A stretch of DNA of 43,252 bases, taken from positions 1 to 43,252 of the IMG/VR virus record IMGVR_UViG_3300012203_000036; one strand, given 5' to 3'. The stretch comes from a virus. The notes under the pieces are model-generated. The model saw nothing but the letters and a program-made list of their open reading frames with translations. It did not search any database and was not told the DNA's origin. How positions within the stretch are numbered: position 1 is the first letter of the stretch; the number at the start of each line of letters is the position of its first letter. Positions 1 to 43,252 of the stretch are shown here, piece by piece. A program made the position numbers and the translations under genes.

Positions 1-554
1 AACACGCACCGCTCGGAGCGCCGCCGAATCCTGGCGGTTCGATCCCACTCACTGGAAACACTTTTGCGGCCGGCGCCGCGGGCCCGGCAGTAAGCCCGGC
101 ACTCGCGCAAGGATTGCAGGGCTCTTTCGGGCTTCAGTATGTGGACGTCACTTTGTCTTCTGCGCAGATTCTTCTTTTGCAGACGACGCCGGTGACTCTC
201 GTGCCGGCGCCAGGCGTCGGTTTCTTCATCAATGCGATGTTCGTCAAGATGATCTTCATCGGCGGCACCATAGCGTACACGGATGCCGGCGGCGCGGTGA
301 GCATCGGTGCCGGCGGCCAAACCGTTGCACTCGCGTCGAATGCAATCTTCCTTGTGACCGTCTCGCCGAATCGCCGGATTCAAACGCTTCTCCCACAAGC
401 CGCCGCGGTTGGCGTCGGCATCACCGGCACCGCTGCGAATCCCCCGACCGAAGACAATGCCGCTCTCGCCATCTCGAAGATCACCAATCAATTCGCGGCC
501 GGCAATGGCACGATGAAGATCTCGGTCTTCTATACGATCGAGCCGTCGCTGTAA
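1..554 (+). CDS. Virion surface or fibre-type protein, C-terminal part (cut by left edge)
   Basis: The frame (codons from base 3) is open to the left edge, so the start is missing. The visible 183 residues begin with a Gly/Pro/Ala-rich stretch (HAPLGAPPNPGG) and continue into a beta-rich domain with motifs TLVPAPGVGF, AYTDAGGAVS, ALASNAIFLVT and NAALAISKITN. The same domain forms the last ~130 residues of the fibre protein at 15925-17280, so a virion-surface role is likely. Joining base 43252 to base 1 continues the gene that starts at 43108 in frame and gives a 232-residue protein. It ends just before a strong terminator at 573-614. The exact function is unknown. Confidence 0.75.
   Translation, partial: HAPLGAPPNPGGSIPLTGNTFAAGAAGPAVSPALAQGLQGSFGLQYVDVTLSSAQILLLQTTPVTLVPAPGVGFFINAMFVKMIFIGGTIAYTDAGGAVSIGAGGQTVALASNAIFLVTVSPNRRIQTLLPQAAAVGVGITGTAANPPTEDNAALAISKITNQFAAGNGTMKISVFYTIEPSL
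3..107 (+). repeat. 105-bp tandem repeat, second copy
   Basis: This 35-codon unit (HAPLGAPPNPGG ... AVSPALA) repeats the last 103 bases of the window plus the two bases of the junction codon. The copies differ at a modest number of bases, so this is a diverged tandem duplication inside one gene, not an exact assembly overlap. Confidence 0.75.
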
Positions 555-572
555 TCCCTTCCAAATCCCCGA

Positions 573-614
573 GCGCCGGCGGATCTTTCCAGCCGCCGGC
601 GCACACCCCTTTTT
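573..614 (+). terminator. Rho-independent-type terminator after the surface-protein gene
   Basis: A perfect 10-bp GC-rich stem (573-582 with 593-602) has a 10-nt loop and is followed, after 7 nt, by a run of five T (610-614). It lies between two rightward genes, so it may lower rather than stop transcription of the next gene. Confidence 0.65.
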
Positions 615-630
615 GATCGGAGAAAAAATC

Positions 631-1326
631 ATGCCGAATTATGCGGTGCAATCCCCGACAAATCCCATGCGCGGACTCTATCGCGGCGACGTCGGCTACT
701 CTTTCGGTGCGCTCACTCCCGCGCCGATCGTTGCTTCGCCGAACGGATTATCCCGAGCTTCGTCGGGGATCGTGACGCTCACGACGCAGGCAGCCCACAA
801 CTTCATGCCGGGCGAAATCGTCACACTCACAGATACCGGGCCGGCCGGCGGCGGCTTGATCATTGCAGTTGCCGGCACACGGTTCGGCGGAAACTACATG
901 ATCCAAGCCATTCCGTCGACGACGACAGCAACGCTTCTTCCGCTTGATGAAGTCATCCTGCATCAACCGGCCGATACTGGCGGCGGCGGAACAGCGACTT
1001 CGATCGCCGCGGAACAACCTGCAGCTCCGCAAGCCGGCAAAGCATTCGCGCTCGCCAACATCGGCGATTTGTCGATGAGTCCATGGGGATTTTTTGTCGA
1101 TGGCAGATTCCTCGCCGCGCCAGGCGTCTTTGAAGTCGATGTGCAGGTTGCAGTCGTCGACGCCGATGTCGAATATCAAACCATTGCGAACGGCGCTGTC
1201 GCTACTGTCGACGCAACGAACTTCACGTTTCACTTCGATGCGACATGGACAGGCGCGAAGTTTGCGCGTTTGAAAATTCAGGCACGCACCAACGCCGTCG
1301 GCTTCATCGGCAGAATCAGAGGATAG
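631..1326 (+). CDS. Hypothetical virion protein, beta-rich
   Basis: A 231-residue protein. The ATG at 631 is preceded by GGAG at 7-nt spacing and is preferred to the TTG at 613, which lies inside the T-run of the terminator. The sequence is rich in Gly, Ala, Thr and Val with alternating hydrophobic residues; around residues 45-65 there is a VTLTTQAAHNFMPGEIVTL stretch like those in repeated domains of phage fibre and decoration proteins. There is no transmembrane segment or signal peptide. It lies in a block of surface-type genes just upstream of the terminase. I do not recognise a specific family; virion attachment or decoration is inferred from position. Confidence 0.65.
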   Translation: MPNYAVQSPTNPMRGLYRGDVGYSFGALTPAPIVASPNGLSRASSGIVTLTTQAAHNFMPGEIVTLTDTGPAGGGLIIAVAGTRFGGNYMIQAIPSTTTATLLPLDEVILHQPADTGGGGTATSIAAEQPAAPQAGKAFALANIGDLSMSPWGFFVDGRFLAAPGVFEVDVQVAVVDADVEYQTIANGAVATVDATNFTFHFDATWTGAKFARLKIQARTNAVGFIGRIRG

Positions 1327-1328
1327 CA

Positions 1329-1631
1329 ATGCCCATCTCAGGAACAGTCAACGGCATGACGGTGATCGTCGATCAAGGCACAGTCGACTCGGCGCAAGTC
1401 CATGCGTATCTGAAACTTCATGTTGTCGATCCGTCGACGAACGTCGCTTTTTATTTTCGCGAAGTGGAATACGATCGCAACGCCGGCGCCGGCGAAACTT
1501 TCCCGCAATTCGCAAGCCGCGTGATCGCGGCAGAAAAAGCGCTTCGCGATGCGGCGATTCTTTCCTATCTTTCAAAGACGAAAGGGTCGACCGATGTCAC
1601 AGCGAATTTGACGGCGCTCACACAGCCATAA
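1329..1631 (+). CDS. Small hypothetical protein of the surface-gene block
   Basis: A 100-residue protein starting at ATG 1329, two bases after the upstream stop, so the two genes are probably translationally coupled. An upstream in-frame ATG (1245) would overlap the previous gene deeply and is rejected. The first half is beta-like (MTVIVDQGTV, YLKLHVVDPS); the second half holds a helix (FASRVIAAEKALRDAAILSYL). No cysteine pairs or membrane segment. Family not recognised. It probably works with the adjacent virion genes, by position only. Confidence 0.6.
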   Translation: MPISGTVNGMTVIVDQGTVDSAQVHAYLKLHVVDPSTNVAFYFREVEYDRNAGAGETFPQFASRVIAAEKALRDAAILSYLSKTKGSTDVTANLTALTQP

Positions 1632-1642
1632 GGAGAATCTCG

Positions 1643-2251
1643 ATGAAGACGAAAGCAATTTTTGCGTTGACGATTCTTTGTCTCGCAGCCGTGCTTGCTT
1701 CATGGTCACAGAATCCGCCGGGCGGATATGGGCCAGGACAAGGCGGCGTAACATTTCCCCTTCTCGCTCCAGCGGGAACTTTAGCTGCGCCATCGTATAG
1801 TTTTGTTGGTGTACCTAGTTCCGGGATGACTGCGGCAGGAGGGCTTCTTACGATCGTGGCGGCTGGCGCATCGATTGCTGCGTTTAACGGCAGCGGCATA
1901 ACGGTACAGACTGGAAACCTATTCACGCCCGTCGTTTCATCGGGCACTTATGTCACCACGAACAACTGTTCTTCTTCTGCCTCTCCTGCCGTTTGCGGAT
2001 CAGCCGCCGCGGGCTCATTCGTTCTTCCAGCGGCAGCGACGACAATCACCGTCAACACCACGGCTGTCACTGCGAATTCGCAGATCATCGTCATCAACGA
2101 CGATTCGCTCGGCACGAAATTGAGCGTCACGTGCAATACCGCGCTCGATCAAGTGTTCGTGTCGGCTCGCGTTGCCGCGACAAGCTTCACCATCACTGGA
2201 ACGGCGCCGGTGACTAACCCGAATTGCTACAGCTACTTGATCATCAACTGA
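1643..2251 (+). CDS. Exported Cys-containing virion-type protein with Sec signal peptide
   Basis: A 202-residue protein with AAGGAG 9 nt before its ATG. Residues 1-20 form a classic Sec signal: KTK, then the hydrophobic stretch AIFALTILCLAAVLAS, with a possible signal peptidase I site near residue 20. There is no lipobox. The mature part is Gly/Ala/Thr-rich and beta-like, with four Cys in the second half (NNCSSS, AVCGSA, VTCNTA, NPNCYS) that could form disulfides after export. The final ~95 residues resemble repeats of phage fibre-type proteins. A Sec signal on a gene inside a virion block is unusual: the protein may act in the periplasm or at the cell surface during infection, or it may be a virion part with a signal-like N-terminus. 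Confidence 0.65.
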   Translation: MKTKAIFALTILCLAAVLASWSQNPPGGYGPGQGGVTFPLLAPAGTLAAPSYSFVGVPSSGMTAAGGLLTIVAAGASIAAFNGSGITVQTGNLFTPVVSSGTYVTTNNCSSSASPAVCGSAAAGSFVLPAAATTITVNTTAVTANSQIIVINDDSLGTKLSVTCNTALDQVFVSARVAATSFTITGTAPVTNPNCYSYLIIN

Positions 2252-2300
2252 AACGGGTTTCTTGCGCTATACTTGCCGCGGTCAGGTAGAAAGCACGCTC

Positions 2301-2325
2301 GATCTAACTTAGAGCGTCTTAGATC
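2301..2325 (+). promoter_or_regulatory. Inverted repeat in the leader of the terminase small-subunit gene
   Basis: GATCTAA (2301-2307) is the exact reverse complement of TTAGATC (2319-2325), with 11 bases between. It ends just before the AGGA ribosome binding site of the gene at 2331. The 79-bp gap also holds a TATACT hexamer with no convincing -35. It could be an operator, a translation-control hairpin or a packaging-protein site; the sequence does not say which. Confidence 0.4.
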
Positions 2326-2330
2326 AGGAC

Positions 2331-2615
2331 ATGGCGAAGGGCAGGAAAACAGGCGGGCGCAAGCCTGGCACGCCGAATAAAGTCACCGACGGGATCAAGC
2401 AACTTCTCAATCGAGTACTGCACGAAAAAGAACTCGAAAAGAGATGGCGCTACTTCCTAGATCACCGCGATCCGCAGATCCGCTACAAAACTTTCGAACT
2501 CGCGAACGCGTATATGTTCGGCAAGCCGGTGATGCCGATTCAAGGCGCCGAAGATGCGCCGCCGGTGCACATCGACATCAGCGCGATCCCGATGAAGCGC
2601 AAACGTGCCGAATAG
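2331..2615 (+). CDS. terS: Terminase small subunit (probable)
   Basis: A 94-residue basic protein with the N-terminal motif GRKTGGRKPGTPNK, frequent at the start of phage small-terminase and terminase-associated proteins, followed by a helical region (DGIKQLLNRVLHEKEL, DHRDPQIRYKTFELANAY) suited to DNA binding and oligomerisation. It overlaps the start of the large subunit by 11 bp, the usual arrangement. Small terminases choose the packaging site and feed DNA to the motor. It is shorter than many family members (about 140-180 residues), so the assignment rests on the motif and the neighbour. Confidence 0.75.
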   Translation: MAKGRKTGGRKPGTPNKVTDGIKQLLNRVLHEKELEKRWRYFLDHRDPQIRYKTFELANAYMFGKPVMPIQGAEDAPPVHIDISAIPMKRKRAE

Positions 2616-4170
2616 TCCAGGCAACGTCTCGATCGGCGACTACTATCAGCCGTACGAGAAGCAACAACTCTTCCACAATTCCGAAGCGACATATCCGCTC
2701 ATGGAAGGCGGCCGCGGCGGCGGGAAGTCGATCGCGCTTTTGTGGGAAGCGATTCGCGAATGCCTTCTCGTCGCCGGCTGCAACTGCCTTCTTCTTCGGC
2801 GCACGCTGACGGCTGTCGAGAAAGGCGGCATCGAAGATCACTTCACGAAGTACGTGCCGAAGAAGTTGTATCGCACGTTCAATCAATCGAAGCACATCGT
2901 CACATTTCATAACGGCTCGAAACTTTTCTTCGGGCATATCCGCACCGAAAAAGATCTGATGCAGTACCAGGGCGCGGAATTCCTTTTCATCGGATGGGAA
3001 GAGCTGACGCAGTTCACCTATTCGCAGTGGGACTTCATGAAAGGCAGCAATCGCTGTCCGATCAAGTCGTTCGAACTCGACGGCGTGAAGTGGGAAACGA
3101 AACCGCGCATGGCCGGCGGCACGAATCCGAACGGTAAAGGTTCCGGATGGGTAAAAGCTCTCTGGATCACGAAGAAGCCGCCGGCGGGAATGTTCATCCC
3201 CGATTATGATCCGGCCGAGTACGAAGCGATCCATTCGACGTACGAAGATAATCCGACGTACGCGAACGACAAGAACTACATCAAGGGCTTGCACTCCATC
3301 ACCGATCCTGTTCTTCGCGAAGCATGGATCCCGGGTTCGTGGAAGATCCTGGCCGGCCAGTTTTTCCAGAATTGGGATGCCGAGCTGCACACCATCGGCG
3401 GAAAAGAGTCGCGATGGACTCTTTCCGATGTCGCGTATCTCGATTGGCAGCCGCGATGGATCTCGATCGATTGGGGCTTCCAGCACGCTTGCGTAATTCT
3501 CTGGTGGACGATCGTACAGGTGCCGGATCCGTTCCCCGATGAAGAAGGGCACGATCGGAAGAAGACGATCATTCTCTGCTATCGGCAACTCGTGTGCCGG
3601 AAGCTGAACGAAGAACTTCTCAGTGAGCAGATCGTAAGCGCGAATCACACCGGCGAAGTCTTCGACAAGATCTCGCATATCTACCTGTCGCCTGATCGCT
3701 TCGTATCGAAAGGATCCGGCGAAGACGCCGAGCATTCGATCGCCGACAACATGGGCGACGTCTTTGTGAAGTACGATATGCCGCGGCCGCAACGCGCGAA
3801 CAATCGTCGCGTCGACGGGTGGCGGCTGTGCTACACCATGCTCGACATGGAAGGCGTCGCAGTGCTAGCCTCATGCCGCGATGTCGTGGATTCGATTCCG
3901 AAGCTGATGCGATCGGAGAAGGATGCCGAAGACGCAGAAAAAGAAGGGAACGATCTCTTTCTCGACGTATGCGAAAGTTTTCGCTACGGACTGATGAGTT
4001 ACGCGACTACCGCGCCGATCCCGCGCGATGTGGCGAATCAAGAACGGATCAAGGCGATCAAAGATCCGACAGCAAAGTACATGGAGTATCTCCGGATCAT
4101 GTCAAAGCCGGCCGTCAGCGACATCGTGATCCCGATTCCGCCGCGCGGCCCGGCATGGAAGCGGCGGTGA
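2605..4170 (+). CDS. terL: Terminase large subunit (packaging ATPase-nuclease)
   Basis: A 521-residue protein, GTG start inside the end of the small-subunit gene. The ATPase domain shows Walker A GGRGGGKS (residues 35-42), a Walker B-type segment FLFIGWEE with the catalytic acidic pair (126-133) and the coupling motif GGTNPNG (171-177). The C-terminal RNase H-like nuclease shows ISIDWGF (Asp 289), LSPDRF (Asp 364) and a third acid in LFLDVCESFRYGL (Asp 454). This is the motor that threads DNA into the prohead through the portal and cuts it at the end of packaging. Length and motif order fit the family. No frameshift is seen. Confidence 0.96.
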   Translation: MPNSPGNVSIGDYYQPYEKQQLFHNSEATYPLMEGGRGGGKSIALLWEAIRECLLVAGCNCLLLRRTLTAVEKGGIEDHFTKYVPKKLYRTFNQSKHIVTFHNGSKLFFGHIRTEKDLMQYQGAEFLFIGWEELTQFTYSQWDFMKGSNRCPIKSFELDGVKWETKPRMAGGTNPNGKGSGWVKALWITKKPPAGMFIPDYDPAEYEAIHSTYEDNPTYANDKNYIKGLHSITDPVLREAWIPGSWKILAGQFFQNWDAELHTIGGKESRWTLSDVAYLDWQPRWISIDWGFQHACVILWWTIVQVPDPFPDEEGHDRKKTIILCYRQLVCRKLNEELLSEQIVSANHTGEVFDKISHIYLSPDRFVSKGSGEDAEHSIADNMGDVFVKYDMPRPQRANNRRVDGWRLCYTMLDMEGVAVLASCRDVVDSIPKLMRSEKDAEDAEKEGNDLFLDVCESFRYGLMSYATTAPIPRDVANQERIKAIKDPTAKYMEYLRIMSKPAVSDIVIPIPPRGPAWKRR

Positions 4171-4182
4171 TGTGGGGAGAAG

Positions 4183-4407
4183 ATGGCCTCGAATGAAAAT
4201 CGACACTGGCTCGATTTTCCGGTTCTTTCAGGCGTGTCCTACATTATCGATCCGCATTTGCCGCCCGATACTTTCTTCGCCGGCATGGACGGTGTATTCC
4301 ATATCGGTGCAGGCACAGATCTGCAGCTTCGGCTATTTTGGCTGAATCTTACGAAGTGGGATCGCCGGTTCCTGAAACAGTTGCTGATTGCGGTTGACGA
4401 CGAATGA
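4183..4407 (+). CDS. Small hypothetical protein downstream of terL
   Basis: A 74-residue protein with GGGGAGA before its ATG. It is rich in aromatic residues (DFPVLSGVSYIIDPHLP; LRLFWLNLTKWDRRF) and is probably a compact mixed fold. There is no signal or cysteine motif. Its stop overlaps the start of the endonuclease gene (ATGA). Family not recognised. Confidence 0.6.
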   Translation: MASNENRHWLDFPVLSGVSYIIDPHLPPDTFFAGMDGVFHIGAGTDLQLRLFWLNLTKWDRRFLKQLLIAVDDE

Positions 4408-4940
4408 TCTTATATCTGATCACGCATCGAGACAGCGGCAAAATGTACGTCGGAGTAACGTCTCGAACGCTAGCGAAGAGATGGAATCAGCATCTCTATG
4501 ATGCCGGACATCGAGGATGCGGGCATTTTCACTCCGCGCTTAAAAAATATGGAGCAAAAGCGTTCCACCGCGAAGTGCTGATTTCTACAGATGACGCACA
4601 TTCGCTGTTTAATCTTGAACGTCTTTTTATTGTCTTATTTCAGACCACCGATCTCCGCTTTGGGTATAACCTGAGCGCTGGCGGGGAAGGGAATCCTGGC
4701 CTTTCCATTTCAGCGGAACGTAAGCTCGCCGTCAGCAATGCGCAACGCGGCAAACCGAAGAGCGCGGAACACAGAGCTAAATTGTCAGCGGCGCTGAAGG
4801 GCAGAGGAGCGTTCTATGACAAGACAGGCCAAAAACACACGCCGCAACACATTGCCAATAGAGTTGCGGCTCGTAAACGTAACAGACAAACTAATTCATC
4901 ATCTCGAACGACAGCTAGACTTTTTCCAGAAACAGCATGA
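4404..4940 (+). CDS. GIY-YIG homing endonuclease with NUMOD3 repeats
   Basis: A 178-residue protein. The N-terminus carries the GIY-YIG core in variant form (ILYLITHRDSGKMYVGVT, residues 2-19), the following Arg-containing helix (RTLAKRWNQHL) and the metal-binding Glu in LFNLERLFIV (about residue 73), then GYNLSAGGEG. The second half has two NUMOD3-type DNA-binding segments (SAERKLAVSNAQRGKPKS; SAEHRAKLSAALKGR). Such free-standing enzymes cut a specific site and spread their own gene. Base composition is visibly more AT-rich than neighbouring genes, a sign of transfer. The 3' end overlaps the next gene by 125 bp. The intact motifs suggest it is active. Confidence 0.92.
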   Translation: MILYLITHRDSGKMYVGVTSRTLAKRWNQHLYDAGHRGCGHFHSALKKYGAKAFHREVLISTDDAHSLFNLERLFIVLFQTTDLRFGYNLSAGGEGNPGLSISAERKLAVSNAQRGKPKSAEHRAKLSAALKGRGAFYDKTGQKHTPQHIANRVAARKRNRQTNSSSRTTARLFPETA

Positions 4941-5211
4941 GTTCCTGACTGGCAAAGTCGAACGACTCGAACTCGTCGTGATGGCTGCAAAGAGCGACGC
5001 CGGCCGCGAATACGCCGAACGCAGCGATCGAGCTGCACAGCCGGCGCCGCGCAAGACGCCGATCACCGAAGTTCCAATTCCGGCGGATGAGAAGATCCCG
5101 TTCAAGAAGATCCGTGAAAGATGGAACAGTCTCAACGCCGAACAGCAAGAGGAAGCGATGAAGAAAGCGGATCTAATCATCGAAGAAGCTTCGAAAGAGA
5201 GGGCATCATGA
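4816..5211 (+). CDS. Coiled-coil hypothetical protein
   Basis: A 131-residue protein. ATG 4816 lies inside the endonuclease gene but has AGAGGAG at 7-nt spacing, so this start is favoured. Residues 20-60 form a heptad-like coiled coil (DKLIHHLERQLDFFQKQHEF, then LTGKVERLEL), followed by a Pro/Ala linker and a charged C-terminal helix (LNAEQQEEAMKKADLIIEEA). Its stop overlaps the next gene (ATGA). The long overlap suggests the endonuclease gene grew into, or was inserted just before, this gene. Probably a small structural or regulatory oligomer; function unknown. Confidence 0.65.
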   Translation: MTRQAKNTRRNTLPIELRLVNVTDKLIHHLERQLDFFQKQHEFLTGKVERLELVVMAAKSDAGREYAERSDRAAQPAPRKTPITEVPIPADEKIPFKKIRERWNSLNAEQQEEAMKKADLIIEEASKERAS

Positions 5212-5690
5212 AGGGCGCCAGTTCACACGACGGAAAACTGCACGGCAATTTGCAGATGGTCGAGCGATACGACGAATCGAAGGGCAAGCAGAAAAAGCCG
5301 AAAGAGACAGGCGGCGAATCTGGCGGCGAGCACGAAGCCGGCGGGCATGACGAGATCAAGCAAGTCGTCGCCGAGCACGGCCCGGCTCACAAAGTCATGA
5401 TCACGCACGATCACGACGGCCAGCATTCTACGGTGACGTCGCATCACGACGATGGGCACGTTCACACCGCTCACCATGACGGCGAAGATTACGCGGAGAT
5501 GGCACACGCGCACGCGGCCCATGCCGGCGGCGTCAGCGATTCCAGCTCTCTGCACGAAGCTCATGCCGGCGATCAGGACGCGGATTCATTTGCCGAAGCC
5601 GGACATCGCCGCGGGATCGAGCGCACTTCTCACAAGGCGCAAACCGGCGGCGGCTTCATGCCCGAGCACGGCGTCGGCGCCGAAGGCTAG
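5208..5690 (+). CDS. Histidine-rich hypothetical protein
   Basis: A 160-residue protein starting at ATG 5208, coupled to the upstream gene. An upstream in-frame ATG at 5121 is rejected because it would overlap the previous gene by 90 bp. About 23 of the residues are His, clustered between residues 55 and 115 in runs such as THDHDGQH, HHDDGHVHTAHHDGED and AHAHAAH, mixed with Asp and Glu. The N-terminal third is Lys/Glu/Gly-rich and looks disordered. Such composition commonly binds zinc, nickel or copper, but there is no ordered metal-site motif. It lies between terminase and portal, so a minor virion or assembly role is possible. Family not recognised. Confidence 0.65.
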   Translation: MKGASSHDGKLHGNLQMVERYDESKGKQKKPKETGGESGGEHEAGGHDEIKQVVAEHGPAHKVMITHDHDGQHSTVTSHHDDGHVHTAHHDGEDYAEMAHAHAAHAGGVSDSSSLHEAHAGDQDADSFAEAGHRRGIERTSHKAQTGGGFMPEHGVGAEG

Positions 5691-5692
5691 TC

Positions 5693-5875
5693 GTGCCCAG
5701 CAAGGCGGAGTCCGAGAAGTTCGAGCAATACGAAGTTCATTATGAGAAGAAATCGACGCATCCGTTCCGGCGTTGCGGCAATTGCGCGATGTTCGTCGAG
5801 CCAAACCGCTGCGACATCGTGAAAGGGCCGATTCTTCGGCCCGGGTGGTGCGTTCGTTGGGAGAAGAAAACATGA
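5693..5875 (+). CDS. Small four-cysteine protein
   Basis: A 60-residue protein, GTG start two bases after the upstream stop. The Cys pattern CGNCAMF ... NRCDIVKG ... PGWCVRW gives four conserved-looking cysteines in 30 residues, and it resembles a widespread short phage protein with a high-potential iron-sulfur-like spacing. Zinc or an iron-sulfur centre are both possible. The stop overlaps the next start (ATGA). Confidence 0.65.
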   Translation: MPSKAESEKFEQYEVHYEKKSTHPFRRCGNCAMFVEPNRCDIVKGPILRPGWCVRWEKKT

Positions 5876-6132
5876 AATACCGCGCAAATCCTGTGATCGT
5901 CGACGCCGCGAAAATCCTCATCGTTCACGAAGCGGATTTTGTAGGCAATCGCAATCTCACACTCGATGACGGCCGCAAAGTCACAGTGTATCCGGCGATG
6001 CTTTCACGGATCACGCCGGCAGAAGGCGACTACTACGTCATGCAGGAAGACGGCTATGTGTATCTGAATCCGAAAGACGTCTTCGAGCGGAAGTATTCGC
6101 CAATCGAGAATCAAGCACGCACTGCCGGTTGA
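5872..6132 (+). CDS. Small phage protein of the PGDY-type family
   Basis: An 86-residue protein starting at ATG 5872, overlapping the upstream stop and preceded by GGGAGAAG. The C-terminal half (PAEGDYYVMQEDGYVYLNP, KDVFERKYSPI) matches in pattern the common phage proteins that end in PGDYI...DG...Y..xPDVFexxYxPV, whose role is not established. The N-terminal part (VIVDAAKILIV) fits the first strand of that family. It forms a tight cluster with the cysteine protein upstream. Confidence 0.6.
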   Translation: MKYRANPVIVDAAKILIVHEADFVGNRNLTLDDGRKVTVYPAMLSRITPAEGDYYVMQEDGYVYLNPKDVFERKYSPIENQARTAG

Positions 6133-6135
6133 GCC

Positions 6136-6429
6136 ATGATCGAATACCGCGCCTGCAATTCGATGATCACGCCAATGCTCGCGCGTCGAGTGATGGCGGA
6201 TGCTTTCGCTGCACATCATTCGGCCGGGCAGTGGGCAATGCGCATCGAACAAAAGATCTCCGAGAACTGCGCGATCGATGTCTCAATCGAGACATCGATC
6301 GGTTTGCAGATGACACTTTGCGGCTTGCCGATCCTGTTCGACGAAAGAATCTCGATCGACACGATCGAGCTTCATGACAAAGACGGCGGCGTGATCGCAA
6401 GGATCACTCAGCTCGCGGTGCCAGTGTGA
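6136..6429 (+). CDS. Hypothetical protein
   Basis: A 97-residue protein, ATG four bases after the previous stop. It has an N-terminal helix (LARRVMADAFAAHHSAGQ) and a strand-rich C-terminal half (DVSIETSIGLQMTL, RISIDTIELHDKDG). No membrane segment or metal motif. Family not recognised. It lies in the co-directional string between terminase and portal. Confidence 0.55.
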   Translation: MIEYRACNSMITPMLARRVMADAFAAHHSAGQWAMRIEQKISENCAIDVSIETSIGLQMTLCGLPILFDERISIDTIELHDKDGGVIARITQLAVPV

Positions 6430-6436
6430 GGCAACT

Positions 6437-6622
6437 ATGCCGGCAAAAGAAATCATGTCCGACTTCGAAGCCGGCACACTTCACAGCGGCCGCGGCGGGC
6501 CGATCGTAAAGAAGAAGAAGCAAGCGAAGGCAATCCAGCTTTCGTACTTGCGCAAAGAAGGGCACGACATCCCTGAGAAAAAAGGGCTCGCGCATTCTTA
6601 TCGGAAAGCAAAACACGCCTGA
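6437..6622 (+). CDS. Small basic protein resembling DUF6496
   Basis: A 61-residue Lys-rich protein. The pattern KEIMSDFEAGTLHSGRGG, a basic KKKKQAKAIQLS stretch and the Ser/Lys tail resemble DUF6496-type small proteins found next to portal or structural genes in many phages; their function is unknown. The stop TGA shares its last base with the portal start codon, so the genes are coupled. Confidence 0.65.
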   Translation: MPAKEIMSDFEAGTLHSGRGGPIVKKKKQAKAIQLSYLRKEGHDIPEKKGLAHSYRKAKHA

Positions 6623-9120
6623 TGGCCGAAGAACTTGAAACACTCGAACAAGAACAGAGCGAATCGGCCGAACAGGAAGAAGCCGAGTTCCTGCCTGGCG
6701 AGCTGTGCCCTGTCGACGCAACGAATGCGCGCGTCGCGATCGAAGACGATCCGCCGGATCAGCCGAATGGACTCACGAAATTAGAGAAGATCGGCTGCCT
6801 GCAAAAACTCGCAAGCAAGGCGGCGCAGCGCGATCTCACTTCGCGGCGCATGGAGATCCGCGATGCGTGGAAGGCACGCTATTTCTACCGCGGCAATCAG
6901 TACCTTTTGCCCGGTAAAAACGGCGCATGGGTGCTTCCGCATCAAGTTCTGATGGGCGGGCAGTCGTACGACGAACAGAATCAAGAGACGAACATCTATC
7001 TCGCTTTCGCCGATACGATCAATGCCGCGCTCACTGCCGGCGTTCCTTCGGTTCGCTTCGAAGCCGATGATCCGACGAATCCCGCAGACATCTCGGCCGC
7101 GGAAAACAGCGAAGGCGCGCGCCGGCTGATCGAACGCGCGAACGACATGATCGTGATTCAGGAAGATATTTCACGCTTCCTGTGGACTGACGCTCGAACG
7201 TGCGTTTACACGCGATATGTGATTGATGGGCAGCGGTTCGGCTATGCGAAAGAAGGCGGATCCGATCTCGACGACGAACTATCGTATCTGCCGGCGCTCG
7301 AAGACAAAGACGAAGGGAACGATGAATCGCTCGGGCCCGAGAAAGGGAAACCCCGCGGGCAGGAAGTAATCGAAGCATTCGGCGCGCTCGAAACGAAGGT
7401 GCCGATGCAATCGAATGATATCCACGGCTGCGACTATCTGCAGCTTCGTCGCGAGTTCGACATCACGAAGATGCGTTCGAAGTATCCCGACGTCGCCGAC
7501 GAGATCCAGTCGATGAAGACGGCGACGGCCGAAAGCGAATACGAACGCCTAGCGCGAACATCTGTGATGATGGGAATGCGTCCGTCGAACATGACGAACG
7601 ACGCGATGACATACAACGCGACGGAAGAGCTGTCATGGTTTCGGCCGTCGTTCTTCGCTCAAGATGACTTTAACGATCAACTGAAAAAGTGGCTGTACCA
7701 GAATTTCCCGCGCGGCGCGATGGTTGCGCAAGTCGGCACGACGTTTTGTGAAGCGCGCAACGAATCGCTCGATGATCACTGGACGCTGATTCATCCGCGA
7801 CCAGGCGACGGAATGCATCGGCCGGCGAACGGGAATCCGCTGATCCCGCTGCAGGAGAAGCTCAACGATTGCATGGATCTTGTGCATGAGAGCTTCATGC
7901 ATCTGATTCCGATCACGTGGATCGATGCTGAAGGAATCGATGCGCAAGCTCTGAACGAAATGCAACGCGCGCCAGGACAATACCGCAAGCTAAAGCGCAA
8001 GCCCGATAAAGAACTCGCGGCGAACTTCTACACCGAACAGCAGATTCAGATCGCGGAGGGCTTGCTCGTCTATCTCGAAAAACTTTTCGGCGAATTCGCG
8101 CAGTTCCTTGTCGGCGCTTTCCCCGCTTTGTTCGGCGGTAACACAGGTTCTAATGACACAGCTTCAGGAATTGCTTCGCAGCGGGATCAGGCTCTTGGAA
8201 GGGTCGGACTTACCTGGCGGAACATGCGTGCCGGTTATGCTCGAATCATACGCCAGGCTGTGCAGTGCGCGGCGGAGTTCCGAAATTCTCCTATGTCTGG
8301 CGAAGTACCGGGAGCTGGAGGTGTCAAGCAGAAGATCAATATCAACCCCGACGATCTGAAGGGGAATATCCGTTGCTTCCCCGACAGCGACGAGAATTTC
8401 CCCGAGTCGTGGGTTGCACAGCGTGCGGTCTGGACTCAACTGATGCAATCGGCCGAAAAGAATCCTGTCGTCGCCGCGATCTTCCAGAAAGTTCGCAACC
8501 TGATGATTGCGAAGGACAAGATCGGCACTCCGGAGATCGTGATCCCTGGCGCCGATGCCGCGGCAAAACAGGCCGGCGAAACGATGCAGCTTCTCGAAGC
8601 ATCGGCTGTGCCGAATCCAGCGATCGACAAGCTCAAACAATCTGCACCGCAACTTCCGCCAGAAGCGCCGCCTGAAGCTGCGCAGCTCCGCGATCAAGTG
8701 CTGCAACAAGCGATCGCAAAACTTCCGCCGCTTGTCTCGACGGTGAGAGTCTTCCGGCTCGACAACGATGCCGCGCACATGAATGAAATCGAAACGTGGG
8801 CCGAGTCGCCGGAAGGGATCCGCGCGCAGAACGACAATCCCGACGGCTTCGAGAATGTCATGACGCACTATGACGAGCACGTCGCGCAAAAACAACAGAA
8901 GGATCAGGCGAGCGCGAAGCCGCCAGAAACGAAACCGCCGAGCGAATCGATCAACTATAAAGATTTGCCGATCGATGGACAGGTGCAGCTTGCGGAGAAA
9001 GCCGGGATCAAGCTTGACCCGGCGAAGATGCAAGCAGAAGATGCTCAGGACAAGGCGGCTGAAGTCGTTAAAGCCGCGGCCGGCAAAAAATCAGGTGAGC
9101 CCGCACAGGTAGCGGGATAG
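6622..9120 (+). CDS. Portal protein
   Basis: An 832-residue protein, the dodecameric gate at the capsid vertex through which DNA enters and leaves. Evidence: it follows the terminase and precedes scaffold and capsid genes; it has an acidic N-terminal tail (ELETLEQEQSESAEQEEAEF), a long mixed alpha/beta core with RDAWKARYFYRGNQY and ENSEGARRLIERAND, a wing/stem part (DDFNDQLKKWLYQNFPRGAM; DDHWTLIHPRPGDGMHRPAN) and a helical Pro/Lys-rich C-terminal barrel-like tail. It is longer than typical podovirus portals (about 530-730 residues); the extra length lies in the acidic N-terminus and the Gln/Ala-rich C-terminal 180 residues. Function rests on context and general architecture. Confidence 0.85.
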   Translation: MAEELETLEQEQSESAEQEEAEFLPGELCPVDATNARVAIEDDPPDQPNGLTKLEKIGCLQKLASKAAQRDLTSRRMEIRDAWKARYFYRGNQYLLPGKNGAWVLPHQVLMGGQSYDEQNQETNIYLAFADTINAALTAGVPSVRFEADDPTNPADISAAENSEGARRLIERANDMIVIQEDISRFLWTDARTCVYTRYVIDGQRFGYAKEGGSDLDDELSYLPALEDKDEGNDESLGPEKGKPRGQEVIEAFGALETKVPMQSNDIHGCDYLQLRREFDITKMRSKYPDVADEIQSMKTATAESEYERLARTSVMMGMRPSNMTNDAMTYNATEELSWFRPSFFAQDDFNDQLKKWLYQNFPRGAMVAQVGTTFCEARNESLDDHWTLIHPRPGDGMHRPANGNPLIPLQEKLNDCMDLVHESFMHLIPITWIDAEGIDAQALNEMQRAPGQYRKLKRKPDKELAANFYTEQQIQIAEGLLVYLEKLFGEFAQFLVGAFPALFGGNTGSNDTASGIASQRDQALGRVGLTWRNMRAGYARIIRQAVQCAAEFRNSPMSGEVPGAGGVKQKININPDDLKGNIRCFPDSDENFPESWVAQRAVWTQLMQSAEKNPVVAAIFQKVRNLMIAKDKIGTPEIVIPGADAAAKQAGETMQLLEASAVPNPAIDKLKQSAPQLPPEAPPEAAQLRDQVLQQAIAKLPPLVSTVRVFRLDNDAAHMNEIETWAESPEGIRAQNDNPDGFENVMTHYDEHVAQKQQKDQASAKPPETKPPSESINYKDLPIDGQVQLAEKAGIKLDPAKMQAEDAQDKAAEVVKAAAGKKSGEPAQVAG

Positions 9121-9136
9121 TTCAGGGAGAAAAAAT

Positions 9137-10462
9137 ATGGACGGCGAAGATCTCGGATTGCTCGACGGTACAGGTGAAGCCGCGGGCGGCGGTGAAGGCG
9201 GCGACGGCGGCGAAGAAACTTTCATTCTTCCCGAAGGTGAAGGTGAAGGCGAAGGCGAAGGCGGCGGCGAAGGAGAAGGCAAAGGCGGGCAAGGGGAAGG
9301 CGCTGGCGAAGGGGATGGCGGGGAAGGATCCCGCGCGATCGTCAAACTCGAACCGCTCGCGATCCGCAAAGCACTCCGCGATATCTCGACGAGTAATCCC
9401 GAATTCGCGAAGAAATTCCCGACACTTGAAAAGGCCGTAACGACTGCACTTTACAAGAGCGGCCAGATCGAGAAGTTCGGCGGTGTGCAGGCGATCTCCG
9501 AAGCGATGGAAGCAATCGAGCTGCACGGTGGCGTCGAAGGCATCCAAGAGCTTGTCGATGAAGTGGCCGCGGCGCGCGATCTGAAAGTCGGCTTCGAACG
9601 TGGAGATCCGAAAGTCGTCGATGGATGGTCGAAGGATTATCCACTCGGCTTCAAAAAGCTGATCGTTCCCGCACTCGACAAGCTCGAAACGCTCGACAAG
9701 ACACACTTCGAAAACGTCGCGAGCTATGTAATCGAGAAAGTCTTCACGACATACGGCGTGTTTGGCGCGATCGCAGCTCTAGGCGAAGCAATCTCGGCCG
9801 GGAAAAATGAAGACGCGGTAAAACAGTTCAACTCCGTCGCGAAGTTTCTCGGCGATTCGAAGGCACTCGCATCGAAAGCGCGGATCGGACAAACCGATCG
9901 TGACGCTGAACTCGACGAACGCGAAAGCTCGATCGAAGAACGCGATCGCAAAGCGTTCTATGGATCTGTGCGCCAAGATGTGAACACTCAAATGATGTCG
10001 GAAATGAATCGCTTGATCCGACTCGGGCTGAATGGAAAGAAGATCAAAGTCGACACCGCGAATCGGCTGCGCAAAGAGATCAATTCGGAACTTGCGCGCG
10101 TCGTGAATTCTCGTGCCGGCTATGCCGACAGATACAACTCTGTGATGGCGGCGAAAAATAAAGAGCGTGCCGTTCGCTTCATCACGACGAATGCGAGGCA
10201 AGCTCTTCCGGCTGTCGTGCGTCAGATGCTCAAGGAATTCAATCTCACCGTCACCGGCGGCGGTACTGGCGGGGATGGCGCGCGCCGAGCTGTGAACCGC
10301 GGGGGATCCGGCGGCGGCGGATCTAACATCGTCACCGGCCGGCCGAAAACTGCCGACGTCGACTTCACGCGCACAGATAAAGCCGTATGGTTGTCGAGCG
10401 TCAATGCCGGCAGAGCGACGGGCAAAATCTTCCTGAAGACAGGCAAACAGGCAAAGTGGTAG
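9137..10462 (+). CDS. Scaffolding-type protein
   Basis: A 441-residue protein between portal and capsid genes. Residues 10-65 are a low-complexity Gly/Glu region built of EGEGEG repeats. The middle is helical (KFPTLEKAVTTALYKSG; DAELDERESSIEERDRKAF), followed by a basic region and a Gly-rich tail with VNRGGSGGGG. Scaffold proteins shape the prohead and are removed before or during packaging; they are typically acidic, helical and repeat-rich with a basic C-terminal capsid-binding part, as seen here. No protease motif is visible. Order portal-scaffold-capsid supports the call. Confidence 0.75.
   Translation: MDGEDLGLLDGTGEAAGGGEGGDGGEETFILPEGEGEGEGEGGGEGEGKGGQGEGAGEGDGGEGSRAIVKLEPLAIRKALRDISTSNPEFAKKFPTLEKAVTTALYKSGQIEKFGGVQAISEAMEAIELHGGVEGIQELVDEVAAARDLKVGFERGDPKVVDGWSKDYPLGFKKLIVPALDKLETLDKTHFENVASYVIEKVFTTYGVFGAIAALGEAISAGKNEDAVKQFNSVAKFLGDSKALASKARIGQTDRDAELDERESSIEERDRKAFYGSVRQDVNTQMMSEMNRLIRLGLNGKKIKVDTANRLRKEINSELARVVNSRAGYADRYNSVMAAKNKERAVRFITTNARQALPAVVRQMLKEFNLTVTGGGTGGDGARRAVNRGGSGGGGSNIVTGRPKTADVDFTRTDKAVWLSSVNAGRATGKIFLKTGKQAKW
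9232..9310 (+). repeat. GAAGGY hexamer repeat in the scaffold gene
   Basis: Imperfect hexamers (GAAGGT, GAAGGC) encode the Glu-Gly run of the scaffold-like protein. Such a tract is prone to length change by slippage in steps of two residues. Confidence 0.7.
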
Positions 10463-10464
10463 AT

Positions 10465-10480
10465 TGTTTCACGTGGAACG
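10465..10480. promoter_or_regulatory. parS-like palindrome
   Basis: TGTTTCACGTGGAACG matches the bacterial ParB-binding consensus TGTTNCACGTGNAACA at every defined position except the last base. It covers the GTG start codon (10473) of the first twin-arginine-leader gene. The match is seen directly; binding by a host ParB is only inferred, and no ParA or ParB gene is seen in this genome. Confidence 0.45.
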
Positions 10481-10835
10481 TCGAACTTTTCTCCGTACTC
10501 TCGTCGGCGGTGTCGCTGCGACGGCGGCGGTAAGGACTTGGCCGTTCAGGACTTACAGCTTTCCGGCCGGGATCATAATTCCGGTTCTTGATGTCACGCG
10601 GCCGGCAGTGCTGATCAAACAAGGCGGTTTTTTCCCGTCATGGAGTTGTAGCGACGGCTCAGATCTCGGCCGCGGTACTGGCACAGCGTACCGGCGCGTG
10701 AATCCTGAAGACGATCTGAAAAAGCTTTTCGCCGAAGGATGGCGCGATCCGCGCGTCGAGATCCCGCCGCTACGATACGTGGACAGCGCGTTTTGCCCGG
10801 ATCAATCGATTTATGGACCGTCGAAACTTTCTTAG
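10473..10835 (+). CDS. Small protein with twin-arginine leader (first copy)
   Basis: A 120-residue protein. GTG 10473 is chosen because the resulting N-terminus (MERRTFLRTLVGGVAATAAV) aligns exactly with the start of the next gene; a TTG at 10464 would add three residues. The leader has the RRxFLR motif, a hydrophobic stretch and then VRTWPFRTYSFPA, as in Tat export signals. The rest contains GSDLGRGTGTAYRR, which echoes a segment of the capsid protein, and a C-terminal part with VDSAFCPDQS. No ordered Shine-Dalgarno is visible, and the parS-like site covers the start. It overlaps the second copy by 23 bp. Function unknown; a minor head protein is possible from its place between scaffold and capsid. 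Confidence 0.6.
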   Translation: MERRTFLRTLVGGVAATAAVRTWPFRTYSFPAGIIIPVLDVTRPAVLIKQGGFFPSWSCSDGSDLGRGTGTAYRRVNPEDDLKKLFAEGWRDPRVEIPPLRYVDSAFCPDQSIYGPSKLS

Positions 10836-11160
10836 ATCGCTCGTGGGCGGCGTCGCCGCGGTTGCAGCTGTGCGATCGTTCCCGTTCCGAGTGTTCAGCT
10901 TCCCGGCTGAACCGCGATTGCTCGCGAAGGAAACCGCGAACTACATCATCACCGTATTGGGCTCGGAGCAACTCGACAACGGTGATCTCGTGTGGATCAT
11001 GCATCCGGCTCAGGCGAAGGCGTGGGATCGCCTGCGGTATAAGATCTCGGCGATCGATCAGCAAGAACGCACGATCGAACTCGCAAATCTTCGCCAGTCG
11101 CAGTACAACTGGAAAAACCTTTCGCGTTCACCGAATCCGTTCCGTGCCGGAGTCACGTAA
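10813..11160 (+). CDS. Small protein with twin-arginine leader (second copy)
   Basis: A 115-residue protein. Its first 32 residues are about three-quarters identical to the upstream protein: MDRRNFLRSLVGG, VAAVAAVRS, FPFRVFSFPA. The rest is unrelated: a small beta-type domain (YIITVLGSEQLDNGDLVWIM, KAWDRLRYKISAIDQQERTI). So the same leader was joined to two different bodies. If genuine, the RRxFLR signal would send a folded protein through the Tat pathway; alternatively the leader is a virion-assembly tag that only looks like one. It lies directly upstream of the capsid leader region. Function unknown. Confidence 0.65.
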   Translation: MDRRNFLRSLVGGVAAVAAVRSFPFRVFSFPAEPRLLAKETANYIITVLGSEQLDNGDLVWIMHPAQAKAWDRLRYKISAIDQQERTIELANLRQSQYNWKNLSRSPNPFRAGVT

Positions 11161-11198
11161 AACCGCAAACAACGGCTCGATGTAACACGATGATGTGA

Positions 11199-11249
11199 AT
11201 CCCGAAAGGGATCGCTAGAACGCTAGATACCCGGCAGACGCGAAGCCGG
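11199..11249 (+). promoter_or_regulatory. Row of small hairpins in the capsid gene leader
   Basis: The 146-bp gap before the capsid gene contains ATCCC-GAAA-GGGAT (GNRA-type loop), CTAG-AACG-CTAG and CCGGC-9 nt-GCCGG in close succession, followed by a strong AGGGGG ribosome site near 11296. This looks like a structured leader RNA that could stabilise the capsid message. I saw no tRNA pattern and no clear promoter here. Confidence 0.4.
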
Positions 11250-11306
11250 CTGATCAGGCAGCAAAACCGCAGCGACTAAGCTCACAATTAAAAAAGGGGG
11301 CTGGCT

Positions 11307-12635
11307 ATGCCAGCACTCAACGAAGCATCCGTACAAGCTGTCGAACTTGAGACAGTTCGGGAAGAAATTCCTGATCTGATGCTCACGGAAGACACCTTCT
11401 ACGCTCGCATCAAGAAAGCGGGCCGAGTTCTGCCGATGTCGACTGCGACAGGCGGCGGCGCCGGATCCACTTTCGATGCTACGGGCCGGCCATCACTTCG
11501 CATTCCAATGCGGATTCAGGCGGGCTCGACGCATCAGCAATTCTCGGCTGATGGCGGCGACATGGGCCGCGGCACTGGCAGTATCTATGCCGCGCAGTTC
11601 TTGACGCCGATCAGCTTCTCGGAAGCTTGCGAGATTACTGCGCAAGCGATCTGGTCAACCGAGAACGGCAAGAAATCGCGTGTGCAAGTGAAAGCTTCCG
11701 AGTTCACTAACACGCTCGAACAGTTCAAATCGAATCTCGACGCCGATCTGCAGGGCGATGGATCCGGAACATTGGCGACAGTGACGACGGCTTCATCGGG
11801 CAGCGGAGCGGCAGGAGCTTCGTTTTCGAACATCATCGTCTCGAATGCGAATCAATTCTTCGACAATCAGGTCGTGCAAGTTTTCCCGTCTGTCGGCGGC
11901 GCCACTCGTGGCGCGTTTCAGATCTCTTTCGTCGACGGCGTAGTGAACACGATCTTTTCCGCGCAAGCTCTTCCCGCCGGCACTACGACGGGCGACTTGC
12001 TCATCGTCAACGGTGCGAGCGGCGCCGCGGGCTCTTCGATCATGGGGATCAAGGCGTATCAGGTGAACGGCAATGCCGGCACACTGAACGGACTTGCACG
12101 ATCGAATTTTCCCGGCCGCCTTTCCACTCCGACGGTGAACCTTGCGGGAGCTGCGATCACACCTGCCATTGGCAGATTGATCGTGTCGAAGATCGCGCTC
12201 GCACTCGGGAACGAATCCCCGGCTCTCGCTGATCTGATCTGGTATATGAACGTGGATCAGGCGGCCGCAATCGAGAATCTCGCGATTCAGGTTGCGATCA
12301 CCAATCAGCAAGAGATCAAAGGCAGCGACGCTCAGGACATGATGAAGAAATACACGCCGTCGACGTTTGTCGGCTACGACATCATCAAGAGCGTTCACGC
12401 AACACCGGGCCGCATCGAAGCGCTGTGTCTGAAGTATTGGGGCATCGGCGAGCTGAAGGCGGCGGATCTGTACGATGTGAACGGGCAGACCATCTTCCCG
12501 ACGATCGGCGCTTCCGGCGGAATCAACGCCGCGACAGTGTTCTATTTCGTAACGTCGCTCAACGTGTTCAATTCGAATGTGCGCGCGGGCGCCTTCGTTT
12601 CGAACGCGCAGATCCCAACCGGCTATTTCAGCTAA
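11307..12635 (+). CDS. Major capsid protein
   Basis: A 442-residue protein expected to have the HK97 fold. Evidence: position after portal and scaffold; a strong AGGGGG ribosome site with a structured leader; an N-terminal helix (VQAVELETVREEIPDLML), a Gly/Ser-rich exposed loop region (GAGSTFDATGRPSLRIPM), a spine-helix-like region (SEFTNTLEQFKSNLDADLQG), and a C-terminal half with the A-domain-like pattern ADLIWYMNVDQAAAIENL. A domain of about 110 residues (165-275), Gly/Val/Thr-rich, may be an inserted surface domain. Hundreds of copies form the shell, in line with the strong expression signals. No N-terminal protease site is obvious. Confidence 0.88.
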   Translation: MPALNEASVQAVELETVREEIPDLMLTEDTFYARIKKAGRVLPMSTATGGGAGSTFDATGRPSLRIPMRIQAGSTHQQFSADGGDMGRGTGSIYAAQFLTPISFSEACEITAQAIWSTENGKKSRVQVKASEFTNTLEQFKSNLDADLQGDGSGTLATVTTASSGSGAAGASFSNIIVSNANQFFDNQVVQVFPSVGGATRGAFQISFVDGVVNTIFSAQALPAGTTTGDLLIVNGASGAAGSSIMGIKAYQVNGNAGTLNGLARSNFPGRLSTPTVNLAGAAITPAIGRLIVSKIALALGNESPALADLIWYMNVDQAAAIENLAIQVAITNQQEIKGSDAQDMMKKYTPSTFVGYDIIKSVHATPGRIEALCLKYWGIGELKAADLYDVNGQTIFPTIGASGGINAATVFYFVTSLNVFNSNVRAGAFVSNAQIPTGYFS

Positions 12636-12697
12636 AACTTGACCGCTGGACGCGGCAGCGAGTAGACTCCGCGACAGGCTAACTGTGGGCTGGAACA

Positions 12698-12739
12698 AGC
12701 CGAAGACAAACCAATGAATTGCTTGGTTTGTCTTCGGCT
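12698..12739 (+). terminator. Perfect 17-bp hairpin between capsid and GroES genes
   Basis: Bases 12698-12714 are the exact reverse complement of 12723-12739 with an 8-nt loop. There is no T-run after it, so it is either a partial terminator that lowers transcription after the capsid gene or an RNase III-type processing and message-protecting hairpin. Confidence 0.65.
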
Positions 12740-12758
12740 ACAAGTTCAGGGAGATCAG

Positions 12759-13061
12759 GTGATCAAGTATAAGCCGCTTGCGAATTTTGTTTTGATCGAA
12801 CGGATCGATGAAACTCTCGAAATGTCACCTGGCGGGATGATCATCCCCGAGATCGGCCAGGTGAAATCAAACAAAGGCAGAGTGATCGCCGTCGGCGAAG
12901 GCTACATCATCGGCGACAAGCTCGTGCCGATCCCGCTCGAAGAAGGCGACATCGTTTTGTTTTCGAAGTACGGCGCCGAAGACGTGAATCTTGACGGGAA
13001 AGACTATCTTCTTTTGCGGTACGACGAGATCAAGCTGAAAGAAAAATTGATCGTCGCATGA
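12759..13061 (+). CDS. groES: GroES-like co-chaperonin
   Basis: A 100-residue protein, about the length of bacterial Cpn10. GTG 12759 is preceded by AGGGAG; the longer frame from 12714 begins in a hairpin loop and is rejected. Family features in order: PLANFVLIERID (first strand), the mobile-loop region DETLEMSPGGMIIPE, where GGMII takes the place of the GroEL-binding GGIVL, KGRVIAVGEG, then EEGDIVLFSKYGAEDVNLDG and DYLLLRYDEI. Such proteins cap host GroEL; T4 Gp31 does so to fold the T4 capsid protein. Its place right after the capsid gene suggests the same job. The stop overlaps the next gene. Confidence 0.92.
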   Translation: MIKYKPLANFVLIERIDETLEMSPGGMIIPEIGQVKSNKGRVIAVGEGYIIGDKLVPIPLEEGDIVLFSKYGAEDVNLDGKDYLLLRYDEIKLKEKLIVA

Positions 13062-13402
13062 AAAAAACTACGCAACTCGCATTGATAGCCGATGCTGCAG
13101 CCAAAGAAGAGCCGCGGACGGAAGCATTGACATCGTGGGCACTCGTCGAACTGTTCGGACATCAGCGAATTGTCGGATGGGTGACTGTAGATCCGCCTGA
13201 TTTCCCGGGTATGACGCGCGTCGATGTGCCCGATCTTCTTAAAGATGGCAAGATCGAGCGGCCCGGTTTCACGAGATACTTCGGCCGAGCCGCGCTTTAC
13301 GCCGTAACTCCGATCAGCGAACAAAGCGTGCGCGAACTTTTGCCGCATGTGAACGGCCGACCATCAACACCGCTTTCGATCGGACGCGGAGAATGGGAAT
13401 GA
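13058..13402 (+). CDS. Conserved phage-type protein of unknown role
   Basis: A 114-residue protein coupled by ATGA to the co-chaperonin gene. The core SWALVELFGHQRIVGWVTVD, then TRVDVPDLL and FTRYFGRAALYAVTPISEQS, matches the pattern of a family often seen in phages and plasmids (W.LVELxGH...G.V......DIP......YG..aiY.I.p..E) with no assigned function, as far as I recall. No membrane or metal motif. Confidence 0.6.
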   Translation: MKKTTQLALIADAAAKEEPRTEALTSWALVELFGHQRIVGWVTVDPPDFPGMTRVDVPDLLKDGKIERPGFTRYFGRAALYAVTPISEQSVRELLPHVNGRPSTPLSIGRGEWE

Positions 13403-13431
13403 ATTCCTTAGACAAACGCCAGAGCCGAAAG

Positions 13432-13468
13432 GGGGATCGGGTAGCGAGCGATCGATCGTCCGATCCCC
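13432..13468 (+). terminator. Hairpin in the gap before gene 13482
   Basis: GGGGATCGG (13432-13440) pairs with CCGATCCCC (13460-13468) around a loop that itself contains the self-complementary CGATCGATCG. There is no T-run. Possibly an attenuator or message-processing element. Confidence 0.45.
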
Positions 13469-13481
13469 TGAGTAGGGTTCT

Positions 13482-14234
13482 ATGAGCTGGACACTTCCCG
13501 GTTTCGAGAAGCTCAAAGCGCCGGCCGAGTATCAGGCGCATGTGACGGCAATCGGCGGGCTCAACCGCTTCGGGCTTCCGAATTTCAAAATCGCCTGGGG
13601 GCAAACTGAAACGGAATTCGTGTACGGCACCGATACGAACGGCCGCAAAGGGCAGCACATCATTTTCAAACATGGAGGAATCGCGGCATGGTTCATCGAG
13701 TGCTGGAAGCCGCCGGAATGCTTCGGCACTCCGGAACTCTGGTATGCGATGTCGTGGGATGAAGCGACAAACACGCACACACTCGGTGAGTATCCCTGGC
13801 GCGGACTGTATCTGCCGGCGTCCTTCAATCTGTACGTGAAGAAAGTTCTCGGCGGCGGGATCTACTACGGCGATCCCGACAAAAACGGACATCGGCCGAT
13901 CATCGAAGAGCCGTCGCGCATGGTGATCGATGCGATGCCGCTGAATCACTACATCATCGATCTCGTCGTGCCGAATCTTTTGAAAGATATCGACGTCACG
14001 TACGAACAGCGACGCGTCGCGCTGATGAATCGCAAACTCGCGGAGAGCGCTGCAGCTCGGGCACTGGCGTACGATGCCTACATCAATGCGGCGCCGGCAT
14101 GGGGCGGAAAGGCCAGCTCGAAAGAATCGAATCGCGAACGATGGATGCAGAAGCTGAAGGAAGCGGCCGCCGGCATGAAGGTCTCGAAGGAAGACATCGA
14201 GAAGATCATGGGGAAAGGGCATCGCGTACACTAG
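13482..14234 (+). CDS. Hypothetical protein of the head-tail block
   Basis: A 250-residue protein, ATG at 13482 in a 79-bp gap with a hairpin. The N-terminal two thirds are mixed alpha/beta and rich in Trp and Tyr (QHIIFKHGGIAAWFIECW; EYPWRGLYLPASFNLYVK); the C-terminal third is helical and basic (ERWMQKLKEAAAGMKVSKED). No signal, membrane or zinc motif. It may be a minor head or connector protein by position. Family not recognised. Confidence 0.6.
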   Translation: MSWTLPGFEKLKAPAEYQAHVTAIGGLNRFGLPNFKIAWGQTETEFVYGTDTNGRKGQHIIFKHGGIAAWFIECWKPPECFGTPELWYAMSWDEATNTHTLGEYPWRGLYLPASFNLYVKKVLGGGIYYGDPDKNGHRPIIEEPSRMVIDAMPLNHYIIDLVVPNLLKDIDVTYEQRRVALMNRKLAESAAARALAYDAYINAAPAWGGKASSKESNRERWMQKLKEAAAGMKVSKEDIEKIMGKGHRVH

Positions 14235-14257
14235 TCAGGAATCAGGGAGAAACGAAA

Positions 14258-15013
14258 ATGCCACCTAGCACACCCGCGGCAACTCATGCTTCACGCGAAC
14301 TCGAACAGAAACTTGACGGCCCGGTGATCTACGCGCCGGATCAGGCTGTGCAAGAAGCGATGCGCACAAAAGGCGGCGAGATCTACATTTTCAACGTCGG
14401 CCCGATCGAGCATCCCGTCGAAAAAGGATCCGCCGGCCGCTACGTCGTGCACGCTTGCGCACCTGGCGAAGAGTTCAGCGAACCGCTCGTGCTTCCCCGA
14501 CTTGTCGGCGATTCTTACGTCGTCGAGAACGAAATGAAAACTCACTACGTCTCGGGTGAGTTCATGGCGCAAGATATCGTGCATCCAACGATTGGCGCGA
14601 ATTGGAGCTTTGGACAGAATCTCGATGATCTCGGCGTGTTCTGGACAAAGAACAAACAGCCGAAATCGGAAGAGCTGAAGGCGGCCCGCGGAAAGATGGA
14701 AGTTACTTTCCGCAAGCTTCTCGCGATGGCGACAACGATCGAGACAAACGGCAATCTAAACGACATCACGCCGCTGATGCGCATCGCAGCGACGTACTAC
14801 GGCGAAGATCGGCCGTGGAATCGTATGTACCGCAAGCTCGCGGAATGCCCGGGATGCGGCGAGCCCGTCAAAGCCGGGATCATCAAGCATGCGTGCGGCT
14901 TCATCTTCGATATCGATCGCGCACTGATGGCGAACATGATCACGCCGGCGCTCTACAAGGAAATCATGGATGCGCGCGCCGCGGCCGAGAAAAAATCGGC
15001 GAAACAAAAGTAA
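14258..15013 (+). CDS. Hypothetical protein with C-terminal zinc-ribbon-like motif
   Basis: A 251-residue protein; ATG 14258 with GGGAG upstream is preferred to the earlier frame extension. The first part is beta-rich (GPVIYAPDQAVQEAM; GGEIYIFNVGPIEHPVE; AGRYVVHACAPGEEFSEPLV). Near residue 208 there is CPGCGEPVKAGIIKHACG, three Cys and a His arranged like a zinc site, then a helical tail (ALYKEIMDARAAAEKK). The ribbon suggests it touches nucleic acid or a partner protein. It sits between the capsid and connector genes; function unknown. Confidence 0.6.
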   Translation: MPPSTPAATHASRELEQKLDGPVIYAPDQAVQEAMRTKGGEIYIFNVGPIEHPVEKGSAGRYVVHACAPGEEFSEPLVLPRLVGDSYVVENEMKTHYVSGEFMAQDIVHPTIGANWSFGQNLDDLGVFWTKNKQPKSEELKAARGKMEVTFRKLLAMATTIETNGNLNDITPLMRIAATYYGEDRPWNRMYRKLAECPGCGEPVKAGIIKHACGFIFDIDRALMANMITPALYKEIMDARAAAEKKSAKQK

Positions 15014-15042
15014 CCGCAAAACTTAAGTTTCAAAAAGTCTTC

Positions 15043-15128
15043 GGGGAACGGCGGCCGAAACTCACGGAATACCTGACCCGCGAGAGGTCGTGTGCCTTGT
15101 GCACTCGCGTTCCCCGTCGCATTTTTTT
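15043..15128 (+). terminator. Terminator-like structure before gene 15137
   Basis: GGGGAACG (15043-15050) pairs with CGTTCCCC (15108-15115). The enclosed region forms smaller hairpins (GACC...GGTC; GTGC...GCAC), and a run of seven T (15122-15128) follows after a few bases. The T-run lies only 8 bases before the next start codon. Confidence 0.5.
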
Positions 15129-15136
15129 GGTGAACT

Positions 15137-15928
15137 ATGGCTGATGTCCAAACTGGAAGTTACCCGCTTCTCGAAAACGTGATGCAGCTCGCTCGTGCCG
15201 GCGTAAACGACATGTTGCGATCGACTGCCGGCGCGATCCTTACGGATAAGGCGCAATTCACCGTCGTCTACGTGAACGCATCGATCCGCCGCACACAGCG
15301 GTATCTCGCGAACAACGGGATCACGTCAAACATTCGCGACAACGTGATCCTTTCGCCGCTCACCCCGGCTGTCGGTGCCGATCCGAACATTCAGGTGTAC
15401 GTCAGCCAGCTCGGATATTTCGACGGCGCGAACATGAACAAAGGCGTCACGCTACCGGCCGATCTGATCCTTCCGCTCGAAGTGTGGGAACGTCAAACCG
15501 GATCCGGCGCGCAATTCATCTTCGTCACACAGCCGCAAGAAGGCTTAGAGTCGCGGATCCCGGGCTCGTACTTCGGTCAGTGGGAATGGCGCGAAGATCG
15601 CATCAACATGACGGGATCGACGATCACCGAAGATCTTCGCGTGCGCTATGAAGCTTCGCTTGCGCGCGTCGCCGCCGGCGCGGACTTTACGCAGACGACG
15701 ATCAATATCGTCGACGGCGAAGACGCACTCGCCGCGGGAATCGTTCTGCAGTACGCTCGCACACGCGGATCCACACTTCGCCAGGAAGCCGAAACATGGT
15801 GGAAATCAGAATGCGATGAGATCGTGAATCGCTATGTGCGGAGAGATCAGCGAATCGCTTACCGGCCGCGCGGATATCGTGCCGGCGGCGGCCGCATCGA
15901 TGGAGCAATGCAGGGATCCTACAAATGA
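15137..15928 (+). CDS. Head-tail connector-type protein (probable)
   Basis: A 263-residue protein with GGTGA before its ATG. The helical start (YPLLENVMQLARAGVNDMLR) and VYVNASIRRTQRYLANNGI, then a beta-rich core (VYVSQLGYFDG, LPLEVWERQTGSG) and a helical, Arg-rich C-terminus (EAETWWKSECDEIVNRYVRR), resemble adaptor proteins that bind the portal in podoviruses. Its place between capsid genes and the tail genes supports this. The sequence similarity itself is weak, so the role is inferred. The stop overlaps the fibre gene (ATGA). Confidence 0.6.
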   Translation: MADVQTGSYPLLENVMQLARAGVNDMLRSTAGAILTDKAQFTVVYVNASIRRTQRYLANNGITSNIRDNVILSPLTPAVGADPNIQVYVSQLGYFDGANMNKGVTLPADLILPLEVWERQTGSGAQFIFVTQPQEGLESRIPGSYFGQWEWREDRINMTGSTITEDLRVRYEASLARVAAGADFTQTTINIVDGEDALAAGIVLQYARTRGSTLRQEAETWWKSECDEIVNRYVRRDQRIAYRPRGYRAGGGRIDGAMQGSYK

Positions 15929-17280
15929 GTTCACAATTCCGCTACGACGGCCGGATTCAATCGACGCAAGGGCAAGCACTTGCCGGCGCGTCGATCGCTG
16001 TTCTGACACAGCCGGCCATCACTACGACGCAGCCAGGCACGCCGCTTGCAACGATCTTCGCGGCCGCGACTTCGAATGCCGCGGCGATCACCGCGGCTTC
16101 ATGGCTTGCGGGAGTGATATCGTTTACCTTTTCGGCACCGCCGCCGGCCGATGTCGTCGCCGGATACTTCATCAGTGTCACCGGCATCACGCCTACCGCC
16201 TATAACGGGATCTGGCAAGTCACGAGCGTCGTCGGCAACGTCGTCAGCGTGACGACGCCATTCACTCTCGTCGCGATCGCGAATCCTGGCACGTACGCCG
16301 CGGGCGGCACTGTCGCGACTTCAGCTCTTCCGAATCCGTTCTTCAGCGACACACTCGGGAATTTCTCCTTCTATGCCGCGGCCGGCATCTTCACCGTGCA
16401 GCTCTATGACACGCTCGGCCGAATGCCGACACAGCTCGTACTCGGCGATCAGAACGTCGTCGCCGGCGGCGGATCGGGATCCGTGACAAGCGTCGCTTTG
16501 ACTATGCCGGCGGAATTCATCGTTACGGGATCGCCGATCGTAGGTGCCGGTACGCTCGCGATCACGAAAGCGACGCAGAGTGCAAATACGGTGTATCGCG
16601 GGCCGACGTCAGGCGGCGCGGCTGTTCCTGTCTTCGGTCCACTTGTCGCAGCGGATCTTCCCGGCGGCACCGGCACAGTGACATCTGTCGCCTATACGTT
16701 GGCTGTGCCCGCGGCACTCTTCAATGCTGCAGGGATTGCCGGATCTCCGATCACGACAAGCGGCACGATCGCGGTTACGCTGACGCTCGCGAATCAGGCA
16801 GCGAATACTTTCCTTCGTGGGCCGACATCGGGCGGTGCTGCGCCGCCGACATTCGGCTCGCTTGTCACCGCGGACTTCCCACAAGTCGTGACGACTCTCA
16901 GCTCGGCGAACATTCTCGCGCTTCTCACTACGCCGATCACGCTAGTTCCCGCGCCTGGCGTGGGCTTCCGCATCGTGCCGCTTGTGATCCAAATCGTTTT
17001 CTTCGGCGGCACTGTGGCATATACCGATGCCGGCGGCGCGGTCAGTTTCTCGGCCGGTACCATGTCGCAAGCGCTCGCATCGAACGCGATCTTTCTCGTC
17101 ACGACAACGCCGAACAAAGCGATCCAGCAAGTCGGAAGCTTTTCGGCATCCGACACTGCAGGGAATCCGCCGACAGATGACAACGCGGCACTGACGATCT
17201 CGAAGATCACAAACAATTTTGCCGCCGGCAACGGGACGGCGAAGATCACGGTGCTCTATCTAATTCTTCCGACCACTTAA
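15925..17280 (+). CDS. Tail fibre or surface protein with repeat modules
   Basis: A 451-residue protein in three parts. Residues 1-180: a beta-sandwich-like domain (YDGRIQSTQGQALAGASIAV ... LGNFSFYAAAGIFTVQLYD), common at the start of phage fibres. Residues 185-315: two copies of a repeat with pattern GSVTSVALTMPAEF ... GSPIVGAGTLAI ... SANTVYRGPTSGGA ... ADLP, typical of tail fibres. Residues 316-451: a beta-rich module (TLVPAPGVGF, AYTDAGGAVS, NAALTISKITN) that is paralogous to the protein at 1-554. It probably acts in host recognition or capsid decoration. It overlaps the connector gene by 4 bp. Confidence 0.82.
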   Translation: MSSQFRYDGRIQSTQGQALAGASIAVLTQPAITTTQPGTPLATIFAAATSNAAAITAASWLAGVISFTFSAPPPADVVAGYFISVTGITPTAYNGIWQVTSVVGNVVSVTTPFTLVAIANPGTYAAGGTVATSALPNPFFSDTLGNFSFYAAAGIFTVQLYDTLGRMPTQLVLGDQNVVAGGGSGSVTSVALTMPAEFIVTGSPIVGAGTLAITKATQSANTVYRGPTSGGAAVPVFGPLVAADLPGGTGTVTSVAYTLAVPAALFNAAGIAGSPITTSGTIAVTLTLANQAANTFLRGPTSGGAAPPTFGSLVTADFPQVVTTLSSANILALLTTPITLVPAPGVGFRIVPLVIQIVFFGGTVAYTDAGGAVSFSAGTMSQALASNAIFLVTTTPNKAIQQVGSFSASDTAGNPPTDDNAALTISKITNNFAAGNGTAKITVLYLILPTT

Positions 17281-17300
17281 ATTCTTAGGAGAAAAAACAG

Positions 17301-17699
17301 ATGGCGATAGCAACTTTCAAATTCAACATCAAAAACAACGTGGCGCTCGGCGTCGACGATCAGGACATCATCACGTACTTCGGCACGATCACGTTCAGCG
17401 CGGCCGCCGACACGTATGCTACGGGCGGTTTACTCGCGGCGGCCGGATCAGCGGCTTTAAATCTAGGGCCGTATTCCGATCGCACGCCGATTCTTGAAAT
17501 CGTGGAATCGTTGGTTGGCAGCGGTTGGGCTTACGAATACAACGTGAACACGAAGAAGCTGATGATCATCGGCGGCGGCGGTTCGGGCACGGCTGCAGCC
17601 GTCGAAGTGACGAATGGCACCGCGCTTAACGCGGCGGTGCCGAACATCTTCACCGACGTCGTAGCGTTTCAGCTCACATTCCCGAAAGGTACGCAGTAA
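17301..17699 (+). CDS. Small virion protein
   Basis: A 132-residue protein with AGGAG before its ATG. It is entirely beta-like (MAIATFKFNIKNNVAL; YFGTITFSAAADTY; AAAVEVTNGTALNAAVPNIF) with few charged residues and no Cys; a small structural or decoration protein is likely. It lies between the fibre gene and the large tail gene. Family not recognised. Confidence 0.6.
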   Translation: MAIATFKFNIKNNVALGVDDQDIITYFGTITFSAAADTYATGGLLAAAGSAALNLGPYSDRTPILEIVESLVGSGWAYEYNVNTKKLMIIGGGGSGTAAAVEVTNGTALNAAVPNIFTDVVAFQLTFPKGTQ

Positions 17700-17710
17700 T
17701 CGCCTGATCG

Positions 17711-20700
17711 ATGAATAACGTCGCTGGAACTGTGCCGGTGCCGCTGACTGTTTTAGGCGGCGCCGTCACAGAGATGTCGCCGGAAGATCTTCCCGAAGGC
17801 GCGTCTCCGTTCAATCAAGACTGTGATTATGTCCCTGGCGGTGTGTTCACTAGGGCCGGACGGCAAAGTGTCTATACGTTCGGCGGGCTTTTTGCCGACG
17901 ATCTCGCGGGCTTCGCTGTTTCCGTGCCAGGGCCGCTTGCTCCAAACGAAACACCGTGGGTATCGCCACTTAATTCGACGCTGAACATTCCCGGCACGTA
18001 CACCGTCGCCACACTCAACGCGGCGGCCGGCGGCGGGCCTGGCAACACATTCGACAAGACAGTGACGGCCGTCGGATTCAGTTTGACGCCTTCTGTATCG
18101 GGCACGCCGTCGCGTGCTGGCGAGAATGCAATTCTGATCGAATCGAACGGCATCAACAATTCAGCTCCGACCGCTCCTTCGCCTGGCGCATGGACATTGT
18201 TAGCTAATCCGAACGGCGCATCACATAGTTCGATGTACACGCGGTTTCTTTCCGACAGTTCTACGATCACGCCTAGTCAAACAGTCGCCGGCATCGCTGA
18301 TACTTGGGCGTCGATGCTGCTCTTTTTGGGAAGCACCACCGGAACAACAATCGCGCTCGTTCAACAAGTGGGTTTCGTCAGCGGCGCGTTTGGAGTTGGA
18401 AATTTTAGTACGGTTTTCGGAGCACCGACAACAGCCGGCAATGGCGTGCTCGTCGTACTCTGTTCGATACTTACAACCCAACCTCTTGCACCTACTGTCA
18501 CCGATACCGCAGGCAATGTCTATACTTTGCTCGGTCAAGTCTCGAACGGGGGAGGCACATCGATTGCCGCGCTATGGTGTCCGAATCGTCCTGCCGGCAA
18601 TCCGACGATGACGTTCAATTTGAATTCCGGTGACGTCAGCGGCTCGGCCGTCGCTTATGAGATTTCCGGCGTTGGCGCCTTAGCAGCAACAAAGGCTACG
18701 TCGCAAATTCTGAAAGCGTCGAATTTTAATTTCAACATCCCGACAACTCAATCGATCATCGGTGCGCAAGTCGAAATCTTCGGGAAACAAAGCACACTGC
18801 CGGCCGATGCGATCCTGACGGCACAACTCGCGCTCGTCGATGGCACTCTAAGTCCGAAGCAACTTTCCGGGCAACTTCCGCTCGTCGATGGACAGCTCAC
18901 GCTCGGAGCGCCTACAGAATCATGGGCGCTTCCACTAACGCCGGCGCTGTTCAATAATCCGAGTACGGCCGTGCAGATCGTCGCGACAGCCGCCAATCTT
19001 CAAACGTTCAGCATCTATGCGATCAAGCTCAAAGTCTTCACTTCGCCGACGCCTGGCGCGAATTTCAACTACATCAAAACTTATGAGCAAACGAGCGGAC
19101 AGATCGACACACTCGCACTCGATGCGAACGGCGTGCTATGGGATGAGAACGTCACCGCGACGCCTGGCGTTTTGAATGGGATCTACACCGGAATCTTGCC
19201 GAAGACATACGGCAAGAGCGTTACGTTCGAGAACGTCGAATACATCGCACTTTCGAACTTGACGATCGGCACAGATATTCCGCGGCATTGGGACGGCACG
19301 AACCTCGATCGCGTATCACAAGTCGGCCCGGGCGCGCCGCCTTCGGTGAACGCGACAGCGACGATCTTCAATATCGCCGCGGCGCCGAACGGGATCACGC
19401 AGAATCCCGCCGTCTCGCCGGCACACGAGAACGGCACGCCAGGCTTCCGAGCGATGCTCTGGTCGACGGGCCCGGGAAGCACATCGACAGGAAACACGAT
19501 CACAGTTTACTATCAGACGCTTCCACAGTTCCCTTCCGGATCCGCGCAGGATCCGAACATTGTCGTCGGCCAGGGGATCCGGATTCAAGGCGCACCGCTG
19601 ATTGGCGGGCAGAATCCCAACGGCAACTACATCGTGACGAGTATCGGTTCAGGGGTACCGCCGAACGGGAACTTCTCTAACCCGAGTTGGTATTTCACAG
19701 TGACGGCGCCGACGTCGGCGAATGGCTTTGCCTTCACACCTAACAGTGGAATGACGGGTACGACGTACCAAGTCACGATCGCGACGTTGACGACACTTTC
19801 GCCGCTTCCGAACACACAAGTCGGATCGCAGATCCAGCTCGCCGGCGTAGGAGTCGCTGCGTGGAATGCGACGTGGACAGTGCTAGCGACGCCGAACGCC
19901 GGCCAGCTCGCGATCACGTCAACACAACTCTCGGCCAACGTAGCGACGTACACGTTCACATTGATCAGCGGAGTCGCGCCGACTGTCGGCCAACAAGTGA
20001 CGATCGTCGGATGCCTGAACGGGCCGATCGTCGGCGGTACAAGCATTTTCAACATCTCGAACGGCATCATTGCTTCGACGGGCGCGAATCAATTTTCGAT
20101 CGCAATCACTGCGGCAAATGTGAATCCCGCAGCCGAAAACGGAAACGCGACAGTAAACGGCACGAAGTTTCAGTTCGATCCCGGGATTCAGTTCGCCGGC
20201 ACTGGCACGAATCCGATCTTCGGGAATTCGGGCGGCGGTACAGTCGTTGTCGGCGGTGCAGGACTCGGCGCCGGCATTCGAAAAGCCGTGTTGATGTTCT
20301 TGACGCGAAACAATCTGATCACGCCTTGTTCGCAGCCGGTGATCTTCGCGACGAATGGCGTGTCGACTTCGCTCGCCTTCTCGAATCTAGCGATCGGGCC
20401 GCCGGATACGATCGCGCGAATCATCGCGCTTACTGGCGCGAATGGCGGAAACTTTTTCTGGATCCCGCAGCCGGTGATCATTCAATCGGGCGGCCAGAAC
20501 ATCACGTACACTTCGTCGAAGATCTCCGACAATACGAGCACGCAAGCGACGCTCACATTCACCGATGCCGTGCTTCTTGCCGGCACGCCGATCGATGTGC
20601 TCGGGAACAATCTTTTCAATCAGATCGAACTCGGATCTTGCCGCGGCTTCCTTACTTATGCGAACAGGCTGATCGCGTGGGGAGAAAATAACAAGATCCA

Positions 20701-22336
20701 GAACTTGATCAATCTTTCGTTCGAAGGCGGAATCGGCACAACGGGCGGCGGTTTGACGACGTATCCGCTCGGATGGACCGTCGATCCGACGAACGGCGCC
20801 GGCGGAAATCTCCGCGTGTCGCCTGTCTTCGGGAATAGCTATTACGTGCAGAACTTGACTGGCGGCGTGCAAGCTCTGTACGGCATGATCACGCAAAGTG
20901 CCTTTCAGGATCCATATCAGGTTCCGATCGTGCTGCAGAACACGACGTATTCCGTGCGCATCACGGCCAGGTGTCCGAGCGGAGTGTCGACGGGGAATCT
21001 AGTCGTCGATCTGTTCTCGCCGCTGCAAGGCCGGATCTTCGGAAGTTTCACGATCCCGTTGTCGACAATGACGTCGAACTTCGCGATCTTCACCGGCACG
21101 CTTCTGACGTCGATGCTTTCGACGGTACCGCCAGATCTGCAGTATCGGATCTATGCTTCTAATCTTCCGAACAACGGCGACGTAGAAATTGATCGCAGCG
21201 AACCATTTCCGACACTGCAGCCGATTCTCTCGACGCAATTCCGCGCGAGCTACGCTGGCAATCAGGAAGCATTCGATCTCGTGACTGGCGCCTTCGGGCC
21301 GAATCAAAATCAGCAACCCCTCAATGGCGGATTCACGCTCTTCGACTCGCTGTACGCGCTGAAAGAGAAAAGTCTGTTTTCGACTTCAGACAATGGCGTC
21401 ACTGAACCGTTCCAGTGGAACTGGCGGGAAGTGTCGCAGAAAGCCGGAACGATCGGCATAAATTCGTATGATGTCGGCGAAGGATGGATGCTCACGGCTT
21501 GCCGGCCAGGAGTGTACTTCTTTGAAGGCGGCGAACCGATCAAAGTCTCGCAAGAGATCCAGTCCGTGTGGGATCTGATCAACTGGAAAGCCGGCGCATC
21601 GATATGGGTGCGCAACGATGAACAGCTCAAGCGCTTTACGATCGGAGTTCCGATCCAGACGCCTAATCCGTTCATGCCCGAATTCCCTGTGAACGCGAAT
21701 CCGACAAGTCCGAACGTGATCCTGATGTGCAGCTATCGCGAGCTGAACACCGGCGCCGAACTCGCGCACACCGGGCCGATCCGCTCGACGTTTAGCGGCC
21801 GCTTGATGTCTCCCGAACCGGCGCGCAAGTGGAGCTTCTGGAATATCGCGTGCCCGTACGCCGACTTCATCAACCGTAATGATGAGAACTGGCCGGAATT
21901 TTTCTGCACCGGATATCAGAACTCGAAAGTCTTCCAGCTCTCTTCGGCCGAACTCGATGACGACGGCGCGGCAATTAATTCGTTCTATGTGACATACGGC
22001 TTTGTGAAACCGGAGATGGCCGACGCGAAAGGACTCGGGCTCTTCAGCATGGAACTCACGTATCTCACGATGCTTGTCACCGGATCCGGCACGGCGCAAC
22101 TGCAGGTATATCCGGACAGCGTGCAAAATACTCTGCCGTTCCAGCTCGATCCGCTTCCGCTGACGACATTCTCATTCGGCGACAGTGAAATCGGCGCGCT
22201 GATCACGGCGAACCGTTTCTTCATTCGCATCGGAACGAATGCCGTCGGCTCGTCGTGGAAGCTTTCTAAAGTCGTCGCCGCACTCACTAAAGGCGCATGG
22301 AGCGAGATCCGCGGCACGGCCGTCGGATCGGGATAA
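17711..22336 (+). CDS. Large tail protein (tail tube or hub type)
   Basis: A 1541-residue protein, the longest in the genome. The N-terminus (TVPVPLTVLGGAVTEMSPED, PFNQDCDYVPGGVFTRAGR) resembles the start of tubular-tail-type proteins of podoviruses, which define the nozzle below the connector. The region from about 90 to 430 carries beta-rich, Thr/Gly-rich repeats and may be an insertion; the part from about 1190 on (FDLVTGAFGPNQNQQPLNGG; WNWREVSQKAGTIGINSYDV) resembles a propeller-like core. Almost no long helices, so it is not a tape measure. Function is inferred from size, position and N-terminal pattern. Confidence 0.7.
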   Translation: MNNVAGTVPVPLTVLGGAVTEMSPEDLPEGASPFNQDCDYVPGGVFTRAGRQSVYTFGGLFADDLAGFAVSVPGPLAPNETPWVSPLNSTLNIPGTYTVATLNAAAGGGPGNTFDKTVTAVGFSLTPSVSGTPSRAGENAILIESNGINNSAPTAPSPGAWTLLANPNGASHSSMYTRFLSDSSTITPSQTVAGIADTWASMLLFLGSTTGTTIALVQQVGFVSGAFGVGNFSTVFGAPTTAGNGVLVVLCSILTTQPLAPTVTDTAGNVYTLLGQVSNGGGTSIAALWCPNRPAGNPTMTFNLNSGDVSGSAVAYEISGVGALAATKATSQILKASNFNFNIPTTQSIIGAQVEIFGKQSTLPADAILTAQLALVDGTLSPKQLSGQLPLVDGQLTLGAPTESWALPLTPALFNNPSTAVQIVATAANLQTFSIYAIKLKVFTSPTPGANFNYIKTYEQTSGQIDTLALDANGVLWDENVTATPGVLNGIYTGILPKTYGKSVTFENVEYIALSNLTIGTDIPRHWDGTNLDRVSQVGPGAPPSVNATATIFNIAAAPNGITQNPAVSPAHENGTPGFRAMLWSTGPGSTSTGNTITVYYQTLPQFPSGSAQDPNIVVGQGIRIQGAPLIGGQNPNGNYIVTSIGSGVPPNGNFSNPSWYFTVTAPTSANGFAFTPNSGMTGTTYQVTIATLTTLSPLPNTQVGSQIQLAGVGVAAWNATWTVLATPNAGQLAITSTQLSANVATYTFTLISGVAPTVGQQVTIVGCLNGPIVGGTSIFNISNGIIASTGANQFSIAITAANVNPAAENGNATVNGTKFQFDPGIQFAGTGTNPIFGNSGGGTVVVGGAGLGAGIRKAVLMFLTRNNLITPCSQPVIFATNGVSTSLAFSNLAIGPPDTIARIIALTGANGGNFFWIPQPVIIQSGGQNITYTSSKISDNTSTQATLTFTDAVLLAGTPIDVLGNNLFNQIELGSCRGFLTYANRLIAWGENNKIQNLINLSFEGGIGTTGGGLTTYPLGWTVDPTNGAGGNLRVSPVFGNSYYVQNLTGGVQALYGMITQSAFQDPYQVPIVLQNTTYSVRITARCPSGVSTGNLVVDLFSPLQGRIFGSFTIPLSTMTSNFAIFTGTLLTSMLSTVPPDLQYRIYASNLPNNGDVEIDRSEPFPTLQPILSTQFRASYAGNQEAFDLVTGAFGPNQNQQPLNGGFTLFDSLYALKEKSLFSTSDNGVTEPFQWNWREVSQKAGTIGINSYDVGEGWMLTACRPGVYFFEGGEPIKVSQEIQSVWDLINWKAGASIWVRNDEQLKRFTIGVPIQTPNPFMPEFPVNANPTSPNVILMCSYRELNTGAELAHTGPIRSTFSGRLMSPEPARKWSFWNIACPYADFINRNDENWPEFFCTGYQNSKVFQLSSAELDDDGAAINSFYVTYGFVKPEMADAKGLGLFSMELTYLTMLVTGSGTAQLQVYPDSVQNTLPFQLDPLPLTTFSFGDSEIGALITANRFFIRIGTNAVGSSWKLSKVVAALTKGAWSEIRGTAVGSG

Positions 22337-22341
22337 GGGGG

Positions 22342-22355
22342 TAATTACGTAATTA
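22342..22355. promoter_or_regulatory. Perfect 14-bp palindrome before gene 22355
   Basis: TAATTACGTAATTA is fully self-complementary and AT-rich in an otherwise GC-rich region. It fills the 18-bp gap between the GGGGG ribosome site and the start codon of the next gene. Role unknown; a protein-binding site is possible. Confidence 0.35.
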
Positions 22356-22948
22356 TGCTTGATGCAACGCAATTCCTGAACGAAGTACGCAATCGGGATC
22401 CGCATCTTGGGAAGCTTCTTGAACAACTGATCGATGGCGTGAATGGGATCTCGAATCATCTCGGCGTCGATCCGAAAGGGAAAGTGCAGCCGCCGGCAGC
22501 GCATCAAGCGCTGAACATTTCGGCCGGCAGCGATCACGTGCACGTGACGATCACCGACAATGCGCCGATAAAGAAGAACGTGCAGAACTTCATCGAATGG
22601 AGTGCCAATGATCCAGCGTTCAATAATCCGCATGTAGAGCATCTGAACGCTTCGCGCGGCCGCGTTCTTCCTCTGCCGGCAAAAGATCAGAACGGCGTGC
22701 AGATTCAGTACTACTTCAAAAGTTATAGTCAGTACGCTGGATCTGATCCGCAATCGAAGCACACATTCTTCGGCACGCGTTTCGCGCCGACGCCTGTCAC
22801 ACTGACAGGAGCGAGCACGCTTGCTCTTTTACCTTCGACGGGAAGCGGAACCGGGAAATCGGATGGTTCACAATCTGGATCCGGACTCGGCGTCGTACTA
22901 CAACGGCCGGCAATCGGGCCGAAGCGATCGCCGGCGCCGGCGTTCTGA
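22355..22948 (+). CDS. Hypothetical tail-block protein
   Basis: A 197-residue protein. The N-terminal helix (ATQFLNEVRNRDPHLGKLLE) is followed by a fibronectin-like or beta domain (HVHVTITDNAPIKKNVQNFI; QIQYYFKSYSQYAG) and a Gly/Ser-rich disordered tail. The pattern fits short phage proteins that carry a domain for an attached partner in the tail. The ATG is 13 nt from GGGGG, a wide spacing. The stop overlaps the next start. Function unknown. Confidence 0.6.
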   Translation: MLDATQFLNEVRNRDPHLGKLLEQLIDGVNGISNHLGVDPKGKVQPPAAHQALNISAGSDHVHVTITDNAPIKKNVQNFIEWSANDPAFNNPHVEHLNASRGRVLPLPAKDQNGVQIQYYFKSYSQYAGSDPQSKHTFFGTRFAPTPVTLTGASTLALLPSTGSGTGKSDGSQSGSGLGVVLQRPAIGPKRSPAPAF

Positions 22949-23328
22949 TGAAGATTCGCGCATATGAAAAGAAAGACGTCGTTCGCATTAAGCAGTTTGC
23001 ATCCGAAGCGAAATATGGCTTCGAGCTCCCGGATCCTGACGACGTTCATGCACTGATCAAAGAATGCCTTCTCGACGATGAAGGCGTCGTGCGACTGGCG
23101 GCATTCGGACGGCTGCAGGCTAACGCCTTTCTGCTCGTCGACGGCACCTGGGTCACGCCGGAAGAACGGCTCGAAGCGATCGAGATTATGGAATTCGCGA
23201 TGATCGAGAAAGCGAAACTTCTCGGGCTCGATCAGGCGACGGCGCAAGTCGAACCGCGGTTCGGGCAACGTCTCAAGATGCTCGGATGGGAAAAATCCTT
23301 TGGAGAGACTTGGCACAAGGACTTCTGA
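22948..23328 (+). CDS. GNAT-like acetyltransferase
   Basis: A 126-residue protein. The start MKIRAYEKKDVVRIKQFASE is the usual first strand and helix of GNAT enzymes, and the C-terminal half (IMEFAMIEKAKLLGLDQATA; RFGQRLKMLGWEKSFGETWHK) fits the last helix and strand. The acetyl-CoA loop (R/Q-x-x-G-x-G/A) is not clear, so activity is uncertain. Such genes sit among internal virion genes in several podoviruses; the target is unknown. TGATG overlap with the upstream gene. Confidence 0.65.
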   Translation: MKIRAYEKKDVVRIKQFASEAKYGFELPDPDDVHALIKECLLDDEGVVRLAAFGRLQANAFLLVDGTWVTPEERLEAIEIMEFAMIEKAKLLGLDQATAQVEPRFGQRLKMLGWEKSFGETWHKDF

Positions 23329-23330
23329 CA

Positions 23331-23981
23331 ATGATCTACAACACGAAGATCGTGATCGACATTGAGAGCGGCGCAGTTCTGTTTAAGGATCTCCCACATT
23401 TCTATGATGGGCCTGTCGAGCTGTGCGACAAAAAAGCTAAAGGCATGGCGCAGCGGGCCGCTAATACCGCGACTGGCGAAGGCGCGCGCTACGGCGGGCA
23501 AGCGATGGACATCGGAGCGACGCTTGTGCCCGAGTACCGCAAGGAAGCAACGAATCCGACGGGCTTCAATCCTAATGATGTGAACGCGATGCTCGTCGGC
23601 GGTGAACAAGGCGCCGGCGGCGCGACTGGCGCACTCTCCGGAGAAGCATCATTGCGCGCGGCGCGATCGCGGAATACCGGAGCACTTTCTGGCGTCCTCG
23701 GCGAATTCGGGCGCGAGAAAACACGCACACTATCTTCTAACGCGCTCGGAGTGCAGGAAATGCAGGCGCGAGAAAAGATGCGTCAGAAGTCGGAAGGACT
23801 GCGCGGACTCGAAGGCATGTACGGTACGGATGTCGGCGCGCAGCTCAAGGAACAGCAGCTCGTGCCTGAAGATATCAATGCGATGCTGAAGGCCAATGAA
23901 ACCGGATGGGGCAAGAACCTGCAAGATTGGGTAAGAATAGCTACCGGCGCGGCCGCAACGGGGAAAGCAATTCATGGCTGA
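23331..23981 (+). CDS. Internal virion-type protein (small)
   Basis: A 216-residue protein; ATG 23331 follows the upstream stop by two bases. After a short beta start (IVIDIESGAVLFKDLPHF) it is Gly/Ala/Arg-rich and helical with few aromatic residues (GALSGVLGEFGREKTRTLSS; VQEMQAREKMRQKSEGLRG). It is the first of three helical genes upstream of lysis, the position taken by ejection proteins (T7 gp14-gp16 type) in podoviruses. It overlaps the next gene by 8 bp. No sequence-specific signature, so the role is inferred. Confidence 0.55.
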   Translation: MIYNTKIVIDIESGAVLFKDLPHFYDGPVELCDKKAKGMAQRAANTATGEGARYGGQAMDIGATLVPEYRKEATNPTGFNPNDVNAMLVGGEQGAGGATGALSGEASLRAARSRNTGALSGVLGEFGREKTRTLSSNALGVQEMQAREKMRQKSEGLRGLEGMYGTDVGAQLKEQQLVPEDINAMLKANETGWGKNLQDWVRIATGAAATGKAIHG

Positions 23982-25398
23982 ACCAACAACTGTTGATCCT
24001 GAACTTCTGAAAAGATTGCTCGATCCGACGCTCGGGCACAGTGATCTCGCGCTCGCTGAAGCGATCGATCGCACGCATCCGAATACGTCGCACGTCATTC
24101 CCGAAATCGGAGCGGCGCCGACGCTCGATCGCGCAGAAGCGCCGAAGTCGCTGTCGCCGATCGGCGGCGGCGGCGAACCGAAAGGACTGCCCGTTCTTTC
24201 CACGAAAGAGCAAAAAGGGCTGCCGATGCTTTCTCCGGGTGTGCGGCCGGGCACCGCGGTAGATTATGAAAATCAGCTCGAACGGCTGCGCGCGCCAGGT
24301 ACGCCAGCGACGACGACGCTCGGGAAGATCGGACATGGACTCGCGAAGATCGGAAACATCGCTGGCGACGTGTTCGCACCTGGCGTGATGGCGAACATCC
24401 CTGGGACGGATATGTTCAAGCGTGCGGAGATCCATGCGATCGAACCGCAACTAGAAGAAGCGCGGAAGACGGAAGAAGGCGCAAAGGAACGTCAGCAAAC
24501 TCACGAGCTGGCCGTCGGCAAAGAAAAATCGGAAGCCGAAGAGCGCGCCGCGCGTACGAAAAATCTAAACGAAAAAGATTCGGCGACACTCGCGCAGCAC
24601 GGATTGATGCGCGATGAAGAAGGCAATGTCAAACCGGATCCGACATCGCAGGTCTATCAGAAGAACGAACTAGCACGTCAGACGGTGATGAACGTGCAGA
24701 AATTCCGCGAAGCGCAGCAAGAACTTGTAGAAGCGCGCACCGAAGTCGAACGCGCGAAGAACGATCCGAATTCGCCGGCGTTCAAACAAGCTCAGGAACG
24801 TCTCGCGATGGCGCAAGAAGCTCATCGCGTCGCTGGCGCAAATCTTGCGCTACATCAGGAAGAATTCGCTAACAAACAGCACGAACAGCAATTCGTCAAA
24901 CCAGGCGGCCAGGCACAGAGCCGCGGATCCGCAGCGGATGCCGTGCTAGGGCTGTACGATGCGCCAGGCAAACCCGGGCTCGAATCGCTCGTGCGCAAAA
25001 ACGCGAAAGACTTGGGTCCATTGATGGGCCGGCTTGCGAAGGGGGAAATCGCGCTCGGCGATGTCGATCCATCGATCGCGGAATTGTACGGCGCGATGAA
25101 GAGCTTCTATGCTCTGCAGCCGGCCGTTCACGGATTCAGAAATGCCGAATTCGTGAAAGACTTCGAAACCGCGCTCGGCACTCTTGAACGGGATCCCGAT
25201 GCTTTCATCGCCGGCATGAAGGGACTTCGGCCGACACTAGAATCCGTTTCGAGAGAAGGCCGCACATTCAAAAAGCGGATCGTCGAAGGCGAAGGCGGCG
25301 GCGGTACGCCGAAGAAAGACGAAACCGGCGGCGGTGAAGAAGGCGGATCCGCGTTCGACAGGTGGAAAGCGGAAAAGGAAAAGAAGAAGAAACCCTGA
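23974..25398 (+). CDS. Internal virion-type protein (helical, middle)
   Basis: A 474-residue, mostly helical protein. After a Pro-rich first 130 residues, residues 150-310 form long coiled-coil helices (KTEEGAKERQQTHELAVGKE; EAQQELVEARTEVERAKNDP). The C-terminus is charged, ending in WKAEKEKKKKP. No catalytic motif. Position between two helical proteins and before lysis suggests an ejection or core protein that is released into the cell with the DNA. The stop overlaps the next start. Confidence 0.6.
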   Translation: MAEPTTVDPELLKRLLDPTLGHSDLALAEAIDRTHPNTSHVIPEIGAAPTLDRAEAPKSLSPIGGGGEPKGLPVLSTKEQKGLPMLSPGVRPGTAVDYENQLERLRAPGTPATTTLGKIGHGLAKIGNIAGDVFAPGVMANIPGTDMFKRAEIHAIEPQLEEARKTEEGAKERQQTHELAVGKEKSEAEERAARTKNLNEKDSATLAQHGLMRDEEGNVKPDPTSQVYQKNELARQTVMNVQKFREAQQELVEARTEVERAKNDPNSPAFKQAQERLAMAQEAHRVAGANLALHQEEFANKQHEQQFVKPGGQAQSRGSAADAVLGLYDAPGKPGLESLVRKNAKDLGPLMGRLAKGEIALGDVDPSIAELYGAMKSFYALQPAVHGFRNAEFVKDFETALGTLERDPDAFIAGMKGLRPTLESVSREGRTFKKRIVEGEGGGGTPKKDETGGGEEGGSAFDRWKAEKEKKKKP

Positions 25399-27668
25399 TG
25401 CCTGACGATTACACGCAAGACAAATCATTCATGTCGGCGACGCCGGCGGAACAGCACGAGTATTTGCTGTCCGTCGATTCCGGCTATGCGAAAGCTTCGA
25501 AGCAAGATCAGGGCGCTTTTCTCAATCAACTCATGGCGCCGTCGCGACTGGCGAAATCTGCGCAAGTGACGGAAACGGAGAAGGCCGCAATCGGCAAAGG
25601 CTACATTACTCCCGCGCAGGAAAAAGAGAATGTCAACAAGCTCGGCTACTACGGGCCGATCACTTCGGCACTAGAAAAGCACGGCATCACTCCCGGGCAC
25701 CTGGCGTCGGAAGGATGGGAAGGGCTGAAAGATATCGGCCGATCGGTAAAGAGCGTCGCCGGCGATATCAGCTCTTCGCGGCCGCTTGTGTTCGGATCCG
25801 CGGAAGAAGGGCCGCAAGAAAGCACGCTTCACAAGTACGTGATTCATCCTGCAGAGATCGAATCCGAGAAAGCGCGGCACGCCGGCAGTGATATCGAATC
25901 GATCGGGCATTCCGTCGCCGCCGCGCTTCCGGTGATCGGGCCGGCCATTTCGAACTTGTCGGAACAGGCGGGCACCGGCGATATCGGCGGCGCGATCGGC
26001 CGCGGTGCCGGCCAGGCCGCCGGCGCGAAGCTTCTCTCGAAAGTTCCCGGCGTTCTTCCGAAGCTCGAAGTGAATCCAGTCGAAATAGGCGCCGGGCTCG
26101 CTAAAGGCGAACTCACCGGCGTCAAGGTGAAAACTTCCGAAGCTGTTCAAGCTACGCGCCGCGTGACGGGGAAGCGGCTTACTGAAGAGCAAGCGGCTGC
26201 AAAGCCGGCGACAGCGGAATTTCAACCGGCGCTCGGGAACGCTACGCGCGAAGTACTAGAACATGCACAGAAAGAAGGGATCGAGCTTACGCCAGGCCAG
26301 GCGACGAATATGCCGCTTCCACGGATGATACAGGCGATTGGCGAACGAAGCCTGTTCGGATCCGACAAGCTCGCCGAAGGCATCGACAAGAATGCCGGCG
26401 CGTTCATGAAAGCGACGCGCGGATTCGCCGATCGCGTTGATCCGAAGGCGATGGGACTCTCTGAAGAATCGGCTGGCGAAGCGATCAAGCAGGCGACAGA
26501 GACGGGAAAGAGTGTGTCGCATGAAAACGCGTCAGCCGGTTTCAAAGATGTCATCGACGCGCACGGAAAAGAAATCGTCGACACTTCGAACATTTCGAAA
26601 AAGTGGCAAGAAGCGCGCGAATCTTTGCCGATGGGCGCAGAAGAAAAGATCCTCGCCGAAGTACCGCGGAACATGGCCGCGCATGTCGAAGAACTTCTGT
26701 CGCCGACGGGAATGAAAGCGCAGCTTCCTTTCGAGAAAGCTGTCGCACTGCGATCGGTATTCCGTGAACTCGGGGAAAGCGATACATTGCCGACGAAATC
26801 GCAAGGCGTTTTCCGCCAGATGATGAAGGCGACAGATACGGCGATGGAAACGGCGGCCGACAAAGGCAACTTCACGAAAGAATGGCGCGAAGGAAACAAG
26901 GGCTGGAAGGATTACGTCGAAAAATACGGCGACAAGCAAAGCCCGCTCGCGCGGATCCTGAAGCAAGCGGATCCCGCAAAGATCACTCGGGATCTTCTCA
27001 ATCGCGCATCGGCGAAAGATATCGAGATCCTGAAGAACGAAAAACTCGACAGCGCGCTCGAAGCGCTGAAGCGCCAGGTGATCGAAGAGATCGCAAAGAA
27101 CAAATTCACCGTCGGCCGAAACGGGCTCGGCGGATTCTCGCATTCGTTCCTGCATACGCTGTTCGGGCCCGAAGCGATCAAAGAGCTGTATCTGAAAGCG
27201 GACATCGGCCGGCGTTTCAACTGGCAGATGAATCCTTCCGGCACGTCTAACGTAATGATAGCTGAGAGCCAAGTCGCGCATCCGGAACCATCGAAGCTCG
27301 GGCTTCTCTACGGCGCCGCACGCACATCGATGCCGCGGCCGGCGGGATCCTACCTGCCGGACATCGCGCCGGCCGGCACAATCAAGCCGCTCGGCACGCC
27401 GCCGATGCCAGTTCCTTCGACGTCAGGTGAAAACCGGCCGGCGAATGGATTCAAAGCCGGGATCAATCCCGTCGGAGCCGAAGCGACGATGAAACCGATT
27501 GAGACACAAGATATGATCACCGGACTCTCGACGGAGATCGCGCGGATGAAGGATACGCTCAGAACTTCGACGAGATCCGCTGCAGAGAAAGCAGCATTGA
27601 AAAAACAAATCGACGAATATCAAGAGCGCGTCGACATGCTTCGCGCCAAAGGGAAAAATGAGCGATGA
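25398..27668 (+). CDS. Internal virion-type protein (large)
   Basis: A 756-residue protein starting at ATG 25398, overlapping the upstream stop; 12 codons of an earlier frame extension are rejected. It is Lys/Glu-rich and helical, with a Gly/Ala-rich amphipathic part at 180-240 (VAAALPVIGPAISNLSEQAG; GGAIGRGAGQAAGAKLLSKV) that could insert into a membrane, and a C-terminal coiled coil. The size and placement match the largest ejection protein of podoviruses (about 750-1300 residues). No lytic transglycosylase signature is seen. It overlaps the small membrane gene by 11 bp. Confidence 0.65.
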   Translation: MPDDYTQDKSFMSATPAEQHEYLLSVDSGYAKASKQDQGAFLNQLMAPSRLAKSAQVTETEKAAIGKGYITPAQEKENVNKLGYYGPITSALEKHGITPGHLASEGWEGLKDIGRSVKSVAGDISSSRPLVFGSAEEGPQESTLHKYVIHPAEIESEKARHAGSDIESIGHSVAAALPVIGPAISNLSEQAGTGDIGGAIGRGAGQAAGAKLLSKVPGVLPKLEVNPVEIGAGLAKGELTGVKVKTSEAVQATRRVTGKRLTEEQAAAKPATAEFQPALGNATREVLEHAQKEGIELTPGQATNMPLPRMIQAIGERSLFGSDKLAEGIDKNAGAFMKATRGFADRVDPKAMGLSEESAGEAIKQATETGKSVSHENASAGFKDVIDAHGKEIVDTSNISKKWQEARESLPMGAEEKILAEVPRNMAAHVEELLSPTGMKAQLPFEKAVALRSVFRELGESDTLPTKSQGVFRQMMKATDTAMETAADKGNFTKEWREGNKGWKDYVEKYGDKQSPLARILKQADPAKITRDLLNRASAKDIEILKNEKLDSALEALKRQVIEEIAKNKFTVGRNGLGGFSHSFLHTLFGPEAIKELYLKADIGRRFNWQMNPSGTSNVMIAESQVAHPEPSKLGLLYGAARTSMPRPAGSYLPDIAPAGTIKPLGTPPMPVPSTSGENRPANGFKAGINPVGAEATMKPIETQDMITGLSTEIARMKDTLRTSTRSAAEKAALKKQIDEYQERVDMLRAKGKNER

Positions 27669-27936
27669 ACTTTTGCATATCGTTCTCGCCGTCGTCCCTG
27701 TTATCTTTACCGCGGGCGGTTTCTATGTTTACGTTCGAATCAGCTTCAAACAAGTGATCAGGGAAGCGAAAGCCAACCACGAATTGATCATCAAAGACAT
27801 CGACGGGCTCGGGGGAATCATTCGCAATGGCGCGACGGATGCCGCGCGCCGCTACCACAATCTTTCGATGGCAGTACTTGTCGCCGCTCCTTTGGACAAG
27901 GAAACAGAAGTTACCAAACTCCTAAAAGAAGGGTGA
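27658..27936 (+). CDS. Small membrane protein at the start of the lysis cassette
   Basis: A 92-residue protein with one N-terminal transmembrane helix (LLHIVLAVVPVIFTAGGFYV, residues 5-24) and a charged helical tail (ISFKQVIREAKANHELIIKD). It lies 5' of the holin gene with the same strand. It could be a pinholin, antiholin or an unrelated membrane protein; the sequence alone does not decide. Confidence 0.55.
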   Translation: MSDELLHIVLAVVPVIFTAGGFYVYVRISFKQVIREAKANHELIIKDIDGLGGIIRNGATDAARRYHNLSMAVLVAAPLDKETEVTKLLKEG

Positions 27937-27938
27937 CG

Positions 27939-28178
27939 ATGATCCTATCCCCATCGCAGCACGAACTCGTTCTAACCATCTTCACACTCAAAAGAAAACG
28001 CCGCCTAGAAACGGAAAACGTCAAAGACAGGGATGAGGCCGACTTGCAGGATGTCCTCAGCGCATTGGAAACGGCCAGTTTGGTGATCGTTCCATTGGGA
28101 GTGATCGAAGCCCTGAAAAACACCATCAGTGATTTGAACGGCAAACTACAAAAGGCACAAACCGATACGGCGGCCTGA
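27939..28178 (+). CDS. Small helical hypothetical protein
   Basis: A 79-residue protein; ATG 27939 has AGAAGGG at good spacing, and is preferred to the GTG at 27933. Charged and helical, with a hydrophobic segment (LETASLVIVPLGVIEAL) too polar for a clear membrane span. It ends in a coiled-coil-like stretch (LKNTISDLNGKLQKAQT). Function unknown. Confidence 0.5.
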   Translation: MILSPSQHELVLTIFTLKRKRRLETENVKDRDEADLQDVLSALETASLVIVPLGVIEALKNTISDLNGKLQKAQTDTAA

Positions 28179-28187
28179 AAAGGAGAA

Positions 28188-28391
28188 ATGATGCACAATT
28201 TGGCAATTTATTTCATTGTTGGACTGTTTGCTTTCGCTGGCGGATTCGCGCTCGGCCGGCTCAAAGGTCTTGCGATGCTGAAAGTCTTTCAAGATCACAT
28301 CAACGCGCTCGAAGCAAGCGTCGGCAATCTCGCGCAAATCGAAGGCACGAAGATCCGCTTGTTCATCGATGAGCTGAGAAAGAAGTTGTAA
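28188..28391 (+). CDS. Small membrane protein
   Basis: A 67-residue protein with AGGAG before the ATG-ATG start. One N-terminal transmembrane helix (LAIYFIVGLFAFAGGFALG), then a helix with conserved-looking charge (LKVFQDHINALEASVGNLAQ). It is coupled to the holin gene (its last base starts the holin ATG). Role in lysis or as a spanin-like helper is possible but not shown. Confidence 0.55.
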   Translation: MMHNLAIYFIVGLFAFAGGFALGRLKGLAMLKVFQDHINALEASVGNLAQIEGTKIRLFIDELRKKL

Positions 28392-28882
28392 TGGCTGATA
28401 TCGGCAAATTCTTCGGTTCTCTTTTCGGTTCAGCGGCCGCGGGAGTAGTATCGCCGGCGGGGCAAGTGATCGAAGGCACAAGCAAACTGATCGGCATGTT
28501 CAAACTGTCGCCGGAACTGAAAGCGAAGCTGCAGGCGGAACTCACTGAAGGGAATCTCGATCTCGAAAAAGCCGAACTCGCCGCGCAAGTCGGCGCCATG
28601 CAGGGCCAGCTTGAAATCAATAAGCAGGAAGCTGCAAGCGCGAATTGGTTTGTGGCCGGATGGCGGCCGGCTGTCGGTTGGGTGTGCGTGCTCGGTTTGT
28701 TTTGGGCTTATGTGTTAGAGCCGTTCGTCGAATTCGGACTGATCAACTTCAAAGGGAAACTTCCGGATGGCATACCGCACCTGGACACCGGCACACTGAT
28801 TAGCGGACTATTGATCCCGCTTCTCGGACTCGGAGCCATGCGAACGGTAGAGAAACTGCGGGATGCCGCGGGGAATCACTGA
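28391..28882 (+). CDS. Holin, three-segment GTA type
   Basis: A 163-residue protein matching the three-transmembrane holin family (GTA_holin_3TM pattern). After an N-terminal amphipathic and coiled-coil region, the signature ASANWFVAGWRPAVGWVCVL opens the first segment, with a second near LFWAYVLEPFVEFGLI and a third in LISGLLIPLLGLGAMRTVEK, ending in the typical RTVEKLRDA. Holins form the membrane holes through which the endolysin passes at a set time. The endolysin follows 130 bp downstream. Confidence 0.85.
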   Translation: MADIGKFFGSLFGSAAAGVVSPAGQVIEGTSKLIGMFKLSPELKAKLQAELTEGNLDLEKAELAAQVGAMQGQLEINKQEAASANWFVAGWRPAVGWVCVLGLFWAYVLEPFVEFGLINFKGKLPDGIPHLDTGTLISGLLIPLLGLGAMRTVEKLRDAAGNH

Positions 28883-28883
28883 T

Positions 28884-29018
28884 ATGGTCTGGTGGATTTC
28901 ACATCACATGTTCACGATCTCGCTTTTACTTCTCATCTTTTTTTCTGGCGCGGGTGTCTTCCATCTGCACCGCCGATGGAAACATCGTCAATGGGTGAAG
29001 TCGCTGAGGAATCGATGA
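28884..29018 (+). CDS. 44-residue membrane protein between holin and endolysin
   Basis: ATG 28884 follows the holin stop by one base, and the stop (29016-29018) overlaps the endolysin start in ATGA form. The protein has an N-terminal transmembrane helix (MFTISLLLLIFFSGAGVFHL) and a strongly basic tail (HRRWKHRQWVKSLRNR). It was not found in longer-frame tables because of its length, but the coupling on both sides supports it. It may help lysis, for example as a spanin-like or regulator peptide. Confidence 0.55.
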   Translation: MVWWISHHMFTISLLLLIFFSGAGVFHLHRRWKHRQWVKSLRNR

Positions 29019-29464
29019 GAGCATCCTTCGATGCCGCTTTCACCGCTCTGGAATTGCACGAAGGCGGATACTCAAACAATCCCGCGGATCCTGGCGGCGA
29101 AACGATGTACGGCATCACCGCGCGCGTCGCACGTAAGCACGGATACGCCGGCGCGATGCGCGATCTCCCGCTCGATCTCGCGAAGTCGATCGCGAAGGCC
29201 GAGTATTGGGATTCTGTCGCCGGCGACGAGCTGCCCGACAAGCTCGACTTCACGGTGTTCGATGCCGCGTACAACTCAGGGCCGGAACGCGCCGAAAAAT
29301 GGCTCGGCCAGGCGCGGCAACCTGCGACTGATGACGTCGACAAGATCGTGATGCGATTCGACGCATATCGCCTGCTCTTTCTTGATTCGCTTCCTACCTG
29401 GCCGAGCTTTGGCCGCGGATGGGCTCGACGCATCGCGGAAAATCTCTTGCGCGCGGCCGCCTGA
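29015..29464 (+). CDS. Endolysin, GH108 lysozyme
   Basis: A 149-residue protein; ATG 29015 has GAGG at 5-nt spacing, so upstream in-frame starts are rejected. The N-terminal glycoside hydrolase 108 signature LELHEGGYSNNPADPGGET holds the catalytic Glu (residue 16), followed by MYGITARVARKHGY. The C-terminal half has the peptidoglycan-binding part typical of the family (LDFTVFDAAYNSGPERAEKW). It hydrolyses the peptidoglycan glycan backbone once the holin opens the membrane. No secretion signal, consistent with holin dependence. Confidence 0.9.
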   Translation: MRASFDAAFTALELHEGGYSNNPADPGGETMYGITARVARKHGYAGAMRDLPLDLAKSIAKAEYWDSVAGDELPDKLDFTVFDAAYNSGPERAEKWLGQARQPATDDVDKIVMRFDAYRLLFLDSLPTWPSFGRGWARRIAENLLRAAA

Positions 29465-29520
29465 TTCGTTTATGCTCACCGCGTCTTCCCTTGAGAGAGG
29501 GAAACTCCGTTGCTTTCATG

Positions 29521-29549
29521 GTGGGCCGGGATTCGGACTCCCGGCCCAC
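29521..29549 (+). terminator. Perfect 10-bp hairpin after the endolysin gene
   Basis: GTGGGCCGGG (29521-29530) pairs exactly with CCCGGCCCAC (29540-29549) around a 9-nt loop. There is no T-run. A weaker hairpin (TTCCC...GGGAA) precedes it. It may reduce transcription into, or process the message of, the next gene. Confidence 0.5.
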
Positions 29550-29565
29550 TCCCTTGTGAGGAAAA

Positions 29566-30036
29566 ATGTCATTTCAAGATGATCTGATGCGAGCTGATGC
29601 GATCCGCGAAATTCGCGCGAGCGGCTGCACACTGCCAGGTGTCGCCGAGCTGATCGTCGACTTTCACGGCGCCGTGCATGTATTGACGAACGTGCCGAAG
29701 ATCCAGACACTCGGTGAAGAAGTCGCCGCATCCGATAGTGAGCAAGGCACGAAGATGCGCCAGCTCTTGTACGTGCAGGCAAAGGCAACGGGAACCGCTG
29801 CAAGCGAAGTGCTGATGACGAACAAAGATGAAACGAAGACTTCCACGCCGAGCGAATCGAAGGCCGCCGCCGCTGCCAGTGCCGGCGCGTCGACGGGATC
29901 CGCTTCGGACGCCGCGGCGGCTGTCGGGGCTTCCGACGAAGCTACCGCCGCGGCGGGAATTCCGGCGGAACCGAGCCCGGGCGCCGCCCCTGAAACTTCC
30001 GTCGCTCAAGGGGAATGGCAGGCGCAAGGATCCTGA
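29566..30036 (+). CDS. Hypothetical protein with disordered Ala/Gly-rich tail
   Basis: A 156-residue protein. The first 70 residues are a folded-looking part (LPGVAELIVDFHGAVHVLTN; KIQTLGEEVAASDS); the rest is Ala/Ser/Gly-rich with repeats of AAAASAGAST character, likely disordered. It is the last rightward gene before the terminator, after the lysis genes. Function unknown; there is no signal or membrane segment. Confidence 0.55.
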   Translation: MSFQDDLMRADAIREIRASGCTLPGVAELIVDFHGAVHVLTNVPKIQTLGEEVAASDSEQGTKMRQLLYVQAKATGTAASEVLMTNKDETKTSTPSESKAAAAASAGASTGSASDAAAAVGASDEATAAAGIPAEPSPGAAPETSVAQGEWQAQGS

Positions 30037-30059
30037 CGAGCGGATAGTACGGAACGACG

Positions 30060-30110
30060 AAGCCCGCCGGACTTTCCAGTGCGCTCCACTGGAACCCCGG
30101 CGGGCTTTTC
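30060..30110. terminator. Strong hairpin terminator between converging gene blocks
   Basis: AAGCCCGCCGG (30060-30070) pairs with CCGGCGGGCTT (30097-30107); the enclosed bases form a second stem (TTCCAGTG with CACTGGAA). T-rich bases follow on the right and A-rich bases precede on the left, so it can stop transcription from both sides: late genes from the left, the leftward cluster from the right. Confidence 0.85.
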
Positions 30111-30131
30111 GCTTTCAGGGAGAAAGATCGT

Positions 30132-30311
30132 TTATTTCTCTTCGATGAATTCGATCTCGTGCCGGCCGAATCGCCAGGCATCGAATTCTTCATTTGTCAT
30201 TACAAGATTACCGGCTTTCCCGAGTGTACGTCCTTTGTTCCCGCTGAACACCCGCATGTGCGTGTGCCCGCCGATCCGCTGCCAATAGATTCGAATCGTC
30301 TTCTCGCTCAT
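30132..30311 (-). CDS. Small hypothetical protein at the end of the leftward cluster
   Basis: A 59-residue protein; ATG at 30311 (read leftward) has GGAAGGG before it and overlaps the previous gene's stop, so the longer frame to 30494 is rejected. Sequence features: TIRIYWQRIGGHTHMRVFSG, then KAGNLVMTNEEFDAWRFG. Compact, mixed alpha/beta, no membrane segment. Final gene before the terminator. Function unknown. Confidence 0.55.
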   Translation of the reverse strand: MSEKTIRIYWQRIGGHTHMRVFSGNKGRTLGKAGNLVMTNEEFDAWRFGRHEIEFIEEK

Positions 30312-30439
30312 TTTTTCCCTTCCAGCCAACGCCGCAAGTCTTCCGCCTTTCGTTTGGTCCACTGAATCAGAGCTTCGAGATTCCCACCTGCCCATACCAC
30401 AAACAAAACGCATAGAAGAATCCACGCGGCAACGAGCAC
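30308..30439 (-). CDS. 43-residue membrane protein
   Basis: Too short for usual cut-offs, but supported because its stop overlaps the next start in ATGA form. The GTG at 30439 lies three bases after the previous stop; a TTG at 30472 is an alternative start. The protein has one transmembrane helix (LVAAWILLCVLFVVWAGG) and a charged tail (TKRKAEDLRRWLEGKK). It may modify the host membrane; function unknown. Confidence 0.45.
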   Translation of the reverse strand: MLVAAWILLCVLFVVWAGGNLEALIQWTKRKAEDLRRWLEGKK

Positions 30440-30441
30440 TT

Positions 30442-30627
30442 TCAATTTCTCGCCAACGTATCGATTGTCCAACGCAAGAGCTGACTGACTTCAAAGATCA
30501 GCACGGCGATCCCGATCGACAGGAACCACGATTGAACCGGATGTTCAAGACACCATCGATCGAACCGTTTCAGTTGTTCCTGCCGGCGCAGATGCTCGGC
30601 ATGTTCTCGCCAGATGTCTTTCATCAT
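30442..30627 (-). CDS. Small membrane protein
   Basis: A 61-residue protein; ATG 30627 overlaps the previous stop (ATGA), supporting this start over the GTG at 30645. An N-terminal charged helix (DIWREHAEHLRRQEQLKRFD) precedes one transmembrane helix (QSWFLSIGIAVLIFEVSQLL). Function unknown. Confidence 0.5.
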   Translation of the reverse strand: MMKDIWREHAEHLRRQEQLKRFDRWCLEHPVQSWFLSIGIAVLIFEVSQLLRWTIDTLARN

Positions 30628-30836
30628 GCACCGTGATTCTGGCACATTGGATGATCAGCGATCGGATGCCAGGCGCCGCATGCCGCGCAAAGGAAGAAGA
30701 TGAATCCCGCGGTGAGCCCGCGATGCATCAGCGCGCATTCGGGATTCTTGCAAGTCGGCCGGCTGAAGAGTCCGAGAACTGTCGTGCCTTTCGCGTCTTC
30801 CGCGACAAACTGCCCGTCTTTGAGATAAGTGATCAT
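30624..30836 (-). CDS. Small zinc-ribbon-like membrane-associated protein
   Basis: A 70-residue protein coupled by ATGA on both sides. The Cys/His pattern TCKNPECALMHRGLTAG, then FLCAACGAWHPIADHPMCQ gives five Cys with several His, suggesting a zinc site around a short hydrophobic stretch (GLTAGFIFFLC). Function unknown. Confidence 0.5.
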   Translation of the reverse strand: MITYLKDGQFVAEDAKGTTVLGLFSRPTCKNPECALMHRGLTAGFIFFLCAACGAWHPIADHPMCQNHGA

Positions 30837-30955
30837 CGCTTACCGCCTTTCGGAGAAACCCATAAAGACAACAAAACACAGAGCTGCAGAAAGCCGAAGT
30901 ACAGAACCGATGGCAAGGCGATCAGGATGATGAGAAATGCAGCAAGTTTGATCAT
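30833..30955 (-). CDS. 40-residue membrane protein
   Basis: The gene starts at ATG 30955, which overlaps the previous stop, and its stop overlaps the next ATG. The protein is one hydrophobic helix (LAAFLIILIALPSVLYFGFL) with a following Cys and short basic tail (SPKGGKR). The double coupling is the main evidence. Function unknown. Confidence 0.5.
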   Translation of the reverse strand: MIKLAAFLIILIALPSVLYFGFLQLCVLLSLWVSPKGGKR

Positions 30956-31134
30956 TTTAGCACTTCCACTTCATCAGTTCTAAAAGTTCCGGCCGGCTTC
31001 GCATCCATCGGCACGCCGGGATCGTATCCGTTCAGGCGGATGAATTCGTGCAGCGCGCCGATCGCTGAATCCGCCCAGACAAGATACTTCTTCCATACGC
31101 CAGGATCGTATTTCACGGTGACGATGTAGTTCAC
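30952..31134 (-). CDS. Small hypothetical protein
   Basis: A 60-residue protein with GTG start (31134) overlapping the upstream stop and GGCGGTG before it. Pattern: NYIVTVKYDPGVWKKYLVWA, then ALHEFIRLNGYDPGVPM; a small mixed fold with no membrane or metal motif. Function unknown. Confidence 0.5.
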   Translation of the reverse strand: MNYIVTVKYDPGVWKKYLVWADSAIGALHEFIRLNGYDPGVPMDAKPAGTFRTDEVEVLK

Positions 31135-31580
31135 GATTCACCGCCTTTCATTGCTTTCTCTATCCGTTCTTTAATCGAAAAACTGTGCTGTACTTCAAAG
31201 GCATTGCGCCGTGCTTCCGCTGCGATCACTGCATCGCAGAGCTTGCTGTATTCTGCAAAATGTTCGGGATCGATCGTCCCTTCGAGCCGCCAACATTGAG
31301 CAACGCCTTTTTTCCCTTCCCATTTTACGAGGATGTTGTGATTCCCGATATGAATTCCAGTGCATTTGCCGGAACGAAGAACTCCATCTGAGCCATCCCA
31401 CTGAATGAATGGGATAGGTTCGATCTTATCGTTCTTTGTGACGCGCTCAAGTTTGTCGCGAAGAAGTTCGAGTGTCTTTGCTTCGATTTCCTGTTCGTTG
31501 TATTCGGCCGAGAAATCCCCGTTCGAGTCGACATCCACATCGAATTTTTTGCCGCGTATGGTGATAGTCGTGATCTTCAT
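31131..31580 (-). CDS. Hypothetical protein of the leftward cluster
   Basis: A 149-residue protein; ATG 31580 overlaps the previous stop, so the longer frame (to 31841) is rejected. The N-terminus is beta-like (MKITTITIRGKKFDVDVDSN), then a helix (ETLELLRDKLERVTKNDK-like) and a beta core (FIQWDGSDGVLRSGKCTGIH; NILVKWEGKKGVAQCWRLEG), ending in a helical basic tail. It may bind a nucleic acid or small ligand; family not recognised. Confidence 0.5.
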   Translation of the reverse strand: MKITTITIRGKKFDVDVDSNGDFSAEYNEQEIEAKTLELLRDKLERVTKNDKIEPIPFIQWDGSDGVLRSGKCTGIHIGNHNILVKWEGKKGVAQCWRLEGTIDPEHFAEYSKLCDAVIAAEARRNAFEVQHSFSIKERIEKAMKGGES

Positions 31581-31813
31581 GCCGGCACCGCCTTGTCGCG
31601 CAAGAAAGCCGTCGCACGCTTCCCGTAGATCTCTGTGATGTATTCTTGATAGGTTGCGAGCGATGCCGCTTGGCAGGATGGTGCCATACCGCTCTGTTTG
31701 ACACCTGTCACCATCGAAAGCCAAACAGCTTGCGGCAAGAGCCCTGCGAGTTTCGCGCGTTGAATCGTCGCGAAAGTTTCGGGGAATAGTCGTCGAGTAC
31801 GTTTCTTCTTCAT
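31577..31813 (-). CDS. Small basic hypothetical protein
   Basis: A 78-residue protein; ATG 31813 overlaps the previous stop. The start is basic (KKKRTRRLFPETFATIQRAK); the rest is helical (VTGVKQSGMAPSCQAASLAT; YQEYITEIYGKRATAFLRDK). Nucleic-acid binding is possible because of the basic N-terminus, not proven. Confidence 0.45.
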   Translation of the reverse strand: MKKKRTRRLFPETFATIQRAKLAGLLPQAVWLSMVTGVKQSGMAPSCQAASLATYQEYITEIYGKRATAFLRDKAVPA

Positions 31814-32025
31814 GCGTCGACTCCGATCTTCCGATCGGCAATCACCACAACGGATAGTTTGAAAGAGCCGATGTGCTTCCGGTGAAGTTTCGGATGCTTG
31901 AGCAGATCGCGAAGTGCGTCGCAAGTCGCCGATCGAAGAGTCGATCCGGATCCGCGGCCGTTGACGGTGACATGCCCGGGCAAGGCGTCGAACTCATGCC
32001 CGATGATGTTCACGACTTTTACCAT
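31810..32025 (-). CDS. Small hypothetical protein
   Basis: A 71-residue protein; ATG 32025 shares a base with the upstream stop (TAATG). Pattern MVKVVNIIGHEFDALPGHVT, then RSATCDALRDLLKHPKLHRK and a closing strand SFKLSVVVIADRK; a compact alpha/beta fold is likely. Function unknown. Confidence 0.45.
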   Translation of the reverse strand: MVKVVNIIGHEFDALPGHVTVNGRGSGSTLRSATCDALRDLLKHPKLHRKHIGSFKLSVVVIADRKIGVDA

Positions 32026-32123
32026 TACGGGCGCCTTTCATGAATGAGAAACCAAAGTCTTTCGCCGATCAGGAATCCGCCGCCGACTGCGAACATGGTG
32101 AACAACGGAAACAGCTTGAGCAT
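32025..32123 (-). CDS. 32-residue membrane peptide
   Basis: ATG 32123 has AGGGAG upstream (read leftward) and the stop is coupled to the next start. The peptide is one hydrophobic helix (LFPLFTMFAVGGGFLIGERL) with a charged tail (HERRP). It lies just after the tandem hairpins. Function unknown. Confidence 0.45.
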   Translation of the reverse strand: MLKLFPLFTMFAVGGGFLIGERLWFLIHERRP

Positions 32124-32137
32124 GGTGTTTTCTCCCT

Positions 32138-32180
32138 GAGCCGTTGAGCGGCTCGTGCTGCCCACTGTCACTAGGGCAGC
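32138..32180 (-). terminator. Two adjacent hairpins downstream of the DUF932 gene
   Basis: GAGCCG-TTGAG-CGGCTC (32138-32154) and GCTGCCC-10 nt-GGGCAGC (32157-32180). No T-run follows in the leftward direction. They may attenuate transcription so the small genes downstream are expressed less than the DUF932 gene. Confidence 0.45.
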
Positions 32181-32197
32181 CCGCGCAGCTCGTCGGA

Positions 32198-33280
32198 CTA
32201 AGCTGCGATCTTTTCCCATTGCTCGGGCGCGAGTTCAAGGATCTCGCCGCCGATGCGTTCCATCGTGGTAGCGTCTTCGTACGATTCGACGGATTGGCAA
32301 AACTCCGTCACCGCGTTCGACAAACCCCACTGCGACAGATCGCCGTTCGAGAGAAGCTTCATCAGGATCCCGTCGCCGTATGCTTCGGGAAGCTGATTCA
32401 CTTCGACGATGTGCTCGACGATCTCTTTCGGCTTGACGATCTTGCGATCGGCGGTGAGCGTCAATCCGCGCAGATAATCATTGAACTTGTCGCCGTCGAA
32501 CGATGCCTTCACGACGTCGCGCATTTTCAGCATCAGCGCTTTGTCGTCAGCCTGGCGAGTCGCATCCGCGAAAACTTCATACGCGGCTTCGAGTTCGGCG
32601 CCGGCTTTCCCGACGTGATACTTGCGCATCGCTGAATCCGGCCGGATCGCGCCGTTCGTGCATGACAGGATGAAAAGGAATTGTTCGACGCGGAAGGAAT
32701 GCAGCCCGACTTCCGAATTCGAGATCACGATCCCGGCTTGCACGGTTTCACCGACGACGGTGCCGGCGATGCGTTCGGAAACTGCCTTGATGTAGAGACG
32801 AGTTTCAGAAACGTCGGCGCTCTCGACGCGAAGCCCGAGTTCGGATCCGCGTTCAAGGATCACCGGCAAGACAGCTTCGGCGACGGTAATGTTATCGATC
32901 ATGCGGTACCGATTCGAAAGGAAAGCGCGCGCACGGCCGTCGAGTGTGCGCACGAGCCGCGTTTCCTTTTCTTGTGCGAGCCAATGATTGACGTTTGTCG
33001 TCAGCAGTTCGGGCGATTCCTGGCGCATCCGATCGTAATACTTCGCGGGAATCCCGGTGTGCTGGCCGATCTGATTGTGAGCAACTTCGGAGATCTGAAA
33101 CGTGCCGGCGTGATCGCCGACGACGCCGACGTCGAGAAGCACATCGTTCGGCGTGTTATTCTCCGCATCGACTTCGACGCGCATTCCCATGCGTTGAGTC
33201 GGAACTAGAAAATCTCGCTTCGTCTTCGCCTGCCGGGTGATTTCTGCTGCCATTCCTTCGAGTGTCATTCCGCTTTTCAT
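32198..33280 (-). CDS. DUF932 family protein (phage/plasmid TIGR03299 type)
   Basis: A 360-residue protein; ATG 33280 has AGGGAG before it, so the frame extension to 33361 is rejected. The features of the DUF932 family are present: an N-terminal VPTQRMGMRVEVDAENN region, the FQISEVAHNQIGQHTGIPAK, YYDRM pattern, a central RVEQFLFILSCTNGAIRPDS segment, and helical tail. The family occurs in phages and plasmids, often near RecT; its role is not settled. It is the first and largest gene of the leftward cluster, from the promoter at 33333-33361. Confidence 0.85.
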   Translation of the reverse strand: MKSGMTLEGMAAEITRQAKTKRDFLVPTQRMGMRVEVDAENNTPNDVLLDVGVVGDHAGTFQISEVAHNQIGQHTGIPAKYYDRMRQESPELLTTNVNHWLAQEKETRLVRTLDGRARAFLSNRYRMIDNITVAEAVLPVILERGSELGLRVESADVSETRLYIKAVSERIAGTVVGETVQAGIVISNSEVGLHSFRVEQFLFILSCTNGAIRPDSAMRKYHVGKAGAELEAAYEVFADATRQADDKALMLKMRDVVKASFDGDKFNDYLRGLTLTADRKIVKPKEIVEHIVEVNQLPEAYGDGILMKLLSNGDLSQWGLSNAVTEFCQSVESYEDATTMERIGGEILELAPEQWEKIAA

Positions 33281-33332
33281 GGTCTTTCTCCCTTTGCCGG
33301 CCGGCTCGATCGAGCTGCCTTCCGACAACTTA

Positions 33333-33361
33333 AGTGTCTCAGAAACGCCATGCTTTGTCAA
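33333..33361 (-). promoter_or_regulatory. Leftward promoter for the DUF932 cluster
   Basis: Read leftward: -35 TTGACA (33361-33356), 17-bp spacer, -10 GACACT (33338-33333, three of six matches). The predicted start lies about 46 bases before the DUF932 start codon. The -35 is perfect, the -10 weak. Confidence 0.6.
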
Positions 33362-33374
33362 GACCTATTGACAA
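33355..33374. promoter_or_regulatory. Operator-like inverted repeat between the divergent promoters
   Basis: TTGTCA (33355-33360) and TGACAA (33369-33374) are exact inverted copies separated by 8 bases; they hold both -35 elements. A repressor bound here, possibly the ribbon-helix-helix protein encoded next door, would block both promoters together. Confidence 0.5.
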
Positions 33375-33395
33375 ATATAAACTCCCTGGTAGACT
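33368..33395 (+). promoter_or_regulatory. Rightward early promoter
   Basis: -35 TTGACA (33368-33373), 16-bp spacer, -10 TAGACT (33390-33395, four of six matches). It is about 22 bases upstream of the repressor-type gene at 33418, which has GGGAGGAA as ribosome site. Confidence 0.75.
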
Positions 33396-33417
33396 AGTAG
33401 TCGGGAGGAAGTTCAAA

Positions 33418-33585
33418 ATGCCAAAAGAACCTACTCAGGTGATCTATGTTCGACTGCCGCGAAGCATCGTGAAGAAACTAAAGGACGCCGCCGATCAGCA
33501 ACGACGCACGATGGCCGCGCAGATCGAGCTTGTTCTTTCCGACTGGATCGAAGTCGCTTTCGCGAATGAGAGAGTCAACAAATGA
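33418..33585 (+). CDS. Ribbon-helix-helix (Arc-type) DNA-binding protein
   Basis: A 55-residue protein starting at ATG 33418; the upstream frame extension would run through the promoter. TQVIYVRLPRSIVKKLKDAA is the typical beta-strand plus first helix of Arc-type dimers, followed by DQQRRTMAAQIELVLSDWIE as the second helix. Such dimers insert a paired beta-ribbon in the major groove and repress. It is the first gene after the divergent promoters, so it is the best candidate to control them. Its stop overlaps the next start. Confidence 0.85.
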   Translation: MPKEPTQVIYVRLPRSIVKKLKDAADQQRRTMAAQIELVLSDWIEVAFANERVNK

Positions 33586-33809
33586 TCTGCACACCGTGCG
33601 GTGAAGTTCTCGAAGAAGGATGGTCCACGATCGCCGGCATCGAGCGCGAAGGGAAACTCTTCTTTGTGTGGGCTTGTGTTCATCATCCCGTCGGCGATGC
33701 GGCCATCTATCTTGGCAGCGTCGCTTGCGCGCGACAGTGGGCCGACAAACATCCCGAGTACCGGGATGAGATCGAGAACATCATCGCGAACTGCGAGACG
33801 CTGTGCTGA
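33582..33809 (+). CDS. Small Cys-containing protein of the early block
   Basis: A 75-residue protein with ATGA coupling to the repressor gene. Cys at CTPCGE, then VWACVHHPVG, GSVACARQW and NCETLC could hold a zinc. The pattern GKLFFVWACVHHP suggests a small beta domain. Function unknown. Confidence 0.55.
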   Translation: MICTPCGEVLEEGWSTIAGIEREGKLFFVWACVHHPVGDAAIYLGSVACARQWADKHPEYRDEIENIIANCETLC

Positions 33810-34099
33810 ATTCTCGCAGAGTTCCGGAGTTCCATTGCCCGTACTGCAATTACCGCATGAACACGATCGGCACGATCTATGATGTGCCGGCGGATATCGT
33901 CGGGCATCTTTTTTGCTGTGTCGAATGCGGCGAGATCGGGATCTTCGAAGCGGATCTGCAGCTTCGCAAGGCATCACCGGAAGAAGTAGAGAAACTACTC
34001 GCGGACAATTCACAAGCACGAAACGAGATGGAGATCTTTCGCGAGTACATCACCTGGCGCCGGATTCAGCGGATAAGAACAGCCGCAATGAACAACTGA
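33803..34099 (+). CDS. Zinc-ribbon protein of the early block
   Basis: A 98-residue protein, GTG 33803 overlapping the upstream stop. The classic ribbon FHCPYCNYRM ... GHLFCCVECGEIGIFEAD has two CxxC pairs about 30 residues apart, then a helical tail. Likely to bind nucleic acid or a host protein; function unknown. Confidence 0.6.
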   Translation: MLNSRRVPEFHCPYCNYRMNTIGTIYDVPADIVGHLFCCVECGEIGIFEADLQLRKASPEEVEKLLADNSQARNEMEIFREYITWRRIQRIRTAAMNN

Positions 34100-34146
34100 A
34101 GTGTGATAGATTCAGCCCGTCCGAAACTCTCTCGAAGGGGAAGATC

Positions 34147-35259
34147 ATGCCTGAACAGAAAAACGATCTCGCGATCATTCGTCAGATCGATGCACCGGAT
34201 TTCAAAATACAGCTCGAACGCGCACTTCCGAACGCCGCGGTGTCGGGATTGTCGGCCGATCGCATGGTGCGGCTTGCGATCACCATGCTTCGGCGGAATG
34301 AGGCTTTGCAGAAATGCACGCCGCTCTCTGTGATGTCATGCGTCGTCGAGATCGCGCAGCTCGGGCTCGAACCTGAAGGCGTGCTCGGGCACGCGTACAT
34401 GGTGCCATTCGCTGATCAATGCACGCTGATCGTCGGATATCGCGGCTTCATGCACCTGATGTATCAGTCCGGAGTCGTGACGGAAGTCTCGGCCGAGATC
34501 GTGCGGAAGGGCGACAAGTTTCAGCGCGTGCTCGGCACCGAACGTCAGCTCGTGCATATGCCCGAACCGATTCCCGAGAAAGATGACGAAAAAAACTGGA
34601 TCGGAGCTTACGCCGTCGCGCGGCTCCTGAACAATTCGATGGCGTTCGAATATCTCGAAAAGGTGAAGATCTACCAGGCACGCGCTCGATCCCGCGGCTA
34701 TCAAAAGCATTTGAAAGAAGGCAAGTCGACGCCGTGGGTGACGGATCCCGAAGAGATGTGGAAGAAGACGCCGATCCGCCGGCTTGCGAAACGGATGCCG
34801 ACGTCGACATCAGACAAACGGCCGATGCTTCTGCGCGCGGTGATGCTCGATGAGTACAGCGAGAAGCCCGGGCTTCTTCTGCCGACGCTGCACGGCTTCG
34901 ATGTCAATCCGGATGGACCCACAGGGCCGGAACAGAACGGCGAGCCGATCACGCCGACGATCGAAGTTTCTAGCGAAGACGTAAAGAAACCCGCGGCCGT
35001 AAAAAAATCGGCAGTAAAGTCGCCGCCGAATCCAGCGGTACCGCGCGCCAATCTGAAAGGCGAACCGGCAAAGATCGACGATCCCCTGATCAACTCGACA
35101 GAACAAACACAGATCTATAACAAGGCTGCCGCGAACAACTGGAAAATCCCCGACGACGTGAAGAAGTACTTGCAAAAGCGCTACAAAGTCGATACTGTCA
35201 AGGCCGTTCGACGCTCTTGGCTTCCAGAAATTTTACAAACTCTTGAATCAGGGACGTGA
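34147..35259 (+). CDS. recT: RecT-type single-strand annealing protein
   Basis: A 370-residue protein; ATG 34147 with GAAGGGGAAG before it. The RecT core covers residues 20-230: LSADRMVRLAITMLRRNEAL, CTPLSVMSCVVEIAQLGLEP, CTLIVGYRGFMHLMYQSGVV and WVTDPEEMWKKTPIRRLAKR are hallmark segments. The C-terminal 60 residues (NKAAANNWKIPDDVKKYLQK) look like an accessory helical domain often found at the end of such proteins. It anneals complementary single strands during recombination and genome circularisation, using ends made by the nuclease next door. Confidence 0.92.
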   Translation: MPEQKNDLAIIRQIDAPDFKIQLERALPNAAVSGLSADRMVRLAITMLRRNEALQKCTPLSVMSCVVEIAQLGLEPEGVLGHAYMVPFADQCTLIVGYRGFMHLMYQSGVVTEVSAEIVRKGDKFQRVLGTERQLVHMPEPIPEKDDEKNWIGAYAVARLLNNSMAFEYLEKVKIYQARARSRGYQKHLKEGKSTPWVTDPEEMWKKTPIRRLAKRMPTSTSDKRPMLLRAVMLDEYSEKPGLLLPTLHGFDVNPDGPTGPEQNGEPITPTIEVSSEDVKKPAAVKKSAVKSPPNPAVPRANLKGEPAKIDDPLINSTEQTQIYNKAAANNWKIPDDVKKYLQKRYKVDTVKAVRRSWLPEILQTLESGT

Positions 35260-35262
35260 TCC

Positions 35263-35922
35263 GTGTCCGACGGGCCGCGCTTTCCGCATCTCGAATTCAG
35301 TTTCGACGAAGACTCCCACATCTACCAGGTAGAGAGCCGCGGCCGTGTGCCAGGCTGTACGCGCGTGCTCGATCAGGGCGGGCTTGTGTCGTTCGAGCAC
35401 GTGGACCGTGACATTCTCGAACGCAAGAGCGAACTCGGCCGCGAAGTTCACAAAGCTTGCCATCTCTACAATCAGAAAAAGGCGTTCACATGCGATGTTC
35501 AGGTGCGCGGATATTTGAACTCGTGGATCGAGACGGTGCGCATGCTTCGCTTTGTGCCGCGACAATCCGAGTTTCGGCAGATCGCGAGCGTGAACGGAAT
35601 GCTCTTCGGGATGCAGATCGATGCCGAAGGACTCGTGCTGAACGAAGACACGATCATCGATCTGAAGATCGGCCAGGTGTGCCCGCATCACGGAATTCAA
35701 CTTGCCGGCTACGCGGCCGGGCTGTATCATCCGCGTCTCGAAACCCCACTCGGCCGCTTCCGTACGCGGAAACGGATAGTCACGCAACTGCAGGAAGATG
35801 GATCGCTCGCGAAAATCCGACGCTTCGAAAACAAGTCCGACTTCGATGTGTTCGTGAGCGCGTTGTATACAACTTATTGGAAAATGCAGAACGAAACTTT
35901 CTACAGGGAGATCAACCAATGA
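35263..35922 (+). CDS. PD-(D/E)XK exonuclease, RecE/Cas4-like partner of RecT
   Basis: A 219-residue protein, GTG start four bases after recT. The nuclease core shows GMQIDAEGLVL (first Asp), TIIDLKIG (D-x-K) and IQLAGYAAGL (the Gln/Tyr motif of RecB-like enzymes), between helical segments. The family resects double-strand ends to give the 3' tails used by RecT. Adjacent position strongly supports the pairing. It lacks obvious Fe-S cysteines. Confidence 0.8.
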   Translation: MSDGPRFPHLEFSFDEDSHIYQVESRGRVPGCTRVLDQGGLVSFEHVDRDILERKSELGREVHKACHLYNQKKAFTCDVQVRGYLNSWIETVRMLRFVPRQSEFRQIASVNGMLFGMQIDAEGLVLNEDTIIDLKIGQVCPHHGIQLAGYAAGLYHPRLETPLGRFRTRKRIVTQLQEDGSLAKIRRFENKSDFDVFVSALYTTYWKMQNETFYREINQ

Positions 35923-36635
35923 ATGCACTCACAGAGTTCAAGCTTCCGGCTGTGCCGAACGTGAAAGAAGCGACGAAGCTCGCCGCTCCGATCATCGATC
36001 AATCGCGCGAGCTGAAGATCAACGACGACGACAGCTACATAGCTTCGTGGGCTCTGATCGAGCGTCACGATGCGGCGATCGCCAAAGTCGGCGAATGGTT
36101 TGATCCGTTCGTGACTGGATCACATCAGCTTCACAAGATGGCCGTCTCGCTGCGCGATCAGTTCCTCGTTCCGCTCTACGCATCGAAAGATCGGCTACTC
36201 GCCGAGCGGAAGCGGCATCGCATCACGCAAGAAGCTGCGGCACAAAAGAAGCGCGACGCCGATGCCGAGATCCTTCGCAAACAGCAAGCCGCCGATCTCC
36301 TGAAAGAAGCGAAGAAGATCGAAAGAGCCGGCGACGTCGAGACGGCGACAGTGCTGCGCGAACAGGCGGCAACATTGCCGGCGCCGATCATGCCCGTCGC
36401 GCCGGCGGTTCCGAAGCAAACCGGATCCGTAGAAAAAACTCGCTGGATCGCGACGGTGACGAATTATGATCTCGTGCCGATCGAGTACAAGACGCTCGAT
36501 CATACGAAGAAGACGGAACGCGCGTTGATCGACAGCAAAATTCAGGGAGTCGTAACGAAGCTCGGCAATCAAATCAAGATCGCCGGCGTCGACATCATTC
36601 AGAATTCTTCTGAACATTCGCGGGCGGTGCGATGA
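35919..36635 (+). CDS. Coiled-coil protein of the recombination block
   Basis: A 238-residue protein; ATG 35919 overlaps the exonuclease stop. Residues 75-160 form a long charged coiled coil (LLAERKRHRITQEAAAQKKR; EILRKQQAADLLKEAKKIER), then an unusual Trp-containing beta segment (TRWIATVTNYDLVPIEYKTL). Its position beside recT and the nuclease suggests a helper of recombination or nuclease inhibitor, but no family match is clear to me. Confidence 0.6.
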   Translation: MNALTEFKLPAVPNVKEATKLAAPIIDQSRELKINDDDSYIASWALIERHDAAIAKVGEWFDPFVTGSHQLHKMAVSLRDQFLVPLYASKDRLLAERKRHRITQEAAAQKKRDADAEILRKQQAADLLKEAKKIERAGDVETATVLREQAATLPAPIMPVAPAVPKQTGSVEKTRWIATVTNYDLVPIEYKTLDHTKKTERALIDSKIQGVVTKLGNQIKIAGVDIIQNSSEHSRAVR

Positions 36636-36907
36636 TCGACGCGCTCTGTCGCCACTGCACGACATCTTCGAATCTGCAAGCTCCATGCTCGAATTGTGGA
36701 ACGGTGTTTTGTGTTTTCTGTTTCCATCGTCACTCTTGCGTGCTCGGCGCGAACCGTGACGACAATCGCAAGGGCCGAGCATACGCAATAGAAAGGGAGA
36801 TCAGGAATGCCAAAAAAAGCAGAGAAAGAAACATCATCGATTACATCAGAAAAGCCGACGTCGGCTCGCTTGCTGGCGAACCGGCCGCTCGATCCAGAAA
36901 CCGATGA
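36632..36907 (+). CDS. Small zinc-finger protein
   Basis: A 91-residue protein with ATGA coupling. The N-terminal part CRHCTTSSNLQAPCSNCG, then VFCVFCFHRHSC has about eight Cys and several His, enough for two zinc sites; the rest is charged and helical. It overlaps the following gene by 101 bp in another frame, which is long, so the C-terminal half may be selected less. Confidence 0.55.
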   Translation: MIDALCRHCTTSSNLQAPCSNCGTVFCVFCFHRHSCVLGANRDDNRKGRAYAIEREIRNAKKSRERNIIDYIRKADVGSLAGEPAARSRNR

Positions 36908-37481
36908 TGTCGAAGTACGGCCGAAGGAAGCTATCTTCTCCGAAGCCGCTTCCGAACTCGGGCCCGAACACATCGAAGAACCGAAGCAAGCTGAACTTCT
37001 CGCGATGCCGGAAGAAGCTACGCGGCCCGTTGCGGTGCAGAACGGCCGGATGCTGGCGACATATGTCGGACTCGGGCTCGAACGCGACAAGAACAACGAC
37101 AAGTTAGTGCATCTCGATTTCTCTTTCACACTCGAAGATGCGCACAACGGTTTCATTCCGAAGAAAGTCAAGGAAGCTTGGACGTTCCTTAAAGACTCCG
37201 ACAATAAACTGATCTGGATCAAGGGAATTCCGCCGATCACTCTCGGAGTTTTCATGGATCCGAAAGTGAAGAAACCCGAACTTCATCTGATCGGCGCGGA
37301 ATTCATGAAAGCGGTAATTCAGATCGTCGAAGAAACGGGCAAGGGAAAGATCGTCATGGTGACGCGGTTCGCATTCCGCGTTCGGGCATCACGACATGCG
37401 AGCGTGATGGATTTCGCCGCCTGGCGCGACGGCGAATCGTTTTGGATCGTGATGCCGCAAACTCAGGAAGCACTCGAATGA
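36807..37481 (+). CDS. Hypothetical protein of the recombination block
   Basis: A 224-residue protein with GGGAG before ATG 36807. An acidic disordered N-terminus (about 75 residues) precedes a beta-rich domain (GRMLATYVGLGLERDKNNDK; LVHLDFSFTLEDAHNGFIPK; RFAFRVRASRHASVMDFAAW). It is coupled downstream to the next gene. No motif; it may be a DNA-metabolism helper by position. Confidence 0.55.
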   Translation: MPKKAEKETSSITSEKPTSARLLANRPLDPETDDVEVRPKEAIFSEAASELGPEHIEEPKQAELLAMPEEATRPVAVQNGRMLATYVGLGLERDKNNDKLVHLDFSFTLEDAHNGFIPKKVKEAWTFLKDSDNKLIWIKGIPPITLGVFMDPKVKKPELHLIGAEFMKAVIQIVEETGKGKIVMVTRFAFRVRASRHASVMDFAAWRDGESFWIVMPQTQEALE

Positions 37482-37849
37482 GCGATACCAAGATTAAGGA
37501 ACGACTCACTGCGGCGATCGATATTGTGCTGCAGGAAGGCATCTCGAAAGAGCCCATCGCGTCGCGCTTTCTCGCCGAAAGAATCGTTCTGCTCATCAGT
37601 AACTTTGTGAAGGAAAATGCGCCGGGGGCGACGGGAAACTTCCCCGATGGCCAATCCGAAGCGACAGATCAGGGGGAAGTCAAGATGCTTGTCTCGCACG
37701 ATGACAATCTTGTGCGGATCGAACTCGGGAAACCTGTCGCATGGTTTGCGATGCCGAAGTCACAAGCTCTGACGTTCGCTTTCGTCATCTTGAATCATTG
37801 CGGCGTCGAGATCCAGCAGCACGATCTGACAAAGGAGAAACCGTCATGA
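37478..37849 (+). CDS. Small hypothetical protein
   Basis: A 123-residue protein; ATG 37478 overlaps the previous stop. Helical start (ERLTAAIDIVLQEGISKEPI; ASRFLAERIVLLISNFVKEN), then a Gly/Pro linker and a beta-rich end (NLVRIELGKPVAWFAMPKSQ). The first part resembles small helical phage proteins. Function unknown. Confidence 0.5.
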   Translation: MSDTKIKERLTAAIDIVLQEGISKEPIASRFLAERIVLLISNFVKENAPGATGNFPDGQSEATDQGEVKMLVSHDDNLVRIELGKPVAWFAMPKSQALTFAFVILNHCGVEIQQHDLTKEKPS

Positions 37850-38181
37850 AAGATCGAACGCTGTGGCATCAATCCGGCGTGAACAAAAACGGCGAACCGT
37901 TCATTCAGCTTCTGGTCGACGACGAAGTAATCTGTCAGTTGACTCCCGAAGAAGCCCGCGATCATGCGAAGAACATGCTCGAAGCGACGGAAGCAAGCGA
38001 GCAGGATGCTTTCATGCTCTCGTTCTTTCGGGATAAGCTCGGCTCTGATGCACAAGCGGCGATGCGAATAATCGTAGAGTTTAGGAAATGGCGAGAAGCT
38101 CGCGGAAAGAAAGGGCCGGTTTCAGACGCCAGGGAATTTGTCAGGACCGACAAGCATGAGAAACCGGGAGCTGCATCATGA
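37846..38181 (+). CDS. Small hypothetical protein
   Basis: A 111-residue protein; ATG 37846 overlaps the previous stop, so the longer frame from 37741 is rejected. A short beta start (PFIQLLVDDEVICQLTPEEA) leads to a charged helical region (FMLSFFRDKLGSDAQAAMRI). Function unknown. Confidence 0.5.
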   Translation: MKDRTLWHQSGVNKNGEPFIQLLVDDEVICQLTPEEARDHAKNMLEATEASEQDAFMLSFFRDKLGSDAQAAMRIIVEFRKWREARGKKGPVSDAREFVRTDKHEKPGAAS

Positions 38182-38441
38182 TCGAGCAGATCATCATCGT
38201 TTCCGGCGATCCTGGCGGCGTATATATATGTATCACTGATGCCAGCCGGCCGGATCCAGCACACGCATGGAGCCGCGCCGCCAGTCACATCTTCCGGTTC
38301 AAGGATCTCAACTATTTCACCGCGATCGAGTCGGCAACGATGTGCCGGCACATGGTCGAAGCAATCCTGAAGATTCCGCGGCGGCCGCGGGGAATGCCCG
38401 TCGCTTGGGGATGGGGCAAAGGCTGGCCGGGATGCCGCTAG
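38178..38441 (+). CDS. Small hypothetical protein
   Basis: An 87-residue protein, ATGA-coupled. It begins as a beta-alpha unit (QIIIVSGDPGGVYICITDAS), then an aromatic helix (HIFRFKDLNYFTAIESATMC) and a Gly/Trp/Pro-rich tail (PVAWGWGKGWPGC). Overlaps the next gene by 10 bp. Function unknown. Confidence 0.5.
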   Translation: MIEQIIIVSGDPGGVYICITDASRPDPAHAWSRAASHIFRFKDLNYFTAIESATMCRHMVEAILKIPRRPRGMPVAWGWGKGWPGCR

Positions 38442-38644
38442 TCATAGAGCCCGAGAAGTGCCGCGTGTGCGGATGCACAGAATTGAATCCTTGCAAACTC
38501 GGCGATATCGAGGGCGATGGAAGCTATGAATGCTGCACTTGGCTAGACTTCGATCACACACTTTGCACGAATCCGAAGTGCATCGCGGCCGTTCCACTGT
38601 CGGAGCTGCTAGAGATGCCAATCTTGAGAGGAGCGATCACGTGA
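38432..38644 (+). CDS. Small Cys-rich zinc-binding-type protein
   Basis: A 70-residue protein starting at ATG 38432. Cys at KCRVCGC, NPCKLGD, ECCTWLD, TLCTNPKCIA suggest a zinc site or two. The pattern CRVCGCTELNPC resembles small phage Zn-binding proteins. Function unknown. Overlaps the next gene by 4 bp (GTGA). Confidence 0.55.
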   Translation: MPLVIEPEKCRVCGCTELNPCKLGDIEGDGSYECCTWLDFDHTLCTNPKCIAAVPLSELLEMPILRGAIT

Positions 38645-39141
38645 AAGAATTCAGCTATCGAGTTCCGACGAAGTATCTGAACAATCCGAGCGGCACACCG
38701 ATCAATGTGCGCGCATGGGAAACAGCCGTGCCCGGGCTGATCGCGCAACGGCCGATCGGCGGATCCCGTTCGAAAGTGCATCTCTCGCACAAAGCTTCCG
38801 GCTCCATTGTCGTATTCAAGGTAAAGAACCTGGCGATAGCGCGCGGAATGGCGAAGAAACTCAAGCCATTCGGGATCCCGTTCACCGCGGCGGATCCGCG
38901 ATCGCTGTATCGCTATTTCGCGAAATTCACCGATCGCCAGGTAACGGAGTTCCGGCAGATCGCCGGCGCGAACGGGTACGTCGAGCCGCAACGATGGCGG
39001 GATTATTGTCTTGCAATGGTGAAGACGTTCGGAGAAGTGGTACGCGCTCACAAGGGGCACGCCGGCAAGCCGGCTGCGCGCCAGGCGCGATCTAAGAAAG
39101 GGGATACATGGAAGGGCAAGAACCGAAGAAAACGGCTGTAA
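38641..39141 (+). CDS. Hypothetical basic protein
   Basis: A 166-residue protein, GTG 38641 overlapping the previous stop. Basic throughout, ending in RQARSKKGDTWKGKNRRKRL. The middle has a beta-type segment (SGSIVVFKVKNLAIARGMAK) and an aromatic helical part (DPRSLYRYFAKFTDRQVTEF). The basic tail may bind nucleic acid. Family not recognised. Confidence 0.5.
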   Translation: MKEFSYRVPTKYLNNPSGTPINVRAWETAVPGLIAQRPIGGSRSKVHLSHKASGSIVVFKVKNLAIARGMAKKLKPFGIPFTAADPRSLYRYFAKFTDRQVTEFRQIAGANGYVEPQRWRDYCLAMVKTFGEVVRAHKGHAGKPAARQARSKKGDTWKGKNRRKRL

Positions 39142-39455
39142 AGCCGTCTCTGCTCGAACAGCGAGTGCTCAAACTGATCGAGACTGAAGGGCTTTCGCGC
39201 GAAGATGCCGTGCATCGCATTTCCGTGGAAGAAGGCGAACGGCGCCGTACGGCCGTGGTCGACGAGCTGACGGCCAAAGAGCCGAAGATCCTGAAACCGA
39301 CATGTCCGGGATGCGGCGGGGATCCGCTCGTGATCAAGCGGCTCAGATACGAATTCGGTGATCATGTCGTCGTCGAACTGCTCTTCTGTGCGAATCCCGA
39401 CTGCCGGATCGCGATCGGCTCACAGATTGTCGGGATCGAGCCGCCGAGACGCTAG
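39108..39455 (+). CDS. Zinc-ribbon protein with N-terminal helix
   Basis: A 115-residue protein overlapping the previous gene by 34 bp; ATG 39108 has GGGG before it. A helical N-terminus (SLLEQRVLKLIETEGLSRED) precedes a ribbon CPGCGGDPLVIKRLR ... LLFCANPDCRIAIG (two CxxC-type pairs). It may regulate transcription or assist the replication block beginning 170 bp downstream. Function unknown. Confidence 0.55.
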   Translation: MEGQEPKKTAVKPSLLEQRVLKLIETEGLSREDAVHRISVEEGERRRTAVVDELTAKEPKILKPTCPGCGGDPLVIKRLRYEFGDHVVVELLFCANPDCRIAIGSQIVGIEPPRR

Positions 39456-39485
39456 TTTCCCACAGAGATCCACAGGGCAAAGGAC

Positions 39486-39514
39486 TGGACAGAAGCGCCT
39501 GAATGCCATAGAGT
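39486..39514 (+). promoter_or_regulatory. Promoter for the replication gene
   Basis: -35 TGGACA (39486-39491, five of six matches), 17-bp spacer, -10 TAGAGT (39509-39514, four of six). It lies in the 168-bp gap before the O-like gene. The same gap has an imperfect GGTGAG/CTCACC hairpin near 39533-39563 and, at its left end, TTTCCCACA and GATCCACAGG, which are only loosely like DnaA boxes. Confidence 0.6.
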
Positions 39515-39623
39515 CTGCGGTGCTGAATCGGGGGTGAGCCCGAGAAAGCTTCGCTCTCACCGGCATTCTTTCTTCCTTATCCCCCTTCAGCGCCAGCTCT
39601 CCGAGACGTCGAAAGAGGTGCTT

Positions 39624-40373
39624 TTGTCGAAGCTTCCGGCGTTCCAATTTTATCCTGGCGACTGGATGAAAGACCCTGCTTTACGCAGTGTTTCCGCGGC
39701 TGCGCGCGGGCTCTACATGGATATGCTTTGCTTAATGTGGGAATCCGATGAAAGAGGTATCTTGCCTTACCGTGCCGGAAAAGCGGAGGCGAAAGGCCTG
39801 GCGAAAGTCGCCGGTCATCGCACAGATTTTGTCGCAAAGTTGCTGCGTGAGTTGGAATTAAATCGAGTAATTTCAAGGCGTCCAGGGGACCGGAGGATAT
39901 ACTCTAGGCGATTGGTAAGAGAGGAGTTAGAGCGGAAAAGAACACGTGAATGGCACCAAAGTAAAAGCCGTGAAAAGACCGTGAATGCCACCACTGATTT
40001 GGGGGGGCTTTCACGCGAATTTCACTCCCATTCTTCATCTTCATCTTCATCTTCATCTTCAAAACTAACAGAAAGAGAAGAGCTGGCGCGCGCTCTTTTC
40101 GAGAAATTTTGGATCGACTACCCAAAGAAACTTGATCATGACGAAGTACTCCGTCTTTGGCTTTCCCTATCCCCGATTGATCAGACCGTCGCTGCCGAAT
40201 CTGTAATCGTCTGGGTAAAATCTGAAGAATGGAGCGAAGCTCGCTTTGTGCCGTCACCGGAAAATTTCCTTCGCAAACGGCGATGGGAATCTCGGCCAAC
40301 TTTACAAGCAGCAAAGGAGAGTCCAAATGATCGACTCAAGCGACTCGAAGCAAAAGCAAGAGGCGCAGGCTGA
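39624..40373 (+). CDS. O-like replication initiator (DUF1376-type N-terminus)
   Basis: A 249-residue protein. TTG 39624 is chosen because AGAGG lies 4 bases upstream and the protein then starts LSKLPAFQFYPGDWMKDPAL, the usual first strand of DUF1376-type replication proteins; the longer frame from 39534 has no ribosome site. The N-terminal half looks like a winged helix (SAAARGLYMDMLCLMWESDE). A Ser-rich linker follows. The C-terminal segment (LFEKFWIDYPKKL ... FVPSPENFLRKRRWES) is the classic end of phage initiators. It likely recruits host helicase. The coding sequence is more AT-rich than its neighbours. Confidence 0.8.
   Translation: MSKLPAFQFYPGDWMKDPALRSVSAAARGLYMDMLCLMWESDERGILPYRAGKAEAKGLAKVAGHRTDFVAKLLRELELNRVISRRPGDRRIYSRRLVREELERKRTREWHQSKSREKTVNATTDLGGLSREFHSHSSSSSSSSSSKLTEREELARALFEKFWIDYPKKLDHDEVLRLWLSLSPIDQTVAAESVIVWVKSEEWSEARFVPSPENFLRKRRWESRPTLQAAKESPNDRLKRLEAKARGAG
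40034..40057 (+). repeat. TTCATC hexamer repeat in the initiator linker
   Basis: Four exact TTCATC hexamers with partial copies on both sides encode the ten-serine linker of the O-like protein. In lambda the origin lies at the equivalent place inside gene O, so these could be iterons or an easily opened tract; no proof from sequence. Confidence 0.6.
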
Positions 40374-40710
40374 ACTTATCCGCGCTCGCGCAGAAATGCT
40401 TTGCGATGCAGTAAGCCGCCGATATACGGATTCAATCGGTGATCTTTGCGTGAGGATTCTAGCCGGGTACGATCTCGATGTGATCAAGGAAGCTTTCAAT
40501 AAAGCGGAACTTGTTTTCGACCGCTTCACTGAATTCAACAAACTGCGCGAGTACTGCGAAACGATTGCCGGGATTCGCCGAGGCGCCGATCGCCATGTCG
40601 ATGAAGACTGCTCTCTGTGTCGTGGAACAGGCTGGAAACTTATGCGGCGATCAGACGACACAGGCGATATGGCGATCTCCTGCGAGTGCCGCAAACGAAA
40701 GATGGCATGA
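40327..40710 (+). CDS. Small zinc-motif protein of the replication block
   Basis: A 127-residue protein; ATG 40327 has AAAGGAG before it and overlaps the initiator by 47 bp. A helical N-terminus (AEMLCDAVSRRYTDSIGDLC) leads to DCSLCRGTGWKLMRR and ISCECRKR, a DnaJ-like C-x-x-C / C-x-C zinc motif often found in proteins next to helicase loaders. It may help load or regulate the replisome. Confidence 0.65.
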   Translation: MIDSSDSKQKQEAQAELIRARAEMLCDAVSRRYTDSIGDLCVRILAGYDLDVIKEAFNKAELVFDRFTEFNKLREYCETIAGIRRGADRHVDEDCSLCRGTGWKLMRRSDDTGDMAISCECRKRKMA

Positions 40711-41069
40711 ACTGTTTGCTCATCAACGCAATTTTCCCGGGCGAGCCGATCGCGTGGGAACGTGTGATGCTGCGCGGGCCCTACATGATCAAGCCGAAGA
40801 AGACACGCCAGGCGCAAGCCAAACTTCGCCGGCAACTGAAGTGCATCGCGCCGATGCTTCGGCCGAACCCTGTCGCGCGTTATGGCGTGCAGCTCGTTTT
40901 CTCGACGTCGAGCGGCAGAAAAGACGGTGACAACTGCGAAAAGCTTGTTCTCGATGCGTTCCTAAAAAAAATATGGTGGGATGACAGTCAAGTCGACGAG
41001 TGTCAGTGGCGGATGATCCGATCCGCGTCCGTGCCTCAAACGCATTTTGTTTGCTACATCATCAACTGA
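40707..41069 (+). CDS. rusA: RusA-type Holliday junction resolvase
   Basis: A 120-residue protein; ATG 40707 overlaps the previous stop. Family features: LLINAIFPGEPIAWERVM at the start, AQAKLRRQLKCIAPM in the middle and the active-site region DGDNCEKLVLDAFLKKI, followed by WDDSQVDECQW with its acidic pair. The dimer cuts four-way DNA junctions that arise in recombination and replication, clearing the DNA for packaging. Confidence 0.88.
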   Translation: MNCLLINAIFPGEPIAWERVMLRGPYMIKPKKTRQAQAKLRRQLKCIAPMLRPNPVARYGVQLVFSTSSGRKDGDNCEKLVLDAFLKKIWWDDSQVDECQWRMIRSASVPQTHFVCYIIN

Positions 41070-41088
41070 AAACAAAGGGAGAAAAACC

Positions 41089-41376
41089 ATGTCATTTCCG
41101 ATAACTCGTGAAGCACTGGAAGCAAGCGGATATAAATTCAACCACTCGAAGATCTGCCCGTCGTGCGATGTCTCGATCGAAATGTGGGACACCTACATCT
41201 ACGACGGCCGCAACTCGATGCGCGCTTATCAGTGCCCGCATTGCGGACAAACGGGCCCGCGGATCCGGCCGCTTCGCGATCACATGGGGATGACGATGAA
41301 CAAGCGCGCGAGCTGTCCGATCTTAAAAGCTCAAGACGAACAACGCCGGCAAAAGGATCTCTATGACGATCGCTGA
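41089..41376 (+). CDS. Zinc-ribbon hypothetical protein
   Basis: A 95-residue protein with GGGAG before ATG 41089. The ribbon CPSCDVSIEMW ... YQCPHCGQTG has two CxxC pairs 26 residues apart; a charged tail follows. Overlaps the next gene by 14 bp. Function unknown. Confidence 0.55.
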   Translation: MSFPITREALEASGYKFNHSKICPSCDVSIEMWDTYIYDGRNSMRAYQCPHCGQTGPRIRPLRDHMGMTMNKRASCPILKAQDEQRRQKDLYDDR

Positions 41377-41653
41377 TGATGGAAAGTTCTGTAACACTTG
41401 CAAAAAAGTCGGCCTGCGGCGGAAGGCGCATCGGATCATGTCGGGCAAAGGCGAGGGCGGAGCGCAATGCGATGAACACTTCCGCGATATCTCCGGACTT
41501 CCGCAACTGAACGAAGAAGCGAAGCGGTTCATCGCGCAGTGCGAAGAGACGCTCGCAAATCCTTCGGCCGGCGTTCCCGATCCGCCAGGATCCGCTGCGC
41601 CGGCGATCCCGAAACGGATGCGCAAGAAACCAGACTTAGGAGATCCGGCATGA
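41363..41653 (+). CDS. Small Cys-containing hypothetical protein
   Basis: A 96-residue protein. Cys and His in FCNTCKKVGLRRKAHRI ... AQCDEHF may bind zinc; the second half has a helix (EEAKRFIAQCEETLA) and a Pro-rich tail. Overlaps its neighbour by 4 bp. Function unknown. Confidence 0.5.
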   Translation: MTIADDGKFCNTCKKVGLRRKAHRIMSGKGEGGAQCDEHFRDISGLPQLNEEAKRFIAQCEETLANPSAGVPDPPGSAAPAIPKRMRKKPDLGDPA

Positions 41654-41910
41654 TCCCACTGAGAATTTTGCTCGACGTCGAAACTAATCCGATCGTGACG
41701 GCCGAAGAAATCACAACGACGAACTGGATCGAAGGGCTTTGTAAGTTCTCCGCGATCGGCGTGCTCACCGAAGGCACGGAAGGGGGCCGGCCCGTTGTGA
41801 TCGTGCGGATCGATCGCGCAGATGGCAGCTTTGTGCTCGGACAAACAACGCTGCGACTGTTGCAAACCGCGATGATCGCATTCAAGGCCAGGTACGGAGA
41901 TCTCATATGA
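41650..41910 (+). CDS. Small hypothetical protein
   Basis: An 86-residue protein starting at ATG 41650. Beta-rich (LRILLDVETNPIVTAEEITT; RPVVIVRIDRADGSFVLGQT) with a C-terminal helix (RLLQTAMIAFKARYG). Coupled on both sides. Function unknown. Confidence 0.5.
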   Translation: MIPLRILLDVETNPIVTAEEITTTNWIEGLCKFSAIGVLTEGTEGGRPVVIVRIDRADGSFVLGQTTLRLLQTAMIAFKARYGDLI

Positions 41911-42218
41911 GCTTTCACTGGCGGCGCCACTCGGCCGAAAACAAAGCCGCTAATTTTCGGCCGAAAGCGACGCTCGGGCCGCGGGCCCACGTTTCGATCG
42001 CGCCGGCGATCTGCGCGTTTTGTTCGATGAAGAGCGTCACGCGGTGCGATATCCCGAGCTGTAATCTCCCACTCTGCGACAAACATCACACAAGAAAATC
42101 TGGCGGAAGTCTCTGCGCCAAACACAAAGGCGCCGTGCTCGTGCAGTATGACGGAATGCCGACGGACCGCTTCGGCGACAAAGGGGAAGCTTATCCTCAA
42201 AAGATACGATCTCTGTGA
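41907..42218 (+). CDS. Cys-rich hypothetical protein
   Basis: A 103-residue protein, ATGA-coupled. After a basic start, Cys in ICAFCSMKSVTRCDI, SCNLPLCDKHH and SLCAKH make a likely zinc-binding module like B-box or AN1-type fingers. Function unknown. Confidence 0.55.
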   Translation: MSFHWRRHSAENKAANFRPKATLGPRAHVSIAPAICAFCSMKSVTRCDIPSCNLPLCDKHHTRKSGGSLCAKHKGAVLVQYDGMPTDRFGDKGEAYPQKIRSL

Positions 42219-42372
42219 AGATGCCGCGATCGAGATGTGGAATATCATCATCGAAATGAATGAGACGGACGGCCGCATCGGGCTCGCCGATCGGATCGTT
42301 CGAGAACATCCGCATTGCGATCGCGAGAAAGTGAAAGGGCTCATCGAAGGAATTTACTTCGCGACAAACTGA
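42148..42372 (+). CDS. Possible small hypothetical protein (start uncertain)
   Basis: A 74-residue frame from ATG 42148 with no clear ribosome site; it overlaps the previous gene by 71 bp. The convincing part is residues 14-74 (LILKRYDLCEDAAIEMWNII; GRIGLADRIVREHPHCDREK), a helical domain. No better in-frame start near 42218 exists except a late ATG (42235). Confidence 0.4.
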   Translation: MTECRRTASATKGKLILKRYDLCEDAAIEMWNIIIEMNETDGRIGLADRIVREHPHCDREKVKGLIEGIYFATN

Positions 42373-42373
42373 C

Positions 42374-42499
42374 ATGTGGGGATTAAAAAAAGTCGGGCCG
42401 CCGCGCGGCATGGAACCGGAAGACGCTTTTACATGGGCGGTGTTGATGTTAGCCGCATACGTTTGGTGGATGGCCATTTTCCCGCACTTCGGCCGATGA
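42374..42499 (+). CDS. 41-residue membrane protein
   Basis: ATG 42374 follows the previous stop by one base; the stop overlaps the next ATG in ATGA form. A Pro/Arg-rich start (LKKVGPPRGMEPED) is followed by one Trp-rich transmembrane helix (TWAVLMLAAYVWWMAIFPHF). The double coupling supports it. Function unknown. Confidence 0.5.
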   Translation: MWGLKKVGPPRGMEPEDAFTWAVLMLAAYVWWMAIFPHFGR

Positions 42500-42741
42500 T
42501 CACACTCGAAAAAATCGCTTTCGCCAGTAGTCTCGACGAGCATGCTTTCGGTGCTTTGTTCCCGAAAGTCTCTCCGTATTTTTTGCAACTGGCCGATGCG
42601 ATCGAGCGGCGAAATGAAGTAGCGCTTGCAAAGCTTTCGGCGACGCTGATCATCGAACTTTCACAGCGCGGACAGCCAGTTACGAGCGAAGTTTCTAACT
42701 GGATCCGGCTTTTCGGACAACTCGCAGAATTCGCTGTTTGA
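42496..42741 (+). CDS. Small helical hypothetical protein
   Basis: An 81-residue protein; ATG 42496 overlaps the previous stop, so the longer frame from 42376 is rejected. Helical throughout (KIAFASSLDEHAFGALFPKV; PYFLQLADAIERRNEVALAK; LSATLIIELSQRG). Last gene of the early block. Function unknown. Confidence 0.5.
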   Translation: MITLEKIAFASSLDEHAFGALFPKVSPYFLQLADAIERRNEVALAKLSATLIIELSQRGQPVTSEVSNWIRLFGQLAEFAV

Positions 42742-42765
42742 CATAACCGCTTACCTTCGTGTAAC
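42738..42765 (+). promoter_or_regulatory. Promoter leading into the last two genes
   Basis: -35 TTGACA (42738-42743), 16-bp spacer, -10 TGTAAC (42760-42765, four of six matches). It lies at the end of the previous gene and reads toward 42840 and the virion-surface gene at 43108. The gap to 42839 also holds a short TGCCC/GGGCA hairpin. Confidence 0.5.
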
Positions 42766-42839
42766 TTCCCGAATGCGTCAGGTGCCCATGCCGGGGGCAA
42801 TACCGGACTTTCGGTTTCGTCGACCGTGACTGTCCTTGA

Positions 42840-43106
42840 ATGCCCTTGGTGTCCTTCAAATCGACGGTCCCTCTGTACGACGCCAACGGGCAGGAACTCG
42901 GGCGCATTCAACTCCATGAAGCGATCGAACTAGATTCCGTCGGCGATTTGACGCTTCGCGCAAAAGGAACAGGCCGCCGCCGCCGCATCACTTCCGCAAA
43001 ACTTCATCCCCGGGTAAAACTCGACTGGATGCGAATCCCGTCGGGCGGTTTCATTGTTCTGCAGCTCGTCAACAAAGCTGAACTCGAAAATCGAAGGAGA
43101 AAATAG
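42840..43106 (+). CDS. Hypothetical basic protein
   Basis: An 88-residue protein. Pattern STVPLYDANGQELGRIQLHE, then RRRRITSAKLHPRVKLDWMR and FIVLQLVNKAELENRRRK; strand-rich and basic. The ATG at 42840 has no clear ribosome site, and GTG or TTG a few codons later are alternatives. Last small gene before the virion-surface gene. Function unknown. Confidence 0.5.
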   Translation: MPLVSFKSTVPLYDANGQELGRIQLHEAIELDSVGDLTLRAKGTGRRRRITSAKLHPRVKLDWMRIPSGGFIVLQLVNKAELENRRRK

Positions 43107-43107
43107 C

Positions 43108-43252
43108 ATGGACTGGAACAAGTTCATCCGCAACACCCGCCTTGAGAAGCATGCACCGCTCGGAGCGCCGCCGAATCCTGGCGGATCTGTCCCATTCACT
43201 GGAAACACTTTTGCGGCAGGCGCCGCGGGGCCTGCAGTCACGCCGGCGAACG
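43108..43252 (+). CDS. Virion surface protein, N-terminal part (cut by right edge)
   Basis: ATG 43108 with AAGGAG before it. The visible 48 residues start MDWNKFIRNTRLEK and then enter the 35-residue repeat (HAPLGAPPNPGG ... AVTPAN). The reading frame has one base left at the edge; adding the first two bases of the window makes one Glu codon and continues into the frame of 3-554, giving a 232-residue protein with a paralogous module at its end. Complete only if the genome is circular or permuted as proposed. Confidence 0.75.
   Translation, partial: MDWNKFIRNTRLEKHAPLGAPPNPGGSVPFTGNTFAAGAAGPAVTPAN
43150..43252 (+). repeat. 105-bp tandem repeat, first copy
   Basis: From the CAT codon at 43150 to the edge, plus the first two bases of the window, is one 105-base unit nearly matching bases 3-107. 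Both copies are in frame within the same predicted protein. Confidence 0.75.

Follow-up and report, generated by a model that had tools for sequence, protein, structure and literature searches.

Genome layout and the leftward block

The window analysed here, 43,252 nt in length, is an entire IMG/VR virus record. Its genes form two arms that run rightward, one structural, with terminase, major head protein, endolysin and several unnamed genes, and one for recombination and replication, with genes for a ribbon-helix-helix (RHH) protein, RecT, an exonuclease, replication initiation and RusA; between the two lies one leftward block, composed of a DUF932 gene and ten tiny genes, designated g1 to g10. 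The features of the locus are as follows.

28991-29464, plus strand: endolysin gene, on the lysis side that the cassette locus borders
30060-30107: strong 48-nt hairpin closing the chain, folding on both strands
30132-30311, minus strand: g10, 59 aa, no family
30308-30445, minus strand: g9, 45 aa, TTG start (or GTG 6 nt on), single membrane segment
30442-30627, minus strand: g8, 61 aa, starting with ATGATG, N-terminal half charged and one membrane segment, relative at the corresponding place in contig G001
30624-30836, minus strand: g7, 70 aa, Cys-rich (CxxxxC...CxxC)
30833-30955, minus strand: g6, 40 aa, single membrane segment
30952-31134, minus strand: g5, 60 aa, GTG start, with a relative (KYDPGV...GYxPGVP) in contig L062, in its syntenic cassette
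31131-31580, minus strand: g4, 149 aa, no family
31577-31813, minus strand: g3, 78 aa, basic (net +9), no family
31810-32025, minus strand: g2, 71 aa, no family
32025-32123, minus strand: g1, 32 aa, single membrane segment
32124-32197, minus strand: 74-nt gap between the DUF932 gene and g1, with two possible RNA stem-loops (GCTGCCC/GGGCAGC and GAGCCG/CGGCTC)
32198-33280, minus strand: DUF932 gene, 360 aa, first of the apparent leftward operon (Pfam PF06067, E 1.5e-7; phrog_1362, E 2e-45)
33333-33361, minus strand: promoter-like site of the leftward operon, TTGACA-N17-GACACT (9/12 match)
33354-33375: palindrome TTTGTCAA-N6-TTGACAAA in the 137-nt divergent intergenic region
33418-33585, plus strand: divergent RHH gene (Arc-like match, under the Pfam cut-off), first of the rightward operon that includes RecT
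34147-35259, plus strand: RecT gene, in the operon headed by the RHH gene

Both the DUF932 gene, which lies ahead of the chain on the same strand, and the hairpin at the chain's end had been overlooked in the original prediction. The last rightward gene before the hairpin (29566-30036, plus strand) encodes a short N-terminal domain followed by a long Ala/Pro/Ser-rich tail; it belongs to no family, but G001 has a relative (45%) and G002 a gene of similar appearance. Downstream of RecT in the rightward arm, small genes with ATGA overlaps form another run (37478-38644, plus strand).

Organisation of the ten-gene chain

The ten ORFs, of 32 to 149 codons, follow one another head to tail on the minus strand over 1992 nt (30132-32123), and the coordinates, count, sizes and overlaps of the original prediction all hold. 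Stop-start overlaps of 4 or 1 nt occur at nine of nine junctions, namely TAATG at g1/g2, GTGA at g4/g5, TTGA at g8/g9 and ATGA at g2/g3, g3/g4, g5/g6, g6/g7, g7/g8 and g9/g10; that at g8/g9 needs the TTG start of g9, the alternative GTG 6 nt further on giving no overlap. Shine-Dalgarno-like matches are found upstream of most of the starts. None of 3000 dinucleotide shuffles of the region equalled the ten-ORF chain (longest chain of 8, usually 2 or 3), and the antisense strand gave 2 links at most. With ATG and GTG starts only, 8 ORFs are linked versus 6 or fewer in shuffles, while a looser test on the whole 43 kb (60 shuffles) gave chains of no more than 8.

Elsewhere in the window, same-strand neighbours overlap by 4 or 1 nt in 6 of 34 cases in the left arm and 5 of 17 in the right arm, and long runs of such overlaps also occur in the distant relative G018, indicating that this overlap style is normal for the phage group and that the chain is notable in length only. 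G018 also has a trio of tiny leftward genes with 4-nt overlaps (39, 46 and 29 codons; L059, 2615-2957, minus strand), two encoding membrane-type peptides, which sits within rightward late genes.

Membrane segments were assigned where the 19-residue hydropathy peak was above 1.6. One segment each was found in g1, g6, g8 and g9, supporting the four single-pass membrane peptides proposed earlier, and g7 is borderline. Codon scoring was weak for membrane peptides, g6 being uncalled and g9 called in part only. To the eye, g7 looks like a zinc-ribbon-like protein that may bind zinc; the fold predicted for g4 from its single sequence was unusable (mean pLDDT 42).

Overlaps of -4 and -1 give strong reinitiation in the bacteria and archaea tested (PMC10666635, PMC6728339). 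The chain is like the termination-reinitiation gene pairs of these studies in its 4-nt and 1-nt overlaps and in the start signals before most genes, but it differs in having nine consecutive junctions of tiny genes instead of single pairs, and coupling along it is putative. Ribosomes ending one gene would begin again at the next gene's start codon, which overlaps the stop, and the ten peptides would thus be made together and in related amounts.

Putative control region and ends of the leftward operon

The chain is the distal part of one apparent leftward operon headed by the DUF932 gene, a clear member of the DUF932 genes of phages and plasmids. The predicted transcript would start in a control region common to the RHH-RecT operon, carry the DUF932 gene and then the ten tiny genes, and stop at the hairpin at 30060-30107. 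The pair of stem-loops in the gap ahead of g1 is weak (z = -2.1) and is a possible processing or attenuation site; the second lies directly before the Shine-Dalgarno site of g1.

The match of the promoter-like site is not significant alone (84 of 1000 shuffles as good), as is mostly the case for single promoter scores; TTGACA or TTGACG occurs at the corresponding place in G001, G002, G008 and L062. The palindrome, for which 46 of 3000 shuffles were as good, has halves that correspond to two outward-facing TTGACA (-35-like) boxes, and may be a promoter pair and also an operator for the RHH protein. Control by an Arc-like repressor would agree with a palindrome beside an RHH gene, but the RHH match (Pfam E 0.0016) is under the Pfam cut-off. 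The repressor-type operator earlier placed next to the chain is thus present as a palindrome but is not adjacent, being 1.2 kb upstream with the DUF932 gene in between, and coincides with the -35 boxes.

At the other end, an 86-nt stretch containing the hairpin folds with -44.7 and -42.7 kcal/mol on the two strands (z about -5), and the T-rich tail is better on the plus strand. This hairpin is probably a terminator acting in both directions, where the late and the leftward genes converge. An Rfam search gave no match.

The chain is divergent from the RecT, exonuclease and replication genes, and from layout alone the leftward operon would be expressed early. Alternatively, the membrane peptides could serve in lysis or superinfection exclusion and not in host take-over, which would suit the four single-pass peptides and a locus bordering the endolysin side. 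We consider this improbable, as transcription is opposite to that of the late genes and lies beyond the terminator-like hairpin, and as the endolysin gene already has beside it small genes of the late region (27658 and 28191) whose products are hydrophobic over an N-terminal stretch.

Same place, different content in relatives

Relatives were gathered with the major head protein (30 contigs) and with the RecT protein, which gave one more useful contig (L062). In six contigs the corresponding place is occupied by a block of tiny genes that points away from the RecT operon. The locus lies between lysis-side genes and the divergent RHH-RecT operon in the window, G001 and G002, and beside a divergent RecT operon in G008, G009, G017 and L062. 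The cassette of G002 has six genes with 5/5 junctions overlapping, and a count over the cassettes of five relatives gives about 26 of 39 junctions with -4 or -1 overlaps. A terminator-like hairpin also follows the cassette in G001 and G002. Membrane-type peptides of 32-36 aa recur in G002, G008 and G017, and the families common to relatives comprise a CxC..CKH protein in five and a CERCGYWPCVCGD-type protein in three. The DUF932 gene was found in none of the six relatives' cassettes.

Cassette content, in turn, changes from one relative to the next. G001 is the closest relative by capsid protein (94% identical) and its cassette is 0.8 kb in length, with three called genes and one junction broken by an in-frame stop; the only gene that this cassette shares with that of the window is g8 (35% identity, 0/5000 shuffles as good), which indicates that the cassette turns over far faster than its surroundings. 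In this G001 cassette, a 30-codon ORF (L041, 11392-11070, minus strand) stops at TAA and its frame continues past it as a pentapeptide-repeat-like stretch (ANLEGANLRGANLEGAYLRGA), suggesting that the gene is either broken by this in-frame stop or translated through it. A counterpart of g5 occurs in L062 (42% identity, 0/5000 shuffles as good), and the eight other genes have no recognisable relative in the cassettes compared.

Alignment scans with g5 and g8 yielded no new contig, and coding support for the other eight genes therefore comes from overlaps, start signals and architecture; the threshold of the g8 scan was one at which the match in G001 did not reappear, and shuffles and BLASTP were therefore applied. 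Searching phage and plasmid records with the DNA of the region gave no match, nor did a RecT search of genome contigs or a search of viral contigs made directly with g4. Two candidates were set aside: a weak tblastn match of g4 in Streptomyces phages (E 0.02), the only match of the ten proteins in phages, and a match of g2 in L013 (E about 0.001) that lies outside the cassette region.

Loss of the overlapping frames in relatives had been named as an outcome that would speak against the chain; the relatives mostly lack these exact genes but do have the chain architecture. That the region is decaying or non-functional DNA with frames overlapping by chance would agree with short ORFs and with the little sequence conservation of most genes. 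This is highly improbable given the shuffle results, the start signals, relatives of g5 and g8 beyond shuffles and an architecture repeated in six relatives.

Predicted function of the cassette

No chain gene matched a known defence, counter-defence or toxin family above curated cut-off in PADLOC, NCBIfam, Pfam and PHROGs, some of these searches covering only part of the ten genes. Weak Pfam matches to Promethin, Melittin, VMA21 and zf-DNL did not reach cut-offs and are probably due to membrane or Cys composition. In L062, the last link of the tiny-gene chain is a C5 cytosine DNA methyltransferase (7313-6126, minus strand; PF00145, E 2e-14).

Small size is typical of inhibitors. A counter-defence island, in which several peptides would inhibit host restriction, CRISPR or abortive systems, would also fit the variable content at a fixed and probably early locus and the L062 methyltransferase; it is nevertheless a doubtful reading, as the genes tested gave no significant match in the four collections. 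As for an anti-CRISPR/aca-type locus, the chain contains neither a helix-turn-helix (HTH) aca-like gene nor a significant match to an inhibitor.

Proven counter-defence genes have come from variable regions of phages (PMC12373910), which together with the L062 methyltransferase makes a host-directed reading reasonable; small proteins of phages also serve many other functions (PMC11323111). An accessory, host-directed cassette is partly supported by position, by exchange of content among relatives and by the methyltransferase. The host take-over or anti-defence role first proposed for the chain thus agrees with position and variability, with no matching family among those searched, and its specific anti-defence part stays hypothetical because no known inhibitor or toxin was matched. 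Only tentatively can the chain be read as co-translated host-take-over or counter-defence peptides, mostly of undescribed families and including tiny membrane proteins repeatedly acquired at the same spot by the lineage.

The best explanation, to which we give a probability of ca. 0.72, is that a tailed phage has here an accessory cassette open to exchange, with one leftward coupled transcript, early host-directed products and gene-by-gene gain and loss. The products (membrane peptides, small Cys-rich and basic proteins) would act early on the host, and the tiny genes would be gained and lost largely independently of one another.

Overall, the ten-gene chain is a familiar, well-known kind of hypervariable, swappable phage accessory cassette. 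It is like the hypervariable accessory regions of tailed phages, whose accessory genes were screened in PMC12373910, in its fixed position flanked by core genes and in its small genes, exchanged among relatives and mostly without assigned function, but differs from them in the overlap at every junction and in belonging to a phage group that was found as environmental contigs only. The locus offers a bounded promoter-to-terminator site in an uncultured phage lineage for the systematic collection of new small host-directed genes, among them peptides shorter than 45 codons, which gene callers pass over, and its long run of overlaps would offer a handy natural system for testing the reach of translational coupling along a message.
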